49,788 bases of DNA from a virus, in IMG/VR virus record IMGVR_UViG_3300005529_000049, positions 1-49,788 of that record; one strand, given 5' to 3'. Of the stretch, positions 1 through 49,788 are shown in pieces. The notes under the pieces were generated by a model. That model was given only the letters and a program-made list of their open reading frames with translations, searched no databases and had not been told where the DNA came from. The translations under genes and the position numbers were made by a program. The stretch's first letter is position 1, and every line of letters begins with the position of its first letter.

Positions 1-80
1 CCATCGCGTTCACATCGGCGGCGGTGAGCACGTGCTCCCCAGCGGAGAGCATGGCGGGAATTAGGTCCGACTGCGGACCC
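1..80. repeat. terminal direct repeat, left copy
   Basis: These 80 bases are identical to 49709-49788. Both copies lie inside the same reading frame of the tape measure gene, so the window is best read as a circular map of 49,708 bp with an 80-base overlap left by assembly. True physical ends (cos or pac) would lie elsewhere. Confidence 0.95.
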
Positions 81-3000
81 CCTGGACCGGAGATGCCGCC
101 CCCTGTGGCATGAGGCGGTGCGCCGAGATTGGGGAGTTGCAGGTCAAACGGGAGCGGCGGGTCGAAGGGCGACGCGGGCTTCTTCGCCGATGGTGCGGGT
201 GCTGGGGGCCCGTTGGGTGCACTAGGTGCAGGTCCGATGATCTGGAAGCCGTTCTGGACCGCATAGCTCCGCGGAAGTGGCACGACCCCGGACTTTGTCT
301 GAGCCATAACGACGTCACTGCCGGGGGCGCTGGGTGAACCAGAGGGTGGGGCAGACGCGCCTGCGCCCGTGAGTCGGTTGTAGTAGTCGAGTGCCTGACC
401 GCGGAATGACCGCACATAGTCGGGCCCGTAGGTGCCGACTTGGACTTTCACCGCTCCTGCGTAAGGGTCCATATTCAGGCCACCGCGAGCGATGAACTGG
501 TCGACGAAACCTGTTGCCGCACTGACCGGATCGGTTCGGTTGCCGTATTTGTTGTAGCCCGAGTCCTGCTGGAATACCCCCTGAACAACGGTGCCGCTTT
601 GATTTTGCGGAACATTGGTCATCGAGTTGGATCCCAGGCCGCTTTCGAGAATCCCCACCGACAGCGCGGCGAGCGTCTGCTCCTGGTTGAGCCCGCGCGC
701 GCGTGCCGCGTTGATGATGTCCATCGCCACGGCGTCTTTGCCCGCTGCCCCCGGCATAGAGAGCGGCGGCTGCACCGATCCTGGAGCACCGGGCCCAGAC
801 GGTGAGTACCCCGATGAGGACGAACTCGATGATGGGTAACCTGAGGAGCTCCACGGGGACTCCCCGCTCGCGCTCGTCGGCGACGCGCTGGACGCAGGGA
901 TATTGATCTGTGGTTGGGTGTATTGCGGCCCGAACGCGCCCTGCGCCGCGGCGACACCGAGCGCCCCGAACCCCGTCGAGTTACCCACCTGCGCCGCCAG
1001 TTGGCCTTCCATGGGCGCGGCGGCCAGCGACGCGATGAACCTGACCAGGTTGTCCGCCAACCCCGGCAAGCCTTTCGACAGCCCGAAGTCGGCGTCGAGT
1101 TTCGCGCCGATGTCCCCGAACGCCGCACTGGTTTTCGACAGGGCCGTCTGCAACGACAGTTGGGCGGTGTACTCGTCTTTTTCGGCTTTGGCGAGGTCGT
1201 TGCGGGCTTTCGTCAACTCGTCTGCGGTGTGCGCGCCGTCCGCCTCGACCTGCGCCAGATTCGCGCGGGCGTCCGCGGTGGTGTGCTGCGCCTCCAACAA
1301 GTGCTGCTCGGCATTGTACTGCGCTTCCGTCTCACCCGGCCGGGGCGGCGCGCCGTAGCCCGGCCCGTAGGGGGTTTCGGGTTTGGCGAGTTTCTTCTTC
1401 TTCTCATCCTGCAACCGCAGATCAGCATCATTTACGGCGTGCTCGGCGTCGATGACGTCGTTTTTGGCTTTGAGGACATCTTCAGCTTTGGCGGTGTTGT
1501 CGGCTTCCAAAGCGTTGAGGTCAGCCTGTCTTTGTGCGAGGTCGTGGTCGGCTTTGATTTTGTCGGTGCGGGCGTTGTACTCGGCCTGCGTCTCCCCCGG
1601 TTCGGGTGGGGCGCCGAACTCCGGAGGCATCGGAACAACCGGCCCTTTGTCTTTGCCTTTGCCTTTGTCGAGGGCGCCGGCGATGTCCTGCGGCGGTGGA
1701 GGCGGTGGGGGTGGTTTGGTTCCCAAATGCAGCGGGTCGAACGAACCGAACTGGTTGAACGGCCCAGCAGGGTTGAGGGGGGTGAACCCGCCGCTATCCG
1801 GAGGCGGCGGTGCGCCTGGCGGAGGCGGCAGCAGCAGCCCTGCCGGGCCTCCCGGTGGGGGCGGGACGGATGGTCCCACAGCGTCCGGTGTGCCGTACTG
1901 GTAGTGCGGGTCGTTGCCGCTCGGATTAGCCAAAAACCCCAGCGAAAGGTTAGCGATCTTGTAGGCGAAGTCGCCTAACGGTTTGAGCGCATCCTCAATA
2001 TTGTTCTTGACGAGTTGCCAGTTATCGGCCAACGTCTTCGTCCGATCAGCCATGTCCTGAATTTTCTGGTCACCATGGCTGCTGGTCAGCGTGTCATTGA
2101 GGTCTTTGACGTTGAGGTTGCCGGAACGGACATCGTCAACGAACTTTTGCGCGCCCCGCGCACCGAACACCTTCACCGCCAAATCGATAGCTTCCCGATC
2201 CCCGATCGCGGTGTGAAGGTCGAGGAAACCCTTCATTTGGGTGATGGTGTCCTGCAACCCGTGTTGCAGATCAATGCCGTGGGAGGCGAACGTGTCGGCG
2301 GCGTGGTTGAGCGCCATCACCGTCGTGCCGGCGTCGATGCCCTGCTTGTCGAAAGCCTCGATCAGCGCCGTGGTCTCACCCATCGACAAACCCATCGAAC
2401 GGGCCGCGGGGCCGAGTTCTTTCACATCGGAAATGAGCTCGTTCACCGGGATCAGCGTTTTGGTGGACGCGTCGTACATGGCGTCGAGGGCGCCGCTGGC
2501 CTGGGTGGCGTTCTCGCCGTAGCCGCGCATCGCCTCACCGAACTCGCGAACGTTGGTGGTTTCACCAGTCTTTTTGTCCAGTTCGGCGATCTGCTGCGTC
2601 AACCGCTCCAACGGAGCCCCGGACGTGTCGAACGCAACCGACACTTCCGCCCCGATTTTCCCCAACTGCTCCACCGACGCTGCTGTCTTGGTGGACAGTT
2701 CGTCAACGGAGTGGGTGAGGCTGTCGAGGTCCGACCCGACTTTGCCGGTGGTGATGGTGATGGTGTTGGAGACGCTTTCGAACTTCTCCCCCAACCCCAC
2801 CAAAGCTGTCCCGACAGCGGCGGCGGCGACACCGATCCCGGCGATCGCCCCCCCGGCGACCAGCGCGCCGGCCGAGATTTCCACACCCATCGCCGACGCC
2901 GCGTCGGTGACACTGGAGAACAGGCTGCTCGACGGCAGCATCGACTGCAACCCGGCAGCCAGAGAGCCAGCGGCTTCGCGGCCGTGGGCGGTGAGGTCGG

Positions 3001-3274
3001 GGGCTTTGATGTGCTGCCCCAAATCGGTGTTGATCCGCGACGCCATCGTTTCGGCGAAGTCCCGACCGGCCTGGTCGCCGTGCCGCGAAATGTATCGCAG
3101 CGAGTTCTCCAACTGGCCTTGGGCCCGCGCTGACGCTAAATGCTCCGCCAGCTGCTGGGTCATCGCCTCGCCGGCTGTGCTGCCGGCGTCGCCGAACGCC
3201 CGCTCCGCGGCCCGCACCGCCGACTGCGACGCAGCCTCGTCTAGCTGCGGAACAACGAGCAGCTTCAGCGCCAT
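1..3274 (-). CDS. tape measure protein, N-terminal and central part (continues at 49708 across the junction)
   Basis: Sets tail length and occupies the tail lumen. The ATG at 3274 directly abuts the TAG of the chaperone extension. The open frame runs off position 1 and resumes in the same frame at 49708, ending at 49146, for about 1,278 residues. Features seen are a hydrophobic Ala/Gly segment near residues 140-170, long polar helices, proline-rich linkers (about residues 470-540), two tandem copies of a roughly 75-residue charged module beginning GAPPxPGET (about 554-630 and 640-715), and a lytic-transglycosylase-like segment at about 835-970. That segment has ILESGLGS (Glu877) followed by GVFQQ. 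Such cell-wall domains are common in mycobacteriophage tape measures; activity here is inferred. Confidence 0.93.
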   Translation of the reverse strand, partial: MALKLLVVPQLDEAASQSAVRAAERAFGDAGSTAGEAMTQQLAEHLASARAQGQLENSLRYISRHGDQAGRDFAETMASRINTDLGQHIKAPDLTAHGREAAGSLAAGLQSMLPSSSLFSSVTDAASAMGVEISAGALVAGGAIAGIGVAAAAVGTALVGLGEKFESVSNTITITTGKVGSDLDSLTHSVDELSTKTAASVEQLGKIGAEVSVAFDTSGAPLERLTQQIAELDKKTGETTNVREFGEAMRGYGENATQASGALDAMYDASTKTLIPVNELISDVKELGPAARSMGLSMGETTALIEAFDKQGIDAGTTVMALNHAADTFASHGIDLQHGLQDTITQMKGFLDLHTAIGDREAIDLAVKVFGARGAQKFVDDVRSGNLNVKDLNDTLTSSHGDQKIQDMADRTKTLADNWQLVKNNIEDALKPLGDFAYKIANLSLGFLANPSGNDPHYQYGTPDAVGPSVPPPPGGPAGLLLPPPPGAPPPPDSGGFTPLNPAGPFNQFGSFDPLHLGTKPPPPPPPPQDIAGALDKGKGKDKGPVVPMPPEFGAPPEPGETQAEYNARTDKIKADHDLAQRQADLNALEADNTAKAEDVLKAKNDVIDAEHAVNDADLRLQDEKKKKLAKPETPYGPGYGAPPRPGETEAQYNAEQHLLEAQHTTADARANLAQVEADGAHTADELTKARNDLAKAEKDEYTAQLSLQTALSKTSAAFGDIGAKLDADFGLSKGLPGLADNLVRFIASLAAAPMEGQLAAQVGNSTGFGALGVAAAQGAFGPQYTQPQINIPASSASPTSASGESPWSSSGYPSSSSSSSGYSPSGPGAPGSVQPPLSMPGAAGKDAVAMDIINAARARGLNQEQTLAALSVGILESGLGSNSMTNVPQNQSGTVVQGVFQQDSGYNKYGNRTDPVSAATGFVDQFIARGGLNMDPYAGAVKVQVGTYGPDYVRSFRGQALDYYNRLTGAGASAPPSGSPSAPGSDVVMAQTKSGVVPLPRSYAVQNGFQIIGPAPSAPNGPPAPAPSAKKPASPFDPPLPFDLQLPNLGAPPHATGGGISGPGGPQSDLIPAMLSAGEHVLTAADVNAM

Positions 3275-3706
3275 CTACGACCAGCCCATGTCGGCGTAAA
3301 AATCTTCATCGTCTTTTTGGCGGTCCTCTTCTTCAGCTTCACTGTTTTCGAACCGTTCACGGCGCTCCAACGGGTCGAGGAAAACCGTTGCGTCATAAGC
3401 GTTTTCGCCGCCCGCATACAGGGAGGCGCGGTGCAGCGCCGTTTCGTTGTGCAGCCCTTTGAGGATCTGCATCCACTCGGGCCACTGCCCGTCTCGGCGC
3501 GCCGTCTTGTAGCGGCTGGCTTCGGGTAGCTCCTCAAGCAGCACCAGCAGCCGACGAGACGACAGTTTCAGCGCCCCGTACTGGTCTCGGGTGCCGCGAT
3601 GCCAGTCGTAAATGTCGGCTTTGGGTAGCAGACCGGATTCAATCTCCGTCGGCCACAGCCGCCACACCGCTATCGCTTCCCACACTTTTCGGATCGGATC
3701 TCTCAC
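3275..3706 (-). CDS. tail assembly chaperone, T-type frameshift extension
   Basis: Second of the two overlapping frames just upstream of the tape measure gene, the position of lambda G/T. It overlaps the G-type gene (3639-4151) and ends immediately before the tape measure ATG. The GTG at 3706 has GAGGAG only one base upstream, too close for normal initiation, so expression as a fusion is more likely. At 3689-3686 the G frame reads CCG-AAA-A; a tRNA-Lys moving +1 re-pairs perfectly with AAA and continues as GTG-TGG-GAA in this frame. The usual -1 frame is closed by TAG a few codons later. The fusion would be about 291 residues. The C-terminus is very acidic. Confidence 0.8.
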   Translation of the reverse strand: MRDPIRKVWEAIAVWRLWPTEIESGLLPKADIYDWHRGTRDQYGALKLSSRRLLVLLEELPEASRYKTARRDGQWPEWMQILKGLHNETALHRASLYAGGENAYDATVFLDPLERRERFENSEAEEEDRQKDDEDFYADMGWS

Positions 3707-4151
3707 GCTCCTCGATGCGCCGATCCAGCCGTGCGAGTGTGGCGGTGACGTCGGAGGCGCGGCCGCCGCCGGCTTTGAACCGCTTGTATTTTTCTTCCCC
3801 GAACAGGGCGATCGCGACGCGCACCGGGTAGGCGGGTTTGATCAGTTTCCCGTTTTTGCGGTACGGCGTTTTCAGTCCGCCGCGAATGGTTTCCGCCGGG
3901 AGCACAGCGGTTTCGTTGCCGTCTTTGTCTTTGAGTCGGCGTTCGGGGATTTCGATGTCGGGTTCGTGATCCCAGCTTTCGGTTTCCAACTCGAGTTCGT
4001 TGAGCGCTTCGCGCTGGTCGTCGTCGAGTAAGCCGCGTTGCGGGATTTCGAACACTTCACCGTCGACGACGATTTCGACGCTCGCTAAAAACCCTGTCGC
4101 TTCGGCGGCCTGTTCGCGGGCCTGCTGCGGTGTCAACCGTTTGTCGGGCAT
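3639..4151 (-). CDS. tail assembly chaperone, G-type
   Basis: Assists tape measure folding and tail-tube assembly. It is about 170 residues, hydrophilic, and located between major tail protein and tape measure gene as in nearly all siphoviruses. ATG 4151 is preferred: GAGAGGG lies about ten bases upstream. An in-frame GTG at 4169 is possible but has no ribosome site. The last part overlaps the T-type frame (see 3275-3706). Identification rests on position, size and overlap rather than on a sequence motif. Confidence 0.85.
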   Translation of the reverse strand: MPDKRLTPQQAREQAAEATGFLASVEIVVDGEVFEIPQRGLLDDDQREALNELELETESWDHEPDIEIPERRLKDKDGNETAVLPAETIRGGLKTPYRKNGKLIKPAYPVRVAIALFGEEKYKRFKAGGGRASDVTATLARLDRRIEERERSDPKSVGSDSGVAAVADGD

Positions 4152-4198
4152 GGGGCTGTTCCCTCTCACCTATGGGGCTGTTTGTGGGGTTTCAGGCT

Positions 4199-4237
4199 CG
4201 CCGGGTGGGTGAACAGCCCCTGAACCCCCACCCGGCG
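4199..4237. terminator. hairpin between major tail protein and chaperone genes
   Basis: A perfect 11-bp inverted repeat pairs CGCCGGGTGGG (4199-4209) with CCCACCCGGCG (4227-4237) across a 17-base loop. It starts about ten bases after the stop codon of the abundant major tail protein. No U tract follows in the leftward direction, so it may be a partial terminator or an mRNA-protecting end. Confidence 0.55.
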
Positions 4238-4246
4238 AACGGGGGG

Positions 4247-5044
4247 TTATGAGCCGACGTCGGCCATCGCCGCCCAGCCGGTGCCGCCCACCCACGTGTA
4301 CTTCAGGATGGGCCGGTACACGCCGTCGACGACCGCCATGAAGAACGAGTCGGGCAGCGGCTCATATTCGAGCTCGGCGGCTTCGGAGTCCTTCTTGTCT
4401 TTCTTCGACGCGCCGATGTTGCTCAGCCGGCACAGCGAATACCCGTCCACCACATACACGGGCAGGCCGCGTTTGTTGAACTGCGACACCAACAGGATTT
4501 GGCGTTCCACGTTGTCGGCGTCGACCGGTTTGGCCCACCCGGCGGGCAGCATGCCGGGCGCTTCGACGAGCACGTTGCCGTTGGCGTCGTTGAGCGGCAG
4601 GTTGTTACGCAGCCGCCGGATCAACGGTTTGGCGGTCTCCACCGCGCTGAACGAGAACGGCTCCGCGTCCTCGACGATGTCGGAGTCGTAGGGGAAATTG
4701 GATTGCAGAATCAGGAAGTCGTCGTTTCTGATTCTGGGTTTCGTGTTCGGCCCCATCGTGTCGCGGAACGCGCCGGCGATGTGGAATCCCTGGTTGGGGA
4801 GGTAGTTGTATTCCCATTCGCCGTTGATTTGGGTATAGGCGAGCAGGTCGTTGCGCCAGGTGCCGTCGAGGGCGAACGGCGAAAAGTTGACCGTCCCGTC
4901 CGGGTTGTGCGGGGAGATGTTGGTGGCGGCGCCGCGGGCGTCGCGGATCAACACCTGACGCAGCTTGCCGCGCTCCAGGAACCTGTTGTCGAGGTCGGCG
5001 AATCCGGCCGCATCCCAGGTTGCTCCGGTTGTTGGAAGTGCCAT
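4247..5044 (-). CDS. major tail protein
   Basis: Forms the tail tube. The 265-residue product starts MALPTTGATW at ATG 5044, with AAAGGA about ten bases upstream, the strongest ribosome site in the tail block, fitting a highly made protein. It lies between the tail terminator and the chaperone pair. The translation is beta-rich, with repeated DGTxxx and short aromatic strands, and has a lysine-rich loop near residue 215 (SKKDKKD). No Ig-like C-terminal domain is evident. A hairpin follows directly downstream. Confidence 0.88.
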   Translation of the reverse strand: MALPTTGATWDAAGFADLDNRFLERGKLRQVLIRDARGAATNISPHNPDGTVNFSPFALDGTWRNDLLAYTQINGEWEYNYLPNQGFHIAGAFRDTMGPNTKPRIRNDDFLILQSNFPYDSDIVEDAEPFSFSAVETAKPLIRRLRNNLPLNDANGNVLVEAPGMLPAGWAKPVDADNVERQILLVSQFNKRGLPVYVVDGYSLCRLSNIGASKKDKKDSEAAELEYEPLPDSFFMAVVDGVYRPILKYTWVGGTGWAAMADVGS

Positions 5045-5115
5045 AAGATCGGCGTCCTTTCAATGTGGTGAAACCGGAAGCGTTTCCGGTAGAAGAGTTG
5101 GGGCTGTTCGAACTT

Positions 5116-5289
5116 TTAGGAGCCTGCGGGCTCATTCAGGTAGGCGATGGTGTCGCCGAAAACCAAAACCGTCGCCAGGTAGGCCAGCGCGGCGGCGAGG
5201 CTACTGTATTCGCCGACGAAATTTTCTCCGTCGTTGATGATCCATTGGCCTTGGTTGCCGAGTTCGGTGATGAGGTATCTCGGGGTCAT
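5116..5289 (-). CDS. small protein between tail terminator and major tail protein
   Basis: A 57-residue frame starts MTPRYLITELGNQGQW and ends LNEPAGS. It lies 13 bases downstream of the tail terminator stop and in the same direction. Composition is normal for a coding frame, with a hydrophobic middle (ALAYLATVLVFG) too polar around it to be called a membrane segment with confidence. No family recognised. A head-tail or tail-tube accessory role is only suggested by position. Confidence 0.6.
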   Translation of the reverse strand: MTPRYLITELGNQGQWIINDGENFVGEYSSLAAALAYLATVLVFGDTIAYLNEPAGS

Positions 5290-5302
5290 GTCATCCGTCT
5301 TC

Positions 5303-5734
5303 TTATGAGCCGTCCGGGGTGGTGACGTAGGACAGCCCGATTTCGTAGCGGCCGACTTTGCGGATCACCTGGTCGTCGGCGTATTCCACCCAGATGGGGG
5401 ATTCGTTGACGTCGAGGTAGTCGACGTTGGCGAGGGTGCCGTCGAACAGGGTGATGCTGTCGGCGTGGTGCGCCAGCCGCAGCATCCGCTGATGGGTAAG
5501 CAGCGCCTCGTTTTTGGCGGCCGGCCAGTTCGTGGAGGAGGCGAATGTGTGAACCGACACCACCGCGTGGTCGATGGACATGTCGACGTCGTCGTGGCCG
5601 GTGACGCGGCGCACCAACCGGAACGGCAGCGGATCACCGGCCACCCGCCGGACACCGGTGCGGCCGAGCGGCGTCAGCCAGGCGATAACAACCTCTTCGG
5701 CGTCGTCGGCGGCCTGCTCAATCAGGACTGTCAT
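5303..5734 (-). CDS. tail terminator protein
   Basis: Caps the tail tube and joins it to the neck. It is 143 residues, starts MTVLIEQAADDAEEVV at ATG 5734 and overlaps the preceding stop as ATGA. The alpha/beta pattern (an N-terminal helix, then PLPFRLVRRVTG and VSVHTFA strands, ending YEIGLSYVTTP) matches actinophage tail terminators. The position, after the gp10-like protein and before the major tail protein, is the expected one. Confidence 0.78.
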   Translation of the reverse strand: MTVLIEQAADDAEEVVIAWLTPLGRTGVRRVAGDPLPFRLVRRVTGHDDVDMSIDHAVVSVHTFASSTNWPAAKNEALLTHQRMLRLAHHADSITLFDGTLANVDYLDVNESPIWVEYADDQVIRKVGRYEIGLSYVTTPDGS

Positions 5735-6141
5735 AGGTTTTCGATCTCAGCTGCGGCGCGGCGGGATTGCTCTATCCGCGAACGGGTCGCCTTCGACTGT
5801 TTGTTCGGGGCAACGATTTCCGTTTGGCCTTGGAACTGCGCTTCGGTGCGGGCGCGGCACGCATACTCCTCGTTGTGGGCGCTGCCGTACTCGATGAGGT
5901 TCGCGATCGGATCCTCAGTCACCACATACACTTTCCCGCTCTGCTGCTGCACCTGAATGGAGTCGCGGTACTGCCCGGAGTGCGGGTCGTTGGCGTCGCC
6001 GACTGGGGCGATGGACCGCCAAAACTCGGCGGCCTGCTCAGCCAATTCCAATTCAGCCTCGTTGATTTCTTGGCGGCTGTCCTCGTCGATGTCTTCAACC
6101 CCGACAATGGATTTCAGCAACTCCTCCAAGTCGTCGGCCAT
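5731..6141 (-). CDS. HK97 gp10-like tail completion or neck protein
   Basis: 136 residues, starting MADDLEELLKSIVG. The centre reads WRSIAPVGDxNDPHSGQYRDSI, then DPIANLIEYGSAHNEEY, the typical signature of HK97 gp10-like proteins (a substrate-like loop, then xxYGS/T). The start overlaps the stopper stop as TGATG, and the end overlaps the tail terminator as ATGA, so translation is probably coupled. Acts at the head-tail joint in the family. Confidence 0.82.
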   Translation of the reverse strand: MADDLEELLKSIVGVEDIDEDSRQEINEAELELAEQAAEFWRSIAPVGDANDPHSGQYRDSIQVQQQSGKVYVVTEDPIANLIEYGSAHNEEYACRARTEAQFQGQTEIVAPNKQSKATRSRIEQSRRAAAEIENL

Positions 6142-6473
6142 CAGCCTTCGACTTTACGCAGAGCAACAACTGTTCCTTGCGGGAAGGTAATCATGCCTTG
6201 GCTCCAATCCTGCACCCCAACAACCTCATACAGGTCACCGTCCACCGTGAACCGGTCCTTCAACCCGACGGTCGTCACCGGCAGAAACAAATCAAGGTTC
6301 GCGGTTTCGATGAGAGTCGTTGTGCCAGGCCACGTTTCGGTGTTATGAGGAGCTATCCCTATCGCCGGCACCACAACAGGGGCGCCGTAAACGAGTTGCG
6401 AATCGCCGAGGCTGTCGATGGTTTCCCCGACGCACGGAATGTAGGAGGCGGTGCGCAGCGCGGGGAATGTCAT
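6141..6473 (-). CDS. head-tail stopper protein
   Basis: 110 residues starting MTFPALRTAS at ATG 6473, which shares one base with the adaptor stop. It is a small beta-barrel-like sequence (DRFTVDGDLYEVVGVQDW) with a short N-terminal segment, as in the SPP1 gp16/HK97 gp7-like stopper family. It would close the portal channel after packaging. The order adaptor, stopper, gp10-like protein, tail terminator supports the call. Confidence 0.72.
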   Translation of the reverse strand: MTFPALRTASYIPCVGETIDSLGDSQLVYGAPVVVPAIGIAPHNTETWPGTTTLIETANLDLFLPVTTVGLKDRFTVDGDLYEVVGVQDWSQGMITFPQGTVVALRKVEG

Positions 6474-7063
6474 CAGAAATCGATGAGGGTGTACGGGCCG
6501 AGGCGCCGTATTTGGTCGACGTCTAACACCATGCCCGATTCGGCGAGGCTGATACGGAACGGTCCCGCCGTCGACTCGGTGACATTCGACGGGACTTGAC
6601 GTTCGTCGAGGGCTCTGGTGACAAGTTCCAGGCCGACGGTTTTGATTTCGTCGGGCAGTGTGCTGTAGCCGTGGGTGAAACTCACGGCCGCCGACCGCGC
6701 TCGAGGTGGCTGCCAGTCGATCTGCGTCGCCGGCACACCCTCCACGCTGAGCGGTTGAATGATCTTGATCCACCCCGCCGTGCTCCACACGTATTGGGTG
6801 GAATCCAGCACCACATCAGTGAACACACCCCCGCAAGGTATTTGCACGGTCACCGCGTCGACGGCGGTGACTTGCAGGCTGGGCAGCATGATCGTGCCGT
6901 CCGCTTCGACACGGCATTGCAGACCGACAACATCGACCGACGGGTAGACGTGCCAGCGGCACACCGAGCGGATCACATTGCCGGCCACACCCAAATACCA
7001 GTCCGGGTCACCGGACTGATACGAGTCCAGATCGGTGCTCGACAGCAGGGTGGGCAGCGTCAC
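6473..7063 (-). CDS. head-tail adaptor protein
   Basis: 196 residues, GTG start at 7063 overlapping the previous stop as GTGA. The N-terminus (MTLPTLLSSTDLDSYQSG) is helical and the remainder alternates helices with beta strands, ending AESGMVLDVDQIRRLGPY. This is the pattern of HK97 gp6-like adaptor proteins that bind the portal. It is the first connector gene after the capsid region. Confidence 0.75.
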   Translation of the reverse strand: MTLPTLLSSTDLDSYQSGDPDWYLGVAGNVIRSVCRWHVYPSVDVVGLQCRVEADGTIMLPSLQVTAVDAVTVQIPCGGVFTDVVLDSTQYVWSTAGWIKIIQPLSVEGVPATQIDWQPPRARSAAVSFTHGYSTLPDEIKTVGLELVTRALDERQVPSNVTESTAGPFRISLAESGMVLDVDQIRRLGPYTLIDF

Positions 7064-7266
7064 CGGTGGCGCCTTCCGCCCGCACGTCGGCCGCCGTGCC
7101 CGCCGTATCCGCGGGCGCCGCGTTTACCGCCGTGGCGTCCCACCACAGCGTGGTGCCCCACCCGGTGGGCGCCGACGTGGTGGGCGCCCTTCACCGGCGC
7201 CCCGGCCACAATGTTGACCAAAGACTGAGCCAGACCGCCCAGTCCGCGCAGGCTGTTGCGGGCCAA
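7060..7266 (-). CDS. small glycine/histidine/arginine-rich basic protein
   Basis: 68 residues beginning MARNSLRGLGGLAQSL from TTG 7266; an AAGG lies about eight bases upstream in the end of the previous gene. The C-terminal half is almost only Gly, His, Arg and Ala, with repeated HHxxGxH and RGxxG motifs. It ends by GTGA overlap with the adaptor gene. Family unknown. The basic, disordered tail suggests nucleic acid or capsid-surface binding, but this is conjecture. The unusual start and biased composition keep confidence moderate. Confidence 0.5.
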   Translation of the reverse strand: MARNSLRGLGGLAQSLVNIVAGAPVKGAHHVGAHRVGHHAVVGRHGGKRGARGYGGHGGRRAGGRRHR

Positions 7267-7267
7267 C

Positions 7268-7441
7268 CTATTTGACCTTCGCGGTGCGGCTTGTCATCAC
7301 CTTCGCAGGTTTCGGCGGGTCGACGACTTTCGCTTTGACCTGCTTGCCTTTCGGCTTCTCCTGCTTCTCGTCCTCCTCGAGGGGGACGTAGCCGTCGCCG
7401 CGTTCCAACTCCGATTGCGGGATGCTCTCAGTTCTCGGCAT
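7268..7441 (-). CDS. small charged protein downstream of major capsid
   Basis: 57 residues, starting MPRTESIPQSELERGDGYVP and ending SRTAKVK. The first half is acidic and the second half is a lysine/proline-rich tail (EKPKGKQVKAK). ATG 7441 has AAGGAAC six to eight bases upstream. It is separated from the capsid gene by a strong hairpin. No family recognised. Similar short proteins sit after the capsid gene in many actinophages, sometimes as head accessory proteins. Confidence 0.6.
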   Translation of the reverse strand: MPRTESIPQSELERGDGYVPLEEDEKQEKPKGKQVKAKVVDPPKPAKVMTSRTAKVK

Positions 7442-7464
7442 GTCAGTTCCTTATCTGGGTGAAA

Positions 7465-7492
7465 GGGGACCGGGCCCGAAAGCCCGGCCCCC
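7465..7492 (-). terminator. hairpin after the major capsid gene
   Basis: In leftward RNA an 11-bp stem with one G-U pair (7492-7482 with 7475-7465) encloses a six-base loop. It is followed by CUUUC rather than a long U run. It lies nine bases after the capsid stop, so it could lower expression of downstream connector genes relative to capsid. Confidence 0.55.
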
Positions 7493-7500
7493 CAACACTG

Positions 7501-8967
7501 TTATGAACCCTGGTTGACGAGTTTGACCAGCTCGTAGAGTTCGGGGCGCTCAATCATCAAGCCGACCCTTTCCTCATAGCGGGCTGTCCACAGGTTCTGT
7601 TCGAAGTCGGTGCCGTTGACGTTCGTGATGTCCGAACGCAGACCGCCGAGCCGCAACACCTGACCGGAGTCGCCGAAGTCACCGACGATGGCCGTCCCGG
7701 CTGGGATGGCTGGGGTGGTGACGACCCGCTTGTTCCACAGCTGAAGGCCGGTGTCGATGGCCCCCGTCATCGACTCGTACTGCTGGCCGCCGTAGTTCAT
7801 CCCGAAGAACGACCCGCCCAGGTATTGGCCGACGTTGTCTTTCGCCAACCTGATCACCTGGTAGTCGGCTGGGTTGAGAACAACAGCGTCCGGTTCGAAG
7901 AACGTGTTGTACCGGATGTCGGTCATCGCCGACAGCAGCCCCTCAGCCAACTGTGCGCCCGCCGACATGGTGCCGACGTCGGGGATCGTTGTCGGGGTCA
8001 CCGTCACCACCCGGCCGGGTGTGACCGAGGTGGCGGTTTCCGACGTGTCCGCCGAACCGGTGGCGCCGCCGACAACAATGTTGTAGCCGGTGCCGGGGTT
8101 GGGGCCTTGGGTGAACGCGGCGGCGTGACCGAACAGGCCGTGCACACCGGGATAGCCGGTCCCTGCGAGCAGTTCGACCTCTTCCTGGCGGGCGATGCCC
8201 TCAGCGCCTCTGCGTTGCGCCAACGCCCAAAACAGGGGGGCGTCCTGGATGAGTTCGTCAGTGACCCGGACCAGCGTCGCGATCTTCCCGATCTGCTCGG
8301 TGTAGCGGGTGACGGTGTTGCTGGACGTGGGTTTCGTCGCACCTTCACCGACTCCCGCAGCAGCGTTGGTTCGCGTGGCTTCACGAACATACGTCACCAC
8401 CGGGCTGGAGCACGGGAATGACGGCCACAGCGACGCGATGACGTTCTCGTAGAACTTCAGTTCCACGATCCCCGGAATGAACTGGGGTGCGATCGCCGCG
8501 CCGGCGGTGCCGGCCAGGAAATAGGAGCCGCCGGCCAGCGCCGAACCGGCACTGGTGCCCGATGTGGATTCACCCATCATCGACGCGACACCTTGGGCTT
8601 TCATCCCCACATGCCACGGCACGATCCGCGAGTTGAACTCGAAGCTGTAGCTGCCGCGTTTGCGTGTCGCCGCGTCTTCACAGATTTTCTGGTAGCACTC
8701 GACGTTGTGCTTCAGCTGCGGCTTGGACACCATCTCCACTTCGGTGTCCGCCGGTGAACCATCAGCGTCGCCGAGCTCGTTGCCTGCCCGGAATGCGAGC
8801 GCGCGGGCGTGGTTCTTCAGCTGCAGCGACAGTTCTTTGTCCTCAGCCTCGATGCGGTCCATCCGCTCATGCTTTTCGGCGGCGGTGGATTCGGTGTCGG
8901 CCATGACGGCCTTCACTTCGGCTTCGAGTTCTTTCATCCGCTTTCGGGCGGCTTCCTTATCAAACAC
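7501..8967 (-). CDS. major capsid protein, HK97 fold
   Basis: 488 residues from GTG 8967 with GAGAGG about nine bases upstream. Residues 1-70 form a charged coiled coil (KRMKELEAEVKAVM), the scaffold-like delta domain normally removed by the protease encoded upstream. The rest has capsid features: a Gly/Ala-rich segment (STSGTSAGSALAGG), a P-domain helix (ELIQDAPLFWALAQRRG), the GTGYPGVHGLF turn, and an E-loop-like AAAGVGEGATKPTSS stretch. Placement after portal and protease is the standard order. Confidence 0.93.
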   Translation of the reverse strand: MFDKEAARKRMKELEAEVKAVMADTESTAAEKHERMDRIEAEDKELSLQLKNHARALAFRAGNELGDADGSPADTEVEMVSKPQLKHNVECYQKICEDAATRKRGSYSFEFNSRIVPWHVGMKAQGVASMMGESTSGTSAGSALAGGSYFLAGTAGAAIAPQFIPGIVELKFYENVIASLWPSFPCSSPVVTYVREATRTNAAAGVGEGATKPTSSNTVTRYTEQIGKIATLVRVTDELIQDAPLFWALAQRRGAEGIARQEEVELLAGTGYPGVHGLFGHAAAFTQGPNPGTGYNIVVGGATGSADTSETATSVTPGRVVTVTPTTIPDVGTMSAGAQLAEGLLSAMTDIRYNTFFEPDAVVLNPADYQVIRLAKDNVGQYLGGSFFGMNYGGQQYESMTGAIDTGLQLWNKRVVTTPAIPAGTAIVGDFGDSGQVLRLGGLRSDITNVNGTDFEQNLWTARYEERVGLMIERPELYELVKLVNQGS

Positions 8968-8984
8968 GGTGGTTGGCCTCTCTT

Positions 8985-9821
8985 TTACGAGTCGTCGCTG
9001 TGTCTTTCCAGCGACTTGCGTGTGAAATATGCGCGTAGGCGCAGTGCCACATCGTCGGCGGACGGCTCGGCGGCCTCAGCGAGCGCGGCGAGCGACTTGG
9101 TGTCGGTGGCTGCGGTGGCGTCGGCGGGTTCGCTGTCGGGCGATTCTTGCGGCGATCCGGCAGATTTGCTGCCGGAAGTTTTGTTGAGTTTCAGGATCGC
9201 GGCAAGCAGACCCGCGCTTTTGTTGGCGCCGTCGGTTTCGCCGGTGTCCTCGTCGATGCAGTCCGCACCCAAATGGACGGCGGCGTCGTGGATGGCCTGC
9301 ACCAGATCGTCGTGGGAGGGGATGTCCTGATCGGCTTCCTCGGGGGGGGTGTCCAGTGGGGCGCGCCCGGCTGGGGAGGTGGCTGCTTTGGAGGACAGCA
9401 CCACCGCTTCGGGGTTGGCGGGGATCGCGCAGAACGCGGCGTTCAACAGTTCGCGCTGCGGCGCGGCGTCCTTGCGGGTTTTCGACTGGGTGAACGCCAC
9501 TGACACATTCGTCACGTGACCTTCGTTGACCAGTTGGCGGACGGTTTGGCCGTGCGGGGTGCCGGCGAACACGCCACGCACCCGCAACTGACCGTTTTCG
9601 ATGCGCGGCTTCCCCGACCCGACGGTGGTTTCCACGCTCATGCCGTGATCGGAGTCGAAGTGAATTTTGTCCGGCAGCGGGGTTTTCCACTCGTCGATGT
9701 AGAGGCGTTCCCCGTCGCGGTCCAGCGCGTCGGTGGACAGGATGACGTCGAACTCGCCGTTGGGGTGGGTTGATTCGACCGGCTCGACAGCGGCGGTGGC
9801 TTCTTTGGTGACGACGTTCAT
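8985..9821 (-). CDS. prohead protease, HK97/S78-like
   Basis: Trims the capsid scaffold domain during maturation. 278 residues from ATG 9821, overlapping the portal stop as ATGA with AGAGGA upstream. Candidate catalytic residues are His59 (DSDHGMS) and Ser107 (TNVSVAF), in the order and spacing of the herpes/HK97 protease fold. After about residue 165 the sequence is a long low-complexity Ser/Ala/Asp region with a final basic helix, longer than the minimal protease, possibly a scaffold-like extension. Confidence 0.88.
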   Translation of the reverse strand: MNVVTKEATAAVEPVESTHPNGEFDVILSTDALDRDGERLYIDEWKTPLPDKIHFDSDHGMSVETTVGSGKPRIENGQLRVRGVFAGTPHGQTVRQLVNEGHVTNVSVAFTQSKTRKDAAPQRELLNAAFCAIPANPEAVVLSSKAATSPAGRAPLDTPPEEADQDIPSHDDLVQAIHDAAVHLGADCIDEDTGETDGANKSAGLLAAILKLNKTSGSKSAGSPQESPDSEPADATAATDTKSLAALAEAAEPSADDVALRLRAYFTRKSLERHSDDS

Positions 9822-11353
9822 GCGGTCCTCTTCTCGATGATGTGTGCGCACGCTTCCTCGATGGCGTCGTAATCGTCGGGGTTGGCGTCGAGGAAGTGCC
9901 GCGCCGCTTCCTGCAAAGATTTGCCGCGGCCGATCATCGCGCCGATGCTGCGCACATATTTCGCGGGCAGGGCGGGCAGGTTCGGCACCGGCGGTTTCGG
10001 TTTCGTGTCGGGTGTGTCAGCCGGCGGGACGGTGTGCGGCTTCGCGCTGCCCAGCGCGGGGAACGTTGTTGTTGATGGCCCGGTGACCGGGATCCCGGCC
10101 GGGGTGACACCCGGTGCTTCGGCGGCCGAGATGGTGATGCGCTCCGCGGGTCGGCCGAGCTCCTGCAGGGTGGACAGGGCGTACAGTTTGTCGGCGACTT
10201 CGCCCTCGTCGCCCAAATCGAACAGTGGGCGGGCTTCGGAGGGTTTCATGATGCCTTTTTCGACGAGCATCGCCACCGACGTGGCGCGGTGCTCGAAATC
10301 GCCGCGCAAAACTTCGGCGACCGCGAATTTAGCTTCTTTGGTGCCGTTGAACTCGTTGGAAAGCGACCAGTTCAACACGGATTCGATGAACTCGATCCTG
10401 GGTGCCATCGAATCCCGGTACACCGACCGCATCTGCTCGGTGATGTTCGAATAGGTGGCTTTGTCCAGGATGTGCACCGCGGTGGGGGGGATGTCGTAGA
10501 CGGCGCATACTTCTTCGCGGTTCATTTTCCGTGATTCGATGTAGTTCATTTCGTCGGCGGTCAACTGCACCGGGGTGGGGGTGATGCCGTCCTCGAAGAT
10601 CGCCATCTTCCCGACGTTGGATGAGCCGGCGTGCTGCGCCGCCCAGCCTTGCTGGACGCGTTCGCGGCCTTCTTTCCCTAAAATTTTGTCGGTGTGAAAA
10701 ATCACTGACGGGCGGCCCATGTTTTTGAAGAACGACTCGTTGCAGCGCCGCGCGGAGTCCTCATTCATCAGCGTGGACCGCAAAGGTTCGAGGCGGGACA
10801 TGCCGCGCATCATGCCGTCGGGGTTGAACTGCTTGAACGCCACCACATCCTTTTCGGGGATCAACTCGTCCGGTCGGCCCATGAACCGGTAGGTGAGGGC
10901 GCCGGTGTCGTCGCGGTGGATTTGCGTGCGGGCGGGGTGCATCGGCACGAACCCGGTGACCTGGTTGCCGGTGGCGCCGCCGCGCTCTTTGATCAGGTAC
11001 GTTTCGCCGTACACTTCGATCGTCGCCGCCACCCACAGCCAAAAGCTGTAGGGGTCCATCAGTTCGGACGGTTTAGCCATCAGCTGCGCGAACGGGCTGG
11101 TTAAGTCCAGTTGTTTGGCTTCGGGAACCGACAAATCCCACACGTTCACACCGAGCCGGGCGATGAGGTTGGCGATTTTGTTGACCACCACCGTCACCCA
11201 CGGCTGCACCCGATACAGGTGGGCGTAGGTGGCGAAAGCGGTCTCCAATTCGATGCCTTGGCGGGCAACGAAATACCCCTGATAGAACAGCGGGGAGGTT
11301 TCGGAGAATGCTTGCGGGGCGATGCGCTGGTTGGAGCCGTCTTTGAGGATCAA
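9818..11353 (-). CDS. portal protein
   Basis: Forms the dodecameric DNA channel. 511 residues. The start is TTG 11353 with an excellent GGAGG seven bases upstream, itself inside the end of the preceding small gene. Portal-type features include VTVVVNKIANLIARLGV, PFAQLMAKPSELMDPYSFW and YRFMGRPDELIPEKDVVAFK, then GMSRLEPLRSTL and the stem/wing region REEVCAVYDIPPTAVHILD, typical of HK97-type (phage portal) proteins. The C-terminal 100 residues are proline-rich followed by a basic helix. Confidence 0.93.
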   Translation of the reverse strand: MILKDGSNQRIAPQAFSETSPLFYQGYFVARQGIELETAFATYAHLYRVQPWVTVVVNKIANLIARLGVNVWDLSVPEAKQLDLTSPFAQLMAKPSELMDPYSFWLWVAATIEVYGETYLIKERGGATGNQVTGFVPMHPARTQIHRDDTGALTYRFMGRPDELIPEKDVVAFKQFNPDGMMRGMSRLEPLRSTLMNEDSARRCNESFFKNMGRPSVIFHTDKILGKEGRERVQQGWAAQHAGSSNVGKMAIFEDGITPTPVQLTADEMNYIESRKMNREEVCAVYDIPPTAVHILDKATYSNITEQMRSVYRDSMAPRIEFIESVLNWSLSNEFNGTKEAKFAVAEVLRGDFEHRATSVAMLVEKGIMKPSEARPLFDLGDEGEVADKLYALSTLQELGRPAERITISAAEAPGVTPAGIPVTGPSTTTFPALGSAKPHTVPPADTPDTKPKPPVPNLPALPAKYVRSIGAMIGRGKSLQEAARHFLDANPDDYDAIEEACAHIIEKRTA

Positions 11354-11356
11354 AAA

Positions 11357-11575
11357 CTATCCTCCAAGCTGTTGAATGTAGGCGATGTTGATTCGGTCGA
11401 CGAACACCCGACCAGCGATCGGCTGGTTTTTGTCGGTTTCACACGCGTCGAACACCATTGTGGTGTCGTCGAAGTCGGTTAAAACACCGGAGAAAACGCC
11501 CTCATTGTCGGCTAAAGTGACCGCGAACCGCTTGCGGAGTTCCTTAAAGTGCAGGGGTTTCCGGCGGAAAGTCAT
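11357..11575 (-). CDS. small Sm/LSm-like protein between terminase and portal
   Basis: 72 residues starting MTFRRKPLHFKELRKRF at ATG 11575 (ATGA overlap with large terminase). A basic N-terminal helix is followed by strands VTLADNEGVFSGVLTDFD, TTMVFDACE, GRVFVDRINIAYIQQL. The spacing and hydrophobic/glycine pattern resemble an Sm fold: strand 1-2 with G-x-x-x-G-x-L-x-x-FD, then a final V-x-x-x-x-I strand. The match is by eye only. Similar unassigned small genes occur at this place in actinophages. It could bind RNA, DNA or the motor; function unknown. Confidence 0.7.
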   Translation of the reverse strand: MTFRRKPLHFKELRKRFAVTLADNEGVFSGVLTDFDDTTMVFDACETDKNQPIAGRVFVDRINIAYIQQLGG

Positions 11576-13107
11576 ACAACTAGCACGTCCTCTTTGGCGT
11601 ATATGCTGATGTTGCTTTCCGGCATGTGCATCAGCCCCCACACCGCACCGATGAACGCTTGCAGAGGCGCGGCGTCGGTGGGTGATTTGACCCGGTCGAT
11701 AACCCACCCGCCTGCGGCCAGCGGTTTCACCGCCGCCGACGTGGCGGCGGCGTCCAAACCGGGGTGCGGTAGGTGCCGGATTTTGGTCGGTGAATGCCTG
11801 CTGCAACTGTCGCGCAGCAGGTCGAACATTTGCCCGGTCGCCGCGCCCACGTCGACGCCTTGCCATTTCGTTATCGGAAGGTCGGCTTCCTCCAACGCAT
11901 CCAGAAGTGACAGCGCGGGGGTTCCCGAGGAGGTGGGCAGGATGATCGCCGAGTAGGTGTCGCGCTGCTCCACCAGCCACGGCAAAACCCAGTCCGTCCC
12001 AGCGCGTTGCGCGGCGATACCAGCGACCGGGTTGCCCTGCGCGTCCAGGGCGGCGCGCGCAATGCTCCATGTTGAGCGTGACCAGTTCAAATCCAGACAG
12101 AGCACAGTGTCGGCGCCCGGTTTGGGTTTCGCGGCCGGGTCCATCGTGGCGACCCACGACCCTTCCGGCCACGGACCGGCATCCGACAGGGATGTCCACC
12201 GGCACAAAACTTCCGTTTCGAACACTTGCGCCGGGCTGGTCCGTAACGCTGCGGCGAGGCTGCGTTCGGTGACGCAGTCCTCGATGATGTCGGTGTGGTT
12301 CAGCGACGGGTTGGCTTGCGCCCACGCCTGTCGGTCGTCTCGTTTGGCGCCGGGCGGGGCTGACCATTCGAACCAGCCCAAAACTTCGTCACCCAAATCG
12401 ACGTCGTCGTCGGGTTCGCCGAGGACGTCTTTGTCGCCGTCCCCGTCCGGCCAGCCGAGGCTTTGGTGCGCTGAGGCGCGCAGATACCGCAACACCACAC
12501 TCAGCACATCGCCGGCGTTACTGAACGCCCACGCTTGCGCCTTGGGGCGGGCCTGCATCGTGTAGGTGACAGCAGCCCACGAATCCCACGTCTGGTGCTC
12601 CCGCAACTCATCCAAAAGCACCAGATCCGCTGAGAACCCGCGGCCGCCGCGCCGCGACGCCGTCGCCACCCGATACTCACAGCCCGTGACCAGCTTCAGC
12701 GACTTGGGGTGAGCGAGGGTGATCCGCTCAATCAACTCCTCGAGCTCGTCGTCGGACTGCGCCAACTCGACAGCCTCAGCCCACGCCTTCTCGCTGTTGG
12801 CTAAATCCTGCGCGGTGCCGATCACCGTGCGGGAGTCCTTCACGTAAATGTGGTACAAGGCCAGCACAATCATCAGCAGCGTCTTACCCGACTGCCTGGC
12901 TACCTCCACCACCACCGTGCGGAACCGGTAGCCGCCCGACTCATCCAACTCCAGACCATGAATGAGCAGCCACTTCTGCCACGGAAACAGCGACAACCCC
13001 AACACCGTCTCAGCAAACGCGATCACCGCGTGACCCTCGGTGCGGCGCTTCGTCAACGTCCGCGCCGGCGGGGTGAAGATCCGCGGCTCCTCACACCCCA
13101 AAATCAT
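11572..13107 (-). CDS. terL: terminase large subunit
   Basis: ATP-driven DNA packaging motor and nuclease. 511 residues. Walker A is seen as ARQSGKT (residues 70-76) and Walker B as LVLLDE (162-167). The C-terminal half contains acidic nuclease candidates such as VLCLDLNWSR and GVDVGAATGQM. The start ATG 13107 shares a base with the small-subunit stop (TGATG). The end overlaps the Sm-like gene as ATGA. Confidence 0.95.
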   Translation of the reverse strand: MILGCEEPRIFTPPARTLTKRRTEGHAVIAFAETVLGLSLFPWQKWLLIHGLELDESGGYRFRTVVVEVARQSGKTLLMIVLALYHIYVKDSRTVIGTAQDLANSEKAWAEAVELAQSDDELEELIERITLAHPKSLKLVTGCEYRVATASRRGGRGFSADLVLLDELREHQTWDSWAAVTYTMQARPKAQAWAFSNAGDVLSVVLRYLRASAHQSLGWPDGDGDKDVLGEPDDDVDLGDEVLGWFEWSAPPGAKRDDRQAWAQANPSLNHTDIIEDCVTERSLAAALRTSPAQVFETEVLCRWTSLSDAGPWPEGSWVATMDPAAKPKPGADTVLCLDLNWSRSTWSIARAALDAQGNPVAGIAAQRAGTDWVLPWLVEQRDTYSAIILPTSSGTPALSLLDALEEADLPITKWQGVDVGAATGQMFDLLRDSCSRHSPTKIRHLPHPGLDAAATSAAVKPLAAGGWVIDRVKSPTDAAPLQAFIGAVWGLMHMPESNISIYAKEDVLVV

Positions 13108-13490
13108 CAGCCAGCAGCGAGCTTCTTCACCGACGCCAACCGGCCAGCACGCGCATCCCCACCCTTATGCAACATCGCCAACAACTCAGCCAACCGGTTC
13201 GCCGCCTGCGGATGCTGAGCAACCGCCAACCGGTTATCCAACACCCGAGCCATCGTCAACGCCGCCTGCGCAATCCCCGGCCGCGACACCGCCAAAGCCA
13301 AACCCTCAATCTCAGCCTGAACAGCAACTTCATTCACCCCCGCCACCCGCTCACAACTATCTGTAACCGGGATCTCCTCACCCGTCCGCCGCGTCCGCTG
13401 ATACACAGCCTCCGCCTCACAGCAAACATCACACCGGCACCCGTCGTTGTACTTCGAACGTCCGTGCTGATAAACCCGAGGTCTAGGCAT
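13107..13490 (-). CDS. terminase small subunit-like protein
   Basis: 127 residues starting MPRPRVYQHGRSKYNDGCRCDVC. ATG 13490 with AGGA eight bases upstream is preferred to the in-frame TTG at 13496. The N-terminus holds a short zinc-knuckle-like CRCDVCC embedded in HGxxxxYxxGCRC, common in actinophage small terminase proteins. The remainder is helical. It is directly upstream of, and coupled to, the large subunit. DNA recognition at the packaging site is the expected role. Confidence 0.78.
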   Translation of the reverse strand: MPRPRVYQHGRSKYNDGCRCDVCCEAEAVYQRTRRTGEEIPVTDSCERVAGVNEVAVQAEIEGLALAVSRPGIAQAALTMARVLDNRLAVAQHPQAANRLAELLAMLHKGGDARAGRLASVKKLAAG

Positions 13491-13662
13491 GTGCAATTCC
13501 TGTGTTTTCGCAGGTCAGGTGTGTAATCGGATCAACCATCGCCAAAACTTTTCGAAACTGGCTCGTCGCGCGGTGTGTCAGCTGGTGTGATTTTTGGCGT
13601 CGCAGCAAACACTGCCGGGGGTTTTGTGGTGGTGGTTGGTGTTGGTTGAGGGTTGGTGTGTG
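13491..13662. other. gap upstream of terminase; candidate packaging and late-promoter region
   Basis: This 172-base gap is the longest non-coding stretch in the late region. It holds the 13-base repeat GTTTTCGCAGGTC (13504-13516), a GC-rich CTGCCGGGGG tract (about 13613-13622), and G/T-rich sequence on the plus strand. Position beside the small terminase and an HNH gene is where cos sites commonly lie. No cos or promoter can be proven by eye. Confidence 0.35.
13504..13516. repeat. 13-base direct repeat, copy 1
   Basis: GTTTTCGCAGGTC here is identical to 17424-17436. Both copies are in non-coding DNA, the first just upstream of the small terminase start and the second near the end of the early operon. 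A regulatory role is possible. Confidence 0.5.
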
Positions 13663-13944
13663 TTACCAGTTGGCGGCGACCCATGGTGTTGGGTCAGCTG
13701 GTTTGTTGTTGCGTTGGTTGTTGCATTGGGCGTGGGAGGGTCTGAACCAGCGTGGTTCGAAGATGAGGTCGGGGCGGATGCTTATGGGGTGGTAGTGGTC
13801 GACTTCGAAGCTGTCGGGGGTTCGGCTGGCTTGATAGTTGATGGGTTGGTGGCATAGCCAGCAGGGGAGGTTGGCTTGTTTGCAGCGGTGTTTGTATTGG
13901 TCGGCTAGCTTTTTCCAGCGGGTGCCGGATCGGAGGTGGGTCAT
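13663..13944 (-). CDS. HNH endonuclease next to terminase
   Basis: 93 residues from ATG 13944 (ATGA overlap). It has CWLCHQPINY, FEVDHYHPIS and HAQCNNQRNNK, that is CxxC, DH and CN-N-K in HNH order. HNH proteins beside terminase are widespread in HK97-like phages and can be needed for specific cleavage at the packaging site. That role is likely here but unproven. Confidence 0.85.
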   Translation of the reverse strand: MTHLRSGTRWKKLADQYKHRCKQANLPCWLCHQPINYQASRTPDSFEVDHYHPISIRPDLIFEPRWFRPSHAQCNNQRNNKPADPTPWVAANW

Positions 13945-14213
13945 TGGTTGGGGGTTTGGTGTGTGGGGGTGGTGTCGACCTTCAATATGAAGCCGGTGTC
14001 GCTGCTTTGGAGGTCTGCGGTGAGGGGTTGGTTTGTGGCGGCTGCTTCTGCCAGTGAGATGAGCAACGCTTTCATGCCTGGCTGTGGGGGTTGGTTTTTG
14101 GGCATCGCCATGGCCTGCAACTGTGCGGGTGGTTTGCGTTGCCATTCGCCCAGATGGTCATCGAGGACGGTTTCGCCGTTGATGGTGATGCGGACGTGGG
14201 GGCTGCTTGTCAT
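13941..14213 (-). CDS. unknown 90-residue protein
   Basis: Starts MTSSPHVRITINGETVLDDH and continues GEWQRKPPAQLQ, an N-terminal beta hairpin followed by helical and Thr-rich sequence ending TTPTHQTPNQ. Overlaps both neighbours as ATGA, so it belongs to the glycosyltransferase-to-terminase operon. No family recognised. Confidence 0.65.
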   Translation of the reverse strand: MTSSPHVRITINGETVLDDHLGEWQRKPPAQLQAMAMPKNQPPQPGMKALLISLAEAAATNQPLTADLQSSDTGFILKVDTTPTHQTPNQ

Positions 14214-14425
14214 GCGCTGCGCGGTGTGTCTATTTCTTGGCAGCAACGCAGGCAGAACGGTTGATCCTGTAACAGTTTCGCGGCGTCTAGGGCTTCCAAG
14301 ATGCGCCACGCCAACGTGACCGGGGAGAACGGTTCTTCGCCCAGCCCGGTTACGTATTGATCGGCAGTTTTTGCCACAACCGGTACGTGGCGGGCGCTGT
14401 AGTACGGCGGGTAGGGATCGGTCAT
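14210..14425 (-). CDS. unknown 71-residue protein with C-terminal CxxC pair
   Basis: Starts MTDPYPPYYSARHVPVVAKT at ATG 14425 (ATGA overlap with the glycosyltransferase). The middle is helical (VTLAWRILEALDAAKLL) and the end has FCLRCCQE, a possible zinc or redox motif. No homologue recognised. Confidence 0.65.
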   Translation of the reverse strand: MTDPYPPYYSARHVPVVAKTADQYVTGLGEEPFSPVTLAWRILEALDAAKLLQDQPFCLRCCQEIDTPRSA

Positions 14426-15153
14426 GCGGAAGCTCTTTCGTGGGGGCTGTTCAATGCGTGGATTTGCTGCGCAGTGGATGCCGCGAGGTACTGGTGGTAA
14501 CGGTGTTGGTTGCGTGCGGTGGCGTTTCGGTCGGCGCGGGTCAAATGGGTGCCGGTCCAGCCGGGCAGGTGGTAGAGGTGGTAGGCGGGGCCGTCGACGA
14601 ACCTGGTCGGGCCGGCGCATATCTCGAAGGCGTGGAGCATGGCGCGGTCATCCCACCAGTTACCTTCGAACTGTTCATCGAAACCGCCCACCAGGTTGAG
14701 GGTTTGTTTCGACACGACATTAACGGGTCCGGTGCGCGGCCACGAACGATGCCTATCGGGGATCACCGACTCCGGTGTCATCGACGCTGGGTCAGCACCT
14801 TCGCACACACGCTGCGAATCCTGCTCGGACAGATAGCGGTATTCGGTGTAAGGCACCACCAACCCGGTTGCTTGCGCAGCCTGCTGTGCGGCTCGCTGGA
14901 TTTGGTGGGAGTCGATCAGCATGTCGGCTTCAGCGAACACAAACACATCCGCGGATGGTATGGCTGCTGCGCCGCGGTTGTAGGCGGCGGAACGGTTGAA
15001 CTGCGCATCCCCGCTGCGGCCGTCACCGGTGACGATGATCGCCGCCCAGTTCGTTTCGTGGGCGTGCCAATGCTTCAACACCGCGTGTAGGTTGCGTTTG
15101 CGCAGCGGATCGGTGCCGCGATCCCGAAACGGCAAAATGATGGCGGTCAACAC
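14422..15153 (-). CDS. glycosyltransferase, GT-A fold
   Basis: 243 residues from GTG 15153, which overlaps the preceding stop (GTGTTGA). Sequence features: ILPFRDRGTDPLRKRNL, a nucleotide-sugar strand FVFAEADML (DxD-like), and GGFDEQFEGNWWDDRAM followed by a final HLYHLPGW, typical of galactosyltransferase-like GT-A enzymes with the GNWWxDDR substrate loop. Forms a cassette with the next two upstream genes. Probable targets are phage virion proteins or host surface glycans; not determinable from sequence. Confidence 0.82.
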   Translation of the reverse strand: MLTAIILPFRDRGTDPLRKRNLHAVLKHWHAHETNWAAIIVTGDGRSGDAQFNRSAAYNRGAAAIPSADVFVFAEADMLIDSHQIQRAAQQAAQATGLVVPYTEYRYLSEQDSQRVCEGADPASMTPESVIPDRHRSWPRTGPVNVVSKQTLNLVGGFDEQFEGNWWDDRAMLHAFEICAGPTRFVDGPAYHLYHLPGWTGTHLTRADRNATARNQHRYHQYLAASTAQQIHALNSPHERASA

Positions 15154-15971
15154 GACAGATACTTTTGCCCGATCTCGGCGTAGCGTTGCCGCATCTTCAC
15201 GAACGGCTCCTCGCCGGCCTGCTCGAGCTGCGGACCAAACGACAGATGACACGCTGTCATGCCCTGAAAAATCTCTCGCGTGAACATGTTCGCGACACCC
15301 TCATCGCCTAACCGTTGATGCGGGCCGAAGTCGCGGCCGGCGATGTGCGGCGGCGACGGGGTTCGCAACAGCGGAGCGAACCTGCACCCAGTCGTGTAGG
15401 TGTAGCCGATCAGGTTGATCGACAACCAATCCTCCGTCGGGATCTGTTCGATCGGCTGACCGACCATGTCAGACCAATGGTCGAAAAAGTAATTGTGGCT
15501 GATATGCGCATACGGAAAATGTTTGTGCACATCCAGCAGCGGGATGCCCAACGTTTCGAAGCCCCGCCACAGGCCAGGTTCGGTGGGTGTGCAGGCACCG
15601 TTGTTGACGACCTTCGCCGACAAGATCACATCATCGGTGATCGCGTCCACAAAATCGCCGAACCTGGCGGTTTCGATGAACACGACGTCGTCGTCGAGTT
15701 TCACAAACTTATAGCCCGCGAACTTGGGGTCGCAGTAATGGCGGTAGACGGCGTTGAACCGTGCATGGGCGATATTCGAATAGTCGTTGATGACAGTGAT
15801 CCGGTCACCCTCAATGGTGCGCAGGAACATGCTGTCGTGCAGAGTGTGCGACAGGTTCCACACATGGAACTCGACGTTCGGGTGCTCATCGAGAATCCGA
15901 TACAGGAACGGCATCTGCAATTCCATGTTCGGGCGGCGCCCCGCGAAACAGTAAACAATCGTGTCTATCAC
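15147..15971 (-). CDS. glycosyltransferase-like protein
   Basis: 274 residues from GTG 15971 (GTGA overlap with the methyltransferase). Starts MIDTIVYCFAGRRPNMELQ, followed by RITVINDYSNIAHARFNAVYRHY and FVKLDDDVVFIE. The LDDD motif on a beta strand after an xxNxARFN helix is the DxD metal/nucleotide-sugar site of GT-A enzymes. The C-terminal half is rich in aromatic residues (HNYFFDHWSDM). It is a second transferase acting with the neighbouring one; the sugar is unknown. Confidence 0.78.
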   Translation of the reverse strand: MIDTIVYCFAGRRPNMELQMPFLYRILDEHPNVEFHVWNLSHTLHDSMFLRTIEGDRITVINDYSNIAHARFNAVYRHYCDPKFAGYKFVKLDDDVVFIETARFGDFVDAITDDVILSAKVVNNGACTPTEPGLWRGFETLGIPLLDVHKHFPYAHISHNYFFDHWSDMVGQPIEQIPTEDWLSINLIGYTYTTGCRFAPLLRTPSPPHIAGRDFGPHQRLGDEGVANMFTREIFQGMTACHLSFGPQLEQAGEEPFVKMRQRYAEIGQKYLSC

Positions 15972-16504
15972 GGCACAATCCGTATCGCCCACTGCTGTAC
16001 GCCGTGGCCGATGACTTCCCAACAAATGCCGGTATCGTCGGCGTACTCGCGCCAGGCGCGCTGCTCAAACTCCTCGCAGCCCTCAAACCCGTGCCACTCA
16101 TCAAACACCACGAACGTGCCCGGCTCGAGGTGCGGACCCACATATTTGAGGACAGTCGCCGTCGACGAATACAAATCGCAGTCGATGTGCACCAAACCCA
16201 CCCGTTTCGGGAACTCGAAACCCGGCAGGGTGTCTTCGAACATGCCCACAACGAGGGCGGCGCGCCGCCCAGGTTTCGGGGGTTTGCAGGCGAACATGCC
16301 CTTCGGGTAGCCGTCGCGCCAATCCTCCGGTAATCCCTGGAAGCTGTCGAACCCGATAACCGGCATCCGGGCGGCGATGACACGCAAGCTGTCGCCCGCA
16401 CCGACACCGAACTCCAAAGCCACACCGGTCGGTTTCATCGCCAAAACATGCCGCAGCACCGCATGGTGGTCGACAATGTACGAACCCAACTCGAAGCTAC
16501 TCAT
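15968..16504 (-). CDS. SAM-dependent methyltransferase, TylF-like
   Basis: 178 residues. Motif I is ALEFGVGAGDSLRVIA, followed by GFDSFQGLPEDW, GLVHIDCDLYSST and a PGTFVVFDEW strand. These match macrocin O-methyltransferase (TylF)-like class I enzymes that methylate sugars. With the two glycosyltransferases downstream it forms a likely glycan-modifying cassette. Both ends overlap neighbours as ATGA/GTGA. Confidence 0.83.
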   Translation of the reverse strand: MSSFELGSYIVDHHAVLRHVLAMKPTGVALEFGVGAGDSLRVIAARMPVIGFDSFQGLPEDWRDGYPKGMFACKPPKPGRRAALVVGMFEDTLPGFEFPKRVGLVHIDCDLYSSTATVLKYVGPHLEPGTFVVFDEWHGFEGCEEFEQRAWREYADDTGICWEVIGHGVQQWAIRIVP

Positions 16505-16899
16505 GTGTGGGGGCAGCCCGCATTCACGGCTGTGACGAGTTGCGGATTCACGTAAGCAGGCCCATCAGTCAAATTCACCCAAAACAACGGTTTACGGCAA
16601 CTCACACACAACACAGGTGTCGGCTGCCCATCCGGCACGACCGCGACCCGCAGATTCTCGAGCTCAGTATGTGAAACGATTTCGGACTGGCCCGCGGTTT
16701 CGATGAGATGCACAATCCCCTCACCGATCAGCTTCGCGGTGTTGTTGACCCGCTCAGCCATCTCCTCCGCCATCCCGGTAGTTCGGAACGCCGGCAACGG
16801 CACCGTGACAGGCGGCTGATTACTACCCTGATCGCCTGGATGCGGTATCCCCGCCGACAAATGCTGAGAAATCAACTCAGCGATCCGCTGATTAGGCAT
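16501..16899 (-). CDS. unknown 132-residue protein with CxxC
   Basis: Starts MPNQRIAELISQHLSAGIPH; ATG 16899 is preferred over TTG 16902. Contains AEEMAERVNNTAKLIGEGIVHLIE, resembling a helical segment often seen in actinophage proteins, and VLCVSCRKPLFWV, a zinc-knuckle-like motif with a later Cys in NAGCPHT. First gene after the structured gap at 16903-17030. Function unknown. Confidence 0.68.
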   Translation of the reverse strand: MPNQRIAELISQHLSAGIPHPGDQGSNQPPVTVPLPAFRTTGMAEEMAERVNNTAKLIGEGIVHLIETAGQSEIVSHTELENLRVAVVPDGQPTPVLCVSCRKPLFWVNLTDGPAYVNPQLVTAVNAGCPHT

Positions 16900-16902
16900 C
16901 AA

Positions 16903-17030
16903 TACGCGAGGAAGTAGTTTTCGGCGGATGGGGCCTGGGCAGAGGCCCCACTGTTTGACCCCATCGTATTTGGCATTCCATGCCGGGACTTAGCCCCATC
17001 CGCGTGACCAGTATACGGTTCGGCATCGGC
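16903..17030 (-). promoter_or_regulatory. promoter and strongly structured leader
   Basis: A TATACT -10 is seen in the leftward direction at 17015-17010; the -35 is poor (CCTACT at 17038-17033). The transcript would start with a leader holding nested inverted repeats: GCGGATGGGGC (about 16922-16932) with GCCCCATCCGC (about 16993-17003), an internal TGGGGCCT/AGGCCCCA hairpin, and GGCAT-TCC-ATGCC. These could be an attenuator, terminator pair or protein-binding RNA. Confidence 0.45.
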
Positions 17031-17174
17031 TTAGTAGGTGGTGACATGCACAACACCGTGCAGCAGCAACAGGACAACACCCACCACCAGCAGCAGCCAG
17101 CCGGCGCCGACGATCAACGGGTGTTTGAACAGCAGATAGCCGACCAGAAGCAGAACGATTCCGAGGATGATCAC
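17031..17174 (-). CDS. small two-helix membrane protein
   Basis: 47 residues from GTG 17174 (GTGA overlap): MIILGIVLLLVGYLLF, a short polar turn KHPLIVGAG, then WLLLVVGVVLLLLHGV. Two membrane spans joined by a tight loop, with no other domain. It could be holin-like or an envelope-targeted early protein; far from the lysis genes. Confidence 0.65.
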   Translation of the reverse strand: MIILGIVLLLVGYLLFKHPLIVGAGWLLLVVGVVLLLLHGVVHVTTY

Positions 17175-17338
17175 AGGTTCTCCGCTCTAGGTAGCTTCTC
17201 AATCAACCAATTCAGCCGACGCTCCGACACGGTTGCTTCATGCGCGTCACCAACAGTCCGCGCTGTACGTAGGCGCGCCAAAGTTGCGTGTAGATCCGTC
17301 ACCAACTGGGCGGGGATCAGCCGGGTCACTGTAGACAT
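17171..17338 (-). CDS. unknown 55-residue protein
   Basis: Starts MSTVTRLIPAQLVTDLHATL and ends IEKLPRAENL. Fully helical, with many Arg/Ala and Leu residues. ATG 17338 follows a 128-base gap that contains a terminator-like hairpin, so this and the next membrane protein may form a separate unit. No family recognised. Confidence 0.6.
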   Translation of the reverse strand: MSTVTRLIPAQLVTDLHATLARLRTARTVGDAHEATVSERRLNWLIEKLPRAENL

Positions 17339-17371
17339 GGCGGGCCTCGATTCGGGCCTCTGAAAAGGGGA

Positions 17372-17405
17372 AACGCCACCAGGGTTTGGGCACACTGATG
17401 GCGTT
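17372..17405 (-). terminator. probable early-operon terminator
   Basis: In leftward RNA AACGCCAUCAG (17405-17395) pairs with CUGGUGGCGUU (17382-17372), 11 bp with one G-U, followed by UCCCCUUUUC. It lies about 60 bases after the stop of the last gene of the long early operon. Confidence 0.6.
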
Positions 17406-17423
17406 AAACCCCGATGATAGCTA

Positions 17424-17436
17424 GTTTTCGCAGGTC
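17424..17436. repeat. 13-base direct repeat, copy 2
   Basis: GTTTTCGCAGGTC, identical to 13504-13516. Sits in the gap between the early operon and the gene starting at 17338, just upstream of the terminator hairpin in the leftward direction. Confidence 0.5.
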
Positions 17437-17466
17437 GCGCACTAACCGGGGGTTCGGCGTGTCGCG

Positions 17467-18093
17467 TCACTCCAAAACACCACTCGGCAGCGGATAGCCA
17501 AGCAAGTTTGACAAAAACAAGAAATGCTCTGGTGCCCAGTGGGCGTCGCAGTGCGGGTTGGCGCAGAAACAGCCGTGTGGGCCGATCTGCAACGCGGGTT
17601 GGCGTACCCGATCCCCCGCGGCGTCACGCTTATACACCACCGACAGCCCGCACGCCGGGCAGGCCGCCGGCAGCGTCCACTGCGGTGCCGGGTTCAACAA
17701 CTTGTCGATTTCTTTCGCCCAGAGCTCGAGGACGTGGGTGAATTGGGTGATGTAGCGGACGTCCTGCGGTCGCCAACCCCGCTTGCTTATCTCCCGTAGC
17801 CGCCCGACGGTGGGTGGGACACCGCGAAACGATGGCTGCTCAATCTCGATACGCGTGTCGATTTCGATACGCAGATTCAGGGCGTCGATCCACGACGGCG
17901 CCGTCGACTCCGTCACTCGGCGGCCGGAAATCTGCTCAGCCGGGGTCGCGTCCCAGAGTTGCATGTACAGCGACGGCCCGGAATGGCGCACGCCGTCGAT
18001 GTAGGTGTGCTTCGGATCAATCAACGCGCTGATAGCGTCCCGCAAAGCCCGCAAAACAACCGGCAGGGCGGCTTCCTGCTGTGGCGCGGTCAC
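17467..18093 (-). CDS. zinc-binding actinophage protein of unknown function
   Basis: 208 residues from GTG 18093 (GTGA overlap). The N-terminal two thirds are helical (VVLRALRDAISALI; VTQFTHVLELWAKEI-like). The C-terminus has ACPACGLSVVYKRDAAGDRV, GCFCANPHCDAHWAPE and FLSNLLGYPLP, a zinc ribbon of four or five cysteines followed by a short helix. This arrangement recurs in actinophage early operons, usually without assigned function. It is the last gene before the terminator. Confidence 0.75.
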   Translation of the reverse strand: MTAPQQEAALPVVLRALRDAISALIDPKHTYIDGVRHSGPSLYMQLWDATPAEQISGRRVTESTAPSWIDALNLRIEIDTRIEIEQPSFRGVPPTVGRLREISKRGWRPQDVRYITQFTHVLELWAKEIDKLLNPAPQWTLPAACPACGLSVVYKRDAAGDRVRQPALQIGPHGCFCANPHCDAHWAPEHFLFLSNLLGYPLPSGVLE

Positions 18094-18236
18094 GCTGTTT
18101 CCTCCAACGCTCCCCAGCACCAGCCGCACCACACACACACCACAAACGCCGGGACAGGCCACTTAGCAGGTGCCGATTTCGGTGCCGGGATGATGTCGGT
18201 TTGGCGCCACTGATGGCAATGTGGACACCACCTCAT
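18090..18236 (-). CDS. cysteine/tryptophan-rich small protein
   Basis: 48 residues: starts MRWCPHCHQWRQ and ends with VCVWCGWCWGALEETA. Two CxxC motifs (CPHC and CVWC) suggest a single zinc ribbon. ATGA and GTGA overlaps join it to its neighbours. Function unknown. Confidence 0.65.
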   Translation of the reverse strand: MRWCPHCHQWRQTDIIPAPKSAPAKWPVPAFVVCVWCGWCWGALEETA

Positions 18237-18427
18237 GCCGACCGCCGCCGCTTGATCCGCGACAGGCACGGCAAATGCCTGAACCGTGTCTCCTTGACTG
18301 GCCCGTTGTCGACCTCAAAGGTGCACCGATCCCCTGGGTGGGCACCGCAATTCGGGCACTCCCAATCCAGCACACCGTCATACGGAGAACCCCGATAACG
18401 TCCGCCGAGCTCGTCGTAGGCGCTCAT
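18233..18427 (-). CDS. phage zinc-finger protein, CPxCxAxPGxxC family
   Basis: 64 residues starting MSAYDELGGRYRG. The motif WECPNCGAHPGDRCT, followed by a Gly-containing hairpin and RFRHLPCLSRI, gives CxxC-x6-C-Hxx(C/R). The same pattern is in the products of 20515-20691 and 22546-22722, so this is one of three related copies. ATG 18427 directly abuts the preceding TGA. Probably nucleic-acid binding, by motif only. Confidence 0.72.
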   Translation of the reverse strand: MSAYDELGGRYRGSPYDGVLDWECPNCGAHPGDRCTFEVDNGPVKETRFRHLPCLSRIKRRRSA

Positions 18428-18619
18428 TCAGCACCCCCATTTGTCGAGGACAGCGATAGTCGGACAAGGCCAGGACAGGCCGCAGTGGTGGCAGAATCCA
18501 CACCGGTCCTGGTGATCGTTGTGCAGTTCCCGTATCTCAGCGACAGCGCGCTCTAGCTTCTGGTCGCGTGTGAGCGGAACTGCTGCACCTTGCGGGCCAC
18601 TGGTATAGCTGCCACTCAT
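18428..18619 (-). CDS. 63-residue zinc-ribbon protein
   Basis: Starts MSGSYTSGPQGAAVPLTRDQ; ATG 18619 is set by the repeated boundary element, whose GGGAG is eight bases upstream. A helix (LERAVAEIRELHNDH) precedes DRCGFCHHCGLSWPC, a candidate zinc knuckle. Closely packed with its neighbours. Function unknown. Confidence 0.68.
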   Translation of the reverse strand: MSGSYTSGPQGAAVPLTRDQKLERAVAEIRELHNDHQDRCGFCHHCGLSWPCPTIAVLDKWGC

Positions 18620-18633
18620 TCGGTTTTCTCCCA
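18616..18633 (-). repeat. gene-boundary repeat, copy A
   Basis: Leftward strand reads GGGAGAAAACCGAATGA. It encodes the final WEKTE of the upstream gene, then overlaps stop TGA with the next ATG, and supplies that ATG with a GGGAG ribosome site. Matches copies B and C. Confidence 0.8.
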
Positions 18634-18771
18634 CCTGTAGACCGGGTTCGTGTAACCCGGCCCCTCATAGGACAAGTCGTAAATCCAGTGCGCATCGCAG
18701 TCTGGACAAGTCCAGCCGACCCAACACTCGTGATATTCGGGCAGAACGCATACGTGGGGGCGCTCACTCAT
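18616..18771 (-). CDS. 51-residue zinc-ribbon protein ending WEKTE
   Basis: Starts MSERPHVCVLPEYHECWVGW and has WTCPDCDAHWIYDL, a CxxC-type zinc motif of the kind used in many small actinophage proteins. Its start lies in boundary repeat B and its last codons in boundary repeat A, so both ends are defined by copies of the same element. Confidence 0.7.
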   Translation of the reverse strand: MSERPHVCVLPEYHECWVGWTCPDCDAHWIYDLSYEGPGYTNPVYRWEKTE

Positions 18772-18787
18772 TCGGTTTTCTCCCAAC
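18768..18787 (-). repeat. gene-boundary repeat, copy B
   Basis: Leftward GTTGGGAGAAAACCGAATGA, identical over 20 bases to copy C and over 18 to copy A. Contains ribosome site, end of the upstream frame and start of the downstream frame. Confidence 0.85.
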
Positions 18788-18944
18788 ACTGATGCCGAAC
18801 GGTTTGCACGCCCTCATTGACATTGGTCTCACACCAAGGGCCACAGTGACAATCGACGTGCAAGCGATGATTGCCGACATGTACTTGCAGTGTCGGATTC
18901 CAGGTCAGTTGCGTGCCGTCTGGGAAGTAGTGAACCTGTCTCAT
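18768..18944 (-). CDS. 58-residue protein ending WEKTE
   Basis: Starts MRQVHYFPDGTQLTWNPTLQ at ATG 18944 (ATGA overlap) and ends HQCWEKTE. The centre has HVDCHCGPWCET, a Cys/His cluster. The final codons are encoded by boundary repeat B. Unrelated to the other WEKTE-ending gene except in that tail. Function unknown. Confidence 0.68.
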   Translation of the reverse strand: MRQVHYFPDGTQLTWNPTLQVHVGNHRLHVDCHCGPWCETNVNEGVQTVRHQCWEKTE

Positions 18945-19123
18945 GTTGGCGGTGTGCCGTTCGCCGCGAGAGCTTCGAGAATTTCGTCGGCCACCATGTT
19001 GCACCACGGCCACACCCCGTCGCTGTAGTCCGCAGTGGCGTTTGATCGCAAAACCTGCGCTATGACGCGGCGTGGCTCTTGACGCCCGAGCCGGTGGCCT
19101 TTTGCATTGCCCTGCAATTTCAT
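18941..19123 (-). CDS. 60-residue unknown protein
   Basis: Starts MKLQGNAKGHRLGRQEPRRV at ATG 19123, placed by boundary repeat C. The basic N-terminus is followed by a helix ending NMVADEILEALAANG, which resembles the common C-terminal helix of small actinophage proteins. Ends by ATGA overlap. No family recognised. Confidence 0.65.
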   Translation of the reverse strand: MKLQGNAKGHRLGRQEPRRVIAQVLRSNATADYSDGVWPWCNMVADEILEALAANGTPPT

Positions 19124-19139
19124 TCGGTTTTCTCCCAAC
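19120..19139 (-). repeat. gene-boundary repeat, copy C
   Basis: Leftward GTTGGGAGAAAACCGAATGA. It serves the start at 19123. A shorter related core, GAGAAAACCG, lies at about 19172-19181 on the same strand and may be a decayed copy. Confidence 0.85.
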
Positions 19140-19188
19140 CCCGCTGCACAAACCGCGACACCAGCGACCCACGGTTTTCTCGGACCTC

Positions 19189-19596
19189 TCAGACATCAGG
19201 CGCACCTTTCGCTCTCATGTCAGCGACGAACCTGATCGCCATAGCACCCACCTGTATCGCCTCTCTGATGGCGTGCTCAACATCGTTGGCTTTCACGTCA
19301 TCCCACAATTCGTCAAGCTCTTCCGCGATCACCGCGTAACCCTCGTGGCTACTGTTGAACGGGGCGAATCGCCGCCGAGCCGACGCTGCTTCGGCCAGCA
19401 GTTGTGCCGCTGCGGCGGCGTAAGGATCGGGCGCACACTCGCCGATCGCCGCCTTGACATCGCGTACCAGGCAGCGGGTCGTGACGGAGTTGTAACTGTC
19501 GTAGAGGTCGGGGTCGCGCAGAACCTCTTGGATGCGGGCAAGCGCCAATTCGGCGTGGGTGATGCGATATTGCTCTCGTAGACCAGGCTCAGACAT
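19189..19596 (-). CDS. 135-residue helical unknown protein
   Basis: Starts MSEPGLREQYRITHAELALA; eight-base overlap with the upstream gene. Features include FNSSHEGYAVIAEELDELWDDVK, an acidic motif of a type recurrent in actinophage and actinobacterial proteins, and a final helix. After its TGA the same frame continues for 22 codons and ends WEKTE at boundary repeat C, suggesting the stop shortened an originally longer gene. Confidence 0.7.
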   Translation of the reverse strand: MSEPGLREQYRITHAELALARIQEVLRDPDLYDSYNSVTTRCLVRDVKAAIGECAPDPYAAAAAQLLAEAASARRRFAPFNSSHEGYAVIAEELDELWDDVKANDVEHAIREAIQVGAMAIRFVADMRAKGAPDV

Positions 19597-19729
19597 TGGT
19601 CCACCACGGCGTCAATCGCCCTCGCTCCTGCTCGGTGAAGCATTTGCGGCACCAGCGCCATTCTTTGAATGCCGTGGTTCGCTCTATCTGCCACACATGC
19701 TGGCAGGGTTGTACGGGCTGTTCAGGCAT
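19589..19729 (-). CDS. 46-residue zinc-ribbon microprotein
   Basis: Starts MPEQPVQPCQHVWQIERTTA and has WCRKCFTEQ, so a C-x-H and CxxC set fits one zinc ion. Overlaps both neighbours by eight bases. Similar H/C-type one-ribbon proteins are frequent in phage early operons. Confidence 0.65.
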   Translation of the reverse strand: MPEQPVQPCQHVWQIERTTAFKEWRWCRKCFTEQERGRLTPWWTNV

Positions 19730-20066
19730 CGCCCACCTCCGCAGCATGTTCCGACATGCAGACCCGGCGATGCTCTTCCTCATGCCACGGACATGCGCCG
19801 CTTGTGCGCGGCATTTTTCCGCCGAGGTATTCGTCAACGAGATCATCCGTCGTGCGGTCGTCGCCATCTTTTATCAAGCCCGAGAATTCCAGCCAGTCGC
19901 AGAACTCTTGCAGATTGTCGCGGTCATGCCCTGGTGGCACTACGGTGTACCCGGCCTCCCTCAATGCAGCCAGAACGCTTTTCGCGTACAGCTTGGCGTC
20001 GATCACTTCGCCAGTCCCGAGGATTTTCGCCAGCACTTCTGCTGGTGTGGGTTGGGGGTCAGACAT
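19722..20066 (-). CDS. 114-residue unknown protein
   Basis: ATG 20066 has GGAG about six bases upstream and is preferred to GTG 20069. Starts MSDPQPTPAEVLAKILGTGE; middle VLAALREAGYTVVPPGHDR is a pattern often found in mycobacteriophage small proteins; the end is CPWHEEEHRRVCMSEH, with a possible Cys/His metal site. Function unknown. Confidence 0.68.
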   Translation of the reverse strand: MSDPQPTPAEVLAKILGTGEVIDAKLYAKSVLAALREAGYTVVPPGHDRDNLQEFCDWLEFSGLIKDGDDRTTDDLVDEYLGGKMPRTSGACPWHEEEHRRVCMSEHAAEVGDA

Positions 20067-20148
20067 CACGATCTCCGTAGATGTAGTTGTGAAGCAGACA
20101 GAGGAGATACCCGGCGAGGAACGCCAAAATGCACCATGCGACGGTCAT
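20059..20148 (-). CDS. 29-residue single-span membrane peptide
   Basis: ATG 20148 overlaps the WhiB stop (ATGA) and its own stop overlaps the next gene by eight bases. The peptide MTVAWCILAFLAGYLLCLLH plus nine polar residues is one membrane span. Its neat overlaps argue it is translated, but size keeps confidence moderate. Confidence 0.5.
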   Translation of the reverse strand: MTVAWCILAFLAGYLLCLLHNYIYGDRDV

Positions 20149-20522
20149 GCGATGCCTTTCCGTCGTCGTTGTCGTTTGATTTCCTGCCGCTGCAACGGCG
20201 ACTTACCACCCCAGACACCGAACTGCTCATTATGTGAGATAGCCCAATCCAGACACTCCGCCCTGACGTCACACAGTTGGCACACCCGAAACGCCTCCCC
20301 CAAATGCCGCCCCCGGTGGGTGGTGTAGAACAGGTCCGAACCTGTCTCCCGGCACAACGCGTCATCCATCCACGCCGGCGCCGCCTCAGCCACCGGCGGC
20401 GGATCAGCCCTCAACCAACGAAACACCGACCGCTCCGACACCCCAAACCGGCGCGCAATCCTCGCCGCATCCCAGCCCCGCGACGACAACCAATGCGCCT
20501 GAACACGCCTACCATCAGCCAT
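20145..20522 (-). CDS. WhiB-family regulator with N-terminal HTH
   Basis: Iron-sulphur transcription factor confined to actinobacteria and their phages. 125 residues. Residues 10-40 (AHWLSSRGWDAARIARRFGV, SERSVFRWL) look like a helix-turn-helix. Residues 50-106 are the WhiB core with Cys57, Cys81, Cys84 and Cys90 (C-x23-CxxC-x5-C) and GVWGG turn (102-106), then a basic tail KRQRRRKG. The added HTH is unusual for WhiB proteins. It may bias host transcription, as reported for mycobacteriophage TM4 WhiBTM4. Confidence 0.9.
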   Translation of the reverse strand: MADGRRVQAHWLSSRGWDAARIARRFGVSERSVFRWLRADPPPVAEAAPAWMDDALCRETGSDLFYTTHRGRHLGEAFRVCQLCDVRAECLDWAISHNEQFGVWGGKSPLQRQEIKRQRRRKGIA

Positions 20523-20691
20523 GACACACCTTCGTCCGATTGATACACGGGACACGTTTCGGCTTGCCGTTCAACGAGTTCACACACCTCACACCCGGCT
20601 TGGCGCGGCACGTCGGGCACTCCCACTGCTCACAGCCGCCATACAAATCCGGGGTTCGCCAACCCCCGTAATCCTCATACGTTTCACGCAT
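20515..20691 (-). CDS. phage zinc-finger protein, CPxCxAxPGxxC family
   Basis: 58 residues from ATG 20691: MRETYEDYGGWRTPDLYGG, then WECPTCRAKPGVRCV, a short GKP hairpin and CINRTKVCHG. Same finger as in 18233-18427 and 22546-22722. Overlaps the replication-like gene and the WhiB gene by eight bases. Confidence 0.72.
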   Translation of the reverse strand: MRETYEDYGGWRTPDLYGGCEQWECPTCRAKPGVRCVNSLNGKPKRVPCINRTKVCHG

Positions 20692-21499
20692 GAGACACGC
20701 TCCTGCACTCGCAGCGCGTAACAGCGTCATCGCCGCACTCGAGCTGGCCTGTACCGCCGCAGATAGTGCAGGATTCGATGCGGGCCTTCGCATCACGCTT
20801 CCGCGCAAGCTCGTCAGCCTGCAACGCCTGGAGAGCGGCTTCGTGTTTCTCCCTGGCACGTTTACACGCACCACACGGATGATCGGTGCCTTCGGGATGC
20901 CGTGAACAGAATCGGGGTGGTGGTTCGCCTACTTGCGTAAGTTCCCCCCCAAAATTAACCAAAGAATTATTTGGGTTTGGGTTTGGGGTTGGGGTGTCGC
21001 GTACGTGCTCCGTACGTAATGCATTACCAACACCGTTACCAACGTCGTTACCGCCCTTGCGTCCTTCCCGCCACGCCTCCACACGCTTCCGGTTGGCCTC
21101 AGCCTTCGCTTCAACCTCAGCCTTGGAGGGCTGAAACTTCAGATAGTCGTGGATCAGGTACTCATTCGATGCGGGCTCCCCCCCATCCTCGCGGGAATGG
21201 CATTCGTCGCAGTCATGGCCCGACTCATGCCACAGGTCCGCAGCCACCATCCACGAGATAACCAGCTTCGCGGCATCCTCCCCATCCACACCAGCGCCGA
21301 ACAGTTCGCCTTGCACTGTGGTGACACCGATGCCGTCGAAGTCCAGCAGCAGTTTCGCTTTGTTCTTAGCGAAATACCCGTCTGAGAGTTTGCGGTTGCA
21401 GAACCCCATCGCCGCGAAGTACAGCGCGACACCGAGCGGCCCGACCAGCCCTAGCTTGTCGTTGTCGTAGAAATCATCGGAAACCCGTATCCAACCCAC
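20684..21499 (-). CDS. replication initiator-like protein
   Basis: 271 residues from GTG 21499. The N-terminus WIRVSDDFYDNDKLGLVGPL and GFCNRKLSDGYFAKNK form a winged-helix region of the kind found at the start of many actinophage replication proteins. The linker is Asn/Pro-rich. The C-terminus carries CSRHPEGTDHPCGACKRARE, a helix, and CTICGGTGQLECG...RCEC (zinc ribbon). No polymerase or helicase gene was found, so it may recruit host machinery. Preceded by a six-codon ATG frame whose TAG overlaps this GTG (TAGTG), suggesting re-initiation. Confidence 0.72.
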   Translation of the reverse strand: MGWIRVSDDFYDNDKLGLVGPLGVALYFAAMGFCNRKLSDGYFAKNKAKLLLDFDGIGVTTVQGELFGAGVDGEDAAKLVISWMVAADLWHESGHDCDECHSREDGGEPASNEYLIHDYLKFQPSKAEVEAKAEANRKRVEAWREGRKGGNDVGNGVGNALRTEHVRDTPTPNPNPNNSLVNFGGELTQVGEPPPRFCSRHPEGTDHPCGACKRAREKHEAALQALQADELARKRDAKARIESCTICGGTGQLECGDDAVTRCECRSVSHA

Positions 21500-21515
21500 T
21501 AGCCGACCACCTCGC

Positions 21516-21899
21516 TCATGCTGGTTTCCTGTCTGGTGCTGGGATGAACACCACACCCCCCGAATCCGACAACAAAGCCCACTTACCGCGATACATCACT
21601 GGTACTTCTGACGGGGTTTTGTGTTGCGGCACAAGCCAACCCAACTCCCGCGCCCGCTCAGGATGCTCAGTGATCCACCTATGGTCGGCGCTGCACACCA
21701 TCAACCCGTTCGCGGCGAGATTCGTGTCCGACCGTCCTGACCCACCCATGCCCCTGTTACGGCGATGGTGTGCCTCCGTCGCATGGGCGCCCTGACACAG
21801 CGCCATCACCTCGCAGACCGGGCCGGCGGTCCCGAAGCCGCGGCAATTGGACGCCCTGACCTTCAGAATGGTTCGTACGCTTTCAGGGAATCCGGTCAT
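21516..21899 (-). CDS. HNH endonuclease-like protein
   Basis: 127 residues from ATG 21899 (ATGA). CRGFGTAGPVCEVMALC begins a metal-binding region; AHHRRNRGMGGSGRSDTNLA, NGLMVCSADHRWITEHP and ARELGWLV form the HNH core typical of actinophages (HHRR, N, DH). Immediately follows a second HNH gene. A role in recombination or junction cleavage is possible. Confidence 0.83.
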   Translation of the reverse strand: MTGFPESVRTILKVRASNCRGFGTAGPVCEVMALCQGAHATEAHHRRNRGMGGSGRSDTNLAANGLMVCSADHRWITEHPERARELGWLVPQHKTPSEVPVMYRGKWALLSDSGGVVFIPAPDRKPA

Positions 21900-22549
21900 C
21901 CCACACGCTCCGCCATGATTCGGGCCATGTCGAACCGTTTGTGGCACTTCACGCAGCGGGGGTGATAGCGGTCGATGTCCGTGCTGTACGGGCCTTTCTC
22001 AGGGTCGTACCTTTGGTTTGGGTCCGTATGGTCATATGACCAGTGCCTCGCGCGGCCACCACAATCCACACACGCGTATTCAGACGCCTTCCCGCGTTGC
22101 CAACGGATGCGCTGATAAACGGCCCGGTTAGTGGCTTCGTCGCCCGTCCAGGTGTGAACATTTTCGCCACGGAACTCGAAGTTGACGTCGCCGCGCTTCT
22201 TTAGTCTCAGGTAGTGCATCCGACAGTATCCAGCGGTTTTCAGACCGAATTTCTGTCCACCGTGAGTGGCATCTGCTGTGCAGCCATCAGCTAGGCACCG
22301 ACCAGTTATTCGCGGGGGGTTGGCGGTCGTACCGGTTCGACGCAGTCGGTAATAGTGCATCTCGCAGTACGGGCTGTGGGCCGACCTAGTAGGCAGCGCG
22401 CAGCCTTCAACGGTGCATTCGGCGAACTGCCGCTGGGGGTCAGTTGTACCGTGTTTTCGCCAGCGCTCGTAATGCATCGCGCACCATCCACGCGCGAGTT
22501 TGCGTTTAGTGCAGCCCTCCACTGAGCAGATGCATACTGGCTCGCTCAT
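21896..22549 (-). CDS. HNH endonuclease with repeated Cys/His modules
   Basis: 217 residues. Three N-terminal modules share C-x4-C...GWCxxHYxRWRxxG (about residues 8-33, 45-72, 84-118). These likely bind zinc and DNA. The C-terminal nuclease has ACVDCGGRARHWSYDHTDP and HPRCVKCHKRFD. Such module repeats before an HNH domain are typical of mobile endonucleases. Located in the middle of the early operon without disturbing the ATGA overlaps. Confidence 0.82.
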   Translation of the reverse strand: MSEPVCICSVEGCTKRKLARGWCAMHYERWRKHGTTDPQRQFAECTVEGCALPTRSAHSPYCEMHYYRLRRTGTTANPPRITGRCLADGCTADATHGGQKFGLKTAGYCRMHYLRLKKRGDVNFEFRGENVHTWTGDEATNRAVYQRIRWQRGKASEYACVDCGGRARHWSYDHTDPNQRYDPEKGPYSTDIDRYHPRCVKCHKRFDMARIMAERVG

Positions 22550-22722
22550 CGCATCTCCGTCCGCACGAAATGCACCAACCGCAACCGCAACGGCTCACCG
22601 TCAATCGTCGACCGGCACACCTCACCCGGAGCGGCTTTACACAACGGGCACTTCTTGGTGTGCGCGTCGACCACAATCTCGCTGTCCGGGTTCAACAGAT
22701 CCTTTGACGTGTAACGGTTCAT
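22546..22722 (-). CDS. phage zinc-finger protein, CPxCxAxPGxxC family
   Basis: 58 residues starting MNRYTSKDLLNPDSEIVVDA. The finger is KKCPLCKAAPGEVCR, then DGEPLRLRLVHFVRTEMR: two Cys, a third Cys and His/Arg, as in its two paralogues. ATGA overlaps at both ends. Confidence 0.72.
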   Translation of the reverse strand: MNRYTSKDLLNPDSEIVVDAHTKKCPLCKAAPGEVCRSTIDGEPLRLRLVHFVRTEMR

Positions 22723-23063
22723 CGGGTGCGCTCCAAATCCAGCTCGGCGCGCAACGCCGCCGCCGCCGAACGGCCCACGTCGATCCTGACTTTCACCGAA
22801 TCGATTTGGCGTTTACGGCCCCGCACCAACGCCTCCGCAGTCTCCGCGGCCAGCCGCTCGCGGTGCGTGTCGACAATCGCCTGCTGCTTACGCAACTCCA
22901 TCGCCCCACCGGCGGACAGGAACGCTTTCGCGTTGGCGAGGGTGTAGTCCTCGCGGGCGTTCACCGCCGCAGCTTCTATCTCATCCAAATCTTTTGCCAG
23001 CGCAGCCAACTCGCGGGCCAACTCGAGCAGCCCATTCACCACAGTGTTCGGGGTCAGGTCCAT
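22719..23063 (-). CDS. coiled-coil protein of the recombination module
   Basis: 114 residues, helical throughout, starting MDLTPNTVVNGLLELARELA. A conserved-looking stretch is FLSAGGAMELRKQQAI followed by RQIDSVKVRIDVGRSAAAAL and RAELDLE, recurrent next to ERF/recombination genes in actinophages. Overlaps the upstream ERF-like gene by ten bases. Molecular role unknown. Confidence 0.75.
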   Translation of the reverse strand: MDLTPNTVVNGLLELARELAALAKDLDEIEAAAVNAREDYTLANAKAFLSAGGAMELRKQQAIVDTHRERLAAETAEALVRGRKRQIDSVKVRIDVGRSAAAALRAELDLERTR

Positions 23064-23452
23064 TCGCCCTGCCTGTTCTGCACCTCATCACGCGAAGCGA
23101 TGCCCTTACGGGTGTCCGCGGCGCCGCACGCGATGATCGCCCGCCCCCACGCCGACGTTTCCGCGTTCTGCATCTCACTGTCACGGGTGTACGGGGTGCG
23201 GCCGGGTACGGGTTCCCACGCTGTGCCGTGCGCCGGCGACGGATCATCCGGGTTCCGGTAGGCGGCCGCAGTGAAAGCTAGGAACACCTTGTCGCCGATC
23301 TGGCGTACCTCCTGGGTTTCCTTGTCCCGCTCAAACATTGGCACACTGACAAGCTCATACTTGACCTGCTCCAGTCGTCCCTCGGGATACTGTTTGAAGA
23401 ACGCTTCGATACGGTCGGCTACCGTGTTGTAGTTCTCCAAATCAAACGCCAT
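23054..23452 (-). CDS. ERF-like single-strand DNA annealing protein
   Basis: 132 residues from ATG 23452 (11-base overlap). N-terminus NYNTVADRIEAFFKQYPEGR; core VFLAFTAAAYRNPDD and DSEMQNAETSAWGRAIIACG. The xxAETSAxGRAxxAxG motif is characteristic of phage ssDNA-annealing/ERF-type or related single-strand binding proteins. Likely acts in phage recombination together with its two neighbours. Family assignment is by motif. Confidence 0.6.
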   Translation of the reverse strand: MAFDLENYNTVADRIEAFFKQYPEGRLEQVKYELVSVPMFERDKETQEVRQIGDKVFLAFTAAAYRNPDDPSPAHGTAWEPVPGRTPYTRDSEMQNAETSAWGRAIIACGAADTRKGIASRDEVQNRQGEWT

Positions 23453-23906
23453 TGTCGGCCTCCAATGCATTGAGTCCGTTGACCCCGAGCGCGCCTTTCG
23501 ACAACAACCCAGCGATCGTTATGTCGGCTTCGGCGTCGAGTTGCGTTGTCGGATACGGCTCACCGAGCTCGAGCTCGACAGCGGGGCACACTTCGCCCTG
23601 GTCGTCGATCACAGCACCCAACTTCAAAGCTTGCTCCAGTAGTTTGCGGCGAAACGCCGGCCGCACCGTCTTCACGATTTCGGTGGGCCAACGCTGCTCA
23701 ACCCACTCGGTGAACGCTTCATCGTCGACGCGGGTCTGACGCTTCCCCCGAGCCAATGTCACAAAACCCAGATGGGAGCCGTTGACAGCGGCCGCTTTCC
23801 GCTCACCAGGAAGCATCACCAGCTCCGCTTTAGCTTCGGCTTCCCACTGCTTAATTTGGCGGCGCAACCACGCGCAGAGAGCCAGCGTCGCTACAGGGTC
23901 CGTCAT
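23442..23906 (-). CDS. recombination-module protein of unknown function
   Basis: 154 residues starting MTDPVATLALCAWLRRQIKQ. An N-terminal helix is followed by GERKAAAVNGSHLGFVTLARG, FTEWVEQRWPTEIVKTVRPA and FRRKLLEQALKLGAVID. Always close to ERF-like proteins in actinophages as far as remembered, so it may assist recombination. No catalytic motif recognised. Confidence 0.7.
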   Translation of the reverse strand: MTDPVATLALCAWLRRQIKQWEAEAKAELVMLPGERKAAAVNGSHLGFVTLARGKRQTRVDDEAFTEWVEQRWPTEIVKTVRPAFRRKLLEQALKLGAVIDDQGEVCPAVELELGEPYPTTQLDAEADITIAGLLSKGALGVNGLNALEADNGV

Positions 23907-24082
23907 GACGCGTCCCGCTGATCCAAGTCGCTACACGGGCACGGCTTCGGGTCGATGCAGCAGCCGCGTGCACTCATATAGCGGTCGCAGTTCACACACT
24001 TCTCACACGGACGGCTGCGCGTCGGCCAGGTGGACAGGCCGTGGCTGGAAGGGCTGTGACCGCAGCGGCAAAAGAAGCTCAT
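23903..24082 (-). CDS. cysteine-rich zinc protein
   Basis: 59 residues starting MSFFCRCGHSPSSHGL; CxCxH, CEKCVNCDRY and CCIDPKPCPCSD give ten cysteines, enough for two metal sites. ATG 24082 and end overlap neighbours as ATGA. Function unknown. Confidence 0.7.
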   Translation of the reverse strand: MSFFCRCGHSPSSHGLSTWPTRSRPCEKCVNCDRYMSARGCCIDPKPCPCSDLDQRDAS

Positions 24083-24252
24083 GACACGACACCCATCAAC
24101 CGTTTCGCCGCGACGATGCCGTCGTTGCACTTCGCCCGGATGTAGTTAAGCGTGAACTCGTCTCGTGCGCCGTCTTCGATCAGATCAGCCACCAACATTC
24201 TGGCGTCATCAAGTAAAAGCTCGATCTGCTTCAACCTTGAGTCATTGATCAT
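24079..24252 (-). CDS. 57-residue helical protein
   Basis: Starts MINDSRLKQIELLLDDARML and ends AKRLMGVVS; probably two amphipathic helices with DEFTLNYIRAKCND between. ATGA overlaps at both ends define it. No family recognised. Confidence 0.65.
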   Translation of the reverse strand: MINDSRLKQIELLLDDARMLVADLIEDGARDEFTLNYIRAKCNDGIVAAKRLMGVVS

Positions 24253-24413
24253 GAGGACACCCACATTTGTCCCATCGGGTACTGATCCAAATCCGGCCGA
24301 TACGAGTCGCAAAGGCAGTCGAGGCATTGGCCTTCACCACGCCAGTGCAGAAAATGTCCGCAGCGGCAGACGACGAGCTTGCCGACGTGTCCTTGCAGGG
24401 CTTGGTGTTTCAC
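24249..24413 (-). CDS. 54-residue zinc-ribbon protein
   Basis: GTG 24413 (GTGA overlap). Starts MKHQALQGHVGKLVVCRCGH and continues FLHWRGEGQCLDCLCDS, giving CxCxH...CxxCxC. Its CRCGH core resembles that in the product of 23903-24082. Function unknown. Confidence 0.68.
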   Translation of the reverse strand: MKHQALQGHVGKLVVCRCGHFLHWRGEGQCLDCLCDSYRPDLDQYPMGQMWVSS

Positions 24414-24562
24414 GCCGCCCCCCGATGCACAAAAGTGAGGGCGATGCGGAACGGCTCACCCACCGCCGGACACATATAGCCGACCGTGTCCGTATGCGCC
24501 GAAACGTTGTTGGCTGCGGTACGCCGGACGGGTTGTAAACACACCGGGCACAGGGCGGTCAT
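24410..24562 (-). CDS. 50-residue zinc-ribbon protein
   Basis: Starts MTALCPVCLQPVRRTAANN and ends LTFVHRGAA. CPVC plus a later Cys and His fit one zinc ion. ATG 24562 overlaps the methyltransferase stop as ATGA. Function unknown. Confidence 0.65.
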   Translation of the reverse strand: MTALCPVCLQPVRRTAANNVSAHTDTVGYMCPAVGEPFRIALTFVHRGAA

Positions 24563-25995
24563 GCCGCCACCTCCACAACATCAAGCAGCCAACGAACAGC
24601 CGCTTCCGCTTGGGCACAGACGACGCCGTTGCCGATGATCCGCAACTGGTCATTACGCGACACGCCAGGCACTTGGGTGACCCAGCCGGCGGGCCAGCCC
24701 ATCATCCACTCACTGAAAACTGGTGCCAGCCTTGGGTTTCCGTTGCGGTTCGGCTCCGTCGGCGACGGAGCCTGGCGGGTCAACTGCTCCCAGCGGCGTA
24801 TCGCGGGCTCATATTTGCCCCACTGCGGGGTGCCGTGTAGTAGTGCGGTGTCGATGATTTGCTGGGTGTGGCCTTGGCGTGCGTCGGGATGACGCCCGCC
24901 GCCAGAGGCATCGCTGGCGGCGTGCGTCGGGAGGAACTCGCGCACCACACCCGGCAGCAGATGACCACCTGTGCCGTCGCTGACACTCGGCGTGGGCAGT
25001 AACGTTTCATTGCTGATCCGTGCTGCCACGCTCCACAAATTGAAATCGTCGAGCGTGCCAGGGCCACGGTCATCGGCGTCATGTTTCGCAGCCTGCGCCG
25101 TCGGCGTGGGCAATAGCGCGCTGGGGAGGTCGTAGTCGCTTGAGCCAGCGCGGCTCGCGGTAGCACCCTTGTGGTCTCGTCCGCGCGGTGTCGGCAGCAG
25201 CTCTACAGGTCCAGCACCGCCGACGACAGCATCAGATCGCCCGACGAGCCCCGCTGGTTCGGGCCACCCTTCGTGCCATCCGTCGCGCGAGGTGTCGGCA
25301 ACAGCCCACTTGCGCCCGGCACCTCCGCCCAACTGTCGAACTCCCGCGGCAAAATCCCCTGCGCAATCTCGATCGCCTGCTCCAACCCCGGTGCCGACCA
25401 ATGCTTCTGCGTCATCGCTTGGCGCGACGACCGTGCCGAACTCTTGGGGGAAGGCAACAATGAAAACCCTCCCCCGGAGGTGGCAGGCCCCGACCGCTGC
25501 AGCGGATACACAGCACCAGTCCGCATCGAACCTGAGGTCGGCCAAGTCTCCGAGAACGGCTCCGAGTCCTCGCAGAACAAGCTCAGAGTCTCCGTCTCCC
25601 ACACCATCCGTTGCGGATTCCACCGCGCGTAATGCTTTGACACTGAGCAGATTCCTCACATTCTCGATCACGACCCACCGCGGGCGCAGCGCATCTATCG
25701 CGCGGGCGAAGTCCGACCACAACCCCGACCTTGTGCCCGCACCCATGCCGGCCTGTTTCCCGGCGGAACTGATGTCCTGGCAAGGGAACCCGCCGCACAG
25801 CACATCGACAGGCTCAACCTGCGTCCAGTCGACGGTTGTGATGTCATGCAGGTTCGGCACACCAGGCCAGCGGTGCGCCAACACTTTCGACGCCGCTGGG
25901 TCGTTTTCGCAATGCCACACCACGCGGCCTCCGAACACATGCTCGACAGCCAAATCCAAACCACCCCCGCCGGAGAAAAGCGAACCTATCCTCAT
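24559..25995 (-). CDS. DNA cytosine-5 methyltransferase
   Basis: Probably protects phage DNA from restriction. 478 residues from ATG 25995 (ATGA overlap). Motif I is MRIGSLFSGGGGLDLA, motif IV GGFPCQDISSAG with catalytic Cys72, motif VI IENV (110-113), motif VIII HLRGRVFIVAFP and motif X RIIGNGVVCAQAEAA near the end. The target-recognition region contains repeated LLPTP segments and EWMMGWPAGWV. No partner restriction gene is visible. Residues 118-264 are overlapped by another frame that also looks protein-like (25203-25643). Confidence 0.92.
   Translation of the reverse strand: MRIGSLFSGGGGLDLAVEHVFGGRVVWHCENDPAASKVLAHRWPGVPNLHDITTVDWTQVEPVDVLCGGFPCQDISSAGKQAGMGAGTRSGLWSDFARAIDALRPRWVVIENVRNLLSVKALRAVESATDGVGDGDSELVLRGLGAVLGDLADLRFDADWCCVSAAAVGACHLRGRVFIVAFPQEFGTVVAPSDDAEALVGTGVGAGDRDCAGDFAAGVRQLGGGAGRKWAVADTSRDGWHEGWPEPAGLVGRSDAVVGGAGPVELLPTPRGRDHKGATASRAGSSDYDLPSALLPTPTAQAAKHDADDRGPGTLDDFNLWSVAARISNETLLPTPSVSDGTGGHLLPGVVREFLPTHAASDASGGGRHPDARQGHTQQIIDTALLHGTPQWGKYEPAIRRWEQLTRQAPSPTEPNRNGNPRLAPVFSEWMMGWPAGWVTQVPGVSRNDQLRIIGNGVVCAQAEAAVRWLLDVVEVAA
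25203..25643 (-). CDS. overlapping frame inside the methyltransferase, methylase-tail-like
   Basis: 146 residues from GTG 25643 (AGGA about nine bases upstream), wholly inside the methyltransferase gene in another frame. It reads HYARWNPQRMVWETETLSLF, SETWPTSGSMRTGAVYPL, SLLPSPKS and GLLPTPRATDGTKGG. These are the elements usually found in the C-terminal region of phage C5 methylases or in small proteins beside them. It stops at 25203, right where the LLPTP series continues in the main frame; a -1 shift would join the two. Either a genuine dual-coding gene or a trace of an old fusion; expression unproven. Confidence 0.55.
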   Translation of the reverse strand: MSKHYARWNPQRMVWETETLSLFCEDSEPFSETWPTSGSMRTGAVYPLQRSGPATSGGGFSLLPSPKSSARSSRQAMTQKHWSAPGLEQAIEIAQGILPREFDSWAEVPGASGLLPTPRATDGTKGGPNQRGSSGDLMLSSAVLDL

Positions 25996-26153
25996 CGCCC
26001 GACCAGCCTCCGCAGCTTGCGCACATTGGTGCCACGCGGGCATTTACGATGCGCGGGGCCTTGAGATGTTTCGCGCAAGGGCCGTGAGTGACGGTTCAGA
26101 ATTGGCTTGCCGCAGCGCGGACACACGTGGTCCTGGGAGGGGATGTCGGTCAT
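25992..26153 (-). CDS. 53-residue zinc-finger protein
   Basis: Starts MTDIPSQDHVCPRCGKPILN and ends VRKLRRLVGR. CPRCG, then H and C in AHRKCPRG make one zinc site, with a basic tail suitable for nucleic acid binding. ATGA overlaps at both ends. Confidence 0.68.
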   Translation of the reverse strand: MTDIPSQDHVCPRCGKPILNRHSRPLRETSQGPAHRKCPRGTNVRKLRRLVGR

Positions 26154-26302
26154 CGGATCACCCACAGGCAGGCCAATGTGTAGGCGAGTATCCCCACAAA
26201 CAGAAGCAGGGACAGAACCGCCAACGCGTTGAGCCAGAGTGTCGGCGCAACCGTGTGCCACTCATCGCACACCACGCAATACCGCTTGCGGTGCCGCATC
26301 AT
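26150..26302 (-). CDS. 50-residue membrane protein with CxxC head
   Basis: ATG 26302 (ATGATG, overlapping the previous stop). A polar head MMRHRKRYCVVCDEWHTV is followed by a long hydrophobic span LNALAVLSLLLFVGILAYTL. Likely a cytoplasmic metal-binding head anchored by one span. Function unknown. Confidence 0.62.
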   Translation of the reverse strand: MMRHRKRYCVVCDEWHTVAPTLWLNALAVLSLLLFVGILAYTLACLWVIR

Positions 26303-26547
26303 TCACCGCCCCACGCCGAGCCTGAGCAGTCGGGGAACGACCACTTTTGTGCCGCCAACGCCTCCTGACCCCGACGCACAAGCTCGCGCATCGTGTCCGC
26401 GGTCATCGACAACCGGCCATGCTCCAACTGCACATCCAAATAGCGTTGATCGTCGATACCCGTGTGCCCGACAACGCATTTCACCGCCCCAAGGTCAAGA
26501 GACACCATCGAATACAGGACATTGCTGACAACCTGAACGTTATTCAT
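26299..26547 (-). CDS. 82-residue unknown protein
   Basis: Starts MNNVQVVSNVLYSMVSLDLG; ATG 26547 shares a base with the previous stop (TGATG). Middle VVGHTGIDDQRYLDVQLEHG and helix MRELVRRGQEALAAQ look like a small alpha/beta domain. No family recognised. Confidence 0.65.
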   Translation of the reverse strand: MNNVQVVSNVLYSMVSLDLGAVKCVVGHTGIDDQRYLDVQLEHGRLSMTADTMRELVRRGQEALAAQKWSFPDCSGSAWGGE

Positions 26548-26762
26548 CAGGGGATCACGCTCGGATCGTTGACCGGCTCCCACTCATCGGCTTCCGATTC
26601 CCGGCAAACCACTTCTGCCGACTGGAGTTCCGCGAGGTGATAACGCTGACCCAGCACACGCAGATGCCGGGCTCGAGATTCTGCCGTGTACAAAGTGAAC
26701 GGGGCGCCACCAGATGTGGTTTCGATGAGGCCGTCCATCGTTTTCACCGCGAACATCGTCAT
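26547..26762 (-). CDS. 71-residue unknown protein
   Basis: Starts MTMFAVKTMDGLIETTSGGA; strand-rich first half, helix ESRARHLRVLGQRYHLAELQ, acidic end. ATGA overlap with the exported protein gene upstream. No family recognised. Confidence 0.63.
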   Translation of the reverse strand: MTMFAVKTMDGLIETTSGGAPFTLYTAESRARHLRVLGQRYHLAELQSAEVVCRESEADEWEPVNDPSVIP

Positions 26763-27058
26763 ATCTGCTGGCCTTTCGGCCCGTAGGTGGCGGCGAACTC
26801 ACGCAACAGTTCGGTGTGTTGCGGGCACACGTTGATCACCGACAGGGCGATGACCCGGCCGGCGTCACTCCACGACAACCCCTGCCCCACAATGGCTTCC
26901 GCGACACCAGCAACACCAGCGAAACTCGGGTAGTCGTTGAGGGTTTCGCATACCGCGTCTGCGTGGATGCTGGCGTAATCCGTAGCGACGTCCGCGTGCG
27001 CTGGGGCCGCAACAATCAACGCGACAGGTAGGGCGGTCAGCGCCCACCACCGCTTCAC
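26759..27058 (-). CDS. exported DUF732-like protein
   Basis: 99 residues from GTG 27058 (GTGA overlap). A clear signal peptide MKRWWALTALPVALIVAAPAHA is cut before Asp. The mature part (YASIHADAVCETLNDYP, GVAEAIVGQGLSWSDAG, VINVCPQHTELLREF) has the two-cysteine helical layout of mycobacterial DUF732 secreted proteins. Encoded in the early operon, so it would be exported soon after infection or on induction. Acquisition from a mycobacterial host is likely. Role unknown; envelope modification or superinfection exclusion are possible. Confidence 0.75.
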   Translation of the reverse strand: MKRWWALTALPVALIVAAPAHADVATDYASIHADAVCETLNDYPSFAGVAGVAEAIVGQGLSWSDAGRVIALSVINVCPQHTELLREFAATYGPKGQQI

Positions 27059-27282
27059 AGCCGGTCCCAATCCGCGAGCATGAGGGCGGCGCGGTCAATC
27101 GGCGGATAGTAGACAAGGCAACCCATCTCAGCCATCACCTGCGAATGCACCGGTGTCAGGTCGCGGCTGCTGTCTACCGCAGCCGCCCCGAGGTAGTGGT
27201 GTTGCAGCACTTGGGAAGCCAGGCCGCGAAGCACAGCCACTTCGGCCTCCCAATCCTGTTGCGATATGGTTGGTGTTGACAT
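27055..27282 (-). CDS. 75-residue unknown protein
   Basis: Starts MSTPTISQQDWEAEVAVLRG at ATG 27282, which has AGGAGGT eight bases upstream, the best ribosome site in the early operon. It follows a hairpin-bearing gap, so it may begin a translational sub-block. Contains helices AVLRGLASQVLQHHYLG and RAALMLADWDRL. No family recognised. Confidence 0.65.
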   Translation of the reverse strand: MSTPTISQQDWEAEVAVLRGLASQVLQHHYLGAAAVDSSRDLTPVHSQVMAEMGCLVYYPPIDRAALMLADWDRL

Positions 27283-27306
27283 ACCGGGTTACCTCCTGTG
27301 TGTCGT

Positions 27307-27335
27307 GGTGCCGTCCGCTCACATCGGGCGGCACC
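27307..27335. terminator. hairpin in early-operon gap
   Basis: GGTGCCGTCCG (27307-27317) pairs with CGGGCGGCACC (27325-27335), one wobble or mismatch, seven-base loop. TTTT follows on the plus strand only, so in the leftward direction it is more likely an mRNA-processing or attenuation hairpin. Confidence 0.5.
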
Positions 27336-27341
27336 GTCCTT

Positions 27342-27749
27342 TTACTGCGAAACTTCGGGGTCCAAAACGTCAGCTAAATCGCGCAGCGCTTTCGCCGCGT
27401 AAGTCAGCACAGATGTGTTGAACGTGGTGACAGCGGCCACGTATTCGTCGAGGGTGTCTGCCAAGTCCGGTTGGCCCGGCTGGCCGGGATCGGGGGAATG
27501 ATCCAAACGGCCAGCCGGGCCGTCCCCGGCGATCTGCCCGTCAACCGGGGAAACCTCAGAAGCGCTGTGATAGGACATTCCGTCCCATGCATTACGTTCC
27601 GCTTCCCAGAGGTCGTCGGGCTCGAAAACCTCTTGGGATTCTTCGGTTTCGGCGAGTTCGTAATCCCAATCAACCGGATCAACCAGCGGACGCCAAAACT
27701 CCCGCCACCCCGCAGCGACCGCGTTGAACACACCCCCGATGAGACTCAT
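27342..27749 (-). CDS. 135-residue acidic unknown protein
   Basis: ATG 27749 (ATGA overlap). Starts MSLIGGVFNAVAAGWREFWR, then a long acidic, Pro/Gly-rich linker (ESQEVFEPDDLWEAERNAWD; DPGQPGQPD) and a C-terminal helix with KALRDLADVLDPEVSQ. The N-terminal amphipathic helix could touch membrane. No family recognised. Confidence 0.65.
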   Translation of the reverse strand: MSLIGGVFNAVAAGWREFWRPLVDPVDWDYELAETEESQEVFEPDDLWEAERNAWDGMSYHSASEVSPVDGQIAGDGPAGRLDHSPDPGQPGQPDLADTLDEYVAAVTTFNTSVLTYAAKALRDLADVLDPEVSQ

Positions 27750-27922
27750 GTGAGCCACCACCGGCTGTATAGGTCGCGTTCCATGCGTTCCGCCTCACGG
27801 AACACCGCATCATCACGCACGATCCGGTCAATCCGATAGGCGGCTACCGCGGAGCGGGCACCGTGCCACACCCCAAACACAAACAGCGCCAACAAAGCAA
27901 GAAGGCCGAGGAGAAGGGTCAT
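27746..27922 (-). CDS. 58-residue single-span membrane protein
   Basis: MTLLLGLLALLALFVFGVWH is one membrane span. The rest is a basic/acidic helix (RIDRIVRDDAVFREAERMER). ATGA overlaps on both sides. Function unknown. Confidence 0.63.
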   Translation of the reverse strand: MTLLLGLLALLALFVFGVWHGARSAVAAYRIDRIVRDDAVFREAERMERDLYSRWWLT

Positions 27923-28200
27923 AGCGACACCTGCGCCCTGTAAGTGTCGCGCTCCGTACGTGCTGTGGCGAGGTCGGTGAACGCCTGCCGCAACCGCTCC
28001 CTCAACTCGGCGCACTCCGCGGCGAGCTCATCGCGCTCATCGGTGATCCCCTGCAACGCCATGGACAGGTCGCGTTCGTTCGCCCGCGCAGCATCCCGGC
28101 TGACGACCATCGCGTCGTAACGCGACTTCCAATCCGCCACCTCACCGCTCAACTGATCCACCTGCCTGAACGCCCTTGCAGACGTGAGTGATTCGTTCAT
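27919..28200 (-). CDS. 93-residue coiled-coil protein
   Basis: Starts MNESLTSARAFRQVDQLSGE and shows leucine/alanine heptads over most of its length (ERDELAAECAELRERLRQAF). Likely a dimeric coiled coil. ATGA overlap with the HNH gene upstream. Function unknown. Confidence 0.68.
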   Translation of the reverse strand: MNESLTSARAFRQVDQLSGEVADWKSRYDAMVVSRDAARANERDLSMALQGITDERDELAAECAELRERLRQAFTDLATARTERDTYRAQVSL

Positions 28201-28742
28201 GACGCCCGCTTACGTTGCCGCTGATTGGCGCAATTGATCCGGTCGCACTCCCGGCAACGCCGTTTGTGCGGTGCATACGGCCGGTGAACGGTGTTGTACT
28301 CGTCGTAGGGATGGTTACGTCGGCAGTGCGTCTTGCGCGCCTCGGGGTGTGTTCCGTGCCGAACAGCATCGAGCGCGTTCTCGCTAGCGGTCCCCCACCG
28401 CAGGTTGCTCACTCGGTTGTTGTGGGGGTCGCCGTCGTTGTGGCACACCTGAGCGCCGGGAAAATACGACTCTGCAAGAAACGCCTCTGCGACCAGTCGG
28501 TGGACGCAGAGGGTTTTACGCCTTTGGCTTAGTGACAAGCTGACGCACAAGCGGCCGTTCGATGCCAGCGATTGGCGCAGTAACACTCCAGGTATGCGCC
28601 GATAGCAGTTCCACCGCGAACGAACCGATCGTGGGAGAGATCGGACTCGCCCATCGCTACTAACTTCATACGAGCCCTCGTAGCCGCGCACAGCGCGCCA
28701 TTCCGGCGGTTCATACGGTTCGAAACGCCCAACCCCGGTCAT
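28197..28742 (-). CDS. NUMOD4/HNH-type endonuclease
   Basis: 181 residues. WRAVRGYEGSYEVSSDGRVRS is a NUMOD4 DNA-recognition motif. HRLVAEAFL, HNDGDPHNNRVSNLRWGTASEN follow as the HNH core. The C-terminus has CRRNHPYDEYN and RRCRECDRINCANQRQRKR, a further Cys/His module. This is the layout of homing-type nucleases; it sits as the second gene of the early operon and is probably a mobile gene. Confidence 0.88.
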   Translation of the reverse strand: MTGVGRFEPYEPPEWRAVRGYEGSYEVSSDGRVRSLPRSVRSRWNCYRRIPGVLLRQSLASNGRLCVSLSLSQRRKTLCVHRLVAEAFLAESYFPGAQVCHNDGDPHNNRVSNLRWGTASENALDAVRHGTHPEARKTHCRRNHPYDEYNTVHRPYAPHKRRCRECDRINCANQRQRKRAS

Positions 28743-28930
28743 GCGGCACCCCGTTCGCGCTTCGCAACGAACTTGTCGAGGTCGCTCTGCCGAATCACAT
28801 AGGCACCGGTCTCGCCGCCCAGCTTGTGTGCTTTGAGCTTTCCGCTGGTGATCGCCCAGAGAATGGTGCGTTTAGGGATGCCGGTCTGCAAAGATGCTTC
28901 TGTCGCCGAGAGGGGCGGAACATGACGCAT
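28739..28930 (-). CDS. excisionase/Cro-like winged-helix protein
   Basis: 63 residues: LSATEASLQTGIPKRTILWA, then ITSGKLKAHKL and AYVIRQSDLDKFV, the compact helix-turn-helix-wing of excisionase (HTH_17) proteins. It is the first leftward early gene and divergent from the repressor. With no integrase in the window, a Cro-like regulatory role is more likely than excision. The ATG at 28930 has no ribosome site and lies six bases after a -10, suggesting a leaderless mRNA. Confidence 0.78.
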   Translation of the reverse strand: MRHVPPLSATEASLQTGIPKRTILWAITSGKLKAHKLGGETGAYVIRQSDLDKFVAKRERGAA

Positions 28931-28957
28931 ATGGGAAAGATAGACCTTATGGGAAAG
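28930..28957. repeat. tandem TATGGGAAAG repeat in the switch region
   Basis: TATGGGAAAG occurs at 28930-28939 and 28948-28957, 18 bases apart in the same orientation, over the leftward promoter's start and -10 area. Excisionase-type proteins bind direct repeats, so these may be sites for the 28739-28930 product. Confidence 0.5.
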
Positions 28958-28965
28958 TTACGCAA
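28937..28965 (-). promoter_or_regulatory. leftward early promoter
   Basis: TTGCGT (28965-28960), 17-base spacer, TATCTT (28942-28937). The start point would fall at or next to the ATG at 28930, giving a leaderless mRNA. The -35 is overlapped by TTACGCAA operator-like sequence (28958-28965), so a bound repressor would block it. Confidence 0.6.
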
Positions 28966-28991
28966 TCGTGTCGCCACGGCGTGTTGCGTAG
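28958..28991. promoter_or_regulatory. operator-like inverted repeat
   Basis: TTACGCAA (28958-28965) and TTGCGTAG (28984-28991) are inverted half-sites 18 bases apart between the repressor and the Cro/Xis-like gene. Related to the palindrome at 29031-29044. Confidence 0.55.
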
Positions 28992-29021
28992 TTGTTCACT
29001 TATCCACAACATGTGCATAAC
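28992..29021 (+). promoter_or_regulatory. possible rightward repressor promoter
   Basis: TTGTTC (28992-28997), 18-base spacer, CATAAC (29016-29021). A start about seven bases on would leave only a few bases before GTG 29034. Weak match, kept because of its position. Confidence 0.35.
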
Positions 29022-29030
29022 TAGACAAGT

Positions 29031-29044
29031 TGCGTGACTACGCA
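29031..29044. promoter_or_regulatory. palindromic operator-like site TGCGTGACTACGCA
   Basis: A perfect five-base-arm palindrome (TGCGT-GACT-ACGCA) over the repressor start. Shares the ACGCA/TGCGT core with the sites at 28958 and 28984. Suited to autoregulation of the repressor. Confidence 0.5.
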
Positions 29045-29414
29045 TAACATGCCGTACATGACCAGTGCATACGAGTCAGGAGCGGTCCCACCCATCGAGG
29101 TCAAGCACCGTTTGCGCATCGCCCGCGAACACGCCGGGCTGGAACAAGAGGAACTCGCCGACCTGATCGGCGTGTCCCGCAAAACAATTGGCAGCACCGA
29201 GAAGGGCCACGTGAAACCGCGCAAGATCACCCTGCGCGCGTGGGCGTTCCACTGCAAGGTGCCGCTCAGTTGGATCGAGAGCGGGGCGAATGAAGGCCCC
29301 CCCGACGACGGCCGTTCCGTGAACGAAAAACAAGCGGTGCGGCCGGTAAAACGTAGGCGGTCAAAGTCGCAACCGAGCGGTTGGATACCTGACCTAGACC
29401 GAGCAGTGTCTTAG
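29034..29414 (+). CDS. HTH immunity repressor
   Basis: 126 residues. HRLRIAREHAGLEQEELADL and IGVSRKTIGSTEKG are an XRE-type helix-turn-helix, followed by helix ITLRAWAFHCKVPLSWIESG. The basic tail ends in KRRRSKSQ. It is rightward, against the early operon, with operator-like repeats in between: the plan of a temperate-phage switch. The start could be GTG 29034, ATG 29049 or ATG 29058; none has a ribosome site, so leaderless translation is plausible. Confidence 0.85.
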   Translation: MTTHNMPYMTSAYESGAVPPIEVKHRLRIAREHAGLEQEELADLIGVSRKTIGSTEKGHVKPRKITLRAWAFHCKVPLSWIESGANEGPPDDGRSVNEKQAVRPVKRRRSKSQPSGWIPDLDRAVS

Positions 29415-29452
29415 CTGCGGCCACCGTCGAAACTTTAAGAACCCGCCCGATT

Positions 29453-29782
29453 ATGACCCCACCGCAATTAACTCTGGTGCAAAATATTTGGGTGGGGAAA
29501 CGGTACACCCTCCCCCAACCGTGGAACGGCGCAATCGACGGCGACGGTGTGTGGCCAGTCATGGGCAACGGCGTTGACGGGAAAGACACTGGTGCCTGGC
29601 AGTCCGATCCTGCGCCCACTGTGCAATGCACATGGCGAACCGTTGCGACCGACATCGGTTACACCATTAATCAGGGACAGGCGGCTGAGGGTCAGCGTGC
29701 GCACGCCGATATCCAGGCGATGACGGGTCACGATGTGGTGTTTCAGACGTCCGGCTGTGGAGCTTGGCACCTCGTAGGCTGA
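29453..29782 (+). CDS. SGCGAW-ending actinobacterial small protein
   Basis: 109 residues, same strand as the repressor and 38 bases after it. The second half reads VQCTWRTV...IGYTINQGQAAEGQ...HDVVFQTSGCGAWHLV, resembling the actinobacterial extracytoplasmic domain with CYWxR, a polar middle, then FxSxGCGxW. Usually that domain is exported; no signal peptide is seen from ATG 29453. Its placement beside the repressor suggests expression in the lysogen, perhaps as a conversion or exclusion gene. Confidence 0.6.
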   Translation: MTPPQLTLVQNIWVGKRYTLPQPWNGAIDGDGVWPVMGNGVDGKDTGAWQSDPAPTVQCTWRTVATDIGYTINQGQAAEGQRAHADIQAMTGHDVVFQTSGCGAWHLVG

Positions 29783-29836
29783 CATACGTACCCATTATCG
29801 GCGAAATGCCACTGGTGTAACTTCAGCAACGCAAAA

Positions 29837-29884
29837 GACGCCCCCGCGGAGCCGGTAGCGGTGGCGGCTCGACGCGGGGGCGTC
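29837..29884. terminator. bidirectional terminator hairpin
   Basis: Perfect 12-bp arms GACGCCCCCGCG (29837-29848) and CGCGGGGGCGTC (29873-29884), with an inner AGCCG/CGGCT stem. TTTTGC follows in the leftward direction; AGTCTT in the rightward. Ends the repressor transcript and can block leftward read-through from the lysis genes. Confidence 0.78.
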
Positions 29885-29907
29885 AGTCTTCAATGGGGTA
29901 AACGGTA

Positions 29908-29935
29908 TTGACAATCGGGAGATAAGCGGTATCGT
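29908..29935 (+). promoter_or_regulatory. strong sigma-A-type promoter
   Basis: Consensus TTGACA (29908-29913), 16-base spacer, TATCGT (29930-29935). The next ATG (29943) starts seven bases after the -10, so the transcript is predicted to be leaderless. Best promoter in the window, directly after the terminator. Confidence 0.75.
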
Positions 29936-29942
29936 TAATCCC

Positions 29943-30146
29943 ATGGCAAAGGGTCAGCTCCGCTGGATCGAATGCGATGAATCCTACTGTGACGACAAGT
30001 ACGAAGAAGACGGCTTCATCTCTCCAGATGGCATGTGTGCGTGGGACGTTCTGGAGTCTGCCGCACGTGAGGACGGATGGACGTGCAGTCCTGAGTTCGG
30101 GCATTTTTGCCCCGCGCACTCAAATATCGAAGCATTCGCCGAATGA
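29943..30146 (+). CDS. first gene of rightward RHH operon, acidic Cys-containing protein
   Basis: 67 residues starting MAKGQLRWIECDESYCDDKY. The region AAREDGWTC and HFCPAHS gives the GW...CPxH ending that is common in small actinobacterial and phage proteins. No ribosome site; the ATG is at the predicted start of transcription. Overlaps the ribbon-helix-helix gene as ATGA. With that gene it may form a regulator pair or toxin-antitoxin-like unit; toxicity is not evident from sequence. Confidence 0.72.
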   Translation: MAKGQLRWIECDESYCDDKYEEDGFISPDGMCAWDVLESAAREDGWTCSPEFGHFCPAHSNIEAFAE

Positions 30147-30319
30147 GTCCCGCTGGACGCCCCGAGATCGGGCAACCAATCAATATCCGGCTCGACGACG
30201 ATCTGCTGAGAGCGGTCGACGAGCTGGCTGCCGCACTGAATCTATCGCGCGCCGCAATGATTCGGGCGCTTCTGCGGGACGGCCTCGCACGGTCAGGCAG
30301 GCACGTTAGAGCGCGCTAG
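30143..30319 (+). CDS. ribbon-helix-helix DNA-binding protein
   Basis: 58 residues from ATG 30143. INIRLDDDLLRAVDELAAAL and NLSRAAMIRALLRDGLAR form the strand-helix-helix of the CopG/Arc family, with a basic tail. Translationally coupled to the previous gene. The 3' end overlaps the convergent leftward gene 30316-30543 by four bases. Likely a repressor expressed in lysogeny, possibly autoregulating the promoter at 29908. Confidence 0.85.
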   Translation: MSPAGRPEIGQPINIRLDDDLLRAVDELAAALNLSRAAMIRALLRDGLARSGRHVRAR

Positions 30320-30543
30320 TCTTCGTTGATCGGGGCGTGCTGGAACTCGTCTGCTTTCTCAATCAGCCCGTTAGTGACCCAGTCGGGTTGGTCGGGTGGG
30401 GCGTGCACCCAGGCTAAGGATTCGAACTCGCCGTCCCGCACCCGCTCGAGGCCGAGGACGACGGCGTAGTGGGATACTTGCCACTGTTCGCCGTCACGAT
30501 CTAACCAGTCTTGGATTGCTGCTCGAATAGGGTCGTCGGTCAT
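30316..30543 (-). CDS. 75-residue unknown protein
   Basis: Starts MTDDPIRAAIQDWLDRDGEQ and ends EFQHAPINED. Last leftward gene of the lysis block, ATGA overlap with the previous one and convergent with the RHH gene. WQVSHYAVVLGLERVRDGEF suggests a small alpha/beta fold. No family recognised. Confidence 0.65.
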   Translation of the reverse strand: MTDDPIRAAIQDWLDRDGEQWQVSHYAVVLGLERVRDGEFESLAWVHAPPDQPDWVTNGLIEKADEFQHAPINED

Positions 30544-30797
30544 CGGTGGCGGGCTTTGAAGAAGTAGTGGATGATGTCGAACCGGTCGGGGATCGCGTTG
30601 GTCACATGCAACGCGACCGCCGCGGCGACAGCCCTCGTCAGCCAAGGATGCGCCAGAATGTACCGATCGGCACCTTCCGACATCTGCTGTCCGTCGCGGG
30701 CCAACAGGTTGTAGACCACAACACCGGCCGCCAACACTATCCAAGCGACGTCGGAGGGTTGCAGCGTGAGCAGGATGCGGGCGCGTAGGACGGTCAT
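30540..30797 (-). CDS. 85-residue two-span membrane protein
   Basis: PSDVAWIVLAAGVVVYNLLA and TRAVAAAVALHVTNAI are membrane spans. The gap holds RDGQQMSEGADRY and the end FFKARHR is basic. It is a type of small membrane protein frequent downstream of lysis genes in mycobacteriophages. Possibly holin-related. Confidence 0.68.
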   Translation of the reverse strand: MTVLRARILLTLQPSDVAWIVLAAGVVVYNLLARDGQQMSEGADRYILAHPWLTRAVAAAVALHVTNAIPDRFDIIHYFFKARHR

Positions 30798-31228
30798 CTG
30801 CTGCGCGGCGGGTAGATGGTGAAATCCATGTCCAAATCCGAGAAGTCCAGCGGCGGCGGGTCATGCACATGCGCTGTCACGGCGATGGAATGCTCGGCGA
30901 GTAGCGTGATCAACTCGTTCACCAAGTCTTTGATTTCGACGTCCCAGTTGGCGTGGCGTTCGATGCGGATACGCATAGTCCAGATCGCGTGATCCATTTT
31001 CGTGATCACCCGGCCGCGCTGCTCGGAAATGTCGAGCGCGTCCCATAGTTCGTCTTTGAGGTTTTTCATGCGCTGCGTGACAGCCTCATCGGCGATCTGG
31101 GCGGCCGTGTTCATGGTGTGCGCGGCTTCGGCTGTGATTTTGCGGCGGTTGACGATCGCCAACACAGCGCCGGCGAGCACGGTGAGCAGCCCGGCGCTTC
31201 CGCCGATGAGTGGTATCAGTTCGTTCAC
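30794..31228 (-). CDS. 144-residue membrane-anchored helical protein
   Basis: GTG 31228 (GTGA overlap). One N-terminal span (IGGSAGLLTVLAGAVLAIVN) then a long charged helix region (RRKITAEAAHTMNTAAQIAD; TQRMKNLKDELWDALD) and a Pro-rich end. This is a layout seen in spanin-like and other lysis-module proteins, but no lipobox partner is visible. Function uncertain. Confidence 0.65.
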   Translation of the reverse strand: MNELIPLIGGSAGLLTVLAGAVLAIVNRRKITAEAAHTMNTAAQIADEAVTQRMKNLKDELWDALDISEQRGRVITKMDHAIWTMRIRIERHANWDVEIKDLVNELITLLAEHSIAVTAHVHDPPPLDFSDLDMDFTIYPPRSR

Positions 31229-31656
31229 AGCGGCTCAATTTCGTGGCGGACGATCATCTTCAACCGTCGCTGCGCACGGCGGATCTGGATTATCCGCCAG
31301 ACGGCGCCGGCGATGAACGCCGGGAACATGATCGCGGACAAGGTCACCGACAGCGGCGCGGTCGCAGTGACAACCACCGCCCCGTAGATGAGGAACAGGA
31401 CGCAGATACCCACCCAGCCCCACAGTTCCAACGCCAAACCGAGGGACACGTCGCCGAGCAGCGACCCGACCAGACACACCAGCGACGACAGCAGCAGCAA
31501 CACCATGAGCACAAACTGGGTTGCCGGGTCCATCAATCTTGGTCCCGGCGGTGGCCCCACAACAAGCTGCGCTACACAGGCCAGAATCCACCACACCAGC
31601 ACCGAAATCTGCAGCGGGTGGCGTGCTTGCACTTTGACTGCTTTGACCAGTTTCAC
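31225..31656 (-). CDS. 143-residue multi-span membrane protein
   Basis: GTG 31656 (GTGA overlap). Four hydrophobic spans: ISVLVWWILACVAQLVVG, FVLMVLLLLSSLVCLVGSLL, WVGICVLFLIYGAVVV, and a shorter VTLSAIMFPAFIAGAVW. Basic ends on both sides. Could act in lysis timing or superinfection immunity; no family recognised. Confidence 0.68.
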   Translation of the reverse strand: MKLVKAVKVQARHPLQISVLVWWILACVAQLVVGPPPGPRLMDPATQFVLMVLLLLSSLVCLVGSLLGDVSLGLALELWGWVGICVLFLIYGAVVVTATAPLSVTLSAIMFPAFIAGAVWRIIQIRRAQRRLKMIVRHEIEPL

Positions 31657-31949
31657 GGTGTGTCCCGGTTTAGGGGCCCGGATGGCACTTTGTTGCCGTC
31701 GCGGTCCACGCGCCAACAGTTCGTCACCCCCGCTATCTCAATCGCCGAACCCAACACGAACCCCCCGAACTCGCAGTGCACATGCACACCATCAGGAGTG
31801 AACAGGAAATCGCAGTAGCCGCCCTCACCGCCGAGCACCACAATGTCGGTGCCCTCACCGGGGCAGAACGGTCCCGGCGGCAACGCGTTAGCAGCGGGCG
31901 CGCACACCAGCGCCGCAGCGAGCAGAACCGCGGCGCACAGATACCGCAC
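31653..31949 (-). CDS. small exported protein
   Basis: 98 residues from GTG 31949. Signal peptide MRYLCAAVLLAAALVCAPAA with ANA-L cut site, then a compact four-cysteine domain (GPFCPGEGTD; GYCDFLFTPDGVHVHCEFGG; TNCWRVD). It resembles secreted mycobacterial proteins of about 80 residues. Sits inside the lysis block, so it would be exported late. May be host-derived. Function unknown. Confidence 0.68.
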   Translation of the reverse strand: MRYLCAAVLLAAALVCAPAANALPPGPFCPGEGTDIVVLGGEGGYCDFLFTPDGVHVHCEFGGFVLGSAIEIAGVTNCWRVDRDGNKVPSGPLNRDTP

Positions 31950-31951
31950 CG

Positions 31952-32224
31952 TCAGCCCAGTTCGTATTCGACGGCCCGCGTCAGCGACGCGGTTCCTTTA
32001 CGCCCCACATGCCTAGACCACAGGGAGAACACCAGCGACGCGCACACAGCACCCAACCCGAACTCCACCGAATGCCACCACGGCACCCGCTGGCCGAGTA
32101 CGTGCACACCGCCGGCGATCACCCCCTCAAACACGTAGGTGATCACCCCGCCCACAAACGATTTGGCGGCGCGCTCGAACGCGTCCTTGAGGAACGGGCG
32201 GTCAGGGCTGAGGTTGGCCTTCAA
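31952..32224 (-). CDS. two-span membrane protein, holin-like
   Basis: About 90 residues from TTG 32224; this start is chosen because the frame further upstream only shadows the holin gene. Basic N-terminus, then spans FVGGVITYVFEGVIAGGVHVLG and EFGLGAVCASLVFSLW. Directly after the 32202-32411 gene and overlapping it, as in holin pairs. Confidence 0.58.
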   Translation of the reverse strand: MKANLSPDRPFLKDAFERAAKSFVGGVITYVFEGVIAGGVHVLGQRVPWWHSVEFGLGAVCASLVFSLWSRHVGRKGTASLTRAVEYELG

Positions 32225-32411
32225 CCAACGGCTCGTTTTTGACCAGGAACACCGAGACGGCGGTGACGATGGTGACGGCCACATTGAACACGTGCTTCGC
32301 GGTGCCGTCAGGGATGAAATCCAAGACCGGGGTGACCTCGTTCAGCAACACCAGAAGCGCGCCTACAGCGGCCACCACGGTTTTGTAGTACTTGCGGATG
32401 TTAGCGAGCAT
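32202..32411 (-). CDS. holin
   Basis: 69 residues from ATG 32411 with GAGAAGGG about eight bases upstream. Starts MLANIRKYYKTVVAAVGALL; two spans (VVAAVGALLVLLNEVTPVL and VFNVAVTIVTAVSVFLV) separated by a short PDGTAKH turn, and a polar end. Small size, two spans and place after lysin B fit a mycobacteriophage holin. Confidence 0.72.
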   Translation of the reverse strand: MLANIRKYYKTVVAAVGALLVLLNEVTPVLDFIPDGTAKHVFNVAVTIVTAVSVFLVKNEPLVEGQPQP

Positions 32412-32472
32412 TATTGACCCTTCTCGTAATTGTTTGGGTGCCTGCGCAGCTACTTGACGCAGAACATCTGAT

Positions 32473-33417
32473 CTACGCAGCAACGGAATTTAGAAAGTCG
32501 AGCATTGCTGGGACGTACTTCTCGTAGTCGCCGTGCGGCCCGAAACCACGCATAACGAACATTCCCCCGTTGAGCAGCGCCTCGACGATCGCGACGACGT
32601 GGTCGGGGGTTTGCGCGCCTGCTGCTGGGATGCCGGGAATGCCGCCGGTACCGAGCGCGCCGACAATAGCCGCCTCGGTGACCGAGATCAGCGTGCCCAG
32701 ATTGATGCCGCCCGCCATCGCGACACCGAGAGTGGTCATCGCCTCCTGCACGAAGGCGAGCAGGTTCACGCCGTCGAAATTCTGGACCAGGTTGAAGATC
32801 AGCGTCTCGTCATGCCCGACCCCGGGCGCGGTGGTCCAGGGTGCGTCACCCACGGGCGCGGCACCATACAGGTCGCCGTCGTTGTTGCAGGACAGCAGAA
32901 AATCGGGTGTCTGATCCGGTTTGAGGTCGCTCGGCCCCGAAATGCCGCCCGTCGTGAACCCGTCCAGTTGACCGGGTATCGGGAAGCCAGCGTGAACGTT
33001 GCCGTTACACACGCCGGGGCAGCGCATGGGATCGCCGAAGTTCACGATCCCCACCACATCCCCGAGCCGGTCATGGTGCTGCCCTTGCGGGTTGAGGATA
33101 TCGTCGCGCCACACATAGTCCACCACCAGCGCGCCCTGGCTGTACCCGGACAGGGCGAGTTTCGTGCCTTTCGGGCGTAAACCGATCTGCTGGTTCACCT
33201 GAGCCCGTCCCGCCTGCACGGACGGCCCCATCGGAAAAGTAGCCGCCGGATATCCGATGGGTTGCCAATACCAGCGCGGATTGTCACCGGTCAGCTCGTG
33301 CCACACCCGGTTCCAGGAGGCGTCTCCACCGATGTTTGCACCGAGTTCCCCCGAGAATCCCGGCCCGAACGGATCCGGCGAACCGGTCCCGTTCACGGTG
33401 ATGAGGGTGGTTGTCAC
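32473..33417 (-). CDS. lysB: lysin B, mycolylarabinogalactan esterase
   Basis: Cuts the link between mycolic acids and arabinogalactan, freeing the outer membrane. 314 residues from GTG 33417 (GTGA overlap with lysin A). Alpha/beta hydrolase with nucleophile Ser93 in GYSQG. Candidate catalytic His295 is in FGPHGDYEKY. The segment VVGIVNFGDPMRCPG and GLDF-like strands match LysB. Its presence strongly implies a host with mycolic acids. Confidence 0.93.
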   Translation of the reverse strand: MTTTLITVNGTGSPDPFGPGFSGELGANIGGDASWNRVWHELTGDNPRWYWQPIGYPAATFPMGPSVQAGRAQVNQQIGLRPKGTKLALSGYSQGALVVDYVWRDDILNPQGQHHDRLGDVVGIVNFGDPMRCPGVCNGNVHAGFPIPGQLDGFTTGGISGPSDLKPDQTPDFLLSCNNDGDLYGAAPVGDAPWTTAPGVGHDETLIFNLVQNFDGVNLLAFVQEAMTTLGVAMAGGINLGTLISVTEAAIVGALGTGGIPGIPAAGAQTPDHVVAIVEALLNGGMFVMRGFGPHGDYEKYVPAMLDFLNSVAA

Positions 33418-33836
33418 GACGTCAGGTCGGAGATGTCCACACCCAACTTGGTGGCTATCCGCGCCAGCACTTCTGCGTTGAACGCACCGAAACTCGACGC
33501 GTTGATCGCGTGGCCGAGCACCGTTTGCTTGCCGCTGTCAGCTTTGGCCGCTTTGTAGGAAACCCGCGGCAGCCACAGGGTCGCTTCGAACAGGATGCGG
33601 GACACGGCGTCACGCAACCCCATCCGCACCCCCTCAGCGGGGGAACCTTCCCGACCCACATCCGCCGCCGGTTCGAACCGCAGCAAATCCCAGCACAGCC
33701 GCGACAACCACTCACGCACACTGCCGGACTGCCACGCGTCGAAAGATTGCCCGGTGGCTTTGGATGCCCCATCATATAAGGTGATCTGCGAGTTGGGGTC
33801 AACCAACTGTGCTTCCACATCGTCTGCTGTTGCCAT
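33414..33836 (-). CDS. possible separate C-terminal lysin A product from internal start
   Basis: Within the lysin A frame, ATG 33836 (Met378) is preceded by AGAAGAGGA five to seven bases upstream, as good as the lysin A ribosome site. It would make a 140-residue protein starting MATADDVEAQLVDPNSQITL, equal to the domain after the glycosidase-like region. Some endolysins do produce such a stand-alone wall-binding subunit. Use of this start is inferred. Confidence 0.5.
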   Translation of the reverse strand: MATADDVEAQLVDPNSQITLYDGASKATGQSFDAWQSGSVREWLSRLCWDLLRFEPAADVGREGSPAEGVRMGLRDAVSRILFEATLWLPRVSYKAAKADSGKQTVLGHAINASSFGAFNAEVLARIATKLGVDISDLTS

Positions 33837-34967
33837 AGTGTCCTCTTCTCCGGTTAACTCAGTCCAAATCCTTTGCCACACAACCTGATCCGATTGATAT
33901 GACCACTGGCCGTAGTCGGTCGTGTGGGCTTCGTTAACGTCGCAGTCCACACCGTTGACGGTGACGGTGCCTGCTCGCTGGTACAGGTTTCTGCGCGGCT
34001 CGATGTTGGAGCCTGACCATGCGACGGTCTGCCACCCCCATGTCGCTGCCCCAGCGTCCAGAGCCCGCGACACTACCCAATAGCCGCCGTACACTCCCAC
34101 ATATCCGGGTAGGACGGTGCCGGCGCCGAACAGATAGTCATTGATGGCGACCTGCTGAGATTCGGCGGCATCGAAATCCACCGAAAAATAGATCGGCCTG
34201 TCGCGGCGGCCGCCGCACGCTAACACTTGCGCGAGTGCGGCTTGCGCGTCGGCCACACCGGCGTCGTGTCCCGCCAGCGCGCGGTCGGCGGTAGTTTCCC
34301 AATTAGATACGATGTCAACGCTATTGGCGCGCAGGTCGTCCGCCTCAGACGGCGTGAGCAGCTTGCCGGGTAGCCCCGGTCCCCCGTCGGACAGGTAGCG
34401 GACCACGAAGTCGTATCCCGCTTGTTTGATCGCTGCACCGCCCGGACGCCCGCCCGCATAGTCCAGCCCGAGCGGGACGACCGGGATGGCGTCTTCGATA
34501 GGGCCGGGCACATACCACCAGTCATTCCAATATGTGCTGTCTGGTGAGATCGCACCGCCGGGCAATGTGCAGCACCCCGAATCGCCGTTGGACTCCATAA
34601 CCACACCGTCAACAACGCAGTGCATGTGCGAATCTGGGCCGCCCGCACCCTCATGATGCAAGTCGATGCGTACCGCTGCATCAGTAGGAATATCTGCCGG
34701 TGCAGCGACATGGACCAAATCGAACGGTCCCACCGTCTGTGGCCCATAGGGGCGGTAGCGATAGCTTTCGGTGCTCAATCCTTCGCGGCCCCAAATCATC
34801 TGAGGTCCGTTAAACACCGCAGATAGTACGTCAGTGACTAATCCAGAGCAGTCGCATCCCACGCTTGCGTCGTTCGGATCCCAGGTTCCACCGTAGACGT
34901 AATCGTCACCGAGCCGGGCGCGGAAAATCTGTTTTGCATACTCGACGCCAGTCCGTTGAACGCCCAT
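33414..34967 (-). CDS. lysA: lysin A, multidomain endolysin
   Basis: Peptidoglycan hydrolase. 517 residues from ATG 34967 with GGGAAGG about seven bases upstream. Residues 1-160 are an NlpC/P60-like peptidase: Cys40 in CDCSGLVTDVL, His in DSHMHCVVDG. Residues 165-375 (GLDYAGGRPGGAAIKQAGYD, FVVRYLS, PIYFSVDFD, YVGVYGGYW) match the Rv2525c/DUF1906 glycoside-hydrolase-like domain. The C-terminal 140 residues are an unrecognised domain, probably wall binding. A GTGA overlap leads into lysin B. Confidence 0.9.
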   Translation of the reverse strand: MGVQRTGVEYAKQIFRARLGDDYVYGGTWDPNDASVGCDCSGLVTDVLSAVFNGPQMIWGREGLSTESYRYRPYGPQTVGPFDLVHVAAPADIPTDAAVRIDLHHEGAGGPDSHMHCVVDGVVMESNGDSGCCTLPGGAISPDSTYWNDWWYVPGPIEDAIPVVPLGLDYAGGRPGGAAIKQAGYDFVVRYLSDGGPGLPGKLLTPSEADDLRANSVDIVSNWETTADRALAGHDAGVADAQAALAQVLACGGRRDRPIYFSVDFDAAESQQVAINDYLFGAGTVLPGYVGVYGGYWVVSRALDAGAATWGWQTVAWSGSNIEPRRNLYQRAGTVTVNGVDCDVNEAHTTDYGQWSYQSDQVVWQRIWTELTGEEDTMATADDVEAQLVDPNSQITLYDGASKATGQSFDAWQSGSVREWLSRLCWDLLRFEPAADVGREGSPAEGVRMGLRDAVSRILFEATLWLPRVSYKAAKADSGKQTVLGHAINASSFGAFNAEVLARIATKLGVDISDLTS

Positions 34968-35086
34968 AAGCAACCTTCCCAACGGGAGAACAATCCACCA
35001 CCAGCGGCCCACCGAAAACGGTTCATTCACAACGGGCTAAAGCCCCAAAGACGCCTGGGCACAGGTCTGCGTGAGTTGTCGGAAAC
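34968..35086. other. gap upstream of lysin A
   Basis: A 119-base gap before lysin A. Contains a short hairpin GGGCTTTAGCCC in leftward RNA and the lysin A ribosome site; a possible local promoter was looked for and none is convincing. Confidence 0.4.
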
Positions 35087-35353
35087 TCATGCAGACGGTG
35101 CAGGGGGCGGTACGAGTCCCTGCAATGCGCTGACGGCGCTGTCGAGGCCGGTGAAGTCGATCGCCGGGTTCGCTGCCTTCAAAGCGTCGATCTCCGCTGA
35201 AATCGCGGACGTTGCCGCAGTCAGCTCGGCTACGTCGGCGTCGAGTTTGTCCTGATCAGCCATGACGATCCTCATTTCTTGTTGAAGCTGCTGTGTTTGT
35301 TGCAGCAGTTGTTGCGCCCACCACGGCGGCGGGCGACGATTGAAAATGCTCAC
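35087..35353 (-). CDS. 88-residue coiled-coil protein
   Basis: GTG 35353 (GTGA overlap). Starts MSIFNRRPPPWWAQQLLQQT, then Gln-rich helix QQLQQEMRIV and LDADVAELTAATSAISAEID heptads, ending VPPPAPSA. A similar arrangement is found in phage tail-fibre-associated or lysis-region proteins. Function unknown. Confidence 0.68.
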   Translation of the reverse strand: MSIFNRRPPPWWAQQLLQQTQQLQQEMRIVMADQDKLDADVAELTAATSAISAEIDALKAANPAIDFTGLDSAVSALQGLVPPPAPSA

Positions 35354-35835
35354 GTCGGTTCTTCCGTGTCCAGTCCAGTGAGTGCCCGGATGTATTGGGA
35401 GCCTTCCCAATCGCTGTGGCTAACCGCATGAGCCCCGCCAGCGTTGGTTCTGTGGTGGAACACGCATAGCCACCGGAAGTTCTGCTCCGATTCGACCCAC
35501 GCGCCGACTTCGTCCGGATTGGAGATGCCGGGATAGTCGTGCTCGAGCGCGGCTAGGTCGACGCCCTGCTGTAGCGCGAACTCGATGTGGGCGTGGTGCA
35601 GTTCGAGCCCAGACATTTCACCGTTAGCGTCGATGACGCATGGGTTTCCTTGCACGTCGCGGCAATCCTGAAAGCCGACCCGCTCGCCCGTGTAACAGCG
35701 TGCGGTAGCGCGGGTTTTGCGGTGGTAATGGTCAAAGTCCTTGTAGTGCGGGTCATCTTTGCGTGCTGGGTGCGGCGGAAAATGAACGACGTAGCGGTGC
35801 GATTCGGTTTGGTCGTGCGCGGGAACGTCAGACAC
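35350..35835 (-). CDS. HNH endonuclease-like protein in the lysis/tail block
   Basis: 161 residues from GTG 35835, giving an eight-base overlap with the upstream stop; an ATG at 35886 in the same frame would overlap much more. DCRDVQGNPCVIDANGEM, then GLELHHAHIEFALQQGVD and QNFRWLCVFHHRTNAGGAHAV show HH...N...H in HNH order. Odd to find among late genes. May be a mobile nuclease or have a packaging-related role. Confidence 0.75.
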   Translation of the reverse strand: MSDVPAHDQTESHRYVVHFPPHPARKDDPHYKDFDHYHRKTRATARCYTGERVGFQDCRDVQGNPCVIDANGEMSGLELHHAHIEFALQQGVDLAALEHDYPGISNPDEVGAWVESEQNFRWLCVFHHRTNAGGAHAVSHSDWEGSQYIRALTGLDTEEPT

Positions 35836-36613
35836 GAGTGAGGGCGTCCAGATCGGCGCGCAAAAGCTGGTCATCAACGCCGTCAATGTCTTTGGCTGCG
35901 ATCATCATTTCCTCGGACAGTGCGCAGATCCCCTGATTGTTGTAGGTGGTGTAGAAGCGGGTTGTGAACGGCTGCAACACACCCCACGTCACTCCGATAC
36001 CCATGCCGTTTTGGCGGCCGAAGCACGGCACATAGTGGCCCCCGACGATGCTGGCACCGTCCACCACGTCCCACGGCTGCCCGTCCTGGGTTTGTTGCAT
36101 CGCGCTATCCGGCAGCGCGAAGCCGAGCCCAACGGATTGGAACAGGTAGGTGGCGACCCACAGCTCCCGCAGATCACCAGGATTCATGTCGACCACCGCA
36201 GCAACTTTGTGGCGGACACCGTTGGCGTCGAGCAGCCCTGTTTGCATCCAATAGTCGGCCATCTGACCGACATCGGTGCCCTGATCGGTCGGATTATCAT
36301 CCGCAGGGTAGGGGTTGCCGTCAGCATCGAGTGGTGTAAACCCGGTGATGGCACCGTAATTCGTGAGTGTGACGGCATCGTCGAAGGCGCACGGGCGTTT
36401 ACCTTCCGCGCAGAACAGCAGAGTCTGATGCTCCGGGCCGCAAATTGCGCAGCACCCATAGACGTCGTTTGCCAATACGCCCCAAGCGTCTGGGGGGATC
36501 AGTGGGTAATGCCCGAACGTTCTTGGCGGCTCGGGTAGTTTCGAGAAGTCCAGGTAGGTGGCTAGCCGCAGCCGTACCGCTCCTGGGCGCGGCGGACGTA
36601 GACCAAGTTTCAC
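35828..36613 (-). CDS. papain-like cysteine peptidase-like protein
   Basis: 261 residues starting MKLGLRPPRPGAVRLRLATY. GVLANDVYGCCAICGPEH resembles the glutamine/cysteine helix of papain-type enzymes; GGHYVPCFGRQNGMGIGVTW has the GGHxV histidine strand followed by a WG strand that in papains reads NSWG. Asn is not conserved here. Possibly a tail-associated or secreted hydrolase; it may also be an inactive relative. No signal peptide. Confidence 0.55.
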   Translation of the reverse strand: MKLGLRPPRPGAVRLRLATYLDFSKLPEPPRTFGHYPLIPPDAWGVLANDVYGCCAICGPEHQTLLFCAEGKRPCAFDDAVTLTNYGAITGFTPLDADGNPYPADDNPTDQGTDVGQMADYWMQTGLLDANGVRHKVAAVVDMNPGDLRELWVATYLFQSVGLGFALPDSAMQQTQDGQPWDVVDGASIVGGHYVPCFGRQNGMGIGVTWGVLQPFTTRFYTTYNNQGICALSEEMMIAAKDIDGVDDQLLRADLDALTRV

Positions 36614-36631
36614 TGTTGGACTCCTAGATGG

Positions 36632-37738
36632 TCACAGGCCGAGGGACGCCCGGTACAGGTCGGCGTAATGCTGCTGCCCGTAAATGTTGGGGTGCCAGTT
36701 CGTTGAATCGCCTGTGGCAGCGTTCATGTAGCGGGTGGATGTGGTGGAACACCCGTTGTCAGTCACCTGGAACGGTGACCCTGGCACCATCGGATCTACA
36801 TACTGAATGTCGAGGCCGGGGTTAGCCGCCGCAACCGTTTGTGTACCGATGCGGATAGCGTCGTTGAGCTTATGCAGCTCGGTATCGAACATCGTTTGTT
36901 CGCCTGTCGACAGCCATGTGCATGTGCCTATGGGCTGTCCGGGTGGCGCGATGACCCACGGATAACCGGCCATGCGGACTTTCGCTCCGGGGGCCACGCC
37001 GATGACGGCGCGCACAACGTTCTCAATCTTGGGTTCCAACTGGGCGATCGCGGTATCCACGGTGGCGATCTGCTGCGCCGGTGTCGGCGCATACCCAGTG
37101 TTGTTCGTCGGAACACAGTCGCCGTAGAACGTGCCTACGACGCAGTTGACAAGCAGTTGCAGCAACTGGACGTCGTTGCCGCCGATCGTCATGGTGACCA
37201 GCTTCGCGTTGGCCGTTAACTGGGTCATCTGCGGCGCTTCCCAGCCGAACGTGTTGAGCACGTTTGCGGTTGTGGAGCCGGCGCACGCCGGATTGGTCAG
37301 CTGCCACCCATATTGCGCCGTCAGCAGCATTTGTGCTGCTTTGGTGCTGCGGCGACAGTTCCCGCTGATCATCGTAGAATCTGGTGTGCCACCTGGGATT
37401 TGGTTCGCACCCTCACCTGAGCTGTAGGAGTCGCCCATCGCGACATACACCGAACCGGCCGGCAGGGGGGAAGCCGTGGTCGTGGTGGTGGTCGTGGTGG
37501 TGGGCGCCGTGGTTGTTGTGATCGACGTGGTTGTTGTGCCCGTCGTGGCGGCCGTTGTTGTGGTGTCGGGGATGACGATTGTGACCGGGGCGGTGAGTGT
37601 GACGGTGCTTGCGGTCGCGGCCGGGGTCCACGCCAGATGCGCAGCGCCTGGGCTGGTTTGGTGGGTTGCGGTGACAGCGATCGCCGCAACAAGCACGGCT
37701 ACGGCCGCGCACCCTGCGGCGCGCTTCACATGATTCAC
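36632..37738 (-). CDS. secreted SGNH/GDSL esterase
   Basis: 368 residues from GTG 37738 with GGAG about nine bases upstream. Signal peptide (KRAAGCAAVAVLVAAIAVTA), then a Thr-rich linker (residues 58-90, nearly all Thr/Ala) and an SGNH hydrolase: block I VAMGDSYSSGEG with Ser104, block III GGND (186-189), block V DSTNWHPN with His349. The mature enzyme would act on host envelope lipids or acylated glycans. Placed between tail and lysis genes; no such enzyme is standard in this place. Confidence 0.85.
   Translation of the reverse strand: MNHVKRAAGCAAVAVLVAAIAVTATHQTSPGAAHLAWTPAATASTVTLTAPVTIVIPDTTTTAATTGTTTTSITTTTAPTTTTTTTTTASPLPAGSVYVAMGDSYSSGEGANQIPGGTPDSTMISGNCRRSTKAAQMLLTAQYGWQLTNPACAGSTTANVLNTFGWEAPQMTQLTANAKLVTMTIGGNDVQLLQLLVNCVVGTFYGDCVPTNNTGYAPTPAQQIATVDTAIAQLEPKIENVVRAVIGVAPGAKVRMAGYPWVIAPPGQPIGTCTWLSTGEQTMFDTELHKLNDAIRIGTQTVAAANPGLDIQYVDPMVPGSPFQVTDNGCSTTSTRYMNAATGDSTNWHPNIYGQQHYADLYRASLGL
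37462..37563 (-). repeat. low-complexity Thr-codon tract
   Basis: Near-continuous ACC/ACG/ACA/ACT codons (plus strand GTGGTGGTCGTGG pattern) encode the linker of the SGNH esterase. Such tracts expand or shrink easily. Confidence 0.75.
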
Positions 37739-37743
37739 TTTGT

Positions 37744-38385
37744 CTAGCTCCAGTTACCCAAGTTGGTTGCTGTGTTCGCCCCGAATGGGGTCAGCTTTAT
37801 GTAGGAGTTGGCTTTCATCACCGCCGCTGTGCCGGTGGCTGCCGACAGTTGCAATTGCGGGATGAAGGTGCCTGCGGCGTTGATCCGCACAGTCCCATAC
37901 AGCACGATGTTGACGTTTTCCGTCGCCGACGTAGACGCGGCGGTCACAACAAACGCGGTCCCCAACGTGGTGGTGTGGCCGATCTGCGCCGCACCGACAG
38001 CTGAGCTCGTGTTAGACAGCGCGACAGCAGTAATCCGGCCGGAAGTGAGGGTGGCAGTCCCGCCGAACAGCACCGCCCATGTGTGCGACGTGATACCGGT
38101 GTTGGTGATGGTGTAGTTCGCCTCCAATAGATACGAACTCGAGCCGGGCAACGTGATGGCACCGTTGGTGGTGGCGTTGAACGCGGCTTGCGCGGTCGCC
38201 ACGTTCGACAAAGTGAAATCGGCTGATAGTGACATCATGAAAATGTCGGCGGACGGCCACACGGTGCCCGCCGAGTCCAAACGCCTTAAACGCGGCAACG
38301 TTTCAGAGGAAACGTAGATGGCGTCTTTACCCGCAGCCGGGGTGGACGGGGTCGCTACCTCGTTGAGTCGCAGTTCACCAGCCAA
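37744..38385 (-). CDS. minor tail protein
   Basis: 213 residues from TTG 38385 (AGATAGGT upstream). Starts MAGELRLNEVATPSTPAAGK and DAIYVSSETLPRLRRLDSAG, the short N-terminal module typical of phage fibre proteins, then a beta-rich Thr/Ala domain (TATLTSGRITAVALSNTSSA). Probably an exposed tail-tip protein. Confidence 0.72.
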   Translation of the reverse strand: MAGELRLNEVATPSTPAAGKDAIYVSSETLPRLRRLDSAGTVWPSADIFMMSLSADFTLSNVATAQAAFNATTNGAITLPGSSSYLLEANYTITNTGITSHTWAVLFGGTATLTSGRITAVALSNTSSAVGAAQIGHTTTLGTAFVVTAASTSATENVNIVLYGTVRINAAGTFIPQLQLSAATGTAAVMKANSYIKLTPFGANTATNLGNWS

Positions 38386-38412
38386 GATTCGTACCTATCT
38401 TTCGTTCAACTG

Positions 38413-39468
38413 CTAGGACACACCGGCGAAGTGGCGCAGCCGCGCAGTGTTGGTGTAGGTGCCGCCAGAGTTATTGCTGTTAATGCCCCACCCGATCTGG
38501 TCGGGGGTGATGAAATCGGTGCGCCCAACACTTGAATGCGCCACCCAATCGACACCGTTGTTGGAGTATTCGAGGAACCGTGTTGTGGCGTCGTCGCGCA
38601 CGCGCAGCCAGTTCGGCAGCCCGTTGATCAGGGTTGCTGTCGCCCGCGTAGTGTAAGCGGCAGAGAAGGTAGTGGCGGTGGTCCATTTGGCTGCTGCCAA
38701 AGTCCAGTTACCCTGAGCGCTGTCGAAGGACGCCGCGAACGTGACAAGGCTTCCGCTGCCAGAGTTGCGGAGAATAATCCCGCCACCCGAATAGTTGGTC
38801 CCAAACAAGGCCCAATCGAAATAGAACACGGCCGTGTAATTACTTGCAGGGCTGAGGGTTCGGGTTTCTCCTGCCCAACTGTCGCCAGCGCTGGACGCCA
38901 GCGTGGAGACCCGGCTGTCCAGTCCGGTGGTGACCGAGCCGGAGTTCAACGCCGACCAGCCAGATGTAGGTGGCGGCGTGAACGCGGTCAAGACGCCGCC
39001 GCGGGTCATGTCCCAACTCGACCCGTTCCACCGGTACTCGTTACCAATGTCGGTGCATTCGTAAAGGTCGCCGACAGTGGTACCGTTGCCGGGTCGCGAA
39101 GCGAACGCTCCTCTCCCGACGACAATTGAACTGACACCGACTTCCAGCGACGAAGTCGCGGGTATCTCAAGGCTTGTCGTAGACGCGATCTCTAACACGT
39201 CGCGGGCCACAAAGTCCTGTGACGCCAACAGTGTTGTGTCGCGCTGCGTCTTCCGCGCGTCGAATAAACTGCCGGCGAAGGTGTCCAGCGTGACCGCTCC
39301 GGAGCCATCGAAATTCACGCCGTTGATCGCGCGTGGAGTTGTCAACGTCGCAGCTGAACCGGTGGTGTTCTGATTCCACGTCGGAATACTCGACGCGCCC
39401 GTCCCGCCGTTGACGACTGGCAGCACACCTGAAACCTGTTCGGTGAGGTTGATTTCCTGACGCGCCAT
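38413..39468 (-). CDS. tail fibre-like minor tail protein
   Basis: 351 residues from ATG 39468. N-terminal MARQEINLTEQVSGVLPVVN, GGTGASSIPTWNQNTTGSAA and TLTTPRAINGVNFDGSGAV are the repeated VNGGTG/ATxLxTPRxINGxxFDG signature of phage fibres. DLYECTDIGNEYRWNGSSW is a short receptor-region motif. The C-terminal 180 residues look like a concanavalin/laminin-G-type beta sandwich. Likely host-surface binding. Confidence 0.82.
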   Translation of the reverse strand: MARQEINLTEQVSGVLPVVNGGTGASSIPTWNQNTTGSAATLTTPRAINGVNFDGSGAVTLDTFAGSLFDARKTQRDTTLLASQDFVARDVLEIASTTSLEIPATSSLEVGVSSIVVGRGAFASRPGNGTTVGDLYECTDIGNEYRWNGSSWDMTRGGVLTAFTPPPTSGWSALNSGSVTTGLDSRVSTLASSAGDSWAGETRTLSPASNYTAVFYFDWALFGTNYSGGGIILRNSGSGSLVTFAASFDSAQGNWTLAAAKWTTATTFSAAYTTRATATLINGLPNWLRVRDDATTRFLEYSNNGVDWVAHSSVGRTDFITPDQIGWGINSNNSGGTYTNTARLRHFAGVS

Positions 39469-39644
39469 CAGCAGCTCGCGCTTACTGCCGCAACACACTC
39501 CGCGCAGAACAACTGGCGGGACTGCGCCGACCAACCCATCTTCGCCAACACCGGCAGCACCCCGTCAAGGTCGAACGCCTGCAAAATCACCTGCGCACCG
39601 CAGTCATCGCAGTCGACGATGTAAGTGCGAAGCTCCCGAATCAC
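39468..39644 (-). CDS. 58-residue zinc-ribbon protein among fibre genes
   Basis: GTG 39644 (GTGA), ends sharing a base with the next ATG (TGATG). MIRELRTYIVDCDDCGAQVI, then LFCAECVAAV: two CxxC motifs 33 residues apart around a small helix. Unlike the structural proteins on either side; could be a chaperone or regulator. Function unknown. Confidence 0.66.
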   Translation of the reverse strand: MIRELRTYIVDCDDCGAQVILQAFDLDGVLPVLAKMGWSAQSRQLFCAECVAAVSASC

Positions 39645-40672
39645 TTCTGGTAACTGGCCCGCAGGTTGTCGCCGGTGGCGGGCGCGTTGATCATGGTGAT
39701 GGTGGCGCCGCTGATCGTGTAGTCCAAACCAGCGCCTTTCAATAGCAGGATGCCGTCCTGGAAAATCTGCTCCGTCCCCGCCAGCGGCGTGTTTGCCAAT
39801 GTGAATGAGGTGTTTGAGCCGTTGATGGTGCCGGACGGGGTTTCGTTGACAACGAAATCCGACGGCGCCATATAGTCCGTGCCCGCGGTGGCGGCGGAGA
39901 TGGCGGTGCCGTTGCCTTTCAACACACCGGTGACGCTGGTGGACACGGTGATCGCCGGGGTGGTGGTGGCGTTAGCGACCGTGCCGGCGAACCCGTTCGC
40001 CGACACCACCGAAACGGTGGTCACACCAGCAGCGTTGGTGAACTTCGTCCACTGCATGTTCGTGGTGCCGTAGGTGAACGCGGTGTCCGGTGACGGCGGG
40101 TCGGTCACCATATAACCCAAACCCTTATTACTGGTGCCGGCGTCGATCAACACGTAGGCGCCGGTCGGCTGCACGGACCCCGACAGGGGCTGGTTGGATG
40201 TGGAGTCCCGCGCCACCGTCAGGTTGGTGGTGTTGCTGGAGATGGTGTAGATGCCGTTCGCTGGCTGATCGGTGCCTGCCCCAGTCGAATCGGCGGTGCC
40301 GACACCGGTGGCGGCGGGGGCGTTTTTGATCAGAATGCGGTCCCCTACCGCCGGGGAAACCCCGTCGACGGTGGTGCCAGAGATTTGGGTCACCGACCCG
40401 GATGCGATGGTGAAAGTTTCCGAACCTGTCGTCGCCGCCACCACAGAACCCTTGGGGGACAATCCTTGCACGTAGGCTTGCAGCTGCGACAGGTTGACGG
40501 CGTCGTTAGCGCCGGTGCCGTTGGCGACGTTGGTGAGCCGGTTGGAGCCCATCGACTGATTCGCAGTGAACGCGTTCGTGCCGCCAGCGACGATCACGCT
40601 CGAGGCGACTTGCCCCGACCCGACGCTGTTCGCTTTGATCTGAGTTGCGCCGTTAATCTGCTGCTGAGCCAT
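39641..40672 (-). CDS. tail fibre-like minor tail protein
   Basis: 343 residues. ANQSMGSNRLTNVANGTGAN and DAVNLSQLQAYVQGLSPKGS are a fibre module found in many phages and prophages (F-x-M/x-xxRLTNVxxG then DAVNxxQL). Following beta-rich Thr/Gly repeats end with DYTISGATITMINAPATGDN. Probably trimeric fibre or spike. Confidence 0.82.
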   Translation of the reverse strand: MAQQQINGATQIKANSVGSGQVASSVIVAGGTNAFTANQSMGSNRLTNVANGTGANDAVNLSQLQAYVQGLSPKGSVVAATTGSETFTIASGSVTQISGTTVDGVSPAVGDRILIKNAPAATGVGTADSTGAGTDQPANGIYTISSNTTNLTVARDSTSNQPLSGSVQPTGAYVLIDAGTSNKGLGYMVTDPPSPDTAFTYGTTNMQWTKFTNAAGVTTVSVVSANGFAGTVANATTTPAITVSTSVTGVLKGNGTAISAATAGTDYMAPSDFVVNETPSGTINGSNTSFTLANTPLAGTEQIFQDGILLLKGAGLDYTISGATITMINAPATGDNLRASYQK

Positions 40673-40685
40673 AGGATTCCTCTCC

Positions 40686-41057
40686 CTATTGCATTAGATA
40701 GTCGATGGTGACGTTATCGACCGTTTGTGGTGGGTTGCTGAAATGGATTGTGGTGGACGATGTTTCGGTGTATCCGACACCTAAATGTTCACGCAGCCCG
40801 TTCAGATACACCCGTGTTGAGCCGGTCTGGAACGCGTGCGTGGTGGTGAACGTCTGGTTGATTCCGTTGATCAGCCCGGCGGGGGTTTCGTCATAGACCT
40901 GCGTCCCCGTCCCTGGCGGCCCGGCTGGGCCTTGCGGGCCCGGTGCGGGCACAACAATGACCTGAGCACCGTCGGACGCGGTGACCGGCGCGGCTTGGGT
41001 GGGTGCCGCGGTGATCGCGAACTGCACCGGGGCGGCAACAAGTGCAGGTTCACCCAT
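40686..41057 (-). CDS. minor tail protein with collagen-like segment
   Basis: 123 residues. Ala/Val-rich N-terminus, then GPQGPAGPPGTG, a short collagen-like trimerisation stretch, and a C-terminal domain DETPAGLINGINQTFTTTHA followed by VYLNGLREHLGVGYTET. The C-terminus resembles the last 60 residues of the preceding fibre protein. Eight-base overlap with the upstream gene. Confidence 0.75.
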   Translation of the reverse strand: MGEPALVAAPVQFAITAAPTQAAPVTASDGAQVIVVPAPGPQGPAGPPGTGTQVYDETPAGLINGINQTFTTTHAFQTGSTRVYLNGLREHLGVGYTETSSTTIHFSNPPQTVDNVTIDYLMQ

Positions 41058-41391
41058 CGAACCGTTTCACCGTCCCATACGCGCCCACCACCTCAGTACT
41101 GGGTGTGGTGGGGAACGATGCGATGACCCGCCACGGCGTCGAAGCCGGTACCGTATCAGTCACTGCGGATTCAACTTTCACGTTGGCGTTAAACCCCGAG
41201 ATTGTTGCGACAGCAGTGATCGGCGCTGAGGGCACATCGATGATCAGGGTGACCGTCACCCCGGACGCGTAGTTGACGAACGTTGTGCCATCCCCGGACG
41301 GGTTGTTTTGGAACGTAACCGCCAAATCGCCGCCCAAAGCGAGCGGAAGATAGTACTTGGGCGGCGGCGAAAACAGGTATGGGGTTGTCAT
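41050..41391 (-). CDS. tail protein, beta-sandwich LtfC-like
   Basis: 113 residues from ATG 41391 (ATGA overlap). MTTPYLFSPPPKYYLPLALG and GDLAVTFQNN start a domain with SGVTVTLIIDVPSAPITAVA and ASTPWRVIASFP strands, which looks like the small beta-sandwich domain (LtfC/p132-like) of actinophage tail proteins. Assignment is from memory of the family. Confidence 0.62.
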   Translation of the reverse strand: MTTPYLFSPPPKYYLPLALGGDLAVTFQNNPSGDGTTFVNYASGVTVTLIIDVPSAPITAVATISGFNANVKVESAVTDTVPASTPWRVIASFPTTPSTEVVGAYGTVKRFDG

Positions 41392-42398
41392 GCCGGGACG
41401 AGGTCGATGCCGGCAGCGCAATACAGCTGGCTGTTGGTGGTGGTGGCCGTGACCGTGCTTGCCCCTAGAGCGTCGGCGAGGAGCAGGTAGTGCGGCTGGC
41501 TGAACCCCGAGGAGTTGAAATTGAACCCGCGGACACGTTGGTTGAAGTCCTGGGGTGCGCCGTCAAACCCGGCCGCGATGATGACGCGGTGCCCCGCCGC
41601 GGAAGTCACTGGGAGGCTCATTGTTGCGCCAGTGGAGGGGCCGGCGCTGGTCGCGCCTGTCACCGAGGCCACCCCGGACAGCGACATCGATTCCAGCATG
41701 AGACCAAACACCAGCCCGGATGAAGCCACATTCCCTGTCAGTGTTTGGGTGGAGGAACTGGTGGGGTTAGCGCGCCCGAAAATGTGGACGGAGCCGTTGA
41801 GGTTGCCGCCCTGGTTGAAGTCCACCGACACCAACCGTGTCATCGCCCCATCCGTACATGACATTGTCAGCGTGGAATAAGCGGTATAGCTCGCCGAGCT
41901 GCTCGGGATAATCGTTAACGCACCCAACAGGTATCGGTTGCCGGCGGTCCCGACCGCGTTGGTGCCCGTCACCGTGCCGCTGGAGGCGCTTCTACCGCCA
42001 GTGCCGATAGCGTCGTCCTGAATGCCGGTCGGCGCGGCGCCGGTTGAGCCTGAAAACACAATTCCCGAAATAACGACGTCCACGTTCGTTGAGGACGGGG
42101 CGAACCCGGAGATGAAATCGCCCTCACCGAGCCAGTCGCCGGACCCCAAATCGACTCTCGTCCCGGCGGCGACAGACTCGCCGCTCATGATCTTGTTGGT
42201 TGCGCCGGATGTGCCGCCGGATTTGACGATCGACAAGGTGACGTTGCGGGCTGAGCCGTCGACGTTGGTGACACGGATTTTGGACAGTTTGACTGTGGTG
42301 CCCGCCGCGGCGGTGTAAAGCACCGTGTCGGTCGTCGCCAGCGACTGTGACACCAATGTTTGGGGTACTGCGCTGGCAGCGGTTTTCAGATCAGCCAT
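41388..42398 (-). CDS. minor tail protein
   Basis: 336 residues. DTVLYTAAAGTTVKLSKIRV is a beta-sandwich like those in fibre-associated proteins. Two further Ser/Thr/Gly-rich beta regions follow, with VIIAAGFDGAPQDFNQRVRG near the end. Likely part of the tail-tip or fibre complex. Confidence 0.75.
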   Translation of the reverse strand: MADLKTAASAVPQTLVSQSLATTDTVLYTAAAGTTVKLSKIRVTNVDGSARNVTLSIVKSGGTSGATNKIMSGESVAAGTRVDLGSGDWLGEGDFISGFAPSSTNVDVVISGIVFSGSTGAAPTGIQDDAIGTGGRSASSGTVTGTNAVGTAGNRYLLGALTIIPSSSASYTAYSTLTMSCTDGAMTRLVSVDFNQGGNLNGSVHIFGRANPTSSSTQTLTGNVASSGLVFGLMLESMSLSGVASVTGATSAGPSTGATMSLPVTSAAGHRVIIAAGFDGAPQDFNQRVRGFNFNSSGFSQPHYLLLADALGASTVTATTTNSQLYCAAGIDLVPA

Positions 42399-42410
42399 TC
42401 AATCTCCTTG

Positions 42411-44396
42411 TTAGAGTGCGACTTCCCATTGGCCGGTGGAAATCACCAAACCCCAATCGTCTTCGCTGTCGGTGACGGCGAGCATCCACAAATCGAAGCC
42501 GCCCGCGAAGCCGTGCGGCCCGGACGGTGAGACAGGCGACAGGTCGGCGGCGTTCCACTGCGTGATGCCCGGCGGTGGATAGTTGACGGATTCGACACGC
42601 TTATGCAGCCATCCCAAACCGGTTCTCAGGTTCTTGGAGCCGGTGTAGACGCTGTTGATGTCGGCCCACCCCACGGTGGCGAGCACGTTGTTGTGCGCGT
42701 CGTACAGCGACGCGGTGTAGACATTGCCTTTTACATCGATCTCCACGGCGGCGGCGGCAGGTGTGACATCGGCGGCGTTGCGTATCCGCACCACCCCACC
42801 CATGCAGGTGACGATCTTCAAAGAATCCGCTGGGCCGCCGCCGGTGTGCAGCGCCGCTACCCATTCGGTGCCATCAGGTTTCATCCGCGCTATCGCCATG
42901 CCGCCCCGATCCGGCCCCGCTGGCACCGCGGCCAGGGTGATCCGCGAAGAGTGGTCCGGGGACTGCTGATTGCTGTTGTAGGGGGCGACCGTGTTGTACA
43001 TGCCGTCGGTGGTGGGCGCCACCGGCAGGGCTATCCCACTGGAAACCGCGAAACCCAAACCCAGCAGGTCGAAAACCGTTGGCAGCGTAGACCCTGTGAA
43101 CAGGTAGCTGAAGCGTGCCTGCAGCCCTGACGGCGGGCTCGTCGTGAACGTTTTCGCGGAAGACGCTGCCGATTCGTTGCCGGCCGCGTCCATAGCGGTG
43201 ACCGTCGCCGAATACGCTGTGCCCGGTGTTAACCCAGTCAGGGTGGCGGAAGTGCTAGTCGCGTCAGCGACTTTCGAGCCGCCTAGGTAGACGCGGTATC
43301 CGATGACCGCCACGTTGTCTGTCGCCGGGTTCCACGTCAACGCCGCCGACGTGGCAGTGACGTCGGTGACCATCAACCCGGTCGGCGCTGATGGAGGTGT
43401 TGTGTCGACAGTGCCTGCGCCGCTGATTGTTTTCGCGTACTCCCAGATCGGGGTGCGGTGCGTGAAATCCGGGTTGACCATCCCGAATGTTCCGCCGACA
43501 CCGTCACCGCCGACATAGCAGCGATAGTTGTATATAAACCATGTGCCCAGGTTCAATGCGGCGGTGTTGGCGGTGAGCAGATCGATGATCGCTTTCAACC
43601 GGTCCCGTGTTTGCGCAAGCGTTGCCGCGTCAGCGTTTAACGGGGCATCTTCCCCGGTTTCGGTGATCCAAATCTGCTTCCCTGTGTCACCGTTGGCGTT
43701 CATCACTGCCCGCACACCGGGCAGGTAGGTCCACTGCCTTTCCGTCGTGGTGGGTGTGACGCCTTCATCGAAATACAGGTGAAACCCCACGGCGTCCATG
43801 AAGTTTTGGCATCCCGCCGCGTACAGGTCGGTGTACCACTTCACCGGGTCTGATGTTGACCCGAAGATGATGAACGGCGGCAGCGGCGACGGCGCCCACG
43901 CGTTCGGGTCGGTGAAAATGGGGATGGTTCCGCCAGCGATCACTGTCGAGCTGGTGTGTACCGATTTGATGGCGGTGTAGGCGGCTTTCAGGAAGGGCGC
44001 GAACGCGGCGCCGTCCGCGACGCGCGGCGGGTTATCTGACCGGTTCGATTCGTTATAGATTTCAAACGCCGACACCGTGTTCTGCAACGCTCCGGTGCCC
44101 GACGGCCCGTACCGTTGCGCGAGGAATTTGCATTGATTCGCCAACGATGCGACGGTCCCGTCGTAGCCGCCCGGCAAACTGGGGTTGCCGATCACAACCA
44201 GCAGCGGCTTCAACCCCGCCGCGACAGACTGCGTGACCGCATTATCCAGGTTGTCCAGGGTGCCGACCTGCACAGCCATCCGCACCCACGAGCCGCCCAA
44301 CTCGGCGATGCCGGCGATAACTTTCTCAACATCGGCGTCGGCGATCCAGGAGCTCCCCCAACACAATTCGGCCTGGTTGTAGCCGTAGACGGTCAC
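42411..44396 (-). CDS. tail protein with glycoside hydrolase and fibronectin domains
   Basis: 661 residues from GTG 44396 (GTGA overlap). Residues 1-325 look like a clan-A TIM-barrel glycosidase: FEIYNESN with acid/base Glu116, GFHLY with His206, and IWITETGED with nucleophile Glu246, followed by a conserved Trp strand (LGTWFIYNY). Residues 335-418 are a fibronectin type III domain (PPSAPTGLMVTDVTATSAAL). The C-terminal 240 residues are a beta-rich domain. Probably degrades a cell-surface glycan during adsorption; substrate unknown. Confidence 0.82.
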   Translation of the reverse strand: MTVYGYNQAELCWGSSWIADADVEKVIAGIAELGGSWVRMAVQVGTLDNLDNAVTQSVAAGLKPLLVVIGNPSLPGGYDGTVASLANQCKFLAQRYGPSGTGALQNTVSAFEIYNESNRSDNPPRVADGAAFAPFLKAAYTAIKSVHTSSTVIAGGTIPIFTDPNAWAPSPLPPFIIFGSTSDPVKWYTDLYAAGCQNFMDAVGFHLYFDEGVTPTTTERQWTYLPGVRAVMNANGDTGKQIWITETGEDAPLNADAATLAQTRDRLKAIIDLLTANTAALNLGTWFIYNYRCYVGGDGVGGTFGMVNPDFTHRTPIWEYAKTISGAGTVDTTPPSAPTGLMVTDVTATSAALTWNPATDNVAVIGYRVYLGGSKVADATSTSATLTGLTPGTAYSATVTAMDAAGNESAASSAKTFTTSPPSGLQARFSYLFTGSTLPTVFDLLGLGFAVSSGIALPVAPTTDGMYNTVAPYNSNQQSPDHSSRITLAAVPAGPDRGGMAIARMKPDGTEWVAALHTGGGPADSLKIVTCMGGVVRIRNAADVTPAAAAVEIDVKGNVYTASLYDAHNNVLATVGWADINSVYTGSKNLRTGLGWLHKRVESVNYPPPGITQWNAADLSPVSPSGPHGFAGGFDLWMLAVTDSEDDWGLVISTGQWEVAL

Positions 44397-45472
44397 CAGG
44401 CGTACCCCACTACCTGGTTGATCGCCGAACCGTAGAAGCCGTCCTCATTTCGGTCGAACCCGTTCGAGGTCAACACAATGTTTCGGTGGGAACTGTCATG
44501 CGCCACAACACCCCCCGAATCCGTCCAGGTCAAAAGCGTTGAGCCGTTACGCATCACAGTGAACTGGTTCACCCCGTCGGTGCGGACATCCAACCCAGCA
44601 GAAGGGGTGAGCCTGTCGACCCCAGTGAAATCGACCTGCGCCTGAACCACCGTCAATGTGGGCGACGCCGCCGTAACAATCCGCAGGGAGTCACCGGCGA
44701 ATCCCGTATACACTTCCAGGCCGGCCCAACGGGCTGCGGCGGTGTCCGAGCAGATGCCGAGCCGGGCAACACCGCGCATGTTCGGGTTGATCACCATATG
44801 CGCGCCGTGCTTGTCACTCGCGGCGCCGGCCCGATACGCAACCACCTCCGTCGCGGATTGGATGTAGTTGCCGCGGGTGCTCAACGCCAACGTGCCGACA
44901 AGGTTCGACCAACCCGTCACCCCGTTGGAGGCGAAGTTGTGGCTGAACCCCGACGAGTTGATAGCGTTGATTTGGGCTTGCTGCGTGGACTGTTGCCCGA
45001 ACAGCAACGCCAGCAGCGCACCGGGCACTTGGGCGGTTTGGTTGAGCAACGCCAACCCCAGCGACAGCGGATCGTTGCCGGTGGCGGCGGTCCCCGTCAC
45101 CCCCGTGAAGAGAACATCGATGATCTGCTGGAAAGAACTCCCGATCGCCGTGACCACGGAGCCGGGGTTCGTCAAATCAATCCCGTTGAACACGGTGGAA
45201 AGGTCCACACCGGTCTGCTGCTTGATGATCGCGAGGAGGTTGGAGACGCCGGGGATGGCTTGCGCCCACGACTCAAGTTGGGTGATCGCATTGCCGGGGA
45301 GCAGGAACCCGGTGACCGCCTGAACCACCACTTGCAGGATGGATTGGATGAGGTTGGAGCGCAGCTGGTCGAGCTGCGCCTGTGACATGTTCTGCCACTG
45401 GTAGGCGGGGGCGGGAGCGTTGTGGACCGCCGGGTTCGACGGAACGTTGGTCACCCAGGCGGGTGCGGTCAA
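44393..45472 (-). CDS. minor tail protein with helical N-terminus
   Basis: 359 residues. TTG 45472 is used as start because no ATG or GTG lies nearby upstream; AGGG is about ten bases before. QAQLDQLRSNLIQSILQVVV, GVDLSTVFNGIDLTNPGSVV and LALLFGQQSTQQAQINAINS are helical modules seen in mycobacteriophage minor tail proteins. The C-terminal half is beta-rich and may bind carbohydrate. Confidence 0.78.
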   Translation of the reverse strand: MTAPAWVTNVPSNPAVHNAPAPAYQWQNMSQAQLDQLRSNLIQSILQVVVQAVTGFLLPGNAITQLESWAQAIPGVSNLLAIIKQQTGVDLSTVFNGIDLTNPGSVVTAIGSSFQQIIDVLFTGVTGTAATGNDPLSLGLALLNQTAQVPGALLALLFGQQSTQQAQINAINSSGFSHNFASNGVTGWSNLVGTLALSTRGNYIQSATEVVAYRAGAASDKHGAHMVINPNMRGVARLGICSDTAAARWAGLEVYTGFAGDSLRIVTAASPTLTVVQAQVDFTGVDRLTPSAGLDVRTDGVNQFTVMRNGSTLLTWTDSGGVVAHDSSHRNIVLTSNGFDRNEDGFYGSAINQVVGYAW

Positions 45473-45473
45473 G

Positions 45474-46340
45474 TTATGACCCTAAGCCGGTTTGGCTGCC
45501 GGGGATCGGCTGCACCCGCACACAGAAACTGGTTGTTGATGCGGAGGTGGTGAATGTGTTTGTGCCGGTTTGCCGTTCGGCGCGCAGATAGATGGTGGCG
45601 GCACTCCCGGCTGGGATTTTGTCGTAGGTGTCGGCGGATGCGGCGGGTGGCCCGGATGTCAGCGTGTTCACCATCGGCCCCACTCCTGGCAGGCCGAAGC
45701 CGCGGCCAACGATGTTGCCGGCGTTGGGGTCGTTGAGGCGGGCGATCAGATCGACCTGGACGTCGGTGCCGGTGCCGGTGATCACAGACTGCCCCGACAC
45801 TTGGGGGCGCCAGTCGAAGCTCTGCGCGGGCACCGCCACCGAGCACAGCGTGAACACGGAATTACCGGACGGGGTGGGCAGGATCGTAGCCGGGACGTAA
45901 CGGTCCCCGACCAGCGGGTTGGCGTACACCAGGCCGTCCGCATCAATATCCACGACGAGGATTTGGCCCGGTAGCGGGGTGCCGAACACGTCGGAGGCAC
46001 CGGTGACCGTCGTTGTTCCCGCCGCGCCGGGCGGCCCTTTGTGCAGGGTGAGGTTCAGCTGGTACACGCCCGGTGAGAGGGTGGTGAATGTCGCCGAATC
46101 CGGTGTCGGGTCACCGTAGTTGAGGGCGGTCAGGTTGACGGGGGTGTCCAGCACGGCGGCTGCGCCGGGGTCGCCCTGCGCCAACGCCGGCAGCCCGCCC
46201 ACCCCGCCGTCGGGGGCGGCGATGGCGATGAACATATTCGACGCCGGATCCCAGTCCAACGGGATCTGAAAATTGGCTGTCGAAATAACGAGATAGTCGA
46301 CGCCGCCGATTGTTTGTTCCGTCCAGCCTGTTACCGGCAT
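45474..46340 (-). CDS. minor tail protein
   Basis: 288 residues starting MPVTGWTEQTIGGVDYLVIS. Contains LDWDPASNMFIAIAAPDGG, then TLHKGPPGAAGTTTVTGASD (a short collagen-like turn). The last 100 residues (VQVDLIARLNDPNAGNIVGR) are a beta domain. Typical of the third or fourth tail-tip gene after tape measure in mycobacteriophages. Confidence 0.76.
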   Translation of the reverse strand: MPVTGWTEQTIGGVDYLVISTANFQIPLDWDPASNMFIAIAAPDGGVGGLPALAQGDPGAAAVLDTPVNLTALNYGDPTPDSATFTTLSPGVYQLNLTLHKGPPGAAGTTTVTGASDVFGTPLPGQILVVDIDADGLVYANPLVGDRYVPATILPTPSGNSVFTLCSVAVPAQSFDWRPQVSGQSVITGTGTDVQVDLIARLNDPNAGNIVGRGFGLPGVGPMVNTLTSGPPAASADTYDKIPAGSAATIYLRAERQTGTNTFTTSASTTSFCVRVQPIPGSQTGLGS

Positions 46341-46363
46341 CGTGCTCCTACAATTTTGGGTTT

Positions 46364-48073
46364 TTAGCTTTGCGGCGCAAGTGTGAGGACGCTGTACGCC
46401 TCGAAAAGCCCAGTGATGAATCTTTGGTGCTTCGCCAGGGGTGCCTCTTCGGCTTTCCCGTCGCCGATCTGAACTAATATGTCGCGTTCGGTTTCGGTGA
46501 GCCGGAACATGATCAAATCGATGTAGTCGGTGTAAAGTTTCGTGCGGCCGTGATACAAGATCGACATCAAGCCGCCACGAAACACGTCCTTACCCAACGT
46601 GTAGACTTCGCCGTTTCGGAACGTTGCCTGCGCGCTCGTGTATCCGCGGGAATCCCAGAACGCGTTGATGAAATCAAACACCGTTTCGATGTTGTACGGG
46701 GATGAGGTGGTGGCGTGGAACACCTCAATGCACGGATGGTACGGGCCGACATCATTTCTGCGGGAATACAATTCGATCAGCTGGAACGCCAGAAACGCGT
46801 TATTCAGGAACCCGTCAAGCAAATTCGACGGGATACCCGTCACCCCGATCAGGATTGAAATTGAGTCGATGATCCACGAATAGGTGGCGTTCATCAAATC
46901 GTTCAGCCATTTCGGGGAGCGGCCGCCGATGATTTGTTGCCACCCTTTGGGGGTGTGGTCGGTGATTTTGCAGGTTTCCACCGACCCCTTCTGTCCAGGT
47001 TCTGGGGCGATCAGTATCGCCCACGGCGCCACATAATCCACACCCAGCAACGGTGATTCGAACACGCCGGCCTGCATACCGGGCACCTGCTGAATAATCG
47101 AGGGGAACAAATTCCCGAATGAGCCGCCGATGTCGACGACGGTGCGCACCACCGAATCCAGCACATTCCCGAACGGGCCGGTGATTTGGGAGCGGTCCTT
47201 CGTGGACACCACGTAGGTGGGCTGCTCGAGGTTGGCCCACTCGTCGGGCTGGTTGTCGCCGGGCAGCCACAAATCCACCCGAACATCCACGCCGTAGGCT
47301 TTGGTGATGTCTTGGATGACGGTGCCGCACGACTCCATCCGCACCGTGCGCGCCACCAAAGGACTCGTGTCCAGGAGCGGGTTGGTGCGCATCACATACA
47401 CTGGGGTTTTCAGCATCTGGAAAATGTTGCCGTTGCCCTGCAACAAGGTGCCGAACCACGCCAAAATGTCAGGGTTCAGCGACAGCGCGTTGTTGACGAA
47501 CTCCCACAGCCCCGACTGAATCCGCAGGGCGCATTCGGACACCATCGTTTCGATGACGGTCTGCAAACCCCAAATGAACACCGCATGGGAAAACACCTGC
47601 GCCTGGATGGGGAGGAAAAAGTCGGGCCAGATTTGCAGGAAGTTCAGGATGTCCCAGATGCCTTTGAGGTTGGCTGTGCCGACCCAGGCGCCTTCTTTGA
47701 ACTCGTAGTCGAACGTGTCGACGTAGTACGCGAATCGCAATCCTTGCGTTTCGACGGTCACCCCGACCATCGTGGTGCGACACGACATCATCGTGTCGAT
47801 GAGCACCGAGCTGCCTTTAAGTTTCAGGGTGGCTGTTGGCAGGTTGTTGCGGACGTCGGTGCCGGTCAACTCGATCATGTCGTCGCCGACCTCGCCCAGA
47901 GGCTGCCAAAGCTTGTCGTACACGGTGATGATCCACTGCACATCGACAGCGGATTCGAGGGCGGCGAGTTGTTCGGCGGCGTCCGCTCGGGACAGCAGAT
48001 CGCCGTATAAAAGTTGCGTGTTCAACCCGTCGATCTGGTCGGGGGTCACGCCGAGCGGCTGGGTGATCGCCAT
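46364..48073 (-). CDS. tail-tip protein, ReqiPepy6 gp37-like
   Basis: 569 residues. Starts MAITQPLGVTPDQIDGLNTQ; has WIITVYDKLWQPLGEVGDDM and RTTMVGVTVETQGLRFAYYV, then IIGGRSPKWLNDLMNATYSW and FDFINAFWDSRGYTSAQATF. It is the large second gene after the tape measure gene, as in many actinophages, and probably forms the tail-tip hub. The start shares a base with the preceding stop (TGATG). Confidence 0.82.
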   Translation of the reverse strand: MAITQPLGVTPDQIDGLNTQLLYGDLLSRADAAEQLAALESAVDVQWIITVYDKLWQPLGEVGDDMIELTGTDVRNNLPTATLKLKGSSVLIDTMMSCRTTMVGVTVETQGLRFAYYVDTFDYEFKEGAWVGTANLKGIWDILNFLQIWPDFFLPIQAQVFSHAVFIWGLQTVIETMVSECALRIQSGLWEFVNNALSLNPDILAWFGTLLQGNGNIFQMLKTPVYVMRTNPLLDTSPLVARTVRMESCGTVIQDITKAYGVDVRVDLWLPGDNQPDEWANLEQPTYVVSTKDRSQITGPFGNVLDSVVRTVVDIGGSFGNLFPSIIQQVPGMQAGVFESPLLGVDYVAPWAILIAPEPGQKGSVETCKITDHTPKGWQQIIGGRSPKWLNDLMNATYSWIIDSISILIGVTGIPSNLLDGFLNNAFLAFQLIELYSRRNDVGPYHPCIEVFHATTSSPYNIETVFDFINAFWDSRGYTSAQATFRNGEVYTLGKDVFRGGLMSILYHGRTKLYTDYIDLIMFRLTETERDILVQIGDGKAEEAPLAKHQRFITGLFEAYSVLTLAPQS

Positions 48074-49149
48074 CAGTACGGAAGTCTCCGCAGCGGGGTG
48101 CCCGCACCCAGGATCATCGAGTTCACACCGTCCCCGCCGGTCATGGACACGGCGATGTTGTAAGGCTGCACGGGGTTACCTGGTGAGCGGGCCGGTATCG
48201 GTCGGGAGAAGCGGCCTTTCAACAGCGAATACAAGTTTCCTTGCGGGGGTGCTTGGCCGGTGCCGAGGATCCCGAACACCGCCTGAACCACCCCCAGCAG
48301 ATCGGTGGACAAACCGAACGACAGGAACGACAAGAAGTCCAGCAGCGCCTGGCCGAACGTTTCCTGGGCTTGCGGGGTGATCGGGGTGGCGGACAGGTCG
48401 ACGACGCCGCGTTTGCGGGGGTCGGTGCGGATTTGGGCGACCTGGCCGGCGAGCAGCGGACCGAACTGCACCATGTTCGGCGAGTTGGGGCCGTCGCCGA
48501 AGCTGAACGTGCCCGGACCGAAACAGGTGAACCGCGGCCACATCGGCTGATCCCCGACGTTGACGAACTGGGCGAACCCCGACCCGTCAGCTGGTCCCAG
48601 TGAGTTGACGCTGTCGTAGGAACGCCAGAACGCGTCGTATCCGCGTAGCCGCAGCGACAGCTTCTGCCGGTTGGTTTGTATCCCATCCACCGGATCGACG
48701 GGGGCGGCTTGCCAGCGCACCGGCGCCCACCACCGCCCCATGTCTTGGGTGAACCACGACAGTTCAGAGGTTTGGATGGCGTCGATGGAAGCGACCAGGT
48801 CGTGGACGACTTTGCGGGTGTGCTGCGGGTCACGCCCGCGCGCCATCACGGTCATCTCAATTTCGGCTGGGTCGTAGAGGGAGGTGACGAACGTTTTACC
48901 GTCCTGGGTGGCACCCTTCTGGTCGATCTGCTTCCACGGCGGCACCAAACCCTTCAAGTCTTTCAACTCGACCCGCTCGGGGATGGTGCGGTCACACAGC
49001 GACGGGCCGCCCATCAGGTTGAACACAATCGAGTTGTCGTAGGCGCGCAGCGCCACTATCGGGATGCGCCCGTCGAGCACGTAGTAGGCGCCGTGCGGGG
49101 TGATCGGGCCGGCCGGGTAGCGCACCGCGGGGATGGGGCGGGCGGTCAC
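48073..49149 (-). CDS. distal tail-like minor tail protein
   Basis: 358 residues from GTG 49149 (GTGA overlap with the tape measure gene). DGRIPIVALRAYDNSIVFNL, then DGKTFVTSLYDPAEIEMTVM and TRKVVHDLVASIDAIQTSEL, WWAPVRWQAAP, KLSLRLRGYDAFWRSYDSVN: the beta-rich ring domain found in Dit-type proteins. First gene after the tape measure gene, the usual Dit position. Confidence 0.82.
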   Translation of the reverse strand: MTARPIPAVRYPAGPITPHGAYYVLDGRIPIVALRAYDNSIVFNLMGGPSLCDRTIPERVELKDLKGLVPPWKQIDQKGATQDGKTFVTSLYDPAEIEMTVMARGRDPQHTRKVVHDLVASIDAIQTSELSWFTQDMGRWWAPVRWQAAPVDPVDGIQTNRQKLSLRLRGYDAFWRSYDSVNSLGPADGSGFAQFVNVGDQPMWPRFTCFGPGTFSFGDGPNSPNMVQFGPLLAGQVAQIRTDPRKRGVVDLSATPITPQAQETFGQALLDFLSFLSFGLSTDLLGVVQAVFGILGTGQAPPQGNLYSLLKGRFSRPIPARSPGNPVQPYNIAVSMTGGDGVNSMILGAGTPLRRLPY

Positions 49150-49788
49150 CTGTTGCCTATCGCGGCCATGTTTTCGCTCATGTTGCTGAGGTGGTGGGCC
49201 AGATCGGCGCCGGCCCGGTCCTCGGTGGCGCCGTTGTTGTTGTAGGTGACGTTGATCGGCGCACCGCCGGAGCGGCTGCCGTCGCCGTGGTCGGCTTGGT
49301 TTTTGGGTGCCGCCGCTGGTTGGCCCGCCACATTAGGCAGGGCTGGGCGTGCCCCCGCTAAACCGCCGGCGATGCGGGTGATCCAGTTTTTGTTCGCCAA
49401 ATCCGATCCGCCCATGGGCAGGAACGTGTCCAACAAGCCACCAACCCCGATCCCCACCGCCTGGCCGGCGAATTGGATGGCGCGGTTCGCTTCCTTCATG
49501 CCCGTTGCGGCGGCCTGCCCTATACCGGGGAAAGCGCTCGCCGCCACGTTCATCGCGGTGTCGAGGCTGCCGCCCGGAGTGATCCCCAACCCGCCCCCGC
49601 CGGGGTTGGAGGGGGATTCGACACCGCCGATCTTGGTGGTGTCGTCGGGAGATCCGCCGTCGGCGTGGTGCAGCGCGTTGCGGAAGCTGTAAACGGCGCT
49701 CTGTCCACCCATCGCGTTCACATCGGCGGCGGTGAGCACGTGCTCCCCAGCGGAGAGCATGGCGGGAATTAGGTCCGACTGCGGACCC
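49146..49788 (-). CDS. tape measure protein, C-terminal part (continuation of 1-3274)
   Basis: Ends the tape measure frame. Seen: LIPAMLSAGEHVLTAADVNA, a common tape measure motif, then a Gly/Pro-rich linker, NVAASAFPGIGQAAATGMKE, and a final helix LAHHLSNMSENMAAIGNR. The last 80 bases of the window repeat the first 80, so the part above 49708 duplicates positions 1-80. Confidence 0.92.
   Translation of the reverse strand, partial: GPQSDLIPAMLSAGEHVLTAADVNAMGGQSAVYSFRNALHHADGGSPDDTTKIGGVESPSNPGGGGLGITPGGSLDTAMNVAASAFPGIGQAAATGMKEANRAIQFAGQAVGIGVGGLLDTFLPMGGSDLANKNWITRIAGGLAGARPALPNVAGQPAAAPKNQADHGDGSRSGGAPINVTYNNNGATEDRAGADLAHHLSNMSENMAAIGNR
49709..49788. repeat. terminal direct repeat, right copy
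   Basis: Identical to bases 1-80. See the left copy for interpretation. Confidence 0.95.

Follow-up and report, generated by a model that had tools for sequence, protein, structure and literature searches.

Does the second open reading frame inside a viral C5 methyltransferase gene encode a protein of its own, and if so, what part does that protein take in the enzyme? The window, meaning the whole stretch of DNA analysed here, is a virus record of 49,788 bases. An earlier note on it had described two protein-like frames overlapping at 25203-25643, with HYARWNPQRMVWETETLSLF, SETWPTSGSMRTGAVYPL, LLPSP and LLPTP in one and FDADWCCVSAAAVGACHLRG, followed by RVFIVAFP, in the other. Both frames and all of these peptides are present as described. 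Here, the methyltransferase frame is called A and its product alpha, and the nested frame B and its product beta (Table 1).

We consider it likely that a C5 methyltransferase of two chains is encoded here in overlapping frames, with beta made from its own start and the two chains associating. Judged on sequence alone, both frames are under selection, and beta has a conserved start codon and ribosome-binding site of its own.

Alpha is a C5-cytosine methyltransferase by sequence and fold, with methylation itself inferred. It matches Pfam PF00145 (E=5.8e-35, residues 17-203) and TIGR00675 dcm, and motifs I, IV (PCQ), VI (ENV), VIII and X stand in order, as the assignment demands. In the single-chain AF2 model, the core is confident and M.HhaI-like (residues 17-205 and 405-494 mostly at pLDDT >90; Foldseek against M.HhaI, E=2.1e-14), and the LPTP region (residues 215-392, pLDDT <50) is disordered. 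The pairing of the motif IX-like PRLAPVFSEWMMGWPAGWVT with RKLHPRECARVMGYPDSYKV of M.HhaI rests on a second part of the profile alignment, which scores low. The open frame reaches 26043, but a start there is probably 16 codons too early, because ATG 25995 shares ATGA (25992-25995) with the stop of a small Cys-containing gene upstream.

Table 1. Features of the overlapping alpha and beta frames, in positions of the window
Feature	Position	Strand	Remarks
Alpha ORF, frame A	26043..24559	minus	494 codons/aa; C5-cytosine methyltransferase domain
Alpha chain from probable start ATG 25995	24559..25995	minus	478 aa
Alpha motif IV GGFPCQD (catalytic PCQ)	25774..25794	minus	G85, P87, C88 invariant in alignment A2
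Alpha motif VI ENV	25657..25665	minus	E127, N128, V129 invariant
Beta Shine-Dalgarno-like GAGGA	25653..25657	minus	made from alpha Arg130 rare codon AGG
Beta start codon GTG	25641..25643	minus	created by alpha Ser134 AGT
Beta chain, frame B	25203..25643	minus	GTG 25643 to TAG 25203; 146 aa; nested in alpha
Beta N-domain (RWNP..WETxxLxLF..SETWPTSGSMRTGxxYPL)	25494..25643	minus	dual-coded with alpha between motifs VI and VIII
Alpha motif VIII GACHLRGRVFIVA	25453..25491	minus	dual-coded; H188, R190, R192, F194 invariant
Beta LLPSP segment	25446..25460	minus	read from sequence; A1 columns T65/P66 nearly invariant
Alpha spacer, A-frame shadow of beta tail	25207..25443	minus	open, unconstrained, by substitution phase and AF2 pLDDT <50 (residues 215-392)
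Beta LPTP module LLPTPRATDGTKGGPNQRGSSGDLMLSSAV	25215..25304	minus	same module in frame B at 34 loci, in frame A at 9 loci
Alpha LPTP modules LLPTPRGRDHKG, LLPTPTAQAAK, LLPTPSVSDGTGG	24970..25200	minus	begin right after beta stop; substitution phase at A third positions returns
Alpha motif IX-like PRLAPVFSEWMMGWPAGWVT	24676..24735	minus	aligns with M.HhaI RKLHPRECARVMGYPDSYKV
Alpha motif X IIGNGVV	24619..24639	minus	G471, N472, V474 invariant

Frame B lies at +1 relative to A, with the second codon position of B on the wobble position of A. Beta matches phrog_1008 (E=2.6e-19), as does the C-terminal half of alpha, and this family matches 95 of 96 aligned beta sequences. Pfam and NCBIfam searches with beta gave no family above cut-off. 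The AF2 model has a confident N-domain with a small beta sheet (residues 1-50, pLDDT about 90), for which searches by sequence and by fold found no match in the PDB. Records of beta-bearing genes usually annotate only frame A, as in DLane, prophi104-2, a Vibrio phage and a Bacteroides plasmid. In mycobacteriophage Babsiella, gp55 (L002:2030-2338) is annotated in frame B with a start that is too late, leaving a truncated product without the N-domain.

A tblastn search with beta matched 312 phage records. Scanning IMG/VR with A and B gave 160 loci, and in practically all of them B lies in the +1 frame and overlaps motif VIII of A. The loci added by scanning bacterial and archaeal genomes contain 35 B-domain matches, 34 of them with the same overlap. 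Taking all loci together, matches to the B N-domain overlap the motif VIII region of alpha in relative frame 1 in 196 cases, with a single exception. A plasmid search returned 4 distant records, and a search of E. coli DNA only two matches, both prophage methylases. A sequence-related cytosine methylase from an E. coli prophage (L250:3854-4615) is marked as a pseudogene and has an internal stop. Five beta matches of equal score (L217, L218, L219, L221 and L222) lie at separate sites on one Roseovarius MAG chromosome (OX638333.1).

We sorted 115 non-redundant loci by the frame that holds the C-terminal motifs. The fused group (53 loci, including the window) has motifs IX and X in A. The split group has both in B, with A mostly ending just past motif VIII; it counts 15 loci in the shuffle test described below (three loosely assigned) and 12 in the wobble test. 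Its members include Kingsley (L003), Ovechkin (L001) and loci L021-L030, and since motifs IX and X are in B there, B is the C-terminal coding frame in these homologues. Finally, the EcoHK31I-like group has 47 loci with no detected window-like C-part; in those that were read, motif X is in A, and LPTP units and a motif IX-like EWLMGFPxGWT are in B. Groups were assigned by tblastn of the C-part of the window gene, and a few members are perhaps misplaced.

Some loci have unusual layouts. In L018 (3752-6432), a long LPTP array in frame B leaves about 2.8 kb between motif VIII and the C-terminal motifs. In L101, L103, L133 and L162, alpha seems interrupted before the motif VIII region, where the matched segments A and VIII are separated by gaps; these are possibly insertions like the ShiLan/homing-endonuclease ones (PMC11855218).

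The position of substitutions within codons differs along the gene. Among pairs of fused loci, the share at third positions of A falls from 0.67 ahead of the overlap to 0.46 in the overlap core and 0.16 over the beta tail, and is 0.67 again past the beta stop; disjoint pairs give 0.56, 0.46, 0.19 and 0.60. In the tail, 0.69 of the substitutions between fused-locus pairs fall at third positions of B (62-69% across fused loci), and 0.72 when the window is compared with all loci. As tail substitutions sit at third positions of B, residues 201-279 of A are taken as an open, unconstrained spacer. By substitution phase, the constrained frame runs A, A+B, B and A along the gene: from motif VIII to the beta stop only B is constrained, and past that stop it is A again.

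The beta stop TAG (25205-25203) overlaps two codons of A just before the A-frame LLPTP at 25200. In more than 20 loci the stop comes just ahead of the first LLPTP of frame A; in other loci it falls exactly at motif IX. Frame B holds the module LPTPRATDGTKGGPNQRG or a near variant at 34 loci and frame A does so at 9, and at the level of predicted peptides the module is kept whichever frame carries it. More tentatively, and with real doubt on our side, LPTP recognition modules may be shuffled between the two subunits, an indel and a stop at an LPTP boundary moving a module from beta to alpha, and phages may thereby change target specificity. The earlier note had also raised the fusion of two ancestral overlapping genes, which is better described as a single pair of overlapping genes, alpha and beta, with a split point that has slid.

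The stop of B might also be used only in part. A programmed -1 frameshift at the end of B would join beta to the A-frame LPTP-IX-X portion, giving a long beta and restoring a continuous LPTP array. Such a shift was part of the earlier proposal, and on paper it does join the frames at the stop, whose fixed place before the first A-frame LLPTP in the loci just mentioned speaks in its favour. The junction, however, has no shared sequence, and canonical heptamers occur in the last 25 codons of B at only 5 of the 53 fused loci against 11.5 expected, so a slippery heptamer ahead of the 0-frame stop, the mark of this mechanism, is not met in this set. Furthermore, alpha is open through the beta tail in 52 of these 53 loci against 14.3 expected from synonymous shuffles of B, which would be unnecessary were beta supplying motifs IX and X. 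We regard the frameshift as improbable.

Little credit can likewise be given to beta being translated but no methyltransferase subunit at all, that is, an independent small protein such as a regulator or an anti-restriction factor. In the split homologues frame B continues into the enzyme motifs IX and X, and the LPTP module belongs to beta at some loci and to alpha at others. What such a protein would explain is an N-domain without known relative and a free copy of beta in L198, an Actinomycetota MAG. There, an overlapping alpha/beta pair is followed by a second, free-standing beta (3737-4504) that keeps the conserved blocks although motif VIII and GNAVVPQ (motif X) have gone from its alpha frame. 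An intact free beta despite a degraded alpha frame also counts for the two-chain enzyme, although it is a single case.

As for selection across the overlap, we measured mean column identity at shared four-fold codons of A, each group separately. This wobble identity rises in all three homologue groups, from 0.34-0.42 at A residues 15-124 to 0.58-0.65 at residues 135-184. For the fused group it is 0.65 over the beta N-domain overlap versus 0.42 elsewhere (p=1.5e-9), and single wobble columns carrying the WP, SG and W residues of B reach 0.95-1.00. At motif VIII (A residues 185-192), where B is a variable linker, it is near background. Thus, across homologues the wobble bases of A are frozen where the conserved block of B sits.

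Synonymous-codon shuffles of A predict how often B would be open, and shuffles of B do the same for A. Across the overlap, 114 of 115 homologues have an open B where 42.8 would be expected: 53 of 53 fused loci (23.3 expected), 15 of 15 split (5.9) and 46 of 47 EcoHK31I-like (13.6). Over the beta tail, A is open in 41 of 47 EcoHK31I-like loci, with 3.0 expected. For the window gene alone, the shuffle chance is 0.22 for an open B and 0.09 for an open A over the tail, which is not decisive, so the case for dual coding rests on the homologues.

The start of beta is conserved in the codons of alpha. Of 40 loci, 33 have a start codon seven codons before the W[ND]P of B, whereas 3.6 would be expected. 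Ser134 is AGT in 41 of 58 sequences versus 29 of 674 elsewhere (p=1.5e-34), and Arg130 is AGR (AGA/AGG) in 32 of 46 versus 85 of 1032 (p=1.5e-22). Gly131, which contributes to the beta Shine-Dalgarno, is GGR in 45 of 58 versus 688 of 1513. The window has AGG at Arg130 (25657-25653) and AGT at Ser134 (25643). The p-values take loci as independent despite their shared ancestry, a bias that disjoint pairs and within-gene shuffles reduce but do not remove.

The frozen wobble bases, stop avoidance, embedded start and ribosome-binding site, frame-specific substitutions and the occurrence of the module in either frame together support true dual coding, as the earlier note had suspected. That the overlap goes beyond chance is borne out by the phrog_1008 match, the phage records and the open state of B. 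The note had held that it would be refuted if B lacked database homologues or were routinely broken by stops; homologues are abundant, and B is broken within the overlap in 1 of 115 loci.

GC-rich genes often have open alternative frames, and the two conserved peptides lie on the same bases (WPTSGxMR being LADLGYDA read at +1), but B as a mere shadow of what is conserved in alpha ahead of motif VIII is rejected, with hardly any probability left to it, by wobble columns far above background, the conserved start codon and ribosome-binding site, and the B-specific substitution phase past motif VIII. The chance is negligible, too, that B in fused genes is an untranslated fossil of a split ancestor, for even though motifs IX and X make alpha in principle self-sufficient, the constraint, the start codon and the beta-tail phase persist within the fused group.

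The two-chain enzyme would be made and assembled as follows. Ribosomes on frame A would produce alpha, the SAM-binding chain with motifs I-VIII, IX and X and the later LPTP modules. Other ribosomes would initiate inside alpha at GTG 25643, through the Shine-Dalgarno embedded in alpha codons, and produce a beta made of the N-domain and the first LPTP segments, ending where its homologous continuation passes into the frame of alpha. The chains would then associate, with a recognition region assembled from both, and the enzyme would probably protect phage DNA from host restriction. Translation of beta, its association with alpha, DNA recognition and specificity of the LPTP segments, methylation activity and the anti-restriction role are all inferred, without data on peptides, ribosome profiling or activity. 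The lack of a solved relative for the beta N-domain and the disorder of the LPTP region in the single-chain AF2 model also weigh against this reading.

In hundreds of actinophage “DNA methylase” genes there appears to be a hidden second subunit that mostly goes unannotated, and cloning alpha alone could then yield an inactive enzyme or a misassigned specificity. The family also offers a clean natural example of a long, conserved same-strand gene overlap in dsDNA phages, where the ribosome-binding site of the second gene is built from rare codons of the first and the hand-over point slides between lineages. If module shuffling holds, target specificity would change by moving the frame hand-over along a double-coded gene.

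Among the close known systems are the actinophage orphan methylases of the Dorothy_75/ShiLan family (PMC9957025, PMC11855218), and a beta-frame search matches the ShiLan methylase gene. PMC11855218 reports an out-of-frame HNH gene inserted in the Dorothy_75/ShiLan methylase; this is a separate insertion, and none is seen in the window gene. The searched passages of these two papers do not mention the conserved beta frame, and in open-access text we found no literature on an overlapping phage methylase subunit. The phrog_1008 family (“DNA methyltransferase”) matches beta, but it is built from annotated proteins and is silent on the overlap.

Natural two-polypeptide C5 methyltransferases are represented by M.EcoHK31I, whose large chain has motifs I-VIII and X and whose small chain has motif IX, and by M.AquI, split after motif VIII into two chains (PMC3404938). 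M.AquI (alpha/beta, CYCGRG) is divided like the split homologues here. Its small chain carries motifs IX-X, whereas the window has both in alpha; an M.AquI-type arrangement is thus not met in the window, and the split relatives have both motifs in frame B.

M.EcoHK31I (and M.EaeI), recognising YGGCCR, is a two-polypeptide enzyme, as proposed for the window. Its small ORF lies inside the large one, in another frame. A second ORF nested in another frame and under selection is found in the present family, and those of loci L033-L083 that were read have the M.EcoHK31I-like partition, with motifs I-VIII and X in alpha and a motif IX-like segment in the nested beta. The window does not confine motif IX to the small chain, since PRLAPVFSEWMMGWPAGWVT is in alpha. 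By architecture, and with no sequence comparison made with M.EcoHK31I, the putative window enzyme resembles it. Unlike M.EcoHK31I, it keeps motif IX in alpha, and it has a beta that stops after its second LPTP segment and an alpha with a spacer, the shadow of beta.
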